This document shows positions 1 to 49,396 of a DNA stretch of 49,396 nucleotides, piece after piece. The DNA is from an uncultured bacterium (GTDB lineage: Bacteria > Planctomycetota > Phycisphaerae > Phycisphaerales > SM1A02). The translations under genes were made by a program, and so were the position numbers. Where the stretch lies: assembly GCA_903891095.1 (NCBI GenBank), contig CAITDI010000006.1:1-49396 (forward strand). The letters are read 5' to 3'. Below the pieces are notes generated by a model. That model saw only the letters and a program-made list of their open reading frames with translations, did no database searches and was not told the DNA's origin. Each line of letters begins with the position of its first letter. Within the stretch, counting starts at the first letter, position 1.

Positions 1-482
1 ACGGGAACCGGGTCGTCGAGCACGGTAAACGCTCCGTCGCGGAGGGCGTCGGAGAGATTGCGCGCGCTCTCGGCGGGGTCGACCTGGCGCGGGCGCACGA
101 CGATCGTCGGCGGCGGCTGCTCGAGTCGCTTGAGGAGCTGGAGGACGCGCGGGCCCGCGGGGACGGCGCGACCGGTCGACTGTTGGGCTGGGGAGACGGG
201 ATGCATCGGGATCGACAGGTCGATCACGGCGATGTGCACGTGCTCGCGGCGGATGAAGTCCGAGGCCTCGTCGCCGCTCTGGGCACGGAAGCAGCTGATG
301 CCGATCCGGTCGAGGATCAGCGGGAGCTGGTCGGCAAAGGCGTGCTCGCGCCACCCGCCGTAGGTGAGGAGCAGGTTGAGGCGCTTGCTGGGTTGCCCGC
401 CGGCACCGGCACCCGCAGCCTGGCCACCGCCGCCGAAATTCGGCGTCTGGTCGTGGTCGGGGGTGTGGAGGCGGAGGCGCAT
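1..482 (-). CDS. Response-regulator receiver-like protein, 3' end outside window
   Basis: An open frame on the minus strand begins at an ATG at 482-480 and is still open at the window edge, about 160 residues in. After a Gly/Ala-rich N-terminus it reads like a receiver domain: a hydrophobic first strand (LNLLLTYGG), a helix, a second strand (ISCFRAQSGDEA), then IAVIDLSIPM, where the Asp sits at the usual phosphoacceptor position. It continues with VLQLLKRL, TIVVRPRQ and a region resembling alpha4-beta5. The acidic pocket usual after the first strand is not visible, so phosphorylation is uncertain. No Shine-Dalgarno or -10 motif is obvious; no alternative start exists in the preceding dozen in-frame codons. 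Function beyond a receiver-like fold cannot be assigned. Confidence 0.6.
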   Translation of the reverse strand, partial: MRLRLHTPDHDQTPNFGGGGQAAGAGAGGQPSKRLNLLLTYGGWREHAFADQLPLILDRIGISCFRAQSGDEASDFIRREHVHIAVIDLSIPMHPVSPAQQSTGRAVPAGPRVLQLLKRLEQPPPTIVVRPRQVDPAESARNLSDALRDGAFTVLDDPVP

Positions 483-577
483 GGGGATGAGCGAGCGATG
501 CGAAGTCTGAAGACGGCCCGTTTTGGGGGAGCGCCCGCCATGCAACGGTCGTGCCAAGGTCTGCGCGGGTCGCTGAC

Positions 578-731
578 GGGACAGGCATGTGCACGGCAAG
601 GCCAGCGGCGCGGCGTGTGATTGCGCGGGCGCTGCGATCTAAACCCATTCTCCGAAGCCGTTTGAGTATGCCTGTCCCTTCTCGGGAGCCGCGTGGGGCG
701 GACCGGCGGCCGACGTGCACATGCCTGTCCC
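578..731. repeat. REP-like inverted repeats (GGGACAGGCAT family)
   Basis: The 433-bp stretch 483-915 holds no convincing gene. It contains GGGACAGGCATGTGCAC at 578-594, its exact reverse complement at 715-731, and a partial copy ATGCCTGTCCC at 668-678. The two 17-mers could pair into a long hairpin with a 120-nt loop. Dispersed palindromic GGGACAGGCAT-type repeats are, from memory, common in planctomycete and cyanobacterial genomes; no transposase is nearby. Nothing else was recognised in the gap. Confidence 0.6.
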
Positions 732-915
732 ATCAGTCGATCTCGCCATCCTGCGGCTCGGCCCCGCCGCCGTCTGCCAAGTTGGCACACGGGTTCGTCC
801 GATGACCACGGTCCTGCGCGGGGTCGCGTAGCCTCCCCGCCTTCGGGCCGTTCTCGGTTCCCCGTTGCCCGTGTTCGCCCCTCCTCACGCCTCGCCAACA
901 GATCGACACGACACC

Positions 916-2325
916 ATGGCCGTCCGCATCGCCGACCTCTTCGCCAACCACGCCTCGCACCTCGGTTCGACGGTCACCGTCCAAGGTTGGGTCCGCACCC
1001 GCCGCGACTCGAAGGCGGGCATCTCCTTCGTCGCCATCACCGACGGATCGTGCTTCGACACCGTCCAGGCGGTCGTGCCGAACACCGTCCCGAACTACGA
1101 GTCGGAGGTCCTCAAGCTGACCGCGGGTTGCTCGATCGAGGTGACCGGCACGGTCGTCGCGAGCCAGGGCAAGGGACAGTCGGTCGAGCTGCAGGCCACC
1201 GAGATCAAGGTGCATGGCTTCGTCGACGATCCGGACACCTATCCGATCTCGCCCAAGCAGCACTCGTTCGAGTACCTGCGCGATGTCGCGCACCTGCGCG
1301 CGCGCACGAACACCTTCGGCGCGGTCGCGCGCGTGCGGCACTGCCTGGCGATGGCGGTCCACCGCTTCTTCCACGAGCAGGGCTTCCTGTGGGTGCACAC
1401 GCCGATCATCACCGGCAGCGACTGCGAGGGCGCGGGGCAGATGTTCCGCGTGTCGACGCTCGATGCGCTCAACCCGCCGAAGACGCCCGAGGGCAAGGTC
1501 GACTACGCGCAGGACTTCTTCGGGCGCGAGACGAACCTCACGGTGTCGGGCCAGCTGAACGTCGAGACATGGGCGATGGCGCTGTCGAAGGTGTACACCT
1601 TCGGCCCGACCTTCCGCGCGGAGAACTCGAACACCTCGCGGCACCTCGCTGAGTTCTGGATGATCGAGCCGGAGATCGCGTTCGCCGACCTCCATGTCGA
1701 CGCGAAGCTCGCGGAGGACCTGCTCAAGTACATGTTCAAGGCGCTGCTCGCCGAGCGCGGCGACGACATGAAGTTCTTCGCCGAGCGCATCGACAAGACC
1801 TGCATCGAGCGGCTCGAGAAGTTCGTGAGCGCGGACTTTGCCAAGATGGACTACACCGACGCCATCAAGGCGCTCGAGGACGCGGTCAAGAAGGGCGTGA
1901 AGTTCGAGTACCCCGTCAAGTGGGGCATCGACATGCAGAGCGAGCACGAGCGCTGGCTGACGGAGACGTACATCGGCCGCCCCGTCGCGGTGATGAACTA
2001 CCCGAAGGACATCAAGGCGTTCTACATGCGCCAGAACGACGACGGGAAGACCGTCGCCGCGATGGACATCCTCGCGCCCGGCATCGGCGAGATCGTCGGC
2101 GGTTCGCAGCGCGAGGAGCGGCTTGAGCGGCTCGACGCGCGCATGGACGAGATGGGCCTGCACAAGGCCGACTACTGGTGGTACCGCGACCTGCGGCGCT
2201 ACGGCACGGTGCCGCACGCGGGCTTCGGGCTCGGGTTCGAGCGCGCGATCATCTACGCGACGGGCATGGCGAACATCCGGGATGTGATTCCGTTCCCGAG
2301 GGCGCCCAAGACGGCGTCGTTCTAA
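916..2325 (+). CDS. asnS: Asparaginyl-tRNA synthetase
   Basis: A class II aminoacyl-tRNA synthetase of 469 residues that charges tRNA-Asn in the cytoplasm. The N-terminal OB-fold anticodon-binding domain (about residues 1-110) contains [15 protein letters not shown]. The catalytic domain carries motif 2 as [19 protein letters not shown] (about residues 233-251), the signature that separates AsnRS from AspRS, and motif 3 as [10 protein letters not shown] near residue 436. Length and C-terminus (IRDVIPFPR) fit the family. The ATG at 916 was chosen because homologous sequence begins at MAVRIADLF; the upstream extension is low complexity. The stop codon lies inside a 20-bp tandem array, and an intrinsic terminator follows. 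Confidence 0.97.
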
Positions 2326-2410
2326 TCACGGCGGCGTCGTTCTAGTCATGACGGCGTCGTTCTAATCACGACGGCGTCGTTCGGATCATGACGGCGGCGT
2401 TCTGAATCCG
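2311..2410 (+). repeat. Five 20-bp tandem units spanning the asnS stop codon
   Basis: Units start at 2311, 2331, 2351, 2371 and 2391. The first is ACGGCGTCGTTCTAATCACG and encodes the last residues and stop of asnS; the third is identical to it and the others differ at a few positions. The 20-bp period moves the copied stop codons (TAA 2323, TAG 2343, TAA 2363, plus TGAs) through different reading frames. Confidence 0.9.
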
Positions 2411-2422
2411 AACCAAACCAAC

Positions 2423-2464
2423 GAGAAGAGCCCGGCGAACGCTCGCCGGGCTCTTCTCTTTGTT
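2423..2464 (+). terminator. Strong intrinsic terminator after asnS
   Basis: A perfect 16-bp stem (2423-2438 with 2443-2458) closes a 4-nt loop and is followed by TTTGTTT on the plus strand. It lies between the convergent asnS and the metal-efflux operon and probably serves asnS mainly; the minus-strand side is followed by a less T-rich tract. Confidence 0.85.
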
Positions 2465-2492
2465 TCGTTCCTTGTTCGTGCGCGGCGAGTCG

Positions 2493-2987
2493 TCACATCT
2501 TGAGGTCGAACGACACGACGGCCTTCGCGCCGCCGTCGCCGTCGACCTCGACCCACAGCTTCGAGCCGGCGGGCAGCGGATCCGGCACCTCGGCGTGCGT
2601 GTGCCAGTGGTCGACCTCGACCTCGGCCTTCGCCTTGACCGAGCCCTTCGCGTCCTCGGTACCGATCCAGAATCGCACCGCGCTTCCGGCCTTGCCACCG
2701 TTGACCCACACGTCGATGGCAGCGTCCGCGCCGGCCTTCACGCCACCGTCGCGAGATGCCTTGACCTTGAAGCCTCCCGACTCCTGCTCGCCAAGTTCGG
2801 TCGTGGCGCCATGCTCGTGGCCATCGTTGGGCTTCGCGTGATCGTGGTCCGCGGCGCCGTGATCGTGGTCGTGGTCATGGTCGTGCGCCGCAGCAGGCGC
2901 GGCAGGCTTGTCGCCTCCGCAGCCCGCAAGCGGGAGCATGGCGACGGCGTAGAACGAGACGGCGGCGATGGGAATCAGTCGTTTCAT
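2493..2987 (-). CDS. His-rich periplasmic lipoprotein of the metal-efflux operon
   Basis: A 164-residue protein with an N-terminal signal (MKRLIPIAAVSFYAVAMLPLAGC) ending in a LAGC lipobox, so probably anchored at Cys23. Directly after it comes a histidine/aspartate-rich stretch (HDHDHDHDHG and further HDH motifs, about residues 36-62), a likely metal-binding linker. The rest is a small beta-rich domain with DHWHTH in its middle. Its ATG overlaps the stop of the RND pump gene by four bases (ATGA), so it is the last, translationally coupled gene of the operon. A metallochaperone or sensor role beside the pump is inferred from context; the C-terminal domain family is not recognised. Confidence 0.85.
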   Translation of the reverse strand: MKRLIPIAAVSFYAVAMLPLAGCGGDKPAAPAAAHDHDHDHDHGAADHDHAKPNDGHEHGATTELGEQESGGFKVKASRDGGVKAGADAAIDVWVNGGKAGSAVRFWIGTEDAKGSVKAKAEVEVDHWHTHAEVPDPLPAGSKLWVEVDGDGGAKAVVSFDLKM

Positions 2988-5900
2988 GTGGTTTCCTTGC
3001 TGTTTCGGAACGCGAGCGCGTAGCCCGCGGGGATGACGAAGAGATTGAGGACCGTCGACGAGACGAGTCCGCCGAGGACGACGACGGCGAGCGGCGCGAG
3101 GAGCTCGCTTCCCGGCTTGCTGCCCGAGAACGCGAGCGGAATCAGTCCGAGCGCCGCGGTGAGCGCGGTCATCAGGATCGGCACGAGCCGTTCCATCGAG
3201 CCGCGCACGAGCGCTTCGGCGCGCGTGCAGCCTTCGTGCTGCTCGAGATGCGCGTAGTGGTTCACGAGCAGGATGCCGTTGCGCACCGCGATGCCGAAGA
3301 GCGTCACGAAGCCCACCATGCTCGCGATCGAGATGACGGGCGCGATGTAGCGCGCGCTTCCGATGCCGAAGAGCGCGAGCGTGTTTGTGACGAGCGCCGG
3401 CGACTCGGTGAGGTAGATCGCCGCGATGCCGCCGATCAGCGCGAGCGGAAGATTCAGCATGACCAGCAGCGCCGTGCGCGCGCGGCCGGTTGCGAGCTGC
3501 AGCAGCAGGAACATGACGACCGCTACCACGATCCCCATCGTGAGGATCGTGCGGCTCGCCGACTGCTGCGCCTCGAACTGCCCGCCGTAGTGGACGGTGC
3601 AGCCCGCGCGCGCCACGATGGGATCGACGCGCGCGCGCACCGACGCGACGAGGTCGCCGAGGTTGTAGCCGTCGGCGACGTTGGTCGACACGACCGCCTT
3701 GCGCTGCGCGTTCTCGCGCGCGATCAGGTTGCTCGTGCGCTCGGGGCCGATGTCCGCGACCTCGCGCAGCCGCACCGCGGCGCCGCCTTGGCCGCGGAGG
3801 ACGAGTTCGCCGATCTGCTCGATCCGCGCGCGGTCCTCTTCGGCCAGGCGCACGACGAGCTCGAGGCGGCGCGTGCCCTGATTGACTTCGGCAACGGTCT
3901 CGCCGTACAGCGCGCGCTGCACCTGCTGCGCCGCGCCCGCGGGCGTGAGGCCGGCGGACGCGAGATCCTGCGCGCGATAGCGGATCGGCAGCGAAGTCAC
4001 GAGGACCTCGCGGTTCGCGTTCACATCGCGCGTGCCGGGAATCTCCTTGAGCTCCGTCTCGATCTCCTTGGCCACGCGGCGGAGTACGTCGAGGTCGTCG
4101 CCGAACACATTGATCGCGATCGCCGCGGGCGTGCCCGAGAGGATGTGCGAGAGGCGATGCTCGATCGGCTGCCCCACCATCGTGGTGATGCCGGGGATGT
4201 TGGCGAGGATGCGGTCGATCTCGGCGCGCACCGCCGCTTGCGATGCGCCTTCCTGCATCGTGACCTCGATCTCCGAGCTGCTCACCGGCTCCGCGTGCTC
4301 GTCGCGCTCGGCACGGCCGGTGCGGCGCGTGACGCTCGAGACGCCTTCGATCGCGACGAGCTGCTTCTCGACGCCGTTGGCGAGTCGGTCGCTTTCGCCG
4401 AGCGAGGTTCCCGGCGGCGCCATGAGGAACACCGTGAAGGTTCCCTCCTTGAAGGACGGGAGGAACGAACTTCCGAAGGTCGCTGCGAGCACGAGCGATG
4501 CGGCGGTCAGCGCGCCCGCGCCCGCGAGCACGGAACGGCGACGATCAATCGCCGCGCGCAGCAGCGGCTCGTACCGCCGCTTGAGCCAACGCACGAGGGC
4601 GCCGTCGCCGTGGCCCGCGCCGGACGGCGTTGATGTTGACGACGACGAAGAAGAAGACGACGACGCGCGCGCGAACGCCAGCCTGCACAGCGCGGGCGTG
4701 ACCGAAAGCGCCACCACCAGCGATGCGAGGATCGACACGATGTACGCGATGCCGAGCGGCTGGAAGAACCGCCCCTCGAGCCCCTGCAGAAACAGCAGCG
4801 GCACGAACACCATGCAGATGATGATCGTCGCGAACACCACCGACGAGCGAATCTCGTTGCTCGCGGCGAAGATCACGTCGACGGCGGACTTCTGCGCAGC
4901 GGCCGGCAGCGCGGCGTTCTCGCGAAGGCGGCGCAGCACATTCTCGACATCGATGATCGCGTCGTCGACGAGTTCGCCGATCGCGACCGCGAGGCCGCCG
5001 AGCGTCATCACGTTGACCGAGAGTCCGAGCGCCCACAGCACGAGCAGCGCGACGGCCAGCGACAGCGGCAGCGCCGTGAGCGTGACCAGCGTCGCGCGCA
5101 CATTGAGCAGGAAGAGGATCAGGATCACGCCGACGATCAGGCTCGCCTCGACGAGCACGCGCACGACGTTGTTCACGGATCGCTCGATGAACCGCGACGC
5201 GCGGAAGGGATCGCGGTTGATCACGATGCCCGGCGGCGCGGCCTTCTCCACGCCGTCGAGCGCGGCGTCGAGCGCCTGCGTGAGCGCGAGCGTGTTGGTG
5301 CCCGGTGACTTCTGCACGCTCACGACGACGGCGGGCAGGCCGCGGTCGGACGCAGTTCCACGGCGCGGCGCGGCGGCGATCCTGACGTCGGCGACATCGC
5401 CGATCGTGATCGGCGCGCCTTCGTCCATGCGCACGAGCGTTCGCGCGATGTCGTCGGTCGAACGCACGCGCGCCATCTGGCGGATCGGAAGTTCCTGGTT
5501 GCCCGCGTTCGCGAGATAGCCCGCGGTCGCGGTGCTGTGCGCGCCGCGCGCGGCCTCGACGACCTCGTCGATCGAGATGCCATGCAGCGCGAGGCGATCC
5601 TGGCGAACCTCGACCTGGTACTGCGGGAGCTCTCCGCCGATCGCGACGACCTGCGCGACGCCGGGCACCGCGAGCAGGCGATTGCGCAGCGTGAACTCCG
5701 CGAAATCACGCACCTCGAGCGGCGTCGCGGCGCCATTGGGCGAGCTCAACGCAAGCAGCATGACCTCGCCCGTGATGCTGGTGACGGGCGTGATCTCCGC
5801 GTGCACGTTCGGCGGAAGCGTCTCGCGCACCGCCGCAAGCCGCTCCGAAACCAGTTGCCGCGCACGATAGATGTCGGTGCCCCAGTCGAACTCGACCCAC

Positions 5901-6178
5901 ACGATCGAGAGGCTCGTCGCGCTCGACGAACGCACGCGCCGCGCGCCCGCGAGGCCGTTCACCGCGGTTTCAATGGGGAAGGTGACGTTGGATTCGACCT
6001 CGTCGGCCGCGAGCCCGCCTGCTTCGCTCATCACGACGACGGTCGGCGCATTGAGTTCGGGAAAGACGTCGACAGGCATTTCGCGCAGCTTGAGGCCGGC
6101 GAGAAGCACCAGCAGTCCGGCAGCAGCGAGCACGAGCGACGACTGCCGCAGCGAGAACGCGATCAGGCGCGAGAGCAT
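2984..6178 (-). CDS. HME-RND heavy-metal efflux pump, CzcA/CusA family
   Basis: Inner-membrane proton-driven RND transporter of 1064 residues, the family's normal length. The N-terminus has the first TM helix followed by VDVFPELNAPTVVV, typical of heavy-metal RND pumps. The TM4 proton-relay region reads AIGELVDDAIIDVEN, which carries the acidic residues of the HME subfamily. It resembles neither the DFG-type Zn/Co form nor clearly the CusA form, and no CusA-like methionine relay was seen, so the substrate is open. A run of nine serines followed by Thr/Pro occurs in the central cytoplasmic loop before the second half of the protein. It starts 3 bp after the adaptor gene and overlaps the lipoprotein gene by four bases. 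Confidence 0.94.
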   Translation of the reverse strand: MLSRLIAFSLRQSSLVLAAAGLLVLLAGLKLREMPVDVFPELNAPTVVVMSEAGGLAADEVESNVTFPIETAVNGLAGARRVRSSSATSLSIVWVEFDWGTDIYRARQLVSERLAAVRETLPPNVHAEITPVTSITGEVMLLALSSPNGAATPLEVRDFAEFTLRNRLLAVPGVAQVVAIGGELPQYQVEVRQDRLALHGISIDEVVEAARGAHSTATAGYLANAGNQELPIRQMARVRSTDDIARTLVRMDEGAPITIGDVADVRIAAAPRRGTASDRGLPAVVVSVQKSPGTNTLALTQALDAALDGVEKAAPPGIVINRDPFRASRFIERSVNNVVRVLVEASLIVGVILILFLLNVRATLVTLTALPLSLAVALLVLWALGLSVNVMTLGGLAVAIGELVDDAIIDVENVLRRLRENAALPAAAQKSAVDVIFAASNEIRSSVVFATIIICMVFVPLLFLQGLEGRFFQPLGIAYIVSILASLVVALSVTPALCRLAFARASSSSSSSSSTSTPSGAGHGDGALVRWLKRRYEPLLRAAIDRRRSVLAGAGALTAASLVLAATFGSSFLPSFKEGTFTVFLMAPPGTSLGESDRLANGVEKQLVAIEGVSSVTRRTGRAERDEHAEPVSSSEIEVTMQEGASQAAVRAEIDRILANIPGITTMVGQPIEHRLSHILSGTPAAIAINVFGDDLDVLRRVAKEIETELKEIPGTRDVNANREVLVTSLPIRYRAQDLASAGLTPAGAAQQVQRALYGETVAEVNQGTRRLELVVRLAEEDRARIEQIGELVLRGQGGAAVRLREVADIGPERTSNLIARENAQRKAVVSTNVADGYNLGDLVASVRARVDPIVARAGCTVHYGGQFEAQQSASRTILTMGIVVAVVMFLLLQLATGRARTALLVMLNLPLALIGGIAAIYLTESPALVTNTLALFGIGSARYIAPVISIASMVGFVTLFGIAVRNGILLVNHYAHLEQHEGCTRAEALVRGSMERLVPILMTALTAALGLIPLAFSGSKPGSELLAPLAVVVLGGLVSSTVLNLFVIPAGYALAFRNSKETT

Positions 6179-6181
6179 GCG

Positions 6182-7573
6182 TCAGTCCTTCCCTTCGTGG
6201 AAGGTGCCGTCGGAGTGGAAATGCCCGCCCTTTGCGGCGGTTCCGCTGGTGGCGAGCATGAGCTGGTAGTTGCCGGCGACGACGATCTCGTCGCCTTCCT
6301 TCACGCCGCTCTTGATCACGACCCAGCGGCCGTCGTCGGTGCCGAGGTCGGCATCGAGGCGGATCGCCTTGTCGGCGTTCTTGGGATCGCGGCGGAAGAT
6401 CACAGGCGCGAGGCCGTCGCGCACGACGGCGGCGAGCGGGATCGCGAGTTCGGGCGTGCCGCCTTCGAGCGTGACTTCGAGCGACGCGGCGACGCCTGCG
6501 CGCGCCCACGCGGCGGGCTTGTCCGTCGCGTTCGGCGTGACGATCAGGTCGATCGTGCGACCATCAGGATCGGCGGCGATGCCGATCGCGAGCGTGCCTT
6601 CGATGCTTTCCGCGCGCGTGCCCGCGGCCGATGCATCGGCGCTCGGCGCGACGATGCGCACCGCGAGACCGTCGCGCAGCCGCGCGAGATCGCCCTGCAG
6701 CGCGCGCGCGCGGAATCGGATGAGCTCCGGCTGCACGATCGCGAGGACTGCCGCGCCTTCGGCGAGCAGGCCGCCCTGCGTCACTTCGAGCGACTCGACG
6801 ACCCCTGCCGCGACCGCGCGCACCGTGAACGGCGCGTCCGCGGGCTGTTCGCCGCCGCCCGACGCAGCGAGCGCGTCGCGGCGCGAACGCAGCGCGCGCA
6901 GCTGCGCGTTCGCCTGCTTGTCCTCGGCCTCGAGCGCGGCGTCCTTCTCCATCACATCGGCGAGATCGGCCTGCGTCGCGTTGAGCGTCGCGCGCGCCTC
7001 GGTGAACTGCGCGGCGCTTCCGCCGCCGGCGGCGCGGAGCTCCTCGAGCTGCTTGAGGCGCGCCTTCCACAGCTCGACCTTGTCGGCGAGGCTCTTCTCG
7101 TGCACGCGATGCGCCTCGCGCAGCGGGCCCATCGAGGCGACCTTGGCCTCGGTCGCGACGATCTCCTCGGCGATCGCGCGCCACGCGGGTGCGTCGACGC
7201 GATAGAGCGGCGTTCCGGGCTCGACGCGCTGGTACTGCGCGACGAGCAGCTCGACGCGGCCCGCGAGCGGCGCGCGATATTCGCGGCGTGCGGTCGGCAT
7301 CGGCTCGAATCGACCGGGCACGCGGAGCGTGCGCGCGACGTTGCGCGTCTCGACCTTGGCAAAGGTCACGCCGAGATTGCGGCGCACGGCGTCGTTGATG
7401 TCGACGCGGTTGGTCGGCGCAGCGGCGGCGGCTGCCGCGTGATCGTGATCGCGATCCTGCTCGGCCGCGTCCTTGTGCGAACAGCCGCTCGCGACGGCGA
7501 GCGACGCGCAGAGGATCGCGCGGGCGATGTGGGACGAGCGGGTTCGATTCGCGTCATTCATGGCGTATTTCAC
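6182..7573 (-). CDS. Periplasmic adaptor (membrane fusion) protein, CusB/CzcB-like
   Basis: HlyD-type adaptor of 463 residues that would link the RND pump to the outer-membrane channel. It has a lipoprotein-type signal (CASLAVASGC), a short His/Ala linker (DRDHDHAAAA), a barrel-sandwich half (GRFEPMPTARREYRAPLAGRV is split across two strands), a long coiled-coil hairpin (about residues 140-240), and beta-barrel plus membrane-proximal domains ending in GDEIVVAGNYQLM. The frame begins at a GTG (7573) that overlaps the TGA of the upstream TolC gene, implying coupled translation; an ATG four codons later (7561) is the alternative start. The presence of the His-rich linker echoes the lipoprotein at the operon's end. 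Confidence 0.93.
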   Translation of the reverse strand: MKYAMNDANRTRSSHIARAILCASLAVASGCSHKDAAEQDRDHDHAAAAAAAPTNRVDINDAVRRNLGVTFAKVETRNVARTLRVPGRFEPMPTARREYRAPLAGRVELLVAQYQRVEPGTPLYRVDAPAWRAIAEEIVATEAKVASMGPLREAHRVHEKSLADKVELWKARLKQLEELRAAGGGSAAQFTEARATLNATQADLADVMEKDAALEAEDKQANAQLRALRSRRDALAASGGGEQPADAPFTVRAVAAGVVESLEVTQGGLLAEGAAVLAIVQPELIRFRARALQGDLARLRDGLAVRIVAPSADASAAGTRAESIEGTLAIGIAADPDGRTIDLIVTPNATDKPAAWARAGVAASLEVTLEGGTPELAIPLAAVVRDGLAPVIFRRDPKNADKAIRLDADLGTDDGRWVVIKSGVKEGDEIVVAGNYQLMLATSGTAAKGGHFHSDGTFHEGKD

Positions 7574-8970
7574 GGCTTGACCTCTTCCTTCGCCGCGATT
7601 TCCGCGGGTCCTGCGATCTCTTCGATGTCGATGGCGGCAAGCGCGGCGTCGCGGCGCGCGACGATCAGCTGGTGCTTTGCGTCGAGCTGCTGCTTGAGCG
7701 TCTCGAACAGGACGAGCGTGTTGACCTCGCCGAGCCGCGCGACCTCGCGCGCCTCGGCGTACTGCAGCTCGACGAGCGGGACGAGTGTCTTCTCGAGCGA
7801 TTCCGTGCGGGCCTGCGCGGCGGCGCGGCGCGATTCGGCGGCGAGCAGCGCTCCGAGCGCGCGCTCGACCTCCGCGTCGGCGCGGCCGCGCGCGAGTTCA
7901 CGCGCGGCGTCGGCTTCGGCGATTCCGAGGCGGTTTCCGTTGAAGACAGGCAGCGTCACGCCGAGACCGAGCACGGCCTGCGTATCGCCGTCCTGCTCGC
8001 CGAAACCGGGAGCGACCTCGAGCTCGGGCCACTGCGCGCGGATCTCCTGCGCGAGGCGGCGCTCCGCCACTTCATGCTCGGTGCGCGCAACGGCGATCGC
8101 GGGGCTCGTCCGCGCGACGCGTGCGAGCAGCGCGTCCTGGGCTTCCGCGGCGAGCTCGGTGAAGACCGCGAATCCCCGCTCAAACCCGCGGTCCGCTCGC
8201 GGCGGAAGGCCGACGAGCTGCTCGATCTCGCGGGTCGCGCGCGCGAGCGACGCATCGATCTCCGCAAGCTGCGCGCGCAGCTTCGCCTCCTCGATGCGGA
8301 AGAGCCGCGCCTCGATGCGCGCGATCTCGCCCGACTGCTCCATGCGGTCGACCACCGCGAGCACCTGCGCGACGCGCTCGAGCACGTCGCGCGCAGCGTC
8401 GGCTTCGGCCGCGAGCGACGATTGCTCGGCCCACGCGCGGCGAAGCTCGGCGATCACGCGCCATTCTTCCCGCGCGACGCGCGCGAGCTCGGCGTGATGC
8501 TCGGCCTGCGCGTGCTGCTTCTCGAGCTCGAGCCGGCCGGAAAGCGGCAGCGTGAACGCGATCGACGCGAGGGCCTCGACACCGCCGCTCGTCGCGCCCG
8601 ACACGATGCGCGAGAGATCGACGCCGAGCCGCGGATCCTGCCAGAGGCCTGCGTTTTCAGCGTTCGCGCGCGTCACGCCCGCGGCGAGGCGCGCGAGCCG
8701 CAGCTCGCGGTTGAAGACGAGCGCGATCGCCTCGGCCTCGCGCAGCGAGATGCCGTCGGCAGGCTCGAATGCCATCGCGCCCGGCGCGACATCGCGCAGC
8801 CGTGCGCTGAAGTCCGCAAGCGCGGGGCCATCGACCGCGCGCGCGAGGAAATCGCGCTGCGTCGCGTCAAGGGCAAGCGGCCGCGGCTGGTACGAGCGGC
8901 AACCGATGGACAGGATGAGGGTGATTCCCACCGCGCCAATCGGCGCGGCGAGCTTGCGGATCTGCTGCAT
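7570..8970 (-). CDS. TolC/CusC-family outer-membrane efflux lipoprotein
   Basis: A 466-residue outer-membrane factor, the exit duct of the efflux complex. The N-terminal signal has a lipobox-like LSIGC. The remainder is made of long Ala/Glu/Arg-rich alpha-helices in two similar halves with GVTLPVFNGNRLGIAEADAA and AFTLPLSGRLELEKQHAQA, the paired segments that follow each porin strand in OEP-family proteins. Its stop overlaps the adaptor's GTG start. About 90 bp separate it from the preceding Cys/His-rich gene and no promoter was recognised there, so both probably share one transcript. Confidence 0.92.
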   Translation of the reverse strand: MQQIRKLAAPIGAVGITLILSIGCRSYQPRPLALDATQRDFLARAVDGPALADFSARLRDVAPGAMAFEPADGISLREAEAIALVFNRELRLARLAAGVTRANAENAGLWQDPRLGVDLSRIVSGATSGGVEALASIAFTLPLSGRLELEKQHAQAEHHAELARVAREEWRVIAELRRAWAEQSSLAAEADAARDVLERVAQVLAVVDRMEQSGEIARIEARLFRIEEAKLRAQLAEIDASLARATREIEQLVGLPPRADRGFERGFAVFTELAAEAQDALLARVARTSPAIAVARTEHEVAERRLAQEIRAQWPELEVAPGFGEQDGDTQAVLGLGVTLPVFNGNRLGIAEADAARELARGRADAEVERALGALLAAESRRAAAQARTESLEKTLVPLVELQYAEAREVARLGEVNTLVLFETLKQQLDAKHQLIVARRDAALAAIDIEEIAGPAEIAAKEEVKP

Positions 8971-9063
8971 GGATGAACTGTGCCTCGCTGGATGCGTGAA
9001 GTGCGCGAACTGCGAGCGGCACGCCGGAACGAAAGTCCGGCGCGCGTCGCCCGGGCGCGTGCT

Positions 9064-9498
9064 TCAGATCAGGAGGCGCGTGGTCTCACGCGCGCGACAT
9101 TGGTCGGTCGCGTGCCATGCAACTCGCTCCGGTCCGGCGCTGGCGCGATGCTGGACCCGCACCGCTCGATCGACGTCGAGCGAAGCGAGGATCGGCAGCG
9201 CCGCGGCGATCAGGCGTCGATCCGAATATCGGTCCGCAAGCCGCACGCGGCTCTCGGAGACTCCGTCGGGAAGCGCCACGTGCAGATGTTGGCCACAGTC
9301 ATCGCAGGGCTCGATTTCAAGCCGGTCATGCCCGCACGGCTCCTCGCGATGGTGCTCGGCGCATCCGTGCGTATGGGCCGCGTGCTGCGCGCACGACTCG
9401 GTGCCGATGCACAGCATCCGCCCAGGAACCACGCCGATCCACGCCTGCGCGAGCAGGAGCAGAGGAAGCATGAGGCTGGTGACGGCGCGAATGGACAT
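9064..9498 (-). CDS. Secreted small Cys/His-rich protein heading the efflux operon
   Basis: A 144-residue protein starting at the ATG at 9498 (MSIRAVTSLMLPLLLLAQA), which gives a clean signal peptide; the longer open frame upstream is not coding-like. After cleavage the protein has closely spaced Cys and His residues (CIGTESCAQHAAHTHGC, then AEHHREEPCGHD and EPCDDCGQHLHV, about residues 30-76), a pattern suited to binding a soft or borderline metal. The C-terminal half is Arg/Ala-rich and unrecognised. It lies first in the metal-efflux operon, so periplasmic metal binding or sensing is a reasonable inference. It could also be an inner-membrane-anchored protein if the signal is not cleaved. 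Confidence 0.7.
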   Translation of the reverse strand: MSIRAVTSLMLPLLLLAQAWIGVVPGRMLCIGTESCAQHAAHTHGCAEHHREEPCGHDRLEIEPCDDCGQHLHVALPDGVSESRVRLADRYSDRRLIAAALPILASLDVDRAVRVQHRASAGPERVAWHATDQCRARETTRLLI

Positions 9499-9606
9499 GG
9501 TTGCGTTGGATCGGACTTGATTGATCGGAGATTTGCATCGATAGCCTGCAACACAAGCGGAAGTCCACGTGGATCTCGACGGATTTCCCGGCCTGGGGAC
9601 TTTCTC

Positions 9607-9612
9607 TAAGAT
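9607..9612 (+). promoter_or_regulatory. -10 hexamer TAAGAT, leaderless-type
   Basis: TAAGAT lies 7 nt before the ATG at 9620, with no Shine-Dalgarno between. The spacing would place the transcript's first base at or next to the start codon. No good -35 box was seen. The rest of the 121-bp gap 9499-9619 shows nothing recognisable. Confidence 0.5.
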
Positions 9613-9619
9613 CCAGCCC

Positions 9620-9850
9620 ATGGCAATCACCTGCAACATCGATCAGCGCGGCCGCAAGGTCCGCATTCTCCTGGGCGCCTGCATCGAGTCGGTCGGCCTC
9701 CTGCTGGGCGTGCTGTGGTTCCTGGGCTGGACGCCTGCGTGGACGATCTGGCCCGCGGCCTCGATCTGGGTCTCGGGAGTCTTCGTGATCGTCGAGGGCG
9801 CGATCGGCTGGTGCGGCGTGCGCGCAATGGGCTTCAAGACGCCGATTTGA
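9620..9850 (+). CDS. Small DUF2892-like inner-membrane protein
   Basis: A 76-residue protein with a cytoplasmic N-terminus (MAITCNIDQRGRKVR) and two predicted TM helices, about residues 17-36 and 42-60. The ending IGWCGVRAMGFKTPI closely follows the GWCP..GI pattern of DUF2892 (YgaP-type membrane domain) proteins. Those domains often accompany rhodanese or sulfur/metal functions, but here the domain stands alone. It diverges from the metal-efflux operon. The start at 9620 is supported by homology to the family's N-terminus and the hexamer TAAGAT 7 nt upstream. Confidence 0.8.
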   Translation: MAITCNIDQRGRKVRILLGACIESVGLLLGVLWFLGWTPAWTIWPAASIWVSGVFVIVEGAIGWCGVRAMGFKTPI

Positions 9851-9861
9851 TTGAAATGCAC

Positions 9862-9890
9862 TTGTGAGGCTCGGCGCGTTCTTTCAGAAT
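9862..9890 (+). promoter_or_regulatory. Promoter of the ECF sigma gene (TTGTGA-17-CAGAAT)
   Basis: TTGTGA at 9862-9867 and CAGAAT at 9885-9890 are separated by 17 bp, each matching the sigma-A consensus at four of six positions. CAGAAT ends 6 nt before the ATG at 9897, so the transcript would be leaderless. Confidence 0.55.
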
Positions 9891-9896
9891 GCACCG

Positions 9897-10490
9897 ATGC
9901 CGACTGGCGAATACACCGAGGACCTCACGCTGATGCTGAACGCTGCGAACAGCGGCGATCGCGCGGCGGTCGAGCGACTCTGGAGCGCGATCCAGGGCGA
10001 GCTCCACGACATGGCGCGTCGCGCGTGCAACGCCGAGGGCATTCGCACGCAGCTGCAGCCGACGATGCTGGTGAACGAGCTGTTCATCAAGATGTTCGGC
10101 GCGGAAGTTGCCAAGACGGTGTGGGACGACCGCCGGCATTTCTGGGGTTCGGTCGGACGGGCGCTCAGCCAGTTTCTCATCGATCACGCGCGGCATGAAG
10201 GTCGCCTGCGCCGCGGCGGCGACAGGATGCGCGTCCCGATCGAGGTCGTCGCGGGCGAGATCGAGGACGTTTCGCGTGCGCTCTCTCCGATGTCGATCGC
10301 CGCGATCGAGGCGCTCGACCGGCTCGAGCTCGAGAGCCCCGAGAGCGCGATGGTCGCGCGGCTGCGCTTCATTTCGGGCTTCTCCATCGAGGAAACCGCG
10401 ATCCTGCTGGATATCGCTCCGCGCACGGTGAGCAAACGGTGGAATTTCGCGCGCGCGTGGCTGAGGCGTGCGATCGCGGAAGCCGCTTGA
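9897..10490 (+). CDS. ECF-type sigma factor (planctomycete-type, TIGR02999-like)
   Basis: An RNA polymerase sigma factor of 197 residues from the ATG at 9897. Region 2 includes the segment from LWSAIQGELHDMARR through QPTMLVNELFIKMFG and RHFWGSVGRALSQFLIDHAR, a hallmark of the planctomycete ECF-like family; region 4 is the helix-turn-helix SIEETAILLDIAPRTVSKRWNFARAWLRR near the C-terminus. A GTG at 9864 would add 11 residues, but the ATG is preferred because the -10-like CAGAAT lies 6 nt upstream and overlaps that extension. It is followed 14 bp later by a giant Ser/Thr kinase, the usual pairing for this family; direct regulation by the kinase is inferred, not shown. Confidence 0.92.
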   Translation: MPTGEYTEDLTLMLNAANSGDRAAVERLWSAIQGELHDMARRACNAEGIRTQLQPTMLVNELFIKMFGAEVAKTVWDDRRHFWGSVGRALSQFLIDHARHEGRLRRGGDRMRVPIEVVAGEIEDVSRALSPMSIAAIEALDRLELESPESAMVARLRFISGFSIEETAILLDIAPRTVSKRWNFARAWLRRAIAEAA

Positions 10491-10504
10491 CGCATGGCGT
10501 TCCG

Positions 10505-13500
10505 ATGGAGCGATACGACGCACCGCAGCCCGAGCCGAACTCCGACCGCCAGCGCGTGGCGGAGGATCTGTTCGACGCCGTCCGCGCGCTCCCGCCCGAG
10601 CAGCGCGACGCCGCGATCGACGCGGGATCGCAGGATCCGTGGGTGCGCGCGGAGGTGCGGTCGCTGCTGCAGTTCGACGGCTCGACGCTGCCGACGGAGG
10701 GCGTGCGTCGCAGCGGGCGCTTTGATTCCGAGTCGTGCATGGGGCTTTCCGTCGGCGGATTCACGCTGCGGCGCGTGATCGGCGTCGGCGGCATGGGCAC
10801 GGTGTTCGAGGCCGAGCAGGAGCTGCCGACGCGCAAGATCGCCGTAAAGGTGCTGCATTCCGCGGCGGCGCGGCCGGCGACGCTCGCGCGCTTTCGCAAG
10901 GAGTCGGAGTTCCTCGCGCGGCTCGACCACCCGAACATCGCACGCGTGATCGCGGCGGGCACGCTGCATCTGCCGAGCGACGGCAGCCCGCATCCGTACT
11001 TCGCGATGGAGCTCGTCGAAGGCGGCCGAGCGATCGCGCGCTGGGCCGAGGAATCGCGTGCACCGCGCCGCGACATCGTGCGGCTGTTCGCGACGGCGTG
11101 CGACGCGGTCGGCTCGGGCCACCGCCGCGGCATCGCGCATCTCGACCTCAAGCCGAGCAACATCCTCGTCTCCGCCGCGGGTGAATTGCGCGTGATCGAC
11201 TACGGCATCGCGAAGTCGCTCGGGGCGAACGGAGGCGATGCGAAAGACGGCGGCGGGAGCGACGGCAGTGCGGGCGACGGCGCCGCGATCGACAACGCGT
11301 CGCGCCCGATCGCGGGAACGCCGCAGTACATGAGCCCCGAGCAGTTCGCGCGCGATGCCGCGAGCGTCGACTCGCGCTCCGACGTGTACGCGCTCGGACT
11401 GGTGCTGTACGAGCTGCTGACCAAGCGCCTGCCCTATGAAACGCGCGGCGAGCCGTTCACGCGCGTCGCGCGCGTGGTGCGCGAATCGATGCCGACCGCG
11501 CCGCGGCTCGTCGACTCCACGATTGCCGCGGACCTCGACGCGATCGTGATGAAGGCCATCGCGAAGGACCGCGACCGGCGCTACGGCACGGCGTCGGAGC
11601 TCGCCGACGACCTCCGCCGCTGGCTCGACGACGAGCCCGTGATCGCGGCCAAGCCGCGGCCTGTCGATGCCGCGATGCGGTTTGTCCGCAGGAATCCGCT
11701 GGCGAGCGGGCTCGCCGTGATCGCCGCGGCGGCGATCGTCGCGGGTACGGCGATCTCGCTCGCGATCGCCGCGCGCGAGGCCGCGACCGCGGAACAGCTG
11801 CGCGTCGCAGCCGCACGCGCGAACCTGCGCGCGGCGGGCGCGGCGCTCGCGCTGAGCCAGCCCGCCGACTCGATCAACTACCTCGAGCTCGCGCCCGCGG
11901 ATCAGCGCGCATGGGAGTCGCGCCACATCCAGGCGCGCCTCGCGAACTTCGAGCTCTTCGCGAACGCGACCGCGGAGGTGCTCTCGGTCGCCGAGATTCC
12001 CGCGACGCACGAGGTGCTCGGCGGCATCACCGGCGGGTTCCTGTATGTCATCGACACTTCGCACGCGCGGCCGACGGAGTGCATCGATATCCGCGCCGTC
12101 AGCAGGGATCCCGAGCACATCTCGATCCCGTCGATGGCGGCAACGCCGAGCGGGCGCACGATCCTTTGCACCACCACCGTCGGCGAGTTCATCACCATCG
12201 CGCGCGATCCGTCGAGCCTCCGCCGCTTTGACGTCAGCGGAATCATCCGCTGCGCGGCTCCGACCGAACGGGTGGCTTGCCTGATCGATTCCAGCGGCGG
12301 ATGCGGGATGATCGACATCGTCTCGGGCGAGACGCTCGCGGAAATCGCAGGGATCGGCGAGGCGCGCGACGCGTCGTTCAGTGCGGACGGACGCGTGGCG
12401 CTGATCGGATTCCGCGATGGGCGGCTGCGGCGCGTCGATTTCAACATCGACAAGCCCGCGGTCACGGAGCGATGGTGCACCGCGCCGCATGTCGGAGGAA
12501 CGCGCGCGGTCGCCGTGTCGCCCGACGCGAGCACGATGGCGGTGGCGTGGATCGAAGGCCGCATCGCGCGCATCGACGCGGCGACGGGCGCAACGCAGCT
12601 GGAGCGCGACGTGCTCGGCGGAAGCGTGTTCGACATCGTGATTTCACCGGACAACACGATGATCGCCGGGAGCAGCTGGTCGAACGACGTGCGCATCATC
12701 GCGATGGACAGCCTGGCCCTGACCAGGCGCTTTGGCGGAACGGAATCGCATGTCTGGCACATCGCGTTCAGCGCCGATGGCACGCGGCTCTTCGGCCGGA
12801 TCGTCCGACGCGTCAACCTCGCGGGTGCGGCGCCGAAGTTCATCGACTGCGTCGCGGCGTGGAGCGTGCAGGGAACCGCTGCGATCCAGGACTCCGAGTT
12901 CGGGACGCCGCTGCTGGCTGCTGCGCACGGACCGGCGCCGAACATCTTCACCACCGTCGATGGCAACGGCCGGATCCACGAATTCGACGCGCGCAGCGGA
13001 AGCGTGCGGGATCTCGCGACGATCGGCGGCGTGCCGAACGGCGACGCGCGCGTGAGCGTCGTCGCCCGCAGCGAGCGCGCGATCGCGGTTGGTTTCATCG
13101 ACGGAACAGTCGCGCTGTTTGCGCGCGAGAGAGATCGCGAGAGAGACCGCGCAGGAGACCGCGAGGGCGCGGGATTCGTGCAGCGCTGGAGGGTTCCCAC
13201 GCTCGGCGGCAAGATCAGCGGCATCGGCTTTACGCCTGACGGAACCCGCATCGCATGCGGTCGCGACATGCAGTCGGCGGTGATGCTCGACGCAGCCGAC
13301 GGCCAAATCGCCTGGCAGGCGGAGCTCCCGACCGGCAAGTCTTCGCCGGACCGACGGCACGTGACGGGCCCGATCTTTCTCGATGGCGGCAGCAAGGTGA
13401 CGTTCGTGACGATGCTGAGCGAATCTCCGCGCGTGGTCTTCCGCGTCGCCGACGGGGCCGTGCTTCCGCAGCAATTCGCCCGTTCCATGATCGAATCCGA

Positions 13501-13942
13501 AGACGGGATCTTCAGGCCGAGCGATGGACTGATCTACACGATCGGTGTCACAGGCGCGGCGGAAGTCGAGCATCCCGACGGCACGCTCGACCACACGACG
13601 ATCGGGCGCAACGGCGGGACGCTGTGCACCGACCGCGGCTTTACGCGTCTGTTTGCGTCAACGCGCGACGGCGCGACGCGCGTGCTTGCGTTCGAGCCGC
13701 TCGAGGAGCTGATGCGCCTCGACTCCCCCGCGGGCGTTCCGCTCGTGATCGGGTTCGACGACGAGGCAGACGACCTGACGATGATCACCTCGCGCGGAGT
13801 CGCACGCACCTGGCGCGGCGGATCGATCCAGCCATCGAGCTTGCCTGCGGATGTCGCGATCCCGCAGATGCTGCGCGACGGCGCACTGCCTGCAGAACCC
13901 GAGCCGGTCCGGCCTGCCGCCGCCGCGACGACGAAGAAGTAG
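10505..13942 (+). CDS. Ser/Thr protein kinase with one TM helix and a C-terminal WD40-like propeller
   Basis: A 1145-residue membrane kinase. The kinase domain (about residues 85-375) has GVGGMG at 93-98, the ATP lysine in AVKVLH near 115, a catalytic loop HLDLKPSN at 212-219 (HLD instead of HRD), DYG instead of DFG at 232-234, and SPEQ at 277. A Gly/Asp/Ser-rich insertion of about 25 residues follows DYG in the activation segment. One TM helix spans about 400-422. The remaining 700 residues form propeller-like repeats (VAVSPDASTMAVAW, IVISPDNTMIAGSSW, IAFSADGTRLFG), probably extracytoplasmic. The HRD arginine being absent suggests activation without phosphorylated activation-loop docking. 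The ATG at 10505 is used; another ATG at 10494 is out of frame. Confidence 0.93.
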   Translation: MERYDAPQPEPNSDRQRVAEDLFDAVRALPPEQRDAAIDAGSQDPWVRAEVRSLLQFDGSTLPTEGVRRSGRFDSESCMGLSVGGFTLRRVIGVGGMGTVFEAEQELPTRKIAVKVLHSAAARPATLARFRKESEFLARLDHPNIARVIAAGTLHLPSDGSPHPYFAMELVEGGRAIARWAEESRAPRRDIVRLFATACDAVGSGHRRGIAHLDLKPSNILVSAAGELRVIDYGIAKSLGANGGDAKDGGGSDGSAGDGAAIDNASRPIAGTPQYMSPEQFARDAASVDSRSDVYALGLVLYELLTKRLPYETRGEPFTRVARVVRESMPTAPRLVDSTIAADLDAIVMKAIAKDRDRRYGTASELADDLRRWLDDEPVIAAKPRPVDAAMRFVRRNPLASGLAVIAAAAIVAGTAISLAIAAREAATAEQLRVAAARANLRAAGAALALSQPADSINYLELAPADQRAWESRHIQARLANFELFANATAEVLSVAEIPATHEVLGGITGGFLYVIDTSHARPTECIDIRAVSRDPEHISIPSMAATPSGRTILCTTTVGEFITIARDPSSLRRFDVSGIIRCAAPTERVACLIDSSGGCGMIDIVSGETLAEIAGIGEARDASFSADGRVALIGFRDGRLRRVDFNIDKPAVTERWCTAPHVGGTRAVAVSPDASTMAVAWIEGRIARIDAATGATQLERDVLGGSVFDIVISPDNTMIAGSSWSNDVRIIAMDSLALTRRFGGTESHVWHIAFSADGTRLFGRIVRRVNLAGAAPKFIDCVAAWSVQGTAAIQDSEFGTPLLAAAHGPAPNIFTTVDGNGRIHEFDARSGSVRDLATIGGVPNGDARVSVVARSERAIAVGFIDGTVALFARERDRERDRAGDREGAGFVQRWRVPTLGGKISGIGFTPDGTRIACGRDMQSAVMLDAADGQIAWQAELPTGKSSPDRRHVTGPIFLDGGSKVTFVTMLSESPRVVFRVADGAVLPQQFARSMIESEDGIFRPSDGLIYTIGVTGAAEVEHPDGTLDHTTIGRNGGTLCTDRGFTRLFASTRDGATRVLAFEPLEELMRLDSPAGVPLVIGFDDEADDLTMITSRGVARTWRGGSIQPSSLPADVAIPQMLRDGALPAEPEPVRPAAAATTKK

Positions 13943-13990
13943 ACGCACGCCGCGCATTTCCGCGGTTTCCTGCGTAGACTCGCCGCCTCG

Positions 13991-15928
13991 ATGTCGGCCC
14001 CCGCCAACAAGCCCGCCTCCGCAAAGGACGCCGAAACGCAGCCCACGCCCATGCAGGGACTGCGCGCGGTGTGGCGCTTCATCGAAGGCGAGCGCGCGAC
14101 GTTCGTGCTTTCGGTCGGAGCGGTGCTCGCGTCGGCGGTCGCGCTCTACATCGCGCCGCTCGTGCCGCAGAGCGTGTTCAGCGTGGTGCTCGGCGACAGC
14201 GCGAAGGCCTCGTCGCTCTCGCAGACGATCGTCGGCTGGATGGGCGGCGCGGACCGCGTGCGCGACGCGCTGTGGATCCCCGCGCTTGCGATGGTCGCGA
14301 TCTCGGTGGCCGCGGGCGTCGCGGTGCACATCAAGGCGCGGCTCGCGACGGGCGCCGCCGAACGCGTCGCACGCCGCATGCGCGACCGCATGTACGACCA
14401 CGTGCAGCGGCTGCCCGTCGGCACGCTCGATGAGCTTCCCTCGGGCGACGTGATCCAGCGCTGCAGCTCCGACATCGAGACGATGCGCGCGTTCCTTGCG
14501 AACCAGGCGCCCGAAATCGGCCGCGCGGTGCTGATGCTCGTGATCCCGCTGCCGATCATGGCCGCGCTCGACTGGCGCATGGCGCTCGCGTCGGTCGTGT
14601 GCGTGCCCGTGATGCTCGCGTACACCGCGGTGCACTTCAAGCGCATGGGCCCGTCGTTCGGCGCGAAGGAATCTGCCGAAGGCAGGATGACGACCAACGT
14701 CACCGAGAACCTCACGGGCATCCGCACGGTGCGCGCGTTCGGCCGCGGGGAGCACGAGAACGCGCGGTTTGCCGCGACTTCGGGCGCGTTTCGCGACGCG
14801 GACGCGCATCTCTTCCGCCTGTTCGCGAAGTTCTGGTCGGTGTCGGATCTCTTCTGCTTCCTGCAGCAGGTGATCGTCGTTGCGCTCGGCGCGTGGCTGC
14901 TCTCGCGCGGCTCGCTTGAGCTCGGCGCGTTCTTCTACTTCCTCACTGTGGTGAACATGTTCATCTGGCCGGTGCGCATGCTCGGCCGCATGGTGGTCGA
15001 GGCGGGCAAGGCGCTCGCGGCGATCGCGCGGCTCGAGGAGATCCTCGCGAAGGAAGAGGAGCGCGACCGCGATCCGAAGCCGGGCGACGCGACGCCGCTT
15101 GCTGCTTCAAGCGCTGGCCTCGCCGTGCGCTTTGACGACGTGAGCTTTGCGCATCGCGGCGGACCAAAGGTGCTCGACGGCGTGAGCTTCGAGCTCAAGC
15201 CTGGGCAGACGCTCGGCCTCGTCGGGCCGTCGGGCGCGGGCAAGACGACGATCATCCAGCTTTTGCTGCGGTTCCACGAGCCTTCGAGCGGCGCGATTGC
15301 TGTCGATGGCCTCGCGCTCGCGCGTGTGCCGCGCGCGTCGATCCGCAGCGCGGTCGGCACCGTGATGCAGCAGCCGTTTCTCTATTCGAAGAAGCTGCGC
15401 GAGAACATCGTCGCAGGCGCGCGCAACGGCGCGATCCGTGATGAATCGACGCACGCCGCCGCGCAGATCGCGTGCGTGCACGACACGATCCTCTCGTTCC
15501 CCGAGGGCTACGAGACCGTCGTGGGCGAGAAGGGCATGACGCTTTCCGGCGGACAGCGCCAGCGCGTGGCGATCGCGCGCGCGCTCGCGCAGGAGCCGCG
15601 GCTGCTCGTGCTCGACGACGCGCTTTCGGCGGTCGACACGCACACCGAGACCGCGATCCTCGGCGCGCTGCGCGCACGCGGCTCGGCGCAGACCAAGGTC
15701 ATCGTCGCGCACCGCCTGAGCGCGGTGATGGACGCGGACCTGATCCTCGTGATCGACGGCGGCCGCGTGATCCAGCGCGGCACGCACGCGGAACTCACGG
15801 CGCAGGACGGCCTCTACCGCACGCTGTGGTCGATCCAGCATCTTGGAGAGGCGGAGCTGGCGGCGGAGATCGATGAGGCGAGCGAAGCGACGACGGAAGC
15901 GACGGCGGAAGCGAGGCTCGATGTCTGA
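13991..15928 (+). CDS. ABC exporter half-transporter, degenerate-site subunit
   Basis: A type IV ABC exporter half of 645 residues: a TM domain with six helices (about 30-330) and a nucleotide-binding domain (about 370-620). Walker A is GPSGAGKTT (about 412), the signature is canonical LSGGQRQR (about 518), and Walker B reads LLVLDDALSAVD (about 538-549), with Asp in place of the catalytic Glu. The next gene overlaps by 8 bp and encodes the partner. An Asp at this position marks the degenerate site of heterodimeric exporters such as TM287/288 and BmrCD. The substrate is unknown. The C-terminus is a Glu/Ala-rich tail with an EATTEATAEA repeat. TAGACT lies 10 nt before the ATG. Confidence 0.94.
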   Translation: MSAPANKPASAKDAETQPTPMQGLRAVWRFIEGERATFVLSVGAVLASAVALYIAPLVPQSVFSVVLGDSAKASSLSQTIVGWMGGADRVRDALWIPALAMVAISVAAGVAVHIKARLATGAAERVARRMRDRMYDHVQRLPVGTLDELPSGDVIQRCSSDIETMRAFLANQAPEIGRAVLMLVIPLPIMAALDWRMALASVVCVPVMLAYTAVHFKRMGPSFGAKESAEGRMTTNVTENLTGIRTVRAFGRGEHENARFAATSGAFRDADAHLFRLFAKFWSVSDLFCFLQQVIVVALGAWLLSRGSLELGAFFYFLTVVNMFIWPVRMLGRMVVEAGKALAAIARLEEILAKEEERDRDPKPGDATPLAASSAGLAVRFDDVSFAHRGGPKVLDGVSFELKPGQTLGLVGPSGAGKTTIIQLLLRFHEPSSGAIAVDGLALARVPRASIRSAVGTVMQQPFLYSKKLRENIVAGARNGAIRDESTHAAAQIACVHDTILSFPEGYETVVGEKGMTLSGGQRQRVAIARALAQEPRLLVLDDALSAVDTHTETAILGALRARGSAQTKVIVAHRLSAVMDADLILVIDGGRVIQRGTHAELTAQDGLYRTLWSIQHLGEAELAAEIDEASEATTEATAEARLDV

Positions 15929-17798
15929 AGTCGAACGCCAGGACGACACGAAGGCCAAGTTCAGCCTTCGCGTGTGGCGGCCGATCGCTGCGCGCGCGCT
16001 CGCGAATCGAAACGCGGTCGCGGGGCTGCTGTTCGGCGGCATCATGGTCGCGGGCATCGAGACCGCGCTGCCCGTGATGGTCGGGCGCATCATCGACGAG
16101 GCGCGCAGGGGCGCCGACGCGAACCTGCTGCCCGTGCTTTCGGTGTACGCGTCGGTGTTCGTGTTCTTCGCGGCGGGCGTGTGGCTCTTCATCGCGAGTG
16201 CGGGCGCGGTCGCGACGCGTACCGCGGATCGCTTGCGCCGCGACTGTTTTGCCAAGCTGCAATCGCTCGAGCCCGCGTACTTCGACGTGCGTCCGACGGG
16301 CTGGCTCGTCTCGCGGCTCACGAGCGACTGCTCGAAGGTCTCGGGCATGCTGCCGTGGGTCATCCTCGACTTCGCGTGGTGCAGCTCGATCCTCATCGGC
16401 GTGATCGTGACGATGTTCGTGCTCGACGCGCGGCTCGCGCTGTGGGCGCTTGCGGCGGTTCCGCCGATGGCGGTCACGAGCGCGGTGTTCCAGCGGTTTC
16501 TCATCCGCTCGGGCCGCGAGGCGCGGCGCGTCGGCAGCGCGATGACCGCGTCGTACGGCGAGATGCTGCTCGGCGCGCGCACCACCAAGACGCTCGTGCG
16601 CGAGGAGGCGAATCTCGCGGAGTTCCAGAAGCTCTCGACCGAGATGAACCTCTGGGCCATGCGGAGCGCGCTGCTTTCAAGCGTGTACATGCCGATGATC
16701 TCGTCGATCGCCGCGTTCGGCGCGGCGCTCGTACTTTGGCAAGGCGCGGGCGGCGTGCTCGAGGCGAACGGCATCACGCTCGGCCGGCTGATCACCTTCA
16801 TGCAGTTCGCGGCGCTGTTCGCGCAGCCCGTGCAGGAACTCGCGCAGCGCTTTGCCGACATCCTCAACGCGTCGAGCGCGGCGGAGCGCATCGCGTCGCT
16901 GCTTGCGACGGAGCCCAAGATCGGCGACGCGCCGGGCGTCGCACCGATCGCCGACGCACGCCGCAGGATCGGCGAACTGCGCTTCGAGAACGTCGACTTC
17001 TGGTACCGCGAGGGCGTGCCGGTCCTGCACGGCTTCTCGCTCACCGCGGCGCGCGGACAGACGATCGCGCTCGTCGGCTCGACGGGCGGCGGCAAGAGCA
17101 CGATCGTGTCGCTCGCAACGCGCTTCTACGAGCCGTGCGCGGGGCGCATCACGATCGACGGAGCCGACATCCGCGGCGTCCCGCTCGCGTGGTTCACCGA
17201 GCAGATCGGCGTCGTGCCGCAGGTCGCGCATCTCTTCGCGGGCACGGTGCGCGAGAACATCCGCTACGGCCGGCTCGACGCGACCGACGCCGAGATCGAC
17301 GACGCCGCGCGCCGCGTGAAGGCGCATGAGTTCATCGTCGCGCTCGAGAAGGGCTACGAAACCGAGGTCGGCGAAGGCGGCGAGCGGCTCTCGACGGGCC
17401 AGCGCCAACTGGTCGCGCTCGCGCGCGCGGTGCTGCGCGATCCGCAGATCCTCGTCATGGACGAGGCGACGAGCTCGATCGACACCGCGACCGAGCGGCT
17501 CGTGCAGGCGGGCGTCGAGGAAGTGCTGCGAGGCTCATCGACCGGCGGGCGCATCGCGTTCGTCGTCGCGCACCGGTTGTCGACGATTCGCCGCGCGGAC
17601 CTCATCCTCGTGATCGAGAAGGGCCGCATCGCCGAGCAAGGCACGCATCGCGAGCTGCTCGCCAAGCGCGGCCGCTACTGGGAGCTCTACACCAACCAGT
17701 ACGCCGCCGACCGCGAGCGCGAGCTGCTCCATCTGCAGGACGAGGCGACGGCGCAGACCGTTGCGTCGCTCGTTGGTGATGGCGACGACGACGAGTGA
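15921..17798 (+). CDS. ABC exporter half-transporter, catalytic-site subunit
   Basis: A second ABC exporter half of 625 residues. The start at 15921 overlaps the previous stop by 8 bp; the longer upstream frame is the Arg-rich shadow of the preceding gene's tail. The TM domain covers about residues 25-320. The nucleotide-binding domain has Walker A GSTGGGKST (about 385), Walker B LVMDEATSSID with the catalytic Glu intact (about 511), and a non-canonical signature LSTGQRQL (about 490). With the partner's LDD Walker B this gives one degenerate and one consensus ATP site. The pair is an exporter by fold; lipid or drug export is possible but not shown by context. Confidence 0.94.
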   Translation: MSEVERQDDTKAKFSLRVWRPIAARALANRNAVAGLLFGGIMVAGIETALPVMVGRIIDEARRGADANLLPVLSVYASVFVFFAAGVWLFIASAGAVATRTADRLRRDCFAKLQSLEPAYFDVRPTGWLVSRLTSDCSKVSGMLPWVILDFAWCSSILIGVIVTMFVLDARLALWALAAVPPMAVTSAVFQRFLIRSGREARRVGSAMTASYGEMLLGARTTKTLVREEANLAEFQKLSTEMNLWAMRSALLSSVYMPMISSIAAFGAALVLWQGAGGVLEANGITLGRLITFMQFAALFAQPVQELAQRFADILNASSAAERIASLLATEPKIGDAPGVAPIADARRRIGELRFENVDFWYREGVPVLHGFSLTAARGQTIALVGSTGGGKSTIVSLATRFYEPCAGRITIDGADIRGVPLAWFTEQIGVVPQVAHLFAGTVRENIRYGRLDATDAEIDDAARRVKAHEFIVALEKGYETEVGEGGERLSTGQRQLVALARAVLRDPQILVMDEATSSIDTATERLVQAGVEEVLRGSSTGGRIAFVVAHRLSTIRRADLILVIEKGRIAEQGTHRELLAKRGRYWELYTNQYAADRERELLHLQDEATAQTVASLVGDGDDDE

Positions 17799-17815
17799 TT
17801 GCGCGCGCGCGAGCG

Positions 17816-19480
17816 CTAGCGCGTCGGCTTCATGATGGGCTTCATCACCGTCGCGGTGACGATCGCGTCGCCGTTCGGAAGGAACGCCACGCCGGGATCT
17901 GCGCCAGGCACCTTTGAAATCGCGGTGTCCGCGCCGTCGACATACGACCACATCACGCCGTCGACCGACTCCGTGCACCAGATGCCGCGGTCTGAAGTGC
18001 CGTAGAAGCGCATCGCGCCGTTGACCGCGGTGAGCGCGCCGAGCCAGCGCACGTTGGGTTCGCGCACGATCTCGGCCGCGCGCTTGAAGTGGATTCCGTC
18101 GTCGCTGATCGCGCGATACGCCTTGCCGCCGCCGCCCTGGATCGGGCAGATGAGATGCCACGCTGGGCCGAAACGCGTGACGGCGCAGTCGATCACCTGC
18201 TCGCCGTCGACTGCGAAGCGCACGCCGTCCTCGATCCTGAAGCGCTCGCCGTCCGACGAGATCGCGCTGCCGATGCGCGAGAACGACGGTCCCGAGCCGG
18301 GCTTTGCGTTGCGCGTCATGTAGAGGCGCACGCGGCCGTCGTCGAGCGCGACGAGCGTCGGATCGAACGGCGCGCGCTCGTCGTCGGAAAGGCCCTTGAT
18401 TTCCGCGGTCTTCGGCGCGCTCCACGACTTGCCGCCGTCGGTCGAGCGGCTCAGCGCGATGCGGTCGAACGAATGCTTGCGATCGTCGCCTTCAGGAAAC
18501 CACTGGAACGCCGCGAGCAGCGCGCCATCCTCAAGCCGCACGACGCTCGACGCGCCCGCGCGCGCGAAGGTGTGCACGCGCGCGACCTCGCCGGTGTGGC
18601 CGTCGATCCTGAAGACGCCGATGTCGTTGTTCCATGGACCTCTGTCCGACGGGCCTTCGGCGCGCGGTGCGTCGCGATTCGGCTCCGTGCCGCGCGGCGA
18701 TTGCTCCTTGAAGAACCGCACGATCAACGGCGGCGCCTCGCGCGGATACTCGTGTCCGCCGTCGACGATCATCGCCACGAACGGCGCGCGCTTTGTCGAA
18801 TCCCAGCGCGTGCAGTCCTTCGCCCACGGCTTTCCGTCGTCGTCGGTGCATCCGTTGATGCGACGCACCGCGGCCATCGTGCGCTCCTGCCCCGCGAACG
18901 GCACGATCTTGTCGGTGCGGCCCGCGACATGCATGCACGCGAGCGGCGTGAGCTTGAGCACATCGAGCGAACCTGCGGCGACGGGCGCGACGGCGGTGAG
19001 CATGCCTGGCCGCGCGTTCCACAGCGCGTAGGTGAATCCGCCGCCGTTGGAGTGACCCGTGGCGAACACGCGCGAATCATCGACCCAACCCTCGTTGCGC
19101 AGCGACTCGGTGATCGCGTCGACGAACTTGATGTCGCGGTCGCCGAACTCGCCCACGCGGTTCTGCCAGCCGGCCCTCGTACCCTCGGGATCGCGCGTGG
19201 TCTTGGTCGCGAGTCCCTGCGGATACACCACGACGGCCTCGGGCCATTCGTCCTGGAGAAGCATCGTGCGCTGGACGTTGGCCGCGCGGCCGCCGTGGCC
19301 GTGGAACGCGAGGATCAGCGGCGACTTGACCGCGGTCTTCGCGGGCAGATGCACGATCGCCTCGCGTTCGACGCCGTCGACGGTCCACTTGCGGGTCTGG
19401 CCTTCGGCGCGCGCGATCGGCGCGACGACGAATGCGAGCAATGCGCCGAGAACGAGGAAGACGGATCGGATGCGGTTCAT
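17816..19480 (-). CDS. Secreted esterase (LpqC/PHB depolymerase-like) fused to a BNR/sialidase-like propeller
   Basis: A 554-residue secreted protein with two domains. Residues 1-25 are a signal peptide (ending PIARA). The first domain (about 30-260) is an alpha/beta-hydrolase of the feruloyl esterase/poly-hydroxybutyrate depolymerase type: oxyanion-loop FHGHGG, nucleophile elbow GHSNGG (Ser144), Asp190 in GRTDKIVP and His243 in DGGHEYP. The second domain (about 285-550) is a five-bladed-propeller-like region with an Asp-box, SRSTDGGKSW, as in sialidases and glycosyl hydrolases. It starts at the ATG at 19480; the open frame running further is antisense to the next two genes. GAGG lies 8 nt before the start. 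The combination suggests attack on an acylated polysaccharide, an inference from domains only. Confidence 0.88.
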   Translation of the reverse strand: MNRIRSVFLVLGALLAFVVAPIARAEGQTRKWTVDGVEREAIVHLPAKTAVKSPLILAFHGHGGRAANVQRTMLLQDEWPEAVVVYPQGLATKTTRDPEGTRAGWQNRVGEFGDRDIKFVDAITESLRNEGWVDDSRVFATGHSNGGGFTYALWNARPGMLTAVAPVAAGSLDVLKLTPLACMHVAGRTDKIVPFAGQERTMAAVRRINGCTDDDGKPWAKDCTRWDSTKRAPFVAMIVDGGHEYPREAPPLIVRFFKEQSPRGTEPNRDAPRAEGPSDRGPWNNDIGVFRIDGHTGEVARVHTFARAGASSVVRLEDGALLAAFQWFPEGDDRKHSFDRIALSRSTDGGKSWSAPKTAEIKGLSDDERAPFDPTLVALDDGRVRLYMTRNAKPGSGPSFSRIGSAISSDGERFRIEDGVRFAVDGEQVIDCAVTRFGPAWHLICPIQGGGGKAYRAISDDGIHFKRAAEIVREPNVRWLGALTAVNGAMRFYGTSDRGIWCTESVDGVMWSYVDGADTAISKVPGADPGVAFLPNGDAIVTATVMKPIMKPTR

Positions 19481-19574
19481 GGTGTGCCTCACTGAATGGA
19501 CTTGTGCGCGGCGTATTGCCGCAGAAAAACCAGCGACGCGCAAGTTCCTCGTCCCTCGCTCGTCTTGCCGATGC

Positions 19575-19580
19575 AAGGAG
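19575..19580 (+). promoter_or_regulatory. Shine-Dalgarno AAGGAG deciding the YHYH gene start
   Basis: AAGGAG ends 8 nt before the ATG at 19589 and selects it over upstream in-frame starts. The 108-bp divergent gap 19481-19588 shows no further motif that I can support. Confidence 0.75.
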
Positions 19581-19588
19581 CGACCACC

Positions 19589-21094
19589 ATGAAGCACCAG
19601 AAACTCGCCGCACCGATCCTCAGCGCCATCCTGCTCACCGGCTCCGTCGCGTTCGCGCAGGCGGGTCCGGGCGGACCGCCGCCCGCGGCGGAACCTGCGG
19701 ATATCGCGAAGGATCCCGTGCTCAGCGCGCTCAAGGATGCGCTCAAGGACGCGCTCGCGCCGAACTCCGAGCAGCTCAAGTCGCTCGAGGAACGCGTGGG
19801 CAAGTGGCGCGCGGAACAGCGCAAGGTGCTCGAAGAGTTCCGCAAGGAAATGCGCGGTGGTGCTGGTGGGCCTACTGGTCCTGGCGGTCCTGGCGTTCCT
19901 GGCGGTCCCGGTGGCGAACGCCCCTCGCCCGAACTCCGCGCGGCCAACGAGAAAAAGCTCGCCGCGAAGATCGATCCGCTCAACGCCGCGTTCATGAAGG
20001 AACTGCGCGAATCGCTCGCCGACGACGCGCAGCGCGCGAAGCTCGACGAAGCCGCGAAGAAGCTCGACCTTGCGCCGCCGCGCATGTTCCCCGGTGGTCT
20101 TCCTGGCGGCGGCCCCGGCGGCCGCGCGCAGACTCCCGCCGCCCCGCTTCCGCCGCACATGGCCAAGATCGAGCTCAAGGACGGCGTGCGCACGATCACC
20201 TCGAACGGCATTCCCGATCACAAGCCCGGGCAGTTCCCCGGCCGCGGCAATCCCAACGCGATCTCCGCGCAGTCGTACACCTTTCACATGCCTGAGCATC
20301 CGAAGGTCAACGCCGAGCCGACGCCGCATCGCGGCCTGCTCGCGGGCGTCGCGCTCAACGGCATCGTGCTCGACCCCGGCACCGCCGAAGCGTGGAAGAA
20401 CGATCCGCGCACCGGCTGGCGTCAGGAGGCGATCTCGCCCATGACCATCGCGGGCGCGAAGATGGGCCTCGACGCGAGCAACGCGCACGTGCAGCCGAAC
20501 GGCGCGTACCACTATCACGCCGCGCCCGAGGGACTCATCGAGCTCCTTTGCAAGGCGAAGGGCGTGAAGGACGGCGAAGTGATGCTCCTCATCGGCTGGA
20601 GTTCCGACGGCTTCCCGATCTACGACCACCACTGCTACTCCAAGGCCGACGACGCGAAGAGCCCGCTGAAGGAACTGCACTCGAGCTGGCGCCTCAAGAA
20701 GGGCGAACGACCCGGCGGCGACGCTGGTCCCGGCGGCGCGTACGACGGCACGTACACGCAGGACTTCGAATACGTCGCGGGCTCGGGCGATCTCGACGAG
20801 TGCAACGGCCGCATGGGCGTGACGCCCGAGTTCCCGCAGGGCACGTACTACTACGTGATCACGGGTGAGTTCCCGTTCATCTCGCGCAGCTTCCGCGGCA
20901 CGCCCGACAAGAGCTTTTCGAAGAACGATCATCCGAATCCAGGCGGAGGCGCAGGTGGAGGCGGACGCGGCGCGCGTGGACGCGGTGCGGGTCCGGGCCC
21001 GCGACCGGATCAACGACCAGATCAACGACCCGATCAACGACCCGATCAACAACCAGGCCAACAACCAGGCCCCGGCGGACCTCCGCCGCAGTGA
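19589..21094 (+). CDS. Secreted YHYH-domain protein with Gly/Pro-rich linkers
   Basis: A 501-residue exported protein. Residues 1-23 are a signal peptide. A charged helical segment (about 35-150) is broken by a collagen-like Gly-Pro tract (GGPTGPGGPGVPGGPGG). The YHYH domain occupies about residues 190-450, with NGAYHYHAAPEGL, IGWSSDGFPIYDHH, YTQDFEYVAGSGDLDECNGR and GTYYYVITGEFPFI, all family hallmarks. YHYH proteins are secreted proteins of unsettled function; the conserved His cluster suggests metal binding. The C-terminus is Gly/Arg-rich and ends in a 12-bp DNA repeat that encodes RPDQ units. It diverges from the esterase gene. Confidence 0.9.
   Translation: MKHQKLAAPILSAILLTGSVAFAQAGPGGPPPAAEPADIAKDPVLSALKDALKDALAPNSEQLKSLEERVGKWRAEQRKVLEEFRKEMRGGAGGPTGPGGPGVPGGPGGERPSPELRAANEKKLAAKIDPLNAAFMKELRESLADDAQRAKLDEAAKKLDLAPPRMFPGGLPGGGPGGRAQTPAAPLPPHMAKIELKDGVRTITSNGIPDHKPGQFPGRGNPNAISAQSYTFHMPEHPKVNAEPTPHRGLLAGVALNGIVLDPGTAEAWKNDPRTGWRQEAISPMTIAGAKMGLDASNAHVQPNGAYHYHAAPEGLIELLCKAKGVKDGEVMLLIGWSSDGFPIYDHHCYSKADDAKSPLKELHSSWRLKKGERPGGDAGPGGAYDGTYTQDFEYVAGSGDLDECNGRMGVTPEFPQGTYYYVITGEFPFISRSFRGTPDKSFSKNDHPNPGGGAGGGGRGARGRGAGPGPRPDQRPDQRPDQRPDQQPGQQPGPGGPPPQ
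21003..21069 (+). repeat. 12-bp tandem repeat encoding RPDQ/QPGQ units
   Basis: About five to six imperfect copies of a 12-bp unit of the type CCGATCAACGAC lie at the 3' end of the YHYH gene. They are in frame and produce RPDQ RPDQ RPDQ RPDQ QPGQ QPGQ. Confidence 0.8.
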
Positions 21095-21124
21095 CCCGCG
21101 AAAGACACTGGTAGCATCCCGCGG

Positions 21125-22447
21125 ATGAGTTCCGCAGCGAGCACGCAGCCACGCAGCATCGTCGTCCGCATGCTGCGGCGGTTTCTGCGGCAGCCCGCGC
21201 CCAAGCTCGAGTTTGAGCGCAAGCTTTCGCTGGATCTCGCGGCGCTTCTCGGCGACGACTCGGTCAAGCCGCGCTGGCTGAAGCCGCTCGATGTCTCGAG
21301 CGTGCTTGCGCGATACGGGATCGATCCGCGCACAACGCCGCATTGCATCGACGCGACTGGCGCAGCATGCACAGACTCCTCTGCGCTGCCGCAGTGCGAC
21401 GCGATCCTTGCGACGTTTGCACCCGCGCGGCTTGCCGAACTCGACGACGCCCTCGCCGCCCGCGGATTCAACCGCGCAGCGGACTGCTCGGCGCCCGATG
21501 CGCCGCACGGCACCGCGCTCTATGTCCGTCGCCCGCTGGTCGCGATGTCGTCGCTCGACAAGAAGGGCCGCTTTGCGAACCAGCTCTTCAAGTACCTGTT
21601 CATGCGCATCCTGGCCAAGCAGCATGGCGCGGTGCTGCAGGTTTCGGACTGGGCGGGCGCGCATCTCTACGGGCTCGACGAGCCGACGCCGCTGCGTGCG
21701 CTCGAGCAGTACGACGAGTCGCGCCCGCGCGCGTGTCGGCGCGCGAGCCTGCGAAAGACCGCGCCCGAGCGGATGCTCGCGGGCGAGGTCGGGGGCGAGG
21801 GCGAGGTCGCGGACGCCGATTTCCAAGGGTATTTCCAATTCGATGCGCGCCACTACGCGCCGCATCAGGAGTTCGCGCGCGAAGTCTTCACGCTCGCGCC
21901 GCAGGTGCAGGCGCGGCTCGACCGCGCGCTGGCCAAGCTGCGCGAGGGCGGAAGTGAGGCCGGAAGCGAGGCCGGAAGTAGGGGCGGGCGCGAGGTCATC
22001 GCCGTGCATCTTCGCCGCGGCGACTACGGGCGCGGCTACTTCTTTCGCACGCCTTGCGCGTGGTACGAGCAGTGGCTCGCTTCACTGTGCGCCGAACGCG
22101 GGCTCGATCCCGCGCGCGTCGTCGTCTACCTCGCTTCGGAGGATCCCGAGCGATATCGCGGGCGTTTCAAGCCGTTCCATACCGCGACGGCGCGCGATGT
22201 CTCGGACATGCCGCCCGCGCTCGACTGGCTGCTCGACTTCGAGGTGATGCGCGCCGCCGACCGGCTTGCGATCGCGAACAGCTCGTTCTCGTTCATGGCG
22301 GCGTTTCTCAATCCGCGCATCACCCGCGCGATGCGGCCGAGCATTGCGCGCATGGGGCTCGTCGAGTTCGATCCGCGCGATGGCGCGATCCTCGACCGCA
22401 AGCGGCTCTCGCGCAGGATGCACGCGCGGCTCGCGGCGCTCGACTGA
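21125..22447 (+). CDS. Alpha-1,2-fucosyltransferase-like glycosyltransferase (GT11 type)
   Basis: A 440-residue glycosyltransferase. It contains the GT11 hallmarks KKGRFANQLFKYLF (about residues 147-160), equivalent to the GxxxNQLFQY motif, then HLRRGDYG (about 295-302), the HxRRxD donor-binding motif, and AIANSSFSFMAAFL near residue 380, equivalent to the SNSSFSWWAA motif. The first 130 residues are an unrecognised N-terminal extension. An in-frame GGSEAGSEAGS repeat precedes the HLRRGD motif and looks like a variable linker. Donor GDP-fucose is the family expectation; the acceptor is unknown. TAGCAT ends 7 nt before the ATG with no Shine-Dalgarno. Its stop abuts the next convergent gene with no gap. 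Confidence 0.82.
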   Translation: MSSAASTQPRSIVVRMLRRFLRQPAPKLEFERKLSLDLAALLGDDSVKPRWLKPLDVSSVLARYGIDPRTTPHCIDATGAACTDSSALPQCDAILATFAPARLAELDDALAARGFNRAADCSAPDAPHGTALYVRRPLVAMSSLDKKGRFANQLFKYLFMRILAKQHGAVLQVSDWAGAHLYGLDEPTPLRALEQYDESRPRACRRASLRKTAPERMLAGEVGGEGEVADADFQGYFQFDARHYAPHQEFAREVFTLAPQVQARLDRALAKLREGGSEAGSEAGSRGGREVIAVHLRRGDYGRGYFFRTPCAWYEQWLASLCAERGLDPARVVVYLASEDPERYRGRFKPFHTATARDVSDMPPALDWLLDFEVMRAADRLAIANSSFSFMAAFLNPRITRAMRPSIARMGLVEFDPRDGAILDRKRLSRRMHARLAALD

Positions 22448-23392
22448 TCAGCCGCTCCACCCGCGGCGCGACGCGACCGATCCGATCGCATGACGGTTGC
22501 GGATCTGCCACCACTTGCGCGCGATCCATCCGCGATGGTTGAGATGCTGCAGCTCGCGATGCGTGTCGACGCCGGCGTCGGCCGCGATCTCCGTCGGCGG
22601 AACCAGCGGGAAATCCAGCTCCACGCGCGGAAGATCGAGCCACACCGAGCCCTTGCCGATGTGCGTCGCGTTCGGTCCCTCGCCGATGTTGCTCACGAGA
22701 TTCGACTTCGGAACCGCGCAAAGACCGCCATGGCGGAAGTGCGCGAAATGCCACTGGTAATCCCACGTATGCGGCGAGGGCCGCACGACGCCATCGAACT
22801 TGCGCGCCCACGCGCGCGCGCTCGGCGCGCCGAAATCGGGCATTGGCTGTCCGCGCGTCGGCAGCTTCGCGCGCCAGTCGCCGATGTCGAGCTCGTAGCG
22901 CTTCCACGCGCGGCGCCACGACGCCCAGCCCCACGGCGAGAAGATCCGCGTGAACGAATACGACGCGCGCTGCCCGCGATCCTGCGGCGCGTAGCGCGTG
23001 CCGAGCACGCTCATCACGCGCTCGTCGGCGGCGTGCCGCGCGAGCGCTTCGGCGCAATACGGCAGGAAACTCGCGTCGGGAACGCAGTCGTCCTCGAGGA
23101 TCGCGCCCGACTCCTCGTGCTCGAAGAGCCACGAGACCGCGCCCGACACGCCGCGCGCGCAGCCTGCGTTCGCGTCGAGAAAGCGCGTCTTGATCTCGCA
23201 TTTCCACGGAAGGCTCGTGAGCATCGCGCGCACCTGTGCGCAGCGCTCCGCCTCGCCCGCTCGGCCCGCGCGCGGACCGTCGGCCGCGACGTACATGCGC
23301 GGCGGCGCAACAGGCGCAAGCGCACGGATCACCGCGGCGAGCGTGTCGGTGCGATTGAACGCGATGAGAAGGACCGGCGGAAGATCGGGCAT
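22448..23392 (-). CDS. GT-A-fold glycosyltransferase (HlpA-like/GT2-related)
   Basis: A 314-residue protein. The N-terminus VLLIAFNRTDTLAAVIRAL is a typical nucleotide-sugar-binding first strand, MYVAADGPR follows, and AILEDDCVPD (about residues 97-106) supplies the acidic metal-binding motif. The middle has FSPWGWASWRRAW, and the end is NHRGWIARKWWQIRN. This arrangement matches proteins often annotated as hemolytic protein HlpA-like, which are glycosyltransferases by fold. It converges on the fucosyltransferase-like gene with zero spacing and lies upstream of no other gene on its strand except the FkbM gene, 37 bp away. A role in surface-glycan assembly is inferred from these neighbours. Confidence 0.8.
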   Translation of the reverse strand: MPDLPPVLLIAFNRTDTLAAVIRALAPVAPPRMYVAADGPRAGRAGEAERCAQVRAMLTSLPWKCEIKTRFLDANAGCARGVSGAVSWLFEHEESGAILEDDCVPDASFLPYCAEALARHAADERVMSVLGTRYAPQDRGQRASYSFTRIFSPWGWASWRRAWKRYELDIGDWRAKLPTRGQPMPDFGAPSARAWARKFDGVVRPSPHTWDYQWHFAHFRHGGLCAVPKSNLVSNIGEGPNATHIGKGSVWLDLPRVELDFPLVPPTEIAADAGVDTHRELQHLNHRGWIARKWWQIRNRHAIGSVASRRGWSG

Positions 23393-23429
23393 GCGGCGGA
23401 GCTGTTGCGTTGGAGCAGGTCGTGCGCGC

Positions 23430-24140
23430 TCAGCGCATCCACATCTCGCTGTTGAAGAGCCGCGCGCGCAGCGCGTAGCCGTGCGACGCGAGCAGTTCCG
23501 ACGACTCGCCCTTGCCGGGCGCCGCGTCGGGCTGCACCTCGAACACGATCAGCCTGGGCTGGAATCGCTTGAAATCAAGCCCGCGCAGGATCGCAGCGTC
23601 GAGACCCTCGGCGTCGATCGAAAGGAGATCGATGCCACCGCGCACGCGCGCCGCGTGCTCCTCGAGCACCGAGTTGAGCGTGCGCAGGCGCAGCGGTTCG
23701 CGCGACATCATCGGCCAGCCCTGCGACTCGGCGCGCGCGGCCATCGCGGGATCGAGCGTGTTGAGCGCGCTCTCGTAGAAGCGGTGGAACACGAGGTCCT
23801 CCTCGCGCTCGCCCAGCGCGGCGCAGACGACCGCGTCGCGCGAACGCACCCGCGCGAACCGTCGGCAGAGGTCGCGATCCGGCTCGACGGCGATGCCGCT
23901 CCAGCCGAGCTCGTACAGGCGCCAGGTGTTCGAGAAGCGCTTGGGCTCGTTCGCACCGACATCGACGTAGACGCCCGGCTTCGCGTCGCGCTTGAACGCG
24001 CCGAGGATGTCGCAGATCACCAGATCCTCGGCGTACTGGGCGTAGCTCGTCCGCGGCTTGGCGCGCTTCAATCCGCGCTTGATGCGGCGGATGGCGTCGC
24101 GAGCGGCGACAAGTGGTCCCGGGCGGGTCGCGTCGTGCAT
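23430..24140 (-). CDS. FkbM-family methyltransferase
   Basis: A 236-residue SAM-dependent methyltransferase. It contains YAQYAEDLVICDIL, YVDVGANEPKRFSNTWRLYELGWSGIAVEPD (SAM-binding strand and GxN motif, about residues 48-80), then LNSVLEEH, IDLLSIDAEGLDAAILRGLDF and PRLIVFEVQ, all characteristic of FkbM proteins that methylate sugar hydroxyls in surface glycans. The start at 24140 is supported by the -10-like CATACT that ends 6 nt upstream; the longer frame reads into the tRNA region. It precedes the glycosyltransferase on the same strand, which fits a small glycan-modification group. Confidence 0.88.
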   Translation of the reverse strand: MHDATRPGPLVAARDAIRRIKRGLKRAKPRTSYAQYAEDLVICDILGAFKRDAKPGVYVDVGANEPKRFSNTWRLYELGWSGIAVEPDRDLCRRFARVRSRDAVVCAALGEREEDLVFHRFYESALNTLDPAMAARAESQGWPMMSREPLRLRTLNSVLEEHAARVRGGIDLLSIDAEGLDAAILRGLDFKRFQPRLIVFEVQPDAAPGKGESSELLASHGYALRARLFNSEMWMR

Positions 24141-24146
24141 TGGGGC

Positions 24147-24152
24147 AGTATG
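24147..24152 (-). promoter_or_regulatory. -10 hexamer CATACT, leaderless-type
   Basis: On the minus strand CATACT ends 6 nt before the ATG at 24140. It matches TATAAT at four positions. There is no Shine-Dalgarno. Confidence 0.4.
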
Positions 24153-24225
24153 GCGTGTTTCGCGCGCGGCGGCGGCGAGGAGGCGGCTACACGGAAGTCC
24201 TTCGGACCTCACGGCATCAGACCAA

Positions 24226-24299
<74 letters not shown>

Positions 24300-24311
24300 C
24301 GCGAGGGGCAG

Positions 24312-24317
24312 ATTGTA
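24312..24317 (-). promoter_or_regulatory. -10 hexamer TACAAT for tRNA-Pro
   Basis: TACAAT on the minus strand matches TATAAT at five of six positions and ends 12 nt before the tRNA 5' end. A clear -35 box is not seen. Confidence 0.55.
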
Positions 24318-24450
24318 ACGAGGACTTCAGGCGGGCTGACTTCACGGAGCCTCGATTGCGAATCGGCACGAAAGAAGATGGTTCCGCGGACGATTGTCCC
24401 GCCGTCACCCTCCGCGTGCTGTTCGCGAGGTGCCTTTCAAAGGACCCTCC

Positions 24451-25347
24451 ATGCAGACCACAGGAAAGCTCGGCGATCCCCTGCTCGCTCGGCGCATCGC
24501 GGCCGTCACCGACCTCGAGCTCAAGCCGGCCGCAGCCGCAACTCAAGAATCCACCGCTCAGGCGTTCACCCGCTCCGCGCACACCGCGCGCTCGACCGCC
24601 GTCCATCCTGGCGCGATGTCGTGGCACGAGCTGAACTCGCCTGACCCAGCGCGGAGCGCGCGGTTCCTCGCGTCGATCCTCGGCGACGAGGTGATCGCGG
24701 ACCACCGCTCGACGACCCTGATGTGCGGCGGCCTGCACGTCGCAGGCGCGAAGCCGTCCGAGCCAGGACGCGCGGCGTCGTGGACCTCGTTCGTCCGCGT
24801 GCCCAACGTCGACGTGCTCTGCGACATCGCGCTCGCGTGCGGCGGTTCGGTGCGCATCGATCCAACGGGAATCCTCGGGCTCGACCGACGCGCAGTCATC
24901 GCCGATCCGACGGGCGCTGCACTCACGATCATCGCCGGCGGAGACGACCGCCGCACGATCGGCGCGGGCGCGATCGGATGGGACGAGCTGCGCTCCGACG
25001 AGCCCGCGGAAAGCGTGCGCTTCTGGTGCGCGGTGTTCGGCTGGAGCGCGGCGCCGATCGTCGGGGCGCGCGAGACGAACGGCGTGGTGTTCCTCAACGG
25101 CGGACGCGCGGTCGCGAGCATGCAGCGCGCGGACGAGCGCGAGCGCCACAGCCGGTGGCTCCCCGTCGCGACGGTGCGCGGCGATCTCTTCGATGCTGCG
25201 GTCCATCGCGCGATCCGCAACGGCGCGCGCATCGGCGTCGCGCCACGGACGCATGGCGTGCTCGGAAAGCACGCGGTGCTTGTCGATCCGAGCGGCCTCG
25301 AGATCGCGCTGGGCGCGGAGCCGCTCGTGCAGTTTGCTGCGGCGTAA
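24451..25347 (+). CDS. Double VOC-domain (glyoxalase/bleomycin-resistance-like) protein
   Basis: A 298-residue protein with an N-terminal extension of about 70 residues, then two tandem VOC modules. The first contains HELNSPDPARSARFLASILGDEV and ends IADPTGAALTIIAGG; the second contains WDELRSDEPAESVRFWCAVFGW, VVFLNGGRAVASMQ and ends VLVDPSGLEIALGAE. This layout matches the tandem-VOC family annotated as glyoxalase/bleomycin resistance or hydroxylase-like; the substrate is unknown. AAAGGA lies about 7 nt before the ATG at 24451 and decides the start. It converges on the next gene with only 3 bp between stops. Confidence 0.85.
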   Translation: MQTTGKLGDPLLARRIAAVTDLELKPAAAATQESTAQAFTRSAHTARSTAVHPGAMSWHELNSPDPARSARFLASILGDEVIADHRSTTLMCGGLHVAGAKPSEPGRAASWTSFVRVPNVDVLCDIALACGGSVRIDPTGILGLDRRAVIADPTGAALTIIAGGDDRRTIGAGAIGWDELRSDEPAESVRFWCAVFGWSAAPIVGARETNGVVFLNGGRAVASMQRADERERHSRWLPVATVRGDLFDAAVHRAIRNGARIGVAPRTHGVLGKHAVLVDPSGLEIALGAEPLVQFAAA

Positions 25348-25350
25348 CGA

Positions 25351-26040
25351 TCAGCCGTTGTTGTCGTCGCCGTCGTCGCCGCCGTCGCCGTCGTCGCCGT
25401 CAAAGCCTTCTTGCAGCGATTTCTTGCCCATCTTGCGCCCCGCGTCGCGCGGATCGCTCGCGGCGACGAAGTCGTCATCCGTATCAAACGCGCCGTCGGC
25501 GCCCGCGCTCCAGATCAGGATCGTGCGCTCGCCGTCGATGTGGATCACGTCCACGCGCAGCGGAGTGCCCCACTCGTCCCGCGCGACGAAATTCGCGGGG
25601 TCGCGCAACGCGAGCTCGACATCGTCGGATCGCAGGAGGCGGCGAAGCTCCATCTGCGCCATGCCGCGGGTCTGGAAGCGGGGAACGAGGCTGCCGCCAA
25701 TCCGGCCCAGGGCGACGAACAGCACGACCCACATCACCAGAGGAATCAGCGCCAGCACCACCGCCGCGATCGCAAACCCGCGCGGCCTGCGGCGCAACGC
25801 AAACAGCCCGAGCACGAACGCGAACGCCGACGGCAGCACCGGCACGCAGAACCCCGCGAGCGACGCGATGAACGCGACGATCCCCAGCGTGTTGCGCGGC
25901 TCGGGCTCGACCGTCGTCGATTCGAAGGACATCGCGGCGACCGCCTCGGGAGATCGCGGCGGGACCGCATCCGGCGCGGGCGGCGGAGGCGGCGGCGAGG
26001 TCTGCTCGTGGTCGCTCGGGTCGGTGTGGTCGTCCTGCAT
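25351..26040 (-). CDS. Two-TM membrane protein with pseudopilin-like C-terminal domain
   Basis: A 229-residue protein of three parts. The N-terminus is Pro/Asp-rich and cytoplasmic (about residues 1-45, with a PPPPPP run). Two to three TM helices follow (about 52-110), with FALRRRPRGFAIAAVVLALIPLVMW resembling DUF4190-type proteins. The last soluble part has DEWGTPLRVDVIHIDGER and IWSAGADGAFDTDDDF, which closely resembles the C-terminal calcium-loop region of type II secretion major pseudopilin GspG. The extreme C-terminus is an Asp/Gly run (DGDDGDGGDDGDDNNG) encoded by a trinucleotide-rich repeat. A GGAG 4 nt before the ATG fixes the start. It diverges from the amidase gene. Function unknown. 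Confidence 0.8.
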   Translation of the reverse strand: MQDDHTDPSDHEQTSPPPPPPAPDAVPPRSPEAVAAMSFESTTVEPEPRNTLGIVAFIASLAGFCVPVLPSAFAFVLGLFALRRRPRGFAIAAVVLALIPLVMWVVLFVALGRIGGSLVPRFQTRGMAQMELRRLLRSDDVELALRDPANFVARDEWGTPLRVDVIHIDGERTILIWSAGADGAFDTDDDFVAASDPRDAGRKMGKKSLQEGFDGDDGDGGDDGDDNNG

Positions 26041-26089
26041 GGAGGCTCCTTCGATCTGGGTCCTGAGGCTCGCGGATCGTACTTGCGTG

Positions 26090-26095
26090 TACCCT
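26090..26095 (+). promoter_or_regulatory. -10 hexamer TACCCT, leaderless-type
   Basis: TACCCT ends 6 nt before the ATG at 26102, without a Shine-Dalgarno. It lies in the 61-bp divergent gap between the membrane protein and amidase genes. Confidence 0.4.
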
Positions 26096-26101
26096 GCGAC
26101 C

Positions 26102-27841
26102 ATGAGCGAAATCGCCCACGCTTCCGCTGATTTCTCCCGCCGCGACTTCTTTGTCACGCTTGCAGCGACGAGCGCGGCGGCATCGGCGAGCGCGCTTCTG
26201 CGCGCGGATCTGCCGCAGGACGCGGCCGCCGCGGCGACGCAGTCGGCAGACCCAGCCGCAGGCATCGCACCGAGCACCATCGCCGAAGCCGAGAAGCTCG
26301 CCGGCATCACCTTCACCGACGCCGAGCGCGCGCAGATCGCCAAGACCATCGGCGAGCACATCGAGTCGTTCAAGGCGCGCGCTGCGTTCGGACCGCTCGA
26401 CAACCAGCTCGCGCCCGCGCAGGTGTTCCGCGTGCTGCTGCCCGGCGAGGAGCCGCGCGTGCGCGCAAGCGCCGTCGCGGAGAGCTTCTCGCGCAAGATG
26501 AAGGACGCGCCCGAGAGCGACGCCGACCTCGACTTCGCGTCGGTCGAGCAGCTCTCGCTGTGGATGCAGTTCCGCAAGGTCACGTCGCGCCGGCTCGTCG
26601 AGCGCTCGCTCGCGCGGCTCAAGAAGGCCAACGCGACGCTGTTCAACGTGATCACGCTCGTCGAGGAGCAGGCGCTGCGCGAAGCCGACGCGCGCGACGA
26701 GGAAATGCGCATGGGCAAGCCGCGCGGTCCGCTGCACGGCATCCCGTACGGGCTCAAGGACCTCTTCGACACCGCGGGCATCAAGACCACATGGGGCGCG
26801 GAGCCGTGGCGCGACCGCGTGGCCAAGACCGACGCGACCGTCGTCATGCGGCTCCGCAACGCGGGCGCGGTGTGCGTCGCCAAGACCGCCGTCGGCGCGC
26901 TCGCGTACGGCGACATCTGGTTCGGCGGCACCTGCAAGAACCCGTGGAATCCCACGCAAGGCTCGTCCGGCTCGAGCGCGGGCAGCGCCGCGAGCGTGGC
27001 CGCGGGCTGCGTGCCGTTCGCGATCGGCACCGAGACGCTCGGCTCGATCGTCTCGCCGTCGACCGTCTGCGGCACGACGGGCCTGCGCCCGACATTCGGC
27101 CGCGTGCCGCGCGACGGCGCGATGGCGCTCTGCTGGTCGTGGGACAAGGTCGGCCCGATCACGCGCCACGCGATCGACACGGGCATCGTGCTCGCCGCGA
27201 TCAACGGCGGCAACAACCTCGACGCGTCGAGCGTGAGCGTGCCGTTTGCCGCGCCGCGCCTGCCGAACGCGCGCGGGATGAAGCTCGCCTACGACCCCGC
27301 GTGGTTCGAAGGCCCGTTCGCGTCGCACAAGGACGCGCTCGACGCCGCGCGCGCGTGCGGCGCGACGCTTGTCGAGCGCAAGGTCACGCCGCCGGCCGAT
27401 CCGGGGATCCTCGCGATGAGCCTGATGGCCGAGGCCGCCGCGGCGTTCGAAGACATGACGCGCACCAACGCCGACGACCAGCTCTCGTGGCAGGCCGACG
27501 AGGCGTGGCCGAACTCGTTCCGCCGCACCTGGTTCGTGCCCGCGATCGAGGTCGTGCAGGTCGAGCGCCTGCGCCGCGTGTTCATGCAGTGGATGCGCAC
27601 GGTGCTCGAGGGCGTCGACGCGCTGATCCTGCCGCCGTACGCAGGCGGCATGCTCGTGGTCACCAACGCGACGGGTCATCCGACGCTCTGCTTGCGCGGC
27701 GGCTTCAGCAAGCCCAACGCGCCGCGATCGATCACGCTCATCGGCCACCCGTTTGACGAAGGGGCGCTTATCGGCATGGGCGCCGCGCTCGAGGCGCAGC
27801 TGGGCGTGAGCGAGAACCGCCCCGAAATGCCGTGGATGTAA
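26102..27841 (+). CDS. Tat-exported amidase (amidase signature family)
   Basis: A 579-residue amidase. The N-terminus SRRDFFVTLAATSAAASASALL is a twin-arginine signal, so the enzyme is folded before export. The amidase-signature catalytic triad is complete: the Lys in HGIPYGLKDLFD (about residue 219), a Ser in the Gly/Ser-rich SSGSSAGSAASVAAG (about 288-302), and the nucleophile Ser region TLGSIVSPSTVCG (about 313-325). A 130-residue region between the signal and the catalytic core is typical for planctomycete relatives annotated as Asp/Glu-tRNA amidotransferase A-like. It is probably not GatA because it is exported and lacks gatB/C neighbours. The substrate is unknown. Confidence 0.92.
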   Translation: MSEIAHASADFSRRDFFVTLAATSAAASASALLRADLPQDAAAAATQSADPAAGIAPSTIAEAEKLAGITFTDAERAQIAKTIGEHIESFKARAAFGPLDNQLAPAQVFRVLLPGEEPRVRASAVAESFSRKMKDAPESDADLDFASVEQLSLWMQFRKVTSRRLVERSLARLKKANATLFNVITLVEEQALREADARDEEMRMGKPRGPLHGIPYGLKDLFDTAGIKTTWGAEPWRDRVAKTDATVVMRLRNAGAVCVAKTAVGALAYGDIWFGGTCKNPWNPTQGSSGSSAGSAASVAAGCVPFAIGTETLGSIVSPSTVCGTTGLRPTFGRVPRDGAMALCWSWDKVGPITRHAIDTGIVLAAINGGNNLDASSVSVPFAAPRLPNARGMKLAYDPAWFEGPFASHKDALDAARACGATLVERKVTPPADPGILAMSLMAEAAAAFEDMTRTNADDQLSWQADEAWPNSFRRTWFVPAIEVVQVERLRRVFMQWMRTVLEGVDALILPPYAGGMLVVTNATGHPTLCLRGGFSKPNAPRSITLIGHPFDEGALIGMGAALEAQLGVSENRPEMPWM

Positions 27842-27869
27842 GCGGGCTGTACGCGCTCCGACCCTCTGC

Positions 27870-27875
27870 TATCTT
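27870..27875 (+). promoter_or_regulatory. -10 hexamer TATCTT before nuoA
   Basis: TATCTT ends 9 nt before the ATG at 27885. No Shine-Dalgarno is present. The spacing allows a leaderless or near-leaderless transcript. Confidence 0.5.
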
Positions 27876-27884
27876 GCCGATCCG

Positions 27885-28277
27885 ATGATGCTGGCTCAAT
27901 CCGCCCTGCTCAACTACCTCCCCGTCGCCGTCATTGCCTCGATGGCGATCGGCTTCGTGGTCGCAAACCTCGTCCTCAGCACGATCCTCGGCCCGCGCGC
28001 CGAGGGCGCCATCAAGGGCCTGACCTACGAAGCGGGCATGGACCCGATCGGCACCACGCGCAAGCGCTTCAACGTGCGCTTCTACATGATGGCCGTGACG
28101 TTCCTGCTGTTCGACGTCGAGATCATCTTCCTCTACCCGTGGGCCGTGAGCTACTCGCAGCTCGACCCGGGCAGCCCCGAGGCCAAGCTGTATCTCGGCC
28201 GCATTCTCTTCTTCCTGCTGACGTCGATCATCGCGTACGTCTATGCGTGGAAGAAGGGCGTGTTCAAGTGGGATTGA
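27885..28277 (+). CDS. nuoA: NADH-quinone oxidoreductase subunit A
   Basis: A 130-residue complex I membrane subunit with three TM helices (about 10-32, 65-87, 100-122). The conserved segments are YEAGMDPIGTTRKRFNVRFY in the matrix/cytoplasmic loop (the Cys found in many homologues is Ala here) and the TM2 core FLLFDVEIIFLYPWA, the clearest nuoA signature. In most genomes nuoA opens a 13-14-gene nuo operon; here it stands alone, followed by a convergent glmS. The remainder of complex I must be elsewhere. The start MMLAQSALLNYLP fits the family. Confidence 0.95.
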   Translation: MMLAQSALLNYLPVAVIASMAIGFVVANLVLSTILGPRAEGAIKGLTYEAGMDPIGTTRKRFNVRFYMMAVTFLLFDVEIIFLYPWAVSYSQLDPGSPEAKLYLGRILFFLLTSIIAYVYAWKKGVFKWD

Positions 28278-28386
28278 GATCGCGCCTGCGGCGCGCCTAA
28301 CACGACTCTGCGTTGCGGAGGAAGTGGGACCCGCGCTTGGCGCGGCAACCACGGACTTTCGCGGTCATCACGCCCACCGAAAGACA

Positions 28387-28418
28387 GCGGCCACTTCCCC
28401 CGAAGGGGAAATGGCCGC
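28387..28418. terminator. Hairpin between convergent nuoA and glmS
   Basis: GCGGCCACTTCCCC and GGGGAAATGGCCGC form a 14-bp stem with one mismatch and a CGAA loop. No T tract follows on the plus strand and only a weak TGTCTTTC on the minus strand. The sequence resembles an arm of the palindromic repeats at 45551 and 49143, and GAAGTGGGACCCGCGCTTGGCGCGG-like sequence at 28321-28345 does too. The gap 28278-28446 holds nothing else. Confidence 0.55.
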
Positions 28419-28446
28419 GGAACACTCGATCTCGACTCTCCCCCGC

Positions 28447-30282
28447 TCACTCCACCGTGACGGACTTCGCGAGGTTGCGCGGCTTGTCGACGTCCTTGCC
28501 GCGCATGACCGCCGCGTGGTACGCGAGCAGCTGGAGCGGAATGACGGTGAGCAGCGGCTGGAACATCTCGATGCAGTCGGGGACGTAGAAGACTTCCTGC
28601 GCCAGGCGCTTGATGTCCTCGTCGCCTTCGGTCGCGACCGCGATCACGTGGCCGCCGCGCGAGCGGACTTCCTCGATGTTCGAGAGGACCTTCTCGTACT
28701 GCGAGTTGCGCGTCGCGACGAAGACCACGGGCATGCCGTTGTCGATCAGCGCGATCGGGCCGTGCTTCATCTCGGCCGCGGGCATGCCCTCGGCGTGGAT
28801 GTAGGAGATTTCCTTGAGCTTGAGCGCGCCTTCGAGGGCGACGGGGTAGTTCACGCCGCGGCCGAGGAAGAGCCAGTTCTCGCGATGGATGTACTTCGCG
28901 GTCGCCGTGCGGATGCGGCCCGACCACTCGAGCGCGCGCTCGATCTTGCCGGGGATCGCCTCGAGCTCGCGCAGGAGGTGCGACACGTAGTCCTGCGAAA
29001 GGAAGCGACGGCGACCCATGAAGGTCGCGAGCATCGAGTTCACCATCACCTGGCCGGTGAAGGCCTTCGTGCTGGCGACGCCGATCTCGGGACCGACGCG
29101 GAGATACACGCCTGCGTCGGTCTCGCGTGCGATCGACGAGCCGACGACATTGACGACGCCGAGCGCGAGCGCGCCGCGCTGCTTGGCTTCCTGGAGCGCG
29201 GCGAGCGTGTCGGCGGTCTCGCCCGACTGGCTGACCGCGACGACGACGGTGCCGTCCTCGACGATCGGATTGCGGTAGCGGAACTCGCTGGCGAAGTCAT
29301 GCTCGGCGTGGACCTTCGCGAGGTCCTCGAAGAGGTACTTGCCGATCATGCACGCGTGGAGCGCGGTGCCCTGGCCGACGAACACGACGCGCTTGGCATT
29401 CGCCATGCGGCGCGCATGGTCGCCCACGCCGCCGAGGATGATCTGGCCCTTCGCGACATCGACGCGGCCCTGCAGCGTCATGCGCAGCGCGCGCGGCTGC
29501 TCGAAGATCTCCTTGAGCATGAAGTGGTCGTAGTGACCGAGTTCGATCTGCTCGAGGTCGAACTCCAGCTCGCGGATTTCCGCGGTGATCTCGATGTTGT
29601 CGACGGTGGTGGTGCGGAATCCGTCGCGGGTGATGCGCGCGACCGAGTAGTCGCCGAGCGCGATCGCCTGCGTGGTGTGCGACACGATGGCGCTCGCGTC
29701 GGACGCGACGACATACTCGCCGTTGCCGACGCCGACCATGAGCGGCGAACCCTTGCGTGCGACGACGAGCACATCGGGCTCCTTCTCGCACACGACCGCG
29801 ATGGCGTACGCGCCGGTGACCTCGCGGAGCGCCGACTGCACGGCCTTCTCCAGGTCGCCGGTGTAGAGCTCGCCGATCAGGTGCGCGAGGACCTCGGTGT
29901 CGGTCTCGCTGGTGAAGACGTGACCCTTCTCCTCGAGGTACTTCTTGAGCGCCGAGTAGTTCTCGATGATGCCGTTGTGGATGATCGCGATGCCGTGACC
30001 GAGCTTCGCGTCGTCGCGGTGCGGGTGCGCGTTCTTCTCGGTGACGCCGCCGTGCGTGGCCCAGCGCGTGTGCGCGATGCCGAGCGTGCCGGTGAAGCCG
30101 CCGCGGTCCTGGATGGTCTTCTCGACATTCGCAACGCGGCCGACGGCGCGCGCGAGATGCAGGCCGCCGTTCATCACGGCGACGCCCGCGGAGTCGTATC
30201 CGCGGTACTCAAGGCGCTTGAGGCCTTCAAGAAGGATGTCTGTTGCCTGACGGCGTCCGATGTAGGCGACGATTCCGCACAT
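28447..30282 (-). CDS. glmS: Glutamine--fructose-6-phosphate aminotransferase (isomerizing)
   Basis: The cytoplasmic enzyme making glucosamine-6-phosphate from fructose-6-phosphate and glutamine, the first step of UDP-GlcNAc synthesis. At 611 residues it is full length. The N-terminal glutaminase begins MCGIVAYIG, with the Cys nucleophile at position 2, and has HTRWATHGGVTEKNAHPH and the Arg/Asp pockets. Two SIS domains follow, with SQSGETADTLAAL and STKAFTGQ. The C-terminus LAKSVTVE is invariant in the family. The start at 30282 is set by this Cys and by AAGGA upstream; the longer frame is spurious. No glmS ribozyme is evident in the 114-bp upstream gap 30283-30396. Confidence 0.97.
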   Translation of the reverse strand: MCGIVAYIGRRQATDILLEGLKRLEYRGYDSAGVAVMNGGLHLARAVGRVANVEKTIQDRGGFTGTLGIAHTRWATHGGVTEKNAHPHRDDAKLGHGIAIIHNGIIENYSALKKYLEEKGHVFTSETDTEVLAHLIGELYTGDLEKAVQSALREVTGAYAIAVVCEKEPDVLVVARKGSPLMVGVGNGEYVVASDASAIVSHTTQAIALGDYSVARITRDGFRTTTVDNIEITAEIRELEFDLEQIELGHYDHFMLKEIFEQPRALRMTLQGRVDVAKGQIILGGVGDHARRMANAKRVVFVGQGTALHACMIGKYLFEDLAKVHAEHDFASEFRYRNPIVEDGTVVVAVSQSGETADTLAALQEAKQRGALALGVVNVVGSSIARETDAGVYLRVGPEIGVASTKAFTGQVMVNSMLATFMGRRRFLSQDYVSHLLRELEAIPGKIERALEWSGRIRTATAKYIHRENWLFLGRGVNYPVALEGALKLKEISYIHAEGMPAAEMKHGPIALIDNGMPVVFVATRNSQYEKVLSNIEEVRSRGGHVIAVATEGDEDIKRLAQEVFYVPDCIEMFQPLLTVIPLQLLAYHAAVMRGKDVDKPRNLAKSVTVE

Positions 30283-30396
30283 GTTGCATTTCCTTATCAC
30301 GCCCCGATTTGGGGTGCGCGACAATATCGACCGAACGGCACCGAGCCTTCGCCAAACTGCGAAAGTCGTGTGAGGCTTCGATGTCGCCCATAACCG

Positions 30397-33300
30397 TCAG
30401 CCGTCGAGGCGATGAAGGCGCATCTTCCGCATGCGGACCTCCATCGGTTCGCCAGCGTGGATCTGGAGACCGATGTTGCCGCCGGTCGCGCGCTCCTTGG
30501 AGTCGTCGACGACCTGCACGGTGGCCTCGCCATCGATGTAGTGGGTCATCTTGTTGCCCTTGGCGCGGATGCGGTAGGTGTGCCACTGGGAAATGTCCGC
30601 GGCCGGTGTCGGCTCGTCGGCGAACGGCGTGATGGTGCGCTTGCCGTCGGCGTCGATCGTGAGCTTGTTGAGGCGCTCGACCATGATGCCGCGGCCGCCC
30701 TCTTCGTACTGCATGCCGACGTACGGCGGGTTCGGGTGCGCGTCCATCTGCGGGCCGCGCATGCGGTCGCCGTCGAACACCACGCTGCGGTACTGCACGC
30801 CCGAGTTGTTGCCGGTGACCTTGAACTCGACCTCGAGCTCGAAGTCGCGCACCTCGCCGTTCCAGATGAGGAACGTGTTGCGCGGCACGGGATTGTCCGC
30901 GGTCGTGCGGCCGACGACCTCGCCGTTCTCGACCGACCAGAAGCGCGGGTCGTAGGTGAACGGCGCGAGCGCGGAGTCAGCGGTCTTGGTCGCGGCCTTG
31001 ACCGACGAGTAGATCTCGAGATAGCCGTCGTCGTCCGGACGCGCGAACGCGGGATCGGCCGCGTCGCCGCCCGAGCGGAGGAACGCGAGCAGGTCGAGGA
31101 CCTCGCCTTCGTTCAGGCCGTCGAGGAGATGCTCGGGCATCGGCGAGACCTTGCTCGGCGCGCGCGAGGCGATGTCGGACTTCTTGATCGTGTCGCGCGC
31201 CTCGCTGAGGAGGCTGGTGCGGACCTCGATCGCATCGGCCGAATCCGACACGATGCGCCCCGTGACGGTCTTGCCGTTCGTGAGCTTGATGTCGGTGTTC
31301 TGGTACTGGTCGCTCACGGTCTTGCTGGGGTCGACGAGCGACGACGCCATGTCCTCGGGCGAGAAGCGACGCGACACCGCGGTGAGCTCGGGCCCGCCGC
31401 TGCCGCCGATGCCGCCGACGCGGTGGCACTGCGCGCACTGCGCCGCGCGGAAGGCGCGCATGCCTTCGTTGTAGTCGCGGCCGGCCACGAGCTTGGTCGT
31501 GAGGTTCGCGATGTCCTTGGCCATCCACACGTTGCCCGGACCTCGCGGCGTGACGATCACGTTGTCCTTGTCGCTCTTGCCCGACGCGGTCGCCGCGAGC
31601 TTCTCACGCTCGCCTTCGGGCGCGTTGGCGACGAACTCCTCGGTCATGTGGTTGAGGAAGCCAGCGAACGAGTTGCCGCCGCTGCCCTTGCGGATGGCCG
31701 CGATCGCGCGCGCGAAACGCTCGCGGAGATCGGGATTCCAGCCGTTCTTCGCGTCGCGCATGGCGTGGACCATGCCGATCTTCTGCGTGGCGGGTGCGTT
31801 GGCGATGATGTCGGCGACGGCCTTGCCGTAGGGTCCGCCGCGCGCGAGGAGCGCCGCGTCGATCTTGGGCGGGGTGCGGACATCGTCCTTCTGCAGGATC
31901 GCGACGCCGACCTGCACGGCCTCGGGCGCGCCGAGCTTGGCGAGGATCGCCGCGCGGTGCATGTCGAGTTCGTACGCGTCGGCGTTGGTGCTCTCGGCGG
32001 GGAAGTGCACGAGCAACGCCTCGCGCATCTCGTTGAAGCCGGTCATCTTCGCGTCGACCTTGCCGCAGCGGAGGAACCACAGTTCGCAGGCGCGGAGCCA
32101 TTCCTTCTCGAGCGGCGTGCCGCGCATCGCGGGCGCGAGCGCGATCAGGCGCTGCGCGAGCGGCGTGCCGTCGACCGACGGTTCACCCGCGCGCGCGAGC
32201 GCGACGAGCGCGAGGATCGCGGCCTGCGGGTCCTTCTCGGCGAGCGCGCGGGCGCGCCAGAGCGACGGATCCTGGTGCTCGATCGCGATGCGCGCGGCGC
32301 TGCGCACGCCGGCGTCCTTCGAGGTGAGCGCAGTGAACGCGCGCGCAACCGCGGCGGTCGCGGCGTCGCCCGTGAGGCGCTCGTGGAACTTCTCGATCTC
32401 GCGGCGCTCGGTGAGCGCGGCGGGCACGGCCATCGGCGCGCGCTTGACCGCGATGGGATTCTCCGCGCGCACGCGGTACACCGCGCTCGGCAGATTGCGG
32501 CCGCCGACGCTGAAGTACATCGCGCCGTCCATCACCACCGCATCGGTGAGCGGCAGCGGACGGCCCGCGAGGAACGGCTCGATGCGCAGCTTGGGCGTCG
32601 ACGCGTCCTTCGAGTCGTCGGTCGGCCAGCCGGCCCACATCGTGCCGTAGGTCCAGTCGAGGAAGAACATGCACTGGTTCCACGGCGCGGGGAACTGCAG
32701 GCCTTGCGACGAAAGCACGCCCGTCGGCGACGCGGGGCCGACATCGACCGCAGCGGGCATCGAGTCGGGGCTCCACGCGGGCCACTTGCCGCTGCCCGAG
32801 CGCCAGCCGTAGTCGACGCCGCTCGCGAGCTCGCACACGCGCGTCGGGCGATACCACGGAAGACCCATGTCCCACTCCATGTCGCTGTCGTAGGTGTACG
32901 CGCGGCCGAGCTCGTCGAACGCGAGGTCGTAGCTGTTGCGGAAGCCCGCGGTCATCAGCTCCCACTTCGCGCCCTCGCGATCGGTGCGCACGACCCATCC
33001 GCCCGGCGCCATCACGCCGACGGCGTGGCCGTTCGGATCCCAGAGGCGCGAGAAGATGATGTCTTCCTGCCAGATCTTGGGCAGGCGCGAGTGCTCGAGC
33101 GCCTGCTCCGGCGGCGCGCAGTGGTTGCCGCCGACGATCCAGATCGAGCCATCGGGCGCGAGCACGACCTGGTGCGGCCCGTGCTCGCCGCCGTCGCGGG
33201 CGACCGACGCGAGCATCTTCTTGTCGTCGTAGGTGCCGTCGTTGTTCGTGTCGCGCAGGCGCCACACGCCGCGCGTTTCCGTCGAGCCTTCGTTGACGAT

Positions 33301-34218
33301 CGCGAAGAGATCGTTGTCCACCGCGAGAAGTCCGTGCGCGCGGCCGATCTCGGGCTCGATGAGCTCGATGGTCGACTCCGAGGGTTCGCCGCCGTCGGCG
33401 CACGGCTTGATCGCAAAGGTGCGGCCGTACTGCGCGCTCACGATGATGCGCTTGCCGCGCACATCGGGCGTCATCGCGACGATCGAGCCGCGCGACTTGG
33501 GCGCGGCGTAGACCAGCTCGCAGATGAATCCGGGCGGCACGGTGATCGCGCGATCGATGTCGCCCGCGACGGTCGCGGCGCCGAACGACGCGGACACTCC
33601 ATCGCCCCACGGCATGTCGCCGAGCTTGGCCATGACGACCGCGGGCGCGCTCGCGCCGGTCGTGCCGCTCGTCGACTTCCAGGATTCATCGGTCACGATG
33701 CGCATGCGCGCGCCGGCCGCGTTGGTCCACTCGATCATGCCGATCGCGCCCGCAGGTCCGCCGTCGTTGCGACCCTGGATGGTGAGCGTGTGCTTGCCTG
33801 CGGCGAGCGTGGCGATATCGATTTCCGCAGGTGCAGCCCAATCGGTGGTCTTGGCGATCTCTTGGTCGTCGAGCAGCACGCGGCCGAGGTTGTCGATGCT
33901 CGCGACGACCTTGACCGCGCGCGCCGCGCCGTCGAGCGTGAACTCGCGCACGAGCGTGGCGGCGTCGGTGGGCGTCGTCTCCTTGCGTGCCCAGATCCAC
34001 GAGGGAGTCGCGAGCTTTGCTGCGGCGACGGGCTTCTTGGTCGGGACCGCGCCGGCGCTCGGCGCGTCGATCGCGGACTTCATGCTTTCCTTCGCGTCGG
34101 CGACGGCTTGCGTGCCGGGCGTGGAGGTCGTGATGACCGTCGAGAGCGCGATTCCAAGAACGAGACCCGCGAAGACAACTCCGGAGCCGACGATGCCGAT
34201 GGCGACGCTGCGATTCAT
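30397..34218 (-). CDS. PVC-type multidomain protein: propeller dehydrogenase, cytochrome c and DUF1080
   Basis: A 1273-residue exported protein. After an N-terminal TM/signal helix (about 7-30) and a beta-sandwich (about 70-190), a membrane-bound-dehydrogenase-type propeller (about 230-620) has GPHQVVLAPDGSIWIVGGNH, FRNSYDLAFDELGRAYTYDSDMEWD and DYGWRSGSG. A HEAT-like helical stretch (about 620-890) precedes a cytochrome c with the heme motif CAQCH (about 925) and a VDPSKTVSDQYQN-HLLDGLNEGEVLDLLAFL ending. The last 200 residues are a DUF1080/concanavalin-like domain (WNGEVRDFELEVEFKV, NNSGVQYRS, QWHTYRIRAKGN). This family is expanded in Planctomycetota and linked to polysaccharide or sugar oxidation, so a periplasmic redox role on glycans is inferred. 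A 20-bp palindrome lies just before the start. Confidence 0.93.
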   Translation of the reverse strand: MNRSVAIGIVGSGVVFAGLVLGIALSTVITTSTPGTQAVADAKESMKSAIDAPSAGAVPTKKPVAAAKLATPSWIWARKETTPTDAATLVREFTLDGAARAVKVVASIDNLGRVLLDDQEIAKTTDWAAPAEIDIATLAAGKHTLTIQGRNDGGPAGAIGMIEWTNAAGARMRIVTDESWKSTSGTTGASAPAVVMAKLGDMPWGDGVSASFGAATVAGDIDRAITVPPGFICELVYAAPKSRGSIVAMTPDVRGKRIIVSAQYGRTFAIKPCADGGEPSESTIELIEPEIGRAHGLLAVDNDLFAIVNEGSTETRGVWRLRDTNNDGTYDDKKMLASVARDGGEHGPHQVVLAPDGSIWIVGGNHCAPPEQALEHSRLPKIWQEDIIFSRLWDPNGHAVGVMAPGGWVVRTDREGAKWELMTAGFRNSYDLAFDELGRAYTYDSDMEWDMGLPWYRPTRVCELASGVDYGWRSGSGKWPAWSPDSMPAAVDVGPASPTGVLSSQGLQFPAPWNQCMFFLDWTYGTMWAGWPTDDSKDASTPKLRIEPFLAGRPLPLTDAVVMDGAMYFSVGGRNLPSAVYRVRAENPIAVKRAPMAVPAALTERREIEKFHERLTGDAATAAVARAFTALTSKDAGVRSAARIAIEHQDPSLWRARALAEKDPQAAILALVALARAGEPSVDGTPLAQRLIALAPAMRGTPLEKEWLRACELWFLRCGKVDAKMTGFNEMREALLVHFPAESTNADAYELDMHRAAILAKLGAPEAVQVGVAILQKDDVRTPPKIDAALLARGGPYGKAVADIIANAPATQKIGMVHAMRDAKNGWNPDLRERFARAIAAIRKGSGGNSFAGFLNHMTEEFVANAPEGEREKLAATASGKSDKDNVIVTPRGPGNVWMAKDIANLTTKLVAGRDYNEGMRAFRAAQCAQCHRVGGIGGSGGPELTAVSRRFSPEDMASSLVDPSKTVSDQYQNTDIKLTNGKTVTGRIVSDSADAIEVRTSLLSEARDTIKKSDIASRAPSKVSPMPEHLLDGLNEGEVLDLLAFLRSGGDAADPAFARPDDDGYLEIYSSVKAATKTADSALAPFTYDPRFWSVENGEVVGRTTADNPVPRNTFLIWNGEVRDFELEVEFKVTGNNSGVQYRSVVFDGDRMRGPQMDAHPNPPYVGMQYEEGGRGIMVERLNKLTIDADGKRTITPFADEPTPAADISQWHTYRIRAKGNKMTHYIDGEATVQVVDDSKERATGGNIGLQIHAGEPMEVRMRKMRLHRLDG

Positions 34219-34222
34219 CTCC

Positions 34223-34242
34223 GCATCTTCGCGAAGATGCGT
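34223..34242. repeat. 20-bp perfect palindrome upstream of the PVC-type gene
   Basis: CGCATCTTCGCGAAGATGCG is its own reverse complement. It starts 4 bp upstream of the minus-strand ATG at 34218, within the 90-bp divergent gap to rarA. It could be an operator or a 5'-UTR hairpin. Confidence 0.75.
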
Positions 34243-34296
34243 GCGGCGGGAAGGCGCGTGCCGAGCGAACCTCGGATTTTTTCGCGCATCGTTCTC

Positions 34297-34302
34297 TAGT
34301 AT
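34297..34302 (+). promoter_or_regulatory. -10 hexamer TAGTAT before rarA, leaderless-type
   Basis: TAGTAT (4 of 6 matches to TATAAT) ends 6 nt before the ATG at 34309. A T-run (34277-34282) lies upstream. No Shine-Dalgarno. Confidence 0.5.
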
Positions 34303-34308
34303 GCGCGG

Positions 34309-35667
34309 ATGGCCGACGACCTCTGGTCACCGATCCGCACCGAACGACGCGCGAAAGCCGCGCCGCTCGCGGTGCGCGTGCGTCCGCGCACGCTGGACGA
34401 CATGGCGGGGCAGCAGCACTGCCTCGCGCAGGGGTCGCTTCTGCGGAGACTGATCGAGCAGGATGCGCTGCAGTCGATGATCGTCGCGGGACCGCCGGGC
34501 ACGGGCAAGACCACGCTTGCCGAGGTCATCGCCGCGCGCACGGGCGCGTACACCGACCGCGCGCACGGCGCGACGACGGGCGTCAAGGAACTGCGCGAGA
34601 AGATCGACTCGGCCGCGCGACGGCTCGGCGAGTCGGCGCGCCGCACGCTGCTCTTTGTCGACGAAATCCATCGGCTTGCGCGCAACCAGCAGGATGCGCT
34701 GCTCGAGGGCGTCGAGGCTGGCAGCGTCGTGCTCTTCGGCGCGACGACGGAGAATCCCACGTGGGCCGTCGCGCCTGCGTTGCTTTCGCGCTCGGTGGTG
34801 TTCAAGTTCCAGCCGCTCGGCGAGGACGATGTCGCGCGCGTGATCCGCCGCGCGATCGCGCATGAGGACGGCGTCGGCATCGCGGGACTCACGATCGACG
34901 ACGACGCGTGCGCGCACTTTGCCCGCGCGTGCGACGGCGATGTGCGACGCGCGCTGAGTGCGCTCGAGACCGCGGCCAGCGCGGTGCGTGGCAACGCGAG
35001 CCCGCGCATCGATCTCGCGCTCGCGCGCGCGGCGCTCGACGGCAAGGTGCCCGTGTTCGACCGCGATGGCGACGAGCACTACGACCTCGCGAGCGCGCTC
35101 ATCAAGTCGATGCGCGGCAGCGATCCCGACGCCGCGGTGTACTGGCTCGCGCGCATGCTGGTGTCGGGCGAGGATCCGCGCTTCATTTGCAGGCGTCTTG
35201 CGATCTTCGCGAGCGAGGACATCGGCAACGCCGATCCGCGCGCGCTGCAGACGGCGATGGCGTGCTGGCAAGCGGTCGAACGCGTGGGAATGCCTGAATC
35301 GCAGCTGATTCTGTCGCAGTGCGTGACATTCCTCGCGGTCGCGCCGAAGTCCAACGCCGCCGCGTGCGCGATCTGGGAGGCGATGGACGACGCACGCGAG
35401 GCGCGCACCGTGCCGGTGCCGTTCACGATCGTCGACCAGACCAAGCGGCGCGCGATTCGCACGGCGGACGATGGAACGCCTCTCCCGTCGGGAGCGGGGC
35501 GATACGAGTATCCGCACGATCGCGCCGACGGCATCGGCACGCAGGACTACCTCGGCGTGGCCAAGCAGTACTACCGCCCCACCGATCGCGGGCTTGAGAA
35601 GGCGATTCGCGATCACCTCGAGCAAGTGCGCGCAACGCGGCAGCGCGCGAAGGAGGCGACGTCGTGA
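34309..35667 (+). CDS. rarA: Replication-associated recombination protein A (RarA/MgsA)
   Basis: A clamp-loader-like AAA+ ATPase of 452 residues acting at stalled replication forks. RVRPRTLDDMAGQQH opens the family, Walker A is GPPGTGKTT (about residues 64-72), Walker B is LLFVDEIHR (about 118-126), sensor 1 is FGATTENPTW and the C-terminal tetramerisation domain includes HYDLASALIKSMRGSDPDAAVYWLARM and DYLGVAKQYYRPT. Everything needed for ATPase function is in place. The stop overlaps the GTG of the next gene (GTGA), and AAGGAGG just before that overlap should re-initiate ribosomes, so the two are translationally coupled. Confidence 0.95.
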   Translation: MADDLWSPIRTERRAKAAPLAVRVRPRTLDDMAGQQHCLAQGSLLRRLIEQDALQSMIVAGPPGTGKTTLAEVIAARTGAYTDRAHGATTGVKELREKIDSAARRLGESARRTLLFVDEIHRLARNQQDALLEGVEAGSVVLFGATTENPTWAVAPALLSRSVVFKFQPLGEDDVARVIRRAIAHEDGVGIAGLTIDDDACAHFARACDGDVRRALSALETAASAVRGNASPRIDLALARAALDGKVPVFDRDGDEHYDLASALIKSMRGSDPDAAVYWLARMLVSGEDPRFICRRLAIFASEDIGNADPRALQTAMACWQAVERVGMPESQLILSQCVTFLAVAPKSNAAACAIWEAMDDAREARTVPVPFTIVDQTKRRAIRTADDGTPLPSGAGRYEYPHDRADGIGTQDYLGVAKQYYRPTDRGLEKAIRDHLEQVRATRQRAKEATS

Positions 35668-36422
35668 CGAAGCAGACGAAGAAGACGAAGCAGAACGCGA
35701 AGACGCAGGCGAAGCCCACAGAGAAGAAGCTGACAGAGAAGAAGCCGACAACGAAGAAGCCGACGACCAACAAGCCGACGACGATGACGACGAAGCCGAG
35801 CGCCGAAACCGCCGCCGCCGCGTCCGACGACAAGCGCGCGATGCGCGACGCGATGCGTGATGCGGTCGCCGCGATCAAGCCGTTCGCGCGCACGCGGCGC
35901 GCGAGCAGGCTCGCGGGCACGGTCGTGCGCTCGCCCGCGCTCGCGGGCGCCAAGCTCGTGCTTGCGTACCGCGCGATGGCCGACGAGATCGATGTCGACG
36001 AGATCGTCCGCACGCTTGCGGCGCGCGGCGTGCGGGTGGCGTTTCCGATGATCGATGATGCGGGCAAGCTGCACGCCCTCGAGGTCGCCGCGCGCGATCC
36101 GCTTGCCCGCGAGCTGTGGACGACCGACCGCTTCGGCATCGCCGCGCCGCGCACCGACGCGGCTGGCGTGCGCCGCGTGCTCGCACGCGACCTCGATGCG
36201 GTGATCGTGCCGGGTCGCGCATTCGACGCGCGTGGCGCCCGACTTGGGCGCGGCAAGGGCTTCTACGACCGCCTGATCGCCAAGCTCCGCCCCGACGCGC
36301 GGCGCGCGACGATGGGCGTCGGCTTCCGTGAACAACTTGTCGATTGCGTACCCGAGGCCGAGCACGACAGGCGGCTCGCGTTCGTCGCCGTCGAGGGACG
36401 GCTGATCCGCGCGGCGCGATAG
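35664..36422 (+). CDS. 5-formyltetrahydrofolate cyclo-ligase with a Lys/Thr/Pro-rich N-terminal extension
   Basis: ATP-dependent enzyme (MTHFS) converting 5-formyl-THF to 5,10-methenyl-THF in the cytoplasm. The core (about residues 57-252) has VLAYRAMADEIDVDEIV, VRVAFPMI and the substrate-loop motif LGRGKGFYDRLIAKL, with VGFREQLVD and PEAEHDRRLAFVAVE near the end. About the first 45 residues are a low-complexity basic tail (KKTKQNAKTQAKPTEKK, KKPTTKKPTTNKPTT) not present in typical enzymes. The GTG start at 35664 overlaps the rarA stop and has AAGGAGG 7 nt upstream. An ATG at about codon 41 would remove most of the tail and is the alternative start. Confidence 0.9.
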   Translation: MTKQTKKTKQNAKTQAKPTEKKLTEKKPTTKKPTTNKPTTMTTKPSAETAAAASDDKRAMRDAMRDAVAAIKPFARTRRASRLAGTVVRSPALAGAKLVLAYRAMADEIDVDEIVRTLAARGVRVAFPMIDDAGKLHALEVAARDPLARELWTTDRFGIAAPRTDAAGVRRVLARDLDAVIVPGRAFDARGARLGRGKGFYDRLIAKLRPDARRATMGVGFREQLVDCVPEAEHDRRLAFVAVEGRLIRAAR

Positions 36423-36582
36423 CGTTTCCCGCGGCAAACCGCAGGAAAGCAGCGCTGCCGCCGTGGAAGATTCCGCGGGAAGGCGTACGCTGTTCGCCCC
36501 GCTCGGCCTCAACCGCTGGGCGGTCCCCACAAGCAACAAAGCCCACGCAACGAAGCCCACGCAAAGAGAACAAGGGAACCCC

Positions 36583-38121
36583 ATGGCGCTCGCAAGCCAG
36601 TCCAGCCGCAACGACCGCAACGCATCCAACTCGAAGGGTCGTGGCAACTCGACGCTCTTCATCTCGAGCATCGCCGCCGCGGCAGCGCTGGCGGGCGCGT
36701 ACTGGCTCATGCGCAGCGGCGACACGGGCAGCACCGAAAGCTCGTCGCTCACGCGCACCGCGAGTGCGTCGGAGATGACGCCTGAAGCGAAGCCGAGCGA
36801 GCCGAAGCAGACCGCGCTCGACACCGCGATCGCGCTCTCCACCGAGAAGCCTGCTGCGGAGAACGCTGTGGTTGCGGAGCCGACGCCGAGCGCGCCGACG
36901 AACTCGGCAGCCAAACCTCCGGTCAACCCGGCCCCGACGACAAACCCGACCACGACGCCGACGACGGCGCCGACGACGAACCCGACGACGAATCCTGGCA
37001 CCCCCGCGCCGATTCCGCCGACCACGCTGCCGCCCGCGGGTGGCGTGCCGACTGCGCCGCCAGCACCGAAGCCCACCGCTGAACCTGCGGCGACGCCCGC
37101 GGCAACTCCCGCAGCAAATCCAGAGGCCGCACCCGCGAAGATCACGCCGACCGACGCGCCCGCAACGGCGCCGAGCGATGCGAAGGCGAGTGACACGAAG
37201 GCCGCCGATACGAAGGCCGCCGATACGAAGGCCAACGACACGAAGTCCACCGACGCAAAGCCCACCGGCCCGTACTTCGGCAACGGCTTCAACGGTCCGA
37301 ACAACGGCCAGGCCGCCGGCAACAACCAGGCCGCGCCCAAGGCGATGCCCACCGCCGCCGTCGAGACCGCGCTCAAGGAAGGCCTCTCGCTCGCCGCAAC
37401 CGAGCCCGTCAAGGCGCGCGCGCTGCTGTCGACCGCCCTGCTCTCCGGCTCGCTCTCCGAGCCCGACGCCAAGCACGCGTCCGACGCGCTCGCGCACATC
37501 GGCACGGAGCTCTTCTTCACGCCCGTGTTCAATGCGAACGATCCGACCTGCTTCCAGTACACGATCCAGTCGGGCGACAGCCTCGAGAAGATCGTGCGCC
37601 GCCAGAAGCTCGGCTGCGACTGGCGCCTCGTCGCGCGCCTCAACAACATCAAGAAGCCCGAGTCGATCCGCGCCGGCCAGCGCATCAAGCTGCCGAAGGG
37701 TCCGTTCAGCGCCGTCGTGACCAAGCGCGACTACCGCATCGACCTCTGCGTCGGCGCGGGTTCGGATCGCGTCGTGATCGCGTCGCTGCCCGTCGGCCTC
37801 GGCGCGACGAATGGCACGCCGACCGGCCGCTTCCGCGTGCGCCCTGGCTCCAAGCTGCTCAATCCCGAGTGGGTCCACCCCGTCACCGGCCAGCACTTCG
37901 ACGCCGACGATCCGAAGAACCCGATCGGCGAGCACTGGCTCGGCCTCGAGGGCATGGATGAAGCGAACTCCAAGCTCGCGGGCTACGGCATCCACGGAAC
38001 GATCGACATCGAGTCCATCGGCAACAACCGCAGCCTCGGCTGCGTGCGTCTGCTCGCGGACGATGTCGCGATCGTGTGGGAATCGCTGGCCGACGGCGCG
38101 GATGTCGAGATCCGTCCGTAA
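36583..38121 (+). CDS. Membrane-anchored LysM and L,D-transpeptidase protein
   Basis: A 512-residue envelope protein. One TM helix (about residues 22-42) follows a short cytoplasmic N-terminus. A long Pro/Thr/Ala linker (about 55-250), containing AADTKAADTKANDTKSTDAK repeats, would span the periplasm. LysM (about 323-370) includes YTIQSGDSLEKIVRR and RLNNIKKPESIRAGQRIKLP. The YkuD catalytic domain (about 385-510) has YGIHGT and NNRSLGCVRL, with Cys near 487 as the nucleophile, so it probably cross-links peptidoglycan or attaches proteins to it. The ATG at 36583 has a weak GGGA site; the 160-bp gap 36423-36582 holds a possible -10 TACGCT at 36486-36491. Confidence 0.92.
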   Translation: MALASQSSRNDRNASNSKGRGNSTLFISSIAAAAALAGAYWLMRSGDTGSTESSSLTRTASASEMTPEAKPSEPKQTALDTAIALSTEKPAAENAVVAEPTPSAPTNSAAKPPVNPAPTTNPTTTPTTAPTTNPTTNPGTPAPIPPTTLPPAGGVPTAPPAPKPTAEPAATPAATPAANPEAAPAKITPTDAPATAPSDAKASDTKAADTKAADTKANDTKSTDAKPTGPYFGNGFNGPNNGQAAGNNQAAPKAMPTAAVETALKEGLSLAATEPVKARALLSTALLSGSLSEPDAKHASDALAHIGTELFFTPVFNANDPTCFQYTIQSGDSLEKIVRRQKLGCDWRLVARLNNIKKPESIRAGQRIKLPKGPFSAVVTKRDYRIDLCVGAGSDRVVIASLPVGLGATNGTPTGRFRVRPGSKLLNPEWVHPVTGQHFDADDPKNPIGEHWLGLEGMDEANSKLAGYGIHGTIDIESIGNNRSLGCVRLLADDVAIVWESLADGADVEIRP

Positions 38122-38163
38122 GCGGCGGACGGCGGCACGCTCCGAACCGCGTCCTCCCATCGC

Positions 38164-38169
38164 TATGCT
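38164..38169 (+). promoter_or_regulatory. -10 hexamer TATGCT before pdxA, leaderless-type
   Basis: TATGCT ends 6 nt before the GTG at 38176, with no Shine-Dalgarno, and supports the GTG as start. Confidence 0.5.
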
Positions 38170-38175
38170 GCGCCC

Positions 38176-39207
38176 GTGAACCGGCCTCTCATCGGCATCT
38201 CCATGGGCGATCCCCTCGGCATCGGGCCGGAGGTCGTCGTCAAGGCGCTCGCCGACGCGGGGCTGCACGCCGCCGCGCGCTTCGTGATCTACGGCGACAA
38301 CGAGGTCATGCTCGCTGCGGCCGACAAGGCGCGCATCCACCCCGCGTGGTTCCGCGCGTCGATCGACCACGCGCGCGAGGGCAGCATGGTGCTCGGCGAC
38401 TTCACCGTCATCGACTACGGCTTCGCGCGGCACATCGGCAGCGACCGCGAGCCGACGCGCATGGGCGGCATCGCGTCGAAGTACTTTGTCGAGGACGCGA
38501 TCCAGGACGCGATGCGCCCCGTCGGCGATCCGCGCCGCATCGACGCGCTGGTGACCGCGCCGATCTCGAAGGAATCATGGTCGCTCGGCGGCTTCCGCTG
38601 GCCGGGGCACACCGAACTCCTCGGCGCGCGCACCAAGGCCAAGCGCCAGGCGATGGCGTTCGTCTCGCCGCGGCTCAAGGTCGTGCTCGCGACCACGCAT
38701 GTGCCTCTGATGGAGATCCGCAATCTCCTCACGATCGGCCGCGTGCACGAGCCGATCGCGCTCGGTCACGAGCTCTGCCAGCAGCTCGGCATCGCGCGAC
38801 CCAAGATCGCGGTCTGCGGCCTCAATCCGCACGCGGGCGAGAACGGGCTCTTTGGCGACGAGGAGATCCGCATCATCAAGCCCGCGATCGACATGGCGAA
38901 GGCGACGGGCATCGATGTGCACGGGCCGTTCTCGGGCGACACGATCTTCATCGACGCGGCGGCGGGCAACTGGGATCTCGTGGTCGCGATGTACCACGAC
39001 CAGGGGCTGATCCCCGTCAAGCTGCTCGGCTGGGACAAGGCCGTGAACGTCACGCTCGGACTGCCGATCGTGCGCACGAGCCCCGATCACGGAACCGCGT
39101 TCAACATCGCCGGCCGCAACCAGGCCAGCGAGAACTCGATGAAGGCCGCGATCGAGCTGGCGATCCGTCTCGCGGCGCCGACGGCGCACGCAACGACTAC
39201 CGAATGA
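38176..39207 (+). CDS. pdxA: 4-hydroxythreonine-4-phosphate dehydrogenase
   Basis: A cytoplasmic metal- and NAD-dependent enzyme of pyridoxal-phosphate synthesis by the DXP-dependent route; 343 residues. Diagnostic segments are ISMGDPLGIGPEVVVKAL at the N-terminus, LVTAPISKESW, FPGHTELLG-like WPGHTELLGARTK, the metal-site GLNPHAGENGLFGDEE, and MYHDQGLIPVKLL followed by TSPDHGTAFNIAG. It begins with GTG. A run-on into the convergent GYF gene gives an 11-bp overlap of 3' ends. Confidence 0.96.
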   Translation: MNRPLIGISMGDPLGIGPEVVVKALADAGLHAAARFVIYGDNEVMLAAADKARIHPAWFRASIDHAREGSMVLGDFTVIDYGFARHIGSDREPTRMGGIASKYFVEDAIQDAMRPVGDPRRIDALVTAPISKESWSLGGFRWPGHTELLGARTKAKRQAMAFVSPRLKVVLATTHVPLMEIRNLLTIGRVHEPIALGHELCQQLGIARPKIAVCGLNPHAGENGLFGDEEIRIIKPAIDMAKATGIDVHGPFSGDTIFIDAAAGNWDLVVAMYHDQGLIPVKLLGWDKAVNVTLGLPIVRTSPDHGTAFNIAGRNQASENSMKAAIELAIRLAAPTAHATTTE

Positions 39208-39868
39208 TCCTGGGGATCAGCGGGTACTCAAACGGCTTGTCGTCCGCCGCGGCCAAGAGGCCCATGATGCCCGCGACCACGAGGTAGACCGCGAGCGCGG
39301 CGCCGATGAGTCCGGCCACGATCGGGCCGACGAGGCACAGCAGCCCGAAGACCGCGACGAAGCCGGCGAAGATGCACACCAGCAGCGAGACCAGCATGCA
39401 GTTGAACGCGGCCTTCGCCTCGGCGGAGTTGCGCGCGTCCTTGCCGCCGAGCACGAGCACGAGCAGCGGCCCGATGACGGCAAAGATGTTGATGAACGGC
39501 AGCGCCAGCACGCACGCGCGGCAGATGATCGCGCCGGTGCGCGGCTCGAGCGTGGTGCCGCTCGTCGGCATCGTGATGTCGCGCGCGCACGAGACGCAGC
39601 GCGGCGCGGTCGGCGCGTTCGACGCGCCGCAGAAGCGGCAGTAGACGACCGACTGCGGCGCGTCCGGCGGCGCGGTCGGCGGAACCGCGGGGAACACGAG
39701 CCCAGGCACCATCTCCGCCGCGGCCCACGCGCCTTGCGCGGGATCGAACACCCAGGTCTTGCGGTCGATCGAGCCCGCGGCGATGAGCCGACGGATCTCG
39801 TCGATGTCGACGGGGCCGAGCGTCGTGCCGGCTTGCGACCAGAACCAGTTGTTGGATGTGTCGGACAT
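39197..39868 (-). CDS. GYF-like (DUF4339), zinc-ribbon membrane protein
   Basis: A 223-residue protein. Residues 1-60 form a GYF_2/DUF4339 domain (WFWSQAGTTLGPVDIDEIRRLIAAGSIDRKTWVF), an adaptor for proline-rich peptides. Residues 75-95 carry a zinc ribbon, YCRFCGASNAPTAPRCVSC. The C-terminal half has two or three TM helices (about 125-145, 155-180, 180-200) resembling DUF4870/DUF4190 proteins. The start at 39868 is preceded by AAGGGAG at a good distance. A TACGCT on the minus strand at 39961-39966 could be its -10. Function unknown; it may help organise membrane complexes. Confidence 0.85.
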   Translation of the reverse strand: MSDTSNNWFWSQAGTTLGPVDIDEIRRLIAAGSIDRKTWVFDPAQGAWAAAEMVPGLVFPAVPPTAPPDAPQSVVYCRFCGASNAPTAPRCVSCARDITMPTSGTTLEPRTGAIICRACVLALPFINIFAVIGPLLVLVLGGKDARNSAEAKAAFNCMLVSLLVCIFAGFVAVFGLLCLVGPIVAGLIGAALAVYLVVAGIMGLLAAADDKPFEYPLIPRIIR

Positions 39869-40100
39869 GGCGTGCTCCCTTTGTTTCGGCTTCGCGTGCG
39901 GGCGCGTTGGTTCCGCATGCGTCGCGCGCGCTTTCATCGCGCGATGCCCCGCGGCGCGAAAGCGTAGAAAAATGTCTCCGCAAAAGTGTCGCGCTTTCGA
40001 GGACCGCGGCAAACGACCCGTATCTTCGCGCTCGCTCGACGCGGCGATGTCGCTGCGGAGCGATTCGGAAACGGGCGGAGTCCCGGGAAAGGACGACGAC

Positions 40101-40760
40101 ATGTCGTTTGGCGATATCGGTCTGTCTATGCGTGGCGCGGCGGTGATCCTGTCGGCGCTGGTGGCGGTGGGCGGTGCGGCGGGCGGAGCGGAGGCCTCGG
40201 TGATCGGCGCGTGGAACATGAACGGCGTGGATCCCACGATCTCGACGGCGTTCGCGGCAACGACGGGCGCGGGGACGGTCGACTTCAGCGGCGTGGGCAC
40301 GGGCGCGAGCGTGCTGCAGGGAACGACGCTCGGCGCGCAGACCGGCGAGCTCGCCGGCGACGCGCTCGCCGTCGTCGGCACGGTCGCGAACGGCACCGCG
40401 ATCCGGCTCGACTTCGAGTCGTTCGGCTACCAGAACCTCGTGCTCACCTTTGCCACGCGGCGCTCGGCGACGGGCTTCGGCAACAACCACGTCGAGTACT
40501 GGAGCGGCCTCGGCTGGACCTCGATCGGTTCGTTCAATCCGAGCACGACGGCGTGGGAGGTGCAGACATTCGACCTCTCGTCGCTGAGCTTGCTCGAGAA
40601 CAACTTCGCGACGCTGCGCATCGTGATCGACGGCGCGACGGGATCGACGGGCAGCATCCGCTTCGACAACTTCGCGCTGTCGGGCAGCGCGGTGCCGGCT
40701 CCGGCGGGAGCGTTCGCGCTGATCGGCCTCGCGGGATGCGCGGCGCGACGCAGGCGTTGA
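40101..40760 (+). CDS. Secreted protein with C-terminal PEP-CTERM-like sorting signal
   Basis: A 219-residue exported protein. After a short N-terminus and a signal peptide (MRGAAVILSALVAVGGAAGGAEA, to about residue 33), the mature part is a beta-sandwich lectin-like domain (SVIGAWNMNG, RFDFESFGYQNLVLTFATRR-like strands, VEYWSGLGWTSIG, IVIDGATGSTGSIRFDNFAL). The tail VPAPAGAFALIGLAGCAARRRR has the shape of a PEP-CTERM/VPAP sorting signal: motif, hydrophobic helix and Arg cluster. Such signals are processed by exosortase-like enzymes on export. GGAAAGGA lies 8-9 nt before the ATG. The 232-bp divergent gap 39869-40100 otherwise contains a possible TATCTT -10 at 40021-40026. The stop is duplicated in a 21-bp repeat. 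Confidence 0.85.
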   Translation: MSFGDIGLSMRGAAVILSALVAVGGAAGGAEASVIGAWNMNGVDPTISTAFAATTGAGTVDFSGVGTGASVLQGTTLGAQTGELAGDALAVVGTVANGTAIRLDFESFGYQNLVLTFATRRSATGFGNNHVEYWSGLGWTSIGSFNPSTTAWEVQTFDLSSLSLLENNFATLRIVIDGATGSTGSIRFDNFALSGSAVPAPAGAFALIGLAGCAARRRR

Positions 40761-40787
40761 GCGAAGCGACGCAGGCGTTGAGCGGAG
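40746..40787 (+). repeat. Two 21-bp tandem units spanning the stop codon
   Basis: The last codons and TGA of the sorted surface protein (unit 40746-40766) are copied once immediately downstream (40767-40787) with one difference. The rest of 40788-40909 is GC-rich and contains only the next repeat. Confidence 0.85.
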
Positions 40788-40879
40788 CCAGCGATCGACG
40801 AAACCTCCGACGGTGGTCCGTCCGTGCGCGCGCGCTGTTCACGCGCGCGGGCGGGCCGCCGGGATGTGGCTCGCGATCA

Positions 40880-40912
40880 TCCCACGCTCATCCCACGCTC
40901 AACCCACGCTCA
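40880..40912 (-). repeat. Three 11-bp tandem units at the stop codon of the membrane-protein gene
   Basis: Plus-strand TCCCACGCTCA at 40880-40890 and 40891-40901, and ACCCACGCTCA at 40902-40912. On the minus strand the first unit holds the TGA stop at 40912-40910 and the following units repeat TGA in other frames. Confidence 0.85.
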
Positions 40913-41782
40913 TCCAATGTGGAGCCAGTCCTTGAACAGGAACTCAAAGCGCTGCGCGAGCAGCGTGATGCGGCCCATCACGGTCAGGCCGAACGCCGAA
41001 CCGAAGGTGATCATCAGGAACCACACGCCCACGCGCGCGGTCTTGCCGACGGCTCCCTTGTGCTCCACCGAGAAGAAGAAGTATGTGAGCACCGTCAGCA
41101 CGCCGACGACGCCGACGAGCGCGGCGATGGTTCCCCAGAAGTCGAAGCCGCCGTTCATCGCGACCAGCGGGCGCATCGTCGCGCCGAGCTGCGCCATGAA
41201 GTCCGACTCGATCGACGACACGAGCTTGAGGCCCGCCGTCACGCCGATGATCATCGCGATCGGCCACACCGAGATCCATCCGCCCTTGGGCGCGAGTCGC
41301 CACACGAGCATGATGCCGAGGACGAGCGGCACGCACGCGAGCGCGAAGTCGAGCCCCGGCGTGGTCGACACGGGCATCGCCGGCAGCGCGTACTCGCGCA
41401 CGAGTCCAGGCATGAGCTTGCCGAACAGCTGCGGCACGAGCGAGGTCCAGAAGCCGTTGACCATCCAGTACGCGGCCGACACGCCGATGAGCACGCTCTC
41501 GCACACCTTGTAGAGCGGGTTGTCGCGGTAGAGGAACGAGAAGACGCCGATCGTGAGGATCGCCGCGGTCCAGATGCCGACGGTGGTCCACAGCGATTGC
41601 GCCGCGGGATCAGCGGCCGCCGCGCCGCCATCGCCCTGCGCGGCCATCGCCGCACGCAGCACGAGGAGCGATCCGCTGAGCACGACGAGCGAGATCCAGA
41701 GGAGCGTGTAGCGCGGCTTGGGCGCGGGCGCTGGAGAATTCGGGTTCGGGTCCGAGTTCGGATTCGAGTTCGATGCGTTCAC
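40910..41782 (-). CDS. Multi-pass membrane protein of the MutL/DUF6754 cluster (M3)
   Basis: A 290-residue protein with a low-complexity Asn/Pro N-terminus (NASNSNPNSDPNPNSPAP) and seven or eight TM helices (about 25-43, 66-85, 98-115, 141-160, 172-190, 212-235, 245-268). Conserved-looking loops are YRDNPLYKVCESVLIGVSAAYWMVNGFW and FWGTIAALVGVVGVLTVLTYFFFSVEH. The GTG start overlaps the previous gene's stop (GTGA), with a strong GGAGGT 5 nt before. It closes a five-gene operon of membrane proteins. The family is not recognised; a fixed partner in a membrane complex is inferred from the tight gene order. Confidence 0.8.
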   Translation of the reverse strand: MNASNSNPNSDPNPNSPAPAPKPRYTLLWISLVVLSGSLLVLRAAMAAQGDGGAAAADPAAQSLWTTVGIWTAAILTIGVFSFLYRDNPLYKVCESVLIGVSAAYWMVNGFWTSLVPQLFGKLMPGLVREYALPAMPVSTTPGLDFALACVPLVLGIMLVWRLAPKGGWISVWPIAMIIGVTAGLKLVSSIESDFMAQLGATMRPLVAMNGGFDFWGTIAALVGVVGVLTVLTYFFFSVEHKGAVGKTARVGVWFLMITFGSAFGLTVMGRITLLAQRFEFLFKDWLHIG

Positions 41783-42687
41783 CGTGCACCTCCGCGCGAG
41801 CGACCCGCGACCATGGCGATGTTTCCGAGCACGATCAATCCGATCATCAACAGGTGCGCGACCAGCTGCGGTCCCATGCGTACGCGGCCCTGGCCGATCA
41901 CCTCAGGCTGCGCGATCGGGTACTTCGCCTCGACGAGCATCTCGTACTCGGCGGCGCCCTTGACGGCGACCAGCATGCCTTCCATCTGGTGCGGGTAGTA
42001 CGGGAGCAGCTGGCTCACCTGCACGCCCGTCGAACCACCGACGACCTTGAACGCGTCGGGCATCGGGCCGTTGGCGTACTGCACCCATTCCTTCGCGCCG
42101 GGGTAGCCCGCGGAGATGCTCGCGATCAGCTTGAAGCTGCTCAGGTCGCGCATGCCCGCGACGAGCGGCAGGTCCTTGAGCGCCGCGCCCGACGCGTCGG
42201 TCGGGTACTGCGCGGGGATGTTCGTCGCCATGAGCTTGATGACGCCTTCGTTGCCCGACTGGTAGCCGAGCTGCACATAGTCGACGCCTTCCTTGTACTC
42301 GGGGTGGAACGGCTTGAGCACCGTCTCGATCGTCTTGTCGGCCTGCTGCTTGCCGAGCGGCCAGAGCGCCATGAAGACGAGCTTCTGGTGGCGCGACGCG
42401 CAGTGGTGGACGAGCGCTCTCGCCATCGGCTGCAGCTCGGCCGCGCTCGCGGGGTCGTAGTCGAACGAGAGCAGCACGGGCGCGCCCTCGGGGATCGACT
42501 CGACCGCATCGAAGGTCGCCTTCGACATCGGGCTCGGGTACTCGGGAAAGCGCAGCTTGAGCAGGGTCGGCACCGCGATCGACAGGCCCATCGCGAGAAA
42601 GATCCAGCGCCGGTCGAGGTTGCCGAGCCGCGCGAGGAACGACGAGCCGCCTGCCGAACCGCCTGCATTGTGTTGAGTGGTGGTCAT
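41779..42687 (-). CDS. Bitopic membrane protein of the MutL/DUF6754 cluster (M2)
   Basis: A 302-residue protein with one TM helix near the N-terminus (about 26-46, RRWIFLAMGLSIAVPTLLKL), a large soluble region (about 50-265) and one C-terminal TM helix (about 270-290). The soluble region reads as an alpha/beta domain (VLLSFDYDPASAAELQPMARAL, QKLVFMALWPLGKQQADKTI, GVDYVQLGYQSGNEGV, YEMLVEAKYP). It resembles periplasmic domains of some ABC-type gliding or secretion proteins only loosely; family unassigned. GGAG lies 8 nt before the ATG; its end overlaps the next gene by four bases. Confidence 0.78.
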   Translation of the reverse strand: MTTTQHNAGGSAGGSSFLARLGNLDRRWIFLAMGLSIAVPTLLKLRFPEYPSPMSKATFDAVESIPEGAPVLLSFDYDPASAAELQPMARALVHHCASRHQKLVFMALWPLGKQQADKTIETVLKPFHPEYKEGVDYVQLGYQSGNEGVIKLMATNIPAQYPTDASGAALKDLPLVAGMRDLSSFKLIASISAGYPGAKEWVQYANGPMPDAFKVVGGSTGVQVSQLLPYYPHQMEGMLVAVKGAAEYEMLVEAKYPIAQPEVIGQGRVRMGPQLVAHLLMIGLIVLGNIAMVAGRSRGGAR

Positions 42688-42699
42688 GCGTGGCTCCGT

Positions 42700-43401
42700 T
42701 CAGTTCTTCGAGAGGTAGCTCTTGTCGATGCCGAGGATCAGGCGCAGGCTCGTCGCTGCGACGCCGAGCGCGATGCCGATCGTGATCGCACGCATGCCCG
42801 CGGTCTGGATGTGCTCGGTGATTCCGACCTTGAGCGAGTCGAAGCGCAGCACCGCGAACACGCTGTCCTGCGGGATCCAGCCCGTGAGGAACATGCCCGC
42901 GGCCGTCTGCGCGATCAGGATGATGAAGGCCGTGCCGAGCAGCAGGATCGACTCGACGTTCTTGGCGCGGAACGCGCGGAACGCCGCACTCGCCACGTAG
43001 AACGCAAGCAGGCCGAACATCGTCGACGTGAGCGGCGAGAAGACATACTCGTACATCCAGCCGTACGGCGAGGCCGAGGTCTCGTAGTCGCCCGCGAAGT
43101 GGATGAGCGGGTTCTTCGGGTCAGGCACCGCGCCGAGCTTGAGCAGGCCGACGACCAGCATGAAGAAGAACGACACGAGCGTGATCGCCGCGTACGCCCA
43201 GCCCGGGCGGCGCGAGGAGATCTTCTCGAGGTTGACCGCGAGCAGGTTGCCCGCGCCGAGCACGAACGCGACGGCGGACAGGATGTTGAACCAGACGTTG
43301 ACCGTCTCGCTCCAGCTGACCGCGAACGACACGAAGTACGCGACGATCATGATCACGCCGGACAGGCAGAGGATGGCGATGGGGATGGTGCGCTGCAGCA
43401 C
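42700..43401 (-). CDS. Six-TM membrane protein of the MutL/DUF6754 cluster (M1)
   Basis: A 233-residue protein, almost all membrane: TM helices at about 7-27, 37-57, 68-88, 117-137, 147-168 and 195-218. Loops are short, with KNPLIHFAGDYETSASPYGWMYEYVFSPL on one side. The GTG at 43401 is chosen because GGAGG lies 7-8 nt before it, inside the end of the upstream gene, and only 3 bp separate the two. Another cluster gene follows 12 bp later. No family name can be given; the spacing points to a subunit of one membrane complex. Confidence 0.78.
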   Translation of the reverse strand: MLQRTIPIAILCLSGVIMIVAYFVSFAVSWSETVNVWFNILSAVAFVLGAGNLLAVNLEKISSRRPGWAYAAITLVSFFFMLVVGLLKLGAVPDPKNPLIHFAGDYETSASPYGWMYEYVFSPLTSTMFGLLAFYVASAAFRAFRAKNVESILLLGTAFIILIAQTAAGMFLTGWIPQDSVFAVLRFDSLKVGITEHIQTAGMRAITIGIALGVAATSLRLILGIDKSYLSKN

Positions 43402-43404
43402 GGG

Positions 43405-44361
43405 TCAGCCTCCGAAGGTGGTCTTGATGGTTTCCGCGGCGTGCGCGATGGCGCCCTCGGGCGCGAACACGCCGACGGTCGCGAGCAGGCAGCCGATCAG
43501 GATCGCGGCGACCGCGAGGAGCTTGCCGAAGTCCTGGCCCTTGATCGATCCGAGCTGGTCGCGCTCGCCCGAGAGATACGCGCTCGCTGCGAAGAACTCC
43601 TCGCCGATCAGCGTGTAGTCGCACGCCGCGACGAAGAACGGCAGCTGCGACGGCTCGGCGGTACCGGCGATCTGGATCGCGCCGATGGAATTGCCGTTCT
43701 CCGCAAACAGCAGGCTCTCTGCGTAGAACGCGCCCATGTAGAAGCACGCGGCGGGCTTGTCGCGCACCATCGAGCCGGTGACCGCGGCGACATAGCCGAA
43801 CTGCTCGTCGGTGAGGTAGTTGATGTTGCCTTCGTTGTAGGTCTCGGGGCGGCCGGCCTCGAAGTGCGCGGCCTGAACGGCGTCGCGCGCGGCGGCCATG
43901 ACGATCGAGCGGCAGGTCGGGACCTCGAGCTTGGCGTCGTATTCGGCGGCGGTCTTGGCGACGCGGCCGAGGATGGTGATGCCCGCGACGGTCTGGATGT
44001 CGGTCATGTCCTGGATGCCCGGGACGAAGAGCACCGAGCGGCCCATCTCGGTCGCGCGGCCGATGGCTTCGTCGACCGCATCGAGCGCGGCGAGGCGGCG
44101 GATCTTGAGCGGCCGGCCCGTGCGCGCGAGCATGATGCCGCCGATCACCGCGCCGCAGACGATGACGATCGCGATCGCCAGCGGACCGCGGTCGGTGCGG
44201 ACGACGGAGTCGCTTGCGGCGACAGCGGCGCCGGCGGGCGTGGCGGCGTCGCCCGCGCCCTCGGCCAGCGCGATGCAGCACGGAATCGCGATCGCGGCGG
44301 CGGCGGTTGCAGCGAGGAGCATGGTGCTCCGGCTGCGTTCGCGGATCTCTCGCATCATCAC
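43405..44361 (-). CDS. DUF6754-like membrane protein
   Basis: A 318-residue protein. An N-terminal signal or TM helix (about 12-30), a second TM (about 52-72) and a C-terminal TM (about 282-302) surround a large conserved soluble domain. Its hallmark segments are GRSVLFVPGIQDMTDIQTVAGITILGRVAKTAAEYDAKLEVPT (within about 95-140), LTDEQFGYVAAVTGSM, ACFYMGAFYAESLLFAENGNSIGAIQIAGTAEPSQLPFFVAACDYTLIGEEFFAASAYLSGE. I recall this pattern as DUF6754, which has no known function. A Shine-Dalgarno AGGAG lies 9 nt before the ATG. It is second in the membrane operon. Confidence 0.8.
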   Translation of the reverse strand: MMMREIRERSRSTMLLAATAAAAIAIPCCIALAEGAGDAATPAGAAVAASDSVVRTDRGPLAIAIVIVCGAVIGGIMLARTGRPLKIRRLAALDAVDEAIGRATEMGRSVLFVPGIQDMTDIQTVAGITILGRVAKTAAEYDAKLEVPTCRSIVMAAARDAVQAAHFEAGRPETYNEGNINYLTDEQFGYVAAVTGSMVRDKPAACFYMGAFYAESLLFAENGNSIGAIQIAGTAEPSQLPFFVAACDYTLIGEEFFAASAYLSGERDQLGSIKGQDFGKLLAVAAILIGCLLATVGVFAPEGAIAHAAETIKTTFGG

Positions 44362-44394
44362 GGCGGTCTCCTGTTGCTCGCGCGGATCCGCGCG

Positions 44395-45522
44395 TCAGGT
44401 CTCGATCAGCTCGACGTTCGCGCGCGGCACGACCGCGCGGGAACCGTTCTCGAGCGCCACTTCAAGGACGCGCGCCTTCGAGCCCGAGCCGAGGACGGCG
44501 GGCTCGTTGGGCAGCGCGGTCACGCTTCCAAGCATTCCGAAGTACGGGTCGCGGATCAGCCGCACCTGCGTGCCGATCTCGAGCGCGCCTTCCTCGGGGC
44601 GCGCGCCCTGCGACGGCGCGGCGTCGGCGGCGGTGCGCGCGATCACGATCTCGGGGCGCATCACGCCCGCGCGGATCTGGGTCGCGCCGTTCACGCTCGC
44701 CTCGCGGCCTTCGAACGACTTCAGCAGCGCGAAGGTGCGCGCGGCCATGGCGATGTCGCCGAAGCCTTCGGTGATGACGATGGTCAGGCCGATCTTCTCG
44801 GTGCCCGTGATCGCGACGCCGAGGTCGTAGCCGAGGATCGCCTTGAGATCGGAGTCGTCGATGCCTCCCGCGACGATCGCCGCGACGCCCGCATCCTGCG
44901 CAGCCTTGACCGCGGACGCCGTCACGCGCGCGCCGCCGATCACGACGCAGCCCTTCATGTCGGGCTTGATCTGCGCGGCATCGAGCGGCGCGTTCGGCGC
45001 CGAGCACGCCATGCGGATCGCGCCGACGGTCTCGCCGCCGACGCCGAAGATTCCTTGCACGAAGACCGCGTCGGCCTCGACCACCGCGCCTTCGCCGGCG
45101 AGGACCTCGACGACGGTGCCGTCGATGTACGCCTTGGTCTCGACCGCGAGCGGCGCACCGCGAAGCATCATCTGCCCCGTCGTCGCGCTCACGCTCTCGA
45201 CGGTGCCCGCGGCGGGCGAGGCGAGTTCCTTCTTGCCGAAGCCGAAGATGCCCTTGGATCGCGCGATCGGCTGGCCCACGGTGATCGTGTCGCCGATTTT
45301 GACGAGGAGGAGCTCGGGGAGATCGCCCGCGGGGACGGAGAGTTGTGATGCGACCGCGACGGGGACGACGTCGCCTTCGATGAAGGTGCGTGCGACGGTG
45401 TCGCGCGCCTTGACGCGGTCGCCGAGCTTGACGAGGACGTCGCCCTGGACGGGAAGCAGTCGACGCGCGCGAAAGACCGTGCGAGCCGACACCTTGAGAC
45501 CGGGCGTGTATGCCTTCGCCAT
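44395..45522 (-). CDS. RnfC/NqrA-like barrel-sandwich protein heading the membrane operon
   Basis: A 375-residue soluble protein. The N-terminal half has two barrel-sandwich (lipoyl-like) modules (GDVLVKLGDRVKARDTVAR, then VKIGDTITVGQPIAR and SPAAGTVESVSATTGQMML), the arrangement found at the N-termini of RnfC and NqrA. Residues 155-260 form a Rossmann-like region (KGCVVIGGARVTASAVKAAQDAGVAAIVAGGID). The C-terminus (about 315-375) is KOW-like (VRLIRDPYFGMLGSVTAL). No Cys motifs for iron-sulfur clusters are present, so it is not a conventional RnfC. A TAGTTT -10 hexamer 6 nt before the ATG implies leaderless transcription of the operon. The palindromic repeat separates it from the MutL gene. 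Confidence 0.8.
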   Translation of the reverse strand: MAKAYTPGLKVSARTVFRARRLLPVQGDVLVKLGDRVKARDTVARTFIEGDVVPVAVASQLSVPAGDLPELLLVKIGDTITVGQPIARSKGIFGFGKKELASPAAGTVESVSATTGQMMLRGAPLAVETKAYIDGTVVEVLAGEGAVVEADAVFVQGIFGVGGETVGAIRMACSAPNAPLDAAQIKPDMKGCVVIGGARVTASAVKAAQDAGVAAIVAGGIDDSDLKAILGYDLGVAITGTEKIGLTIVITEGFGDIAMAARTFALLKSFEGREASVNGATQIRAGVMRPEIVIARTAADAAPSQGARPEEGALEIGTQVRLIRDPYFGMLGSVTALPNEPAVLGSGSKARVLEVALENGSRAVVPRANVELIET

Positions 45523-45528
45523 CCGCGC

Positions 45529-45534
45529 AAACTA
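45529..45534 (-). promoter_or_regulatory. -10 hexamer TAGTTT of the membrane operon, leaderless-type
   Basis: On the minus strand TAGTTT ends 6 nt before the ATG at 45522. It abuts the repeat element to its right, so any -35 would lie at its edge. Confidence 0.5.
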
Positions 45535-45550
45535 GCAGATGTGCGGGGAG

Positions 45551-45833
45551 GATCGGCGCTGCGCGCCGCGGAGAACCGAGTTCGGGTGTTCCGCGACCAC
45601 TACCCCTGCGGGGAAGTGGCACCCGGCCTTCGGCCGGCGGTTCGCGTCGGGGCTACACGTTGTGAGGTCTGGTCGGTTGTCGTGTCGAACACACAAGTTG
45701 CCGCGCGGAGGGTCGTGGATGTGGACATCACACAAGTCGCCGCGCGAAGCGCGGGTGCCACTTCCTCTGCGGAGCAGAGGTAGTGGTCGCCGTGCATCAG
45801 AAGTCACGCGGGCGCGCGCCGAAGGCGCGGTCC
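45551..45833. repeat. Long palindromic interspersed element, complete copy
   Basis: The core 45593-45790 (198 bp) begins GCGACCACTACC and ends in its exact reverse complement GGTAGTGGTCGC; inside these, GGAAGTGGCACCCG pairs with CGGGTGCCACTTCC. Each arm carries further small hairpins (CCGGCCTTCGGCCGG; CCTCTGC GGA GCAGAGG). The centre has ACACAAGT units beside CCGCGCG. Homology with the copy at 49143 continues about 40 bp beyond the core on both sides, giving the boundaries used. It fills the 319-bp gap between the operon start at 45522 and the MutL stop. Confidence 0.85.
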
Positions 45834-45841
45834 ACCCACCC

Positions 45842-47671
45842 CTACCGCGTCTCCCACACCTGCGCCCAGCGCGCGACGGCGGCCTTGCGGTCGGCCTCGT
45901 TCTCCGGCAGCGTCAACGGTCGCCCGCGCGCATCAAACAGGATTCCGACGGTGCCGCCCTTCACGCGGCGCGTGACCGGCTTGCCCGCACCCGCGCCGAG
46001 ATCGAACTCCTTCGCAGGCTCGACCACGACCTCGACCTCCTGCTCAGGCCCGACGCGCACGAGCGCGACATCGCCGCACGCGAGCTCGCCCGACGCGCTC
46101 ACCGCGCCAGACACGCGATAGCTGAAGCACTTCCTGCCCCACTTGCCTTCGCCCTTCGCCGCCACCGACCAGCCCAGCCGCACCAGGCAATCGCGCTCGA
46201 ACACCTCCATCGCCGCCGCCGAGTGCACGCTCGCGAGCACGCCGAGGTGCGGCATCATGAAGATCGAGTCCTTGGCCAGCTGCGTGAAACCCTGCGGCTC
46301 GAAGCTGTCCACGAGCATCGCCGCCGTCTGCTCCATCTTGGGCGCGTGGCTAAGCACGCCGCCCGACGCGACGAGGAGGTCGAGCTTCATGTCGTCGACG
46401 ATCGTCTGGCCGCTCGCCTGCTGCGCGAACAGGTCGCCGACCGTGCGCTGCTGCTGCACGCCCTTGAGCGTGGTCGCGAACTCCTTGTGCTGCACATACG
46501 CGAGCCGAAGCGCCTCGCGCGCCACGGCCTGCTCGAACACGAGCGCCTCGGCCGACTGCGGGATCGTCGTCGGGCGGATCATCTTGTTCTTCACGCGGTT
46601 GCGCAGTTCGCGCTCGTCCATGTCGATGTGGACCCAGCGCAGGACGTTCTGCATGCCCGCTTCGGCGCAGACGTTCGAGATCGAGTAGCTCATCCCGAGG
46701 TTCGCGCTGACCGTGCGGTTGAAGGTCCCGCCGAACACGCTGAACACGTCGGTGGTCGCGCCGCCGATGTCGACGCACACCGCGTTCAGCCCGTCGCGCG
46801 CGGCGATGCGCTGCAGGATGTCGCCGACGGCGCCCGGCGTCGGCATGATCGGCGCGTCGCTCCAAGCCATGAGCTTGTCGTAGCCGGGCGCGTGCGCCAT
46901 CACGTGCTCGAGGAACACGTCGTGGATCTTGTCGCGCGCGGGGCCGAGGTTCTCCTGCTCGAGCGTCGGGCGGAGGTTGTCGACGACCGCGAGATCAAAG
47001 CCCTTGCTGAAGATCACGCGCACCTGCGGCGCGGCGTCCTTGTTTCCTGCGTAGATCACGGGCAGTTCGTATTCGCCGCCAAAGCGCGGGCGCGGCTTGG
47101 CGGGCGCGATCTGCTCGGCGATCTGCACGACCTGCTGGACGTTGCCGCCGTCGGTGCCGCCCGAGATGAGCACCATGTCGGGCCGCAGCTCGCGGATGCG
47201 CTGGATGCGCTCGTGCGGACGGCGCTTGTCGTTCGAGGCAATCGTGTCCATCACGATCGCGCCCGCGCCGAGGGCGGCTCGCTTGGCGCTCGCGGCGGTC
47301 ATCTGCGCGACCACGCCCGCGACGACCATCTGCAGGCCGCCGCCCGCCGACGAGGTCGAGATGTAGAGGTCGCAGCCGTCGGGGTCGGAGTCGTTCTTGC
47401 GGCGGATGATCGTGCCGTCGTCGGCGATAAAGCGCCGGCCCGCGAGCTCGCCGATCTCGGTGAGCGAGTTCGACACGCCGATCGTCACATTCGCAAACGG
47501 CTCCTCGACGGTCGTCGGCGCCTCGGCGCGCTGCGTCTGGCGCCAGGAATCACCCACCTTCTCCACGAGAATTGCCTTGGTCGTCGTCGAACCGCAATCG
47601 GTCGCGAGGATGTAGCGAAGCTTCGAGATGTCGATGGCGGGCTTGCCGGCGGCTGGTGCAGACGAACTCAT
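45842..47671 (-). CDS. MutL/GlmL-family ASKHA ATPase without a mutase partner
   Basis: A 609-residue protein of the glutamate-mutase accessory protein L (MutL) family. It has the actin/Hsp70-type phosphate loops: ATDCGSTTTKAILVE at about residues 18-32 and CVDIGGATTDVFSVF at about 297-311, plus ISGGTDGGNVQQVVQIAE, STSSAGGGLQMVV and LLVASGGVLSHAP. In Clostridia the homologue lies between the two subunits of adenosylcobalamin-dependent glutamate mutase and may act as a chaperone or reactivase. No mutase subunit is present here; instead it stands beside a DUF6754 membrane operon. TACGCT ends 7 nt before the ATG, giving its own probable leaderless promoter. Confidence 0.9.
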   Translation of the reverse strand: MSSSAPAAGKPAIDISKLRYILATDCGSTTTKAILVEKVGDSWRQTQRAEAPTTVEEPFANVTIGVSNSLTEIGELAGRRFIADDGTIIRRKNDSDPDGCDLYISTSSAGGGLQMVVAGVVAQMTAASAKRAALGAGAIVMDTIASNDKRRPHERIQRIRELRPDMVLISGGTDGGNVQQVVQIAEQIAPAKPRPRFGGEYELPVIYAGNKDAAPQVRVIFSKGFDLAVVDNLRPTLEQENLGPARDKIHDVFLEHVMAHAPGYDKLMAWSDAPIMPTPGAVGDILQRIAARDGLNAVCVDIGGATTDVFSVFGGTFNRTVSANLGMSYSISNVCAEAGMQNVLRWVHIDMDERELRNRVKNKMIRPTTIPQSAEALVFEQAVAREALRLAYVQHKEFATTLKGVQQQRTVGDLFAQQASGQTIVDDMKLDLLVASGGVLSHAPKMEQTAAMLVDSFEPQGFTQLAKDSIFMMPHLGVLASVHSAAAMEVFERDCLVRLGWSVAAKGEGKWGRKCFSYRVSGAVSASGELACGDVALVRVGPEQEVEVVVEPAKEFDLGAGAGKPVTRRVKGGTVGILFDARGRPLTLPENEADRKAAVARWAQVWETR

Positions 47672-47678
47672 GCCGCGC

Positions 47679-47684
47679 AGCGTA
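47679..47684 (-). promoter_or_regulatory. -10 hexamer TACGCT before the MutL gene, leaderless-type
   Basis: TACGCT on the minus strand ends 7 nt before the ATG at 47671, in the 18-bp gap to the FGE gene. The hexamer also occurs upstream of 39868 and 36583. Confidence 0.5.
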
Positions 47685-47689
47685 ACGCG

Positions 47690-48742
47690 TCACTTCGCGG
47701 CGGGCGTGGTCACGGGCGCGGGCGCAGGCGCGGCTGCGGGCGCGGGCGCATCCTTCACGCAGCGAAACCCGAGGTGCTCGAGCGCGGTGTCGGGCGGCGA
47801 CGCCATGCGCGCGCTCGGGCGGTAGCTCGCGCAGTAGCTGTCGTTGCACAGGAACGACCCGCCGCGATGGACGTGCGACACGGGCGCGTCGGGGTTGCGC
47901 GGATCGTGGCTCTTCGACGGCCCCTTCGGATTGATGGCGACGCCGTCCTTGCCGATGTCCTTCACGATCTCGAGATACGCCGTGTCGGAGTAGAGGTCCG
48001 CGCACCACTCCCAGACGTTGCCCGCCATGTCGTAGAGCCCGAAGCCGTTGGGCGCGAAGCTCTTGACCGGCGCCGCGCGCTCGAAGCCGTCGGCCTTGGT
48101 GTTGTTGCGCGGGAAGTCGCCTTGGAAGGTGTTGCAGCGCCATGGCTTTCCCGCCTCGGGATCCACAGGCTCGTCGCCCCAGACGTTGCGCTTCTCGGCG
48201 AGGCCGCCGCGCGCGGCGTACTCCCACTCGGCCTCGGTCGGCAGACGCTTGCCCGCCCACTTGCAGTACGCGACGGCGTCGTCGTAGGCGATCTGCACGA
48301 CGGGGAAGTTGTCCTTGCCCTCGATCGAGCTCTTCGGTCCCTGCGGGTGACGCCAGCTGGCGCCCGGCGTCCACGACCACCAGTTGTAGTAGTCGTCGGC
48401 GGGCTGATCGGCCGCGGGCGGCGTGAACACGAGCGAACCCGGCACGAGCATCTCGTCGGGCGGCTTGGGCGTGCCGGGCGGGACCTGCTTCTTGAGCTCC
48501 TCCCAGTCGACGGGCCGCTCGGCGATCGTCTTGTAGCCCGTCGCGTCGGCAAACGCACGGAACTGCGCGTTGGTGACCTCGGTCGCGTCGATCCAGAAGC
48601 CGTCGACATGCACCTTGTGCTTGGGGGATTCGTCCTTGCGCGCGAGCGGATCGGTCGAGCCCATGACGAAGTCGCCCGCGGGGATCCAGCGCATGCCGTC
48701 GATGGGAGCGAGAAGCAAGATTGAAGCGAGGAGCGCGTGCAT
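47690..48742 (-). CDS. Formylglycine-generating enzyme (SUMF1 family), secreted
   Basis: A 350-residue FGE-sulfatase domain protein. A short hydrophobic N-terminus (MHALLASILLLAPIDG) suggests export. The domain starts MRWIPAGDFVMGS and includes KHKVHVDGFWIDATEVTNAQFRAFA, RLPTEAEWEYAARGG, GLYDMAGNVWEWCAD and the active-site region RGGSFLCNDSYCASYRPSARM. The two Cys in LCNDSYC correspond to the pair that binds copper and oxidises sulfatase Cys to formylglycine; most SUMF1-like paralogues lack them, so this one may be a true enzyme. No sulfatase is in the window. The tail is Ala/Pro-rich. TACACT 7 nt before the ATG at 48742 supports this start. Confidence 0.88.
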   Translation of the reverse strand: MHALLASILLLAPIDGMRWIPAGDFVMGSTDPLARKDESPKHKVHVDGFWIDATEVTNAQFRAFADATGYKTIAERPVDWEELKKQVPPGTPKPPDEMLVPGSLVFTPPAADQPADDYYNWWSWTPGASWRHPQGPKSSIEGKDNFPVVQIAYDDAVAYCKWAGKRLPTEAEWEYAARGGLAEKRNVWGDEPVDPEAGKPWRCNTFQGDFPRNNTKADGFERAAPVKSFAPNGFGLYDMAGNVWEWCADLYSDTAYLEIVKDIGKDGVAINPKGPSKSHDPRNPDAPVSHVHRGGSFLCNDSYCASYRPSARMASPPDTALEHLGFRCVKDAPAPAAAPAPAPVTTPAAK

Positions 48743-48765
48743 GGGCGCAAGTGTAGTCTGCCGAT
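48743..48765. promoter_or_regulatory. 23-bp divergent promoter with overlapping -10 hexamers
   Basis: TAGTCT (plus strand, 48754-48759) ends 6 nt before the ATG at 48766. TACACT (minus strand, 48755-48750) ends 7 nt before the ATG at 48742. The hexamers share two base pairs. Polymerase cannot occupy both at once, and each -35 region would fall inside the other gene. Confidence 0.55.
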
Positions 48766-49104
48766 ATGCGCGAATTCCTCCGCAATGCGTTCGCGCTCGG
48801 CGACGCGAACAAGCCATGCGAGCCGACCGACGAGCAGCGCGCGCTGCTCGCGAAGCTCTGCGCCGAGGTCGCGCGCCGGCGCATGACGGGGCCCGCGCTC
48901 ACATTCCTCGAGATGTCGCGGCCGCTGAACACGCTGGGGGCGGCGGCGATTCACTTCTTCACGCCGCTCGCGTCGACGCTGGCGAACCCGGTCGCGCTGC
49001 GGCAGTTTGCGGAGTTCCTGGATCAGCGCGGGTCGGTGGATGTGCTGTGTCGGATGCTTGAAGCGGCGGAGAGGGAGCATGGCGCGGGGCCGGGCGGGGG
49101 TTGA
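48766..49104 (+). CDS. Conserved-looking 112-residue cytoplasmic protein
   Basis: An unrecognised 112-residue protein, predicted helical and soluble. It contains EPTDEQRALLAKLCAEVARRRMTGPALTFLEMSRPLNTLGAAAIHFFTPLASTL and LRQFAEFLDQRGSVDVLCRMLEAAE. I have an impression of similar short proteins with FLE..RPLN motifs in other genomes but cannot name a family. It diverges from the FGE gene with 23 bp between starts, sharing a promoter region. The last residues (GAGPGGG) lead into a TGA-rich tandem array. A link to the MutL cluster is inferred only from the shared promoter. Confidence 0.7.
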   Translation: MREFLRNAFALGDANKPCEPTDEQRALLAKLCAEVARRRMTGPALTFLEMSRPLNTLGAAAIHFFTPLASTLANPVALRQFAEFLDQRGSVDVLCRMLEAAEREHGAGPGGG

Positions 49105-49145
49105 GGGTGAGGGTGAGGGGGTGAAGGGGTGAAGGGGTGAAGGGA
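49102..49145 (+). repeat. TGAGGG/TGAAGGGG tandem array at a gene end
   Basis: TGA occurs at 49102 (the true stop), 49108, 49114, 49122, 49130 and 49138, spaced 6, 6, 8, 8 and 8 bp, so all three frames contain stops. Confidence 0.85.
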
Positions 49146-49396
49146 TCGCCGCTGCGCGGCGCGCCCGTGTGAACTCTGATGTTGGGCGACCACTACCTCT
49201 GCTTCGCAGAGGAAGTGGCACCCGCGCTCCGCGCGGCGGTCCACGTGATCACCACACAACCTGGGCTCCGCGCGGTGAACCGTGTGATCACCACACAACC
49301 TGCGCTTCGCGCGGAGCGCGTAGTCGTCACACAACCCGCCGGCCGAAGGCCGGGTGCCACTTCCCCGGAGGGGTAGTGGTCGCCGTGCGCCAGAAG
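49143..49396. repeat. Long palindromic interspersed element, second copy (cut by window end)
   Basis: The core 49186-49383 is 198 bp, the same length as in the copy at 45593. It begins GCGACCACTACC and ends GGTAGTGGTCGC; GGAAGTGGCACCCG pairs with CGGGTGCCACTTCC. The centre contains GTGATCACCACACAACCTG followed by a GC-rich hairpin, repeated twice with a period of about 38 bp, and a third shorter unit (TCGTCACACAACCCG). The flank CGTGCGCCAGAAG continues past the core as in the other copy. Confidence 0.85.

Follow-up and report, generated by a model that had tools for sequence, protein, structure and literature searches.

The locus analysed here raises the question of what an ATPase of the MutL family does beside a run of genes for membrane proteins. 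In the window, i.e., the whole 49,396-nt stretch of DNA under study, an ORF check demonstrated that the seven genes named in an earlier sequence-only reading are real, placed as claimed and all located on the minus strand. They encode an FGE (48817-47690; PF03781, 270 bits against a cut-off of 23), a long-form MutL of 609 aa composed of an ASKHA ATPase and a C-terminal extension (45842..47671; PF13941, 427 bits, cut-off 27), and five proteins of a compact run. These are the barrel-sandwich protein BSH with a KOW-like C terminus (375 aa, 44395..45522; assigned by domain matches in its relatives and by fusion to MutL elsewhere), the DUF6754 protein (318 aa, 43405..44361; PF20539, 386.9 bits, cut-off 27), TM6 with five to six transmembrane segments (TMs) by hydropathy (233 aa, 42700..43401), BITOP with two TMs and a large domain between them (302 aa, 41779..42687), and the polytopic TM8, characterised by its conserved residues and by six TMs in hydropathy (290 aa, 40910..41782). 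The gaps of 33, 3 and 12 bp and the 4-bp overlap claimed for the five genes agree with the ORF coordinates, while MutL is separated by 319 bp from this run and by 18 bp from FGE. One gene had gone unlisted: SMALL (112 aa, 48766..49104, plus strand), which ends precisely at position 49104, where the region described earlier also ended, and which profile and neighbourhood identify as a divergent form of a conserved soluble-module protein of about 110 aa. No Pfam model was matched over any cut-off by TM6, BITOP and TM8 of the window. The promoter scan revealed no sigma-70-like site, and terminators were fewer than in shuffled sequence, which is uninformative.

The genes of this locus are co-inherited. 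Among 292 planctomycetotal genomes, all five profiled genes occur in 77 and none in 197, two to four are found in 13 and MutL alone in 5; this joint profile was compiled by hand from separate gene searches, and its set sizes agree with the tallies for single genes (DUF6754 88 genomes, MutL 90, TM8 86, BSH 83, SMALL 86), the MutL count being that of genomes over the curated cut-off (96 match at E<=0.001). DUF6754 and MutL were detected together in 83 of the 292 genomes versus 27 expected, a comparison in which common ancestry among genomes inflates the Fisher values. The predicted co-occurrence of MutL with the membrane genes is thus borne out, and DUF6754 without MutL over the cut-off is rare (5/88 genomes: G092, G103, G155, G273 and G275). 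Two genomes, G190 (99% complete) and G320, carry MutL, BSH and SMALL with neither DUF6754 nor TM8.

The same pairing extends outside the phylum: MutL is present in 38 of 39 genomes that possess DUF6754 and have no planctomycete in their record titles, although several of these titles say just “bacterium”, the names of some MAGs seem unreliable and completeness is not stated. The set comprises 39 of 80 loci after removal of L132 (the same genome as L122) and of L061 and L068 (“uncultured bacterium”); its single exception, the genome of L120, is a chromosome record with DUF6754 and no MutL. By record titles, the system also occurs in Zixibacteria, Neomarinimicrobiota, Gemmatimonadota and other phyla. 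MutE (PF06368) was found in none of 61 genomes, including the window's own, in line with the claim that MutL here accompanies membrane genes and not glutamate mutase. Methylmalonyl-CoA mutase was rejected as the partner that MutL follows: its link is weaker, with presence in 38/39 MutL genomes but also in 13/22 genomes without MutL, as compared to 39/39 and 4/22 for DUF6754.

Since MutL is separated from the five genes by 319 bp, one can suggest that it is merely adjacent to them by chance. This explanation is extremely improbable, given not only the pairing outside Planctomycetota but also the co-occurrence of unlinked genes and the gene fusions. For example, the soluble module (L156) of G239, a genome on one contig, lies 2.9 Mb from its membrane cassette (L157) in record coordinates, or about 1.1 Mb if the molecule is a circle, and in G024, likewise a single contig, about 0.91 Mb separates MutL from DUF6754, BSH is found with the cassette and SMALL at a third place. 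BITOP and TM8 form one ORF in L122. The order DUF6754-TM6-BITOP-TM8 is complete in 83 of the 95 DUF6754 genes that have 3.2 kb of sequence after them (81 loci, window included), and therefore the cassette is not a chance arrangement. Ten genomes possess three cassettes, which represent three position-related types, and each of the ten has one unfused long MutL.

SMALL belongs to this system: of the 39 MutL genes with enough sequence around them, 26 lie no more than 2.5 kb from it, and 84 of the 86 genomes that carry it among the 292 also have DUF6754; it has no Pfam match. FGE, named alongside the membrane operon in the sequence-only reading, appears unrelated: when the window FGE was compared by blastp (E<1e-8) with the flanking sequence retrieved for the other 80 loci, short at some of them, no FGE ORF was found; a single 56-aa match in L027 (2e-4) was taken as chance. 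A role in anti-phage defence was also rejected after comparison of the seven proteins with PADLOC, where the sole match at E<=0.1 was Cas2 to BITOP (0.044). We conclude that the seven proteins in two modules probably represent one conserved system, an undescribed ATP-dependent membrane complex, in which MutL is most likely the cytosolic ATPase partner.

Mutase-linked MutL is often assumed to be an assembly or reactivation chaperone. In an alignment of 26 long and seven short MutL sequences, some of the latter being fragments, the window protein has the ASKHA motifs phosphate-1, phosphate-2 and adenosine. They are intact in the long forms: ATDCGSTTTK (phosphate-1; aa 23-32, 47576..47605, minus strand) is invariant in 26/26 sequences, DIGGATTD (phosphate-2; aa 301-308, 46748..46771, minus strand) is invariant except for position 302, and the ATP motifs as a whole are constant save for positions 302 and 439. 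The C-terminal extension (aa 495-609, 45845..46189, minus strand) is missing from the short forms, whose ATP motifs are the same. With 235.4 bits, the window MutL stays under the cut-off of 475 for the GlmL equivalog (NF040745), and comparison with solved structures by sequence gave one match (E 0.76), taken as chance. All five planctomycetotal genomes with MutL alone have short forms, and MutL adjoining mutase subunits, a finding that could have spoken against the membrane partnership, was seen at three loci, each with a short form and in a genome that lacks the membrane system.

These data leave some room for an alternative in which MutL and BSH form a chaperone that uses ATP to assemble or reactivate a four-protein membrane enzyme and takes no part in the working cycle of this enzyme. 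The ATP motifs shared with short MutL, three of which adjoin mutase subunits, are consistent with such a role, as are the single MutL per up to three cassettes, which fits a shared chaperone too, and the frequent occurrence of Rossmann-like domains in enzymes. However, BSH and the MutL extension, unseen with short MutL, suggest structural docking, and no catalytic motif was recognised in the cassette proteins; we therefore regard the chaperone as possible but rather unlikely.

BSH is likely the soluble partner of MutL because the two are fused in several lineages (L067, L096 and the incomplete L077, with more diverged copies in L150-L155). This upholds one half of the proposal that it is an RnfC/NqrA-like soluble docking subunit, the redox half of which finds no counterpart in the family. 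At E<=1, Biotin_lipoyl was matched by 23 of 29 BSH relatives, RnfC_N by 17 (best 1.2e-06), NQRA_N by 8 and KOW by 8, and the window BSH itself scores 19.7 bits against the RnfC_N cut-off of 25.6. Among solved structures, it has a weak KOW match (Spt5, E 0.11). RnfC is distinguished by its SLBB and 51-kDa FMN/NADH domains and its [4Fe-4S] cysteines. The 29 BSH members show no SLBB, 51-kDa, Fer4, Fe-S or FMN match at E<=1 and no cysteine column at >=85%; there is likewise no lysine column at >=85%, so that the biotin/lipoyl acceptor lysine is not conserved. BSH thus resembles the N-terminal domain of RnfC/NqrA by a barrel-sandwich match in part of its family and differs from it by the lack of cofactor-domain matches and conserved cysteines, by the KOW-like C terminus of some members and by its fusion to an ATPase elsewhere. 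A redox or ion-pumping complex in which BSH acts like RnfC/NqrA would explain the RnfC_N and NQRA_N matches, and a single invariant His in TM8, another in BITOP and a single invariant Cys in DUF6754 leave another cofactor possible; nevertheless, given the BSH data and the absence of any further Rnf/Nqr subunit among the operon genes, this explanation is very improbable.

The topology and folds of the cassette are predicted. Alignments of its proteins and BSH were made from length-filtered, thinned subsets (rows left out: DUF6754 3, TM8 4, TM6 3, BITOP 0, BSH 2). The DUF6754 protein would consist of a signal or TM segment, a TM, an alpha/beta domain and a further TM, the domain being a Rossmann-like one at about aa 85-265 (43567..44109, minus strand; model pLDDT 85). 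BITOP, earlier described as bitopic, instead has two TMs in 40/46 aligned sequences, and the alpha/beta domain between them (about aa 48-265; 41893..42546, minus strand; model pLDDT 93) is predicted to be extracytoplasmic. The K/R balance places the DUF6754 domain inside in 35/43 rows (6/43 opposite) and the BITOP domain outside in 38/46 (7/46 opposite), a rough count as the TM number differs between rows. By simple hydropathy, five TMs, not six, are counted for the window TM6, and its relatives have five or six; for TM8, six TMs are found in the window, not seven or eight, and two to seven in relatives. The TM8 residues D87, E95, H241, R271 and R278 are constant in 42/42 sequences.

By fold, the DUF6754 domain aligns with sirtuins (Z up to 12.1, rmsd 3.2, 139 aligned residues), a common fold that shows no function, and it also resembles the RCK domain of MthK (Z 9.5, rmsd 3.5, 118 aligned). 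Descent from sirtuins has no sequence support: hhalign gives a probability of 0.5% against 15 SIR2 domains, and SIR2 is absent from the best 25 of the 31 families matched by the DUF6754 profile. The likeness to RCK-gated channels and sirtuins is one of fold only; no pore was identified, and Foldseek returned no match at E<=0.001 for the DUF6754 model, while for BITOP the sole such match was FabI (TM 0.27). BITOP, TM8 and TM6 matched none of the solved structures by sequence. The models of DUF6754 and BITOP share the order TM, six helix/strand units, TM. They were rejected as sequence homologues since hhalign finds no relation, and none was found between TM6 and TM8.

PilM and FtsA are actin-like ASKHA proteins recruited to the membrane, and MutL could similarly belong to an envelope scaffold or sensing system, in which outer FN3 and alpha/beta domains contact a ligand or the wall. 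An FN3-like N-terminal region does exist in DUF6754 relatives, and among the matches listed for the DUF6754 profile against solved structures nearly all represent N-terminal FN3 or similar domains, titin being the first. The predicted outer location of the BITOP domain and the absence of a consistent metabolic neighbour among the 81 loci fit this explanation as well. However, the FN3 region is missing from the window protein and hence dispensable, and the window MutL exceeds the cut-offs of MutL and hydantoinase profiles and matches neither PilM nor FtsA profiles at E<=1, which makes a scaffold or sensor unlikely.

We suppose that the preferred ATP-dependent membrane complex is organised as follows. 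A soluble module of long-form MutL, BSH and SMALL would meet a membrane module of DUF6754, TM6, BITOP and TM8 with about 15 TM helices, in which a Rossmann-like domain is predicted to face the cytosol and a second alpha/beta domain the outside. MutL-BSH may dock from the cytosol, most likely onto the DUF6754 domain, and the ATP cycle of MutL may elicit a conformational change transmitted via TM6/TM8 to the outer domain. That the seven proteins interact physically is probable. That MutL energises the complex for ATP-driven work such as transport, rather than its activation or assembly, is plausible at somewhat less than even chances, and we know of no MutL-type protein that powers a membrane transporter. 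An Mtr-like corrinoid Na+ pump was also considered as a hypothetical reading.

Comparison with known systems emphasises these features. The window MutL shares its ASKHA family and ATP-binding motifs with GlmL/MutL of glutamate mutase loci (PF13941, NF040745), and differs in its 609-aa length, C-terminal extension, partnership with BSH and membrane proteins and score below the GlmL equivalog cut-off. ECF transporters use one shared ATPase module for several membrane parts, sometimes encoded apart. The present system is similar in this respect; in contrast to them, it lacks an ABC ATPase, each cassette comprises four membrane proteins, and transport is only a candidate function. The window DUF6754 protein is a full member of PF20539, and this Pfam domain without assigned function is here attributed to a two-module system. 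In the open-access PubMed Central text searched, we found no article dealing with DUF6754 or with any membrane partner of long MutL, and the main text of an article on the essential genes of P. limnophila (PMC10632474) mentions neither MutL nor glutamate mutase.

If our reading is right, a seven-protein membrane system spread across Planctomycetota and other phyla has so far been undescribed, and four membrane families without assigned function (DUF6754 and three without a Pfam model), as well as a small one, would receive a common partner. Going further, one can tentatively suggest, with less confidence than for the energising role, a new class of primary ATP-driven membrane machine, powered by an ASKHA protein of the MutL type, with roughly 15 helices, a Rossmann-like domain on each face and either one protomer or three that are ancient paralogues. 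In that case, the glutamate mutase MutL would represent a shorter branch, and the commoner partner of the family in the sampled phyla would be a membrane complex. That many poorly studied bacteria inherit this system as one unit provides a new context for an ATPase family whose name derives from a vitamin B12 enzyme; if we are right, this family has a broader job than the one known from that enzyme.

The ATPase MutL, the barrel-sandwich protein BSH, a protein of about 110 aa (SMALL, 48766-49104 on the + strand) and the membrane cassette D6754-TM6-BITOP-TM8 are inherited as one system made up of two modules. An even sampling of the phylum Planctomycetota gave 292 genomes, among which D6754 was found in 88, MutL in 90, TM8 in 86, BSH in 83 and SMALL in 86. 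All five occurred together in 77 genomes, and 197 had none of them; 13 had two to four and five had only MutL. No genome carried TM8 without D6754. At the family level, read by eye, MutL is also present in 20 of the 23 families bearing D6754, and the MutL-only families (f16, f17, f38 and f73) are those holding the five MutL-only genomes. The window's own genome (131 contigs) has a single match each for D6754 and MutL; within its kin (61 genomes, itself included) D6754 was detected in 43 and MutL in 39, all with D6754. Outside the phylum, MutL occurs in 38 of 39 D6754-bearing genomes picked by record title.

The system's genes are kept in the same genome even when far apart on the chromosome, which is stronger evidence than adjacency. 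SMALL-MutL-BSH (L156) and the cassette (L157) of genome G239 are separated by 2.9 Mb in record coordinates, and D6754 and MutL of G024 lie about 0.91 Mb apart, BSH remaining with the cassette and SMALL being elsewhere. The exceptions are G190 and G320, which have the soluble module only; G092, G103, G155, G273 and G275, in which D6754 is present and no MutL passes the cut-off; and the genome of locus L120, with D6754 and no MutL. Several of these assemblies are fragmented, but G190 reaches 99% completeness and the L120 genome is a chromosome record.

A scan of genome contigs for D6754 returned at least 581 relatives among at least 584 pattern matches. The 80 loci kept bear record titles of Planctomycetota, Zixibacteria, Neomarinimicrobiota, Acidobacteria, Gemmatimonadota, Cloacimonadota, Latescibacterota, Coatesbacteria and others. 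Clustering of their ORFs with those of the window gave six recurrent families corresponding to the window genes and a seventh, SMALL. For the 95 D6754 genes with 3.2 kb of downstream room, profile searches placed TM6 next in 88 and BITOP too in 86, and the cassette is complete in 83. BSH has D6754 at most 1.2 kb downstream in 45 of 51 cases and MutL at most 1.5 kb upstream in 32 of 44, and SMALL is at most 2.5 kb from MutL in 26 of 39. Near SMALL/MutL, 11 loci (e.g., L079, 5698-6159) encode a small bacterial PH-domain protein (PF10756, family f7). A MotA/TolQ/ExbB gene (family F30; L129, 157-873, - strand) adjoins the BSH-F19-MutL cluster in three loci, which might hint at a proton-motive link.

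An ORF check of the window bore out the ORFs, strand, order and spacings proposed in the sequence-only reading, with a five-gene run of BSH, D6754 (the DUF6754 protein), TM6, BITOP and TM8. The window MutL is a clear member of PF13941 (427 bits) and D6754 of PF20539 (387 bits); TM6, BITOP and TM8 have no Pfam or NCBIfam family over the cut-off. The open frame of the window D6754 (43405-44361, - strand) is only 329 aa long. It lacks an FN3-like N-terminal region of about 100 residues present in the other 15 rows compared, and an fn3 match was obtained in 13 of 43 D6754 members at E of 10 or below. The window FGE-type protein (47690-48817, - strand), 18 bp upstream of MutL, carries the motif RGGSFLCNDSYC, which we take to be the catalytic cysteine pair; no FGE ORF was found in the flanking stretches fetched for the other 80 loci. 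The ORF between TM8 and PdxA (39759-40760, + strand) has no Pfam match and belongs to family F24, found in four loci including the window; by eye, its C terminus resembles a “PEP-CTERM” sorting signal.

The proposal that MutL goes with the membrane genes and not with glutamate mutase is supported: MutE is found in none of the 61 kin genomes, and the mutase neighbours found lie beside short MutL. The MutL of the system is mostly about 600–620 aa long, and its C-terminal extension (aa 495–609 in the window) is missing from the short forms in the alignment. ATP motifs of the long form are invariant in 26 of 26 sequences except at positions 302 and 439. MutL of the five MutL-only genomes has 416–482 aa or is a contig-end fragment without room for the extension, and three of these genomes (L145, L146, L147) encode MutE (PF06368) or a small B12-binding protein beside it. 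No MutE was present among the four neighbouring ORFs scanned at L141-L144, from the other two genomes; one MutL copy there lies next to PrpF and an amidohydrolase, another next to a B12-binding-domain protein of 593 aa, and another downstream of PutA. MutL here tracks the membrane system, and association with mutase is a trait of the shorter form.

Three loci from Neomarinimicrobiota have MutL and BSH joined in a single ORF (L067, 999 aa; L096, 1006 aa; L077, 874 aa, incomplete), and BITOP and TM8 are one ORF in L122. These fusions suggest contact inside each module; contact between the soluble and membrane modules we infer from their co-inheritance. More diverged MutL fusions with BSH-like domains occur in two genomes of Planctomycetota and in others reached through Zixibacteria and Cloacimonadota loci (L150; L151, 4975-7449; L152, 6010-8517; L153, 9844-12825; L154, 4710-7658; L155, 4651-7434), and the stretches fetched around them showed no membrane cassette gene. 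They may represent a third MutL context, and in L153 there is a separate SMALL-MutL-BSH run as well.

Three D6754 genes are present in each of ten loci. A tree was built from 110 D6754 domains, and its bootstrap had not settled; in it, all ten third copies and eight second copies from two-cassette loci formed one 18-row branch (100/100). Eight of the ten first copies fell in a group of 16 (98/90), nine of the ten second copies in a group of 13 (98/74), and single copies, mostly from Planctomycetota, shared a branch with the second type (99/91). The label “first of three” alone clustered no better than shuffles, because single copies and first copies of two-cassette loci are intermixed. A single unfused long MutL is present in each of the ten genomes (in one of them truncated at a contig end), two of which have an extra fused copy. 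Up to three cassette types are therefore served by one soluble module, as would fit a hetero-oligomer or three complexes with a common ATPase.

BITOP had been labelled “bitopic” wrongly, since two TMs with a large domain in between are present in 40 of 46 aligned sequences. The D6754 (pLDDT 85) and BITOP (pLDDT 93) models both consist of a TM, six alternating helix/strand units and a TM. K/R balance, itself a rough guide, places the D6754 domain in the cytosol in 35 of 43 sequences and the BITOP domain on the outer side in 38 of 46, the membrane module being predicted to have one domain on each membrane face. The D6754 domain is Rossmann-like and resembles sirtuins (Z 11.2–12.1, rmsd 3.2–3.8, 139–145 aligned) and the MthK RCK (Z 9.5, rmsd 3.5, 118 aligned); sequence comparison gave no support for descent from sirtuins. 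The closest structural match of BITOP is MT0777 (Z 9.7, rmsd 3.5, 140 aligned), modestly above the tool's usual best of 7 to 8. Both domains and TM8 contain conserved polar residues, namely R102, E105, C247, D248, E254 and E255 of D6754 (43/43 each), D76 (45/46), E84, E249 and H278 (46/46) of BITOP, and D87, H241 and R271 of TM8 (42/42). No Fe-S-type Cys cluster is found; single invariant His residues leave haem formally possible.

Of the four cassette proteins, D6754 has the highest minimum identity to the window protein (40%, against 30–35% for the other three) and BSH is usually its gene neighbour, which is why we propose that MutL-BSH would bind the predicted cytosolic D6754 domain. ATP binding or hydrolysis by MutL, whose alignment shows intact ATP motifs, may alter the membrane module, and this alteration would extend to the predicted outer domain of BITOP. 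A physical complex of these proteins is likely; that it performs MutL-driven energised work, e.g., transport, is a tentative reading to which we give somewhat less than an even chance. The same ATPase and BSH might instead act as a chaperone for activation or assembly, which we consider rather unlikely, and a scaffold or sensor role for the system appears more improbable still.

In the open-access literature searched, covering DUF6754, the Pfam accessions and MutL with ASKHA, mutase or related subjects, we found no description of the system. Taken one by one, its parts fall into named families or into none, but to our knowledge their assembly matches no known system.
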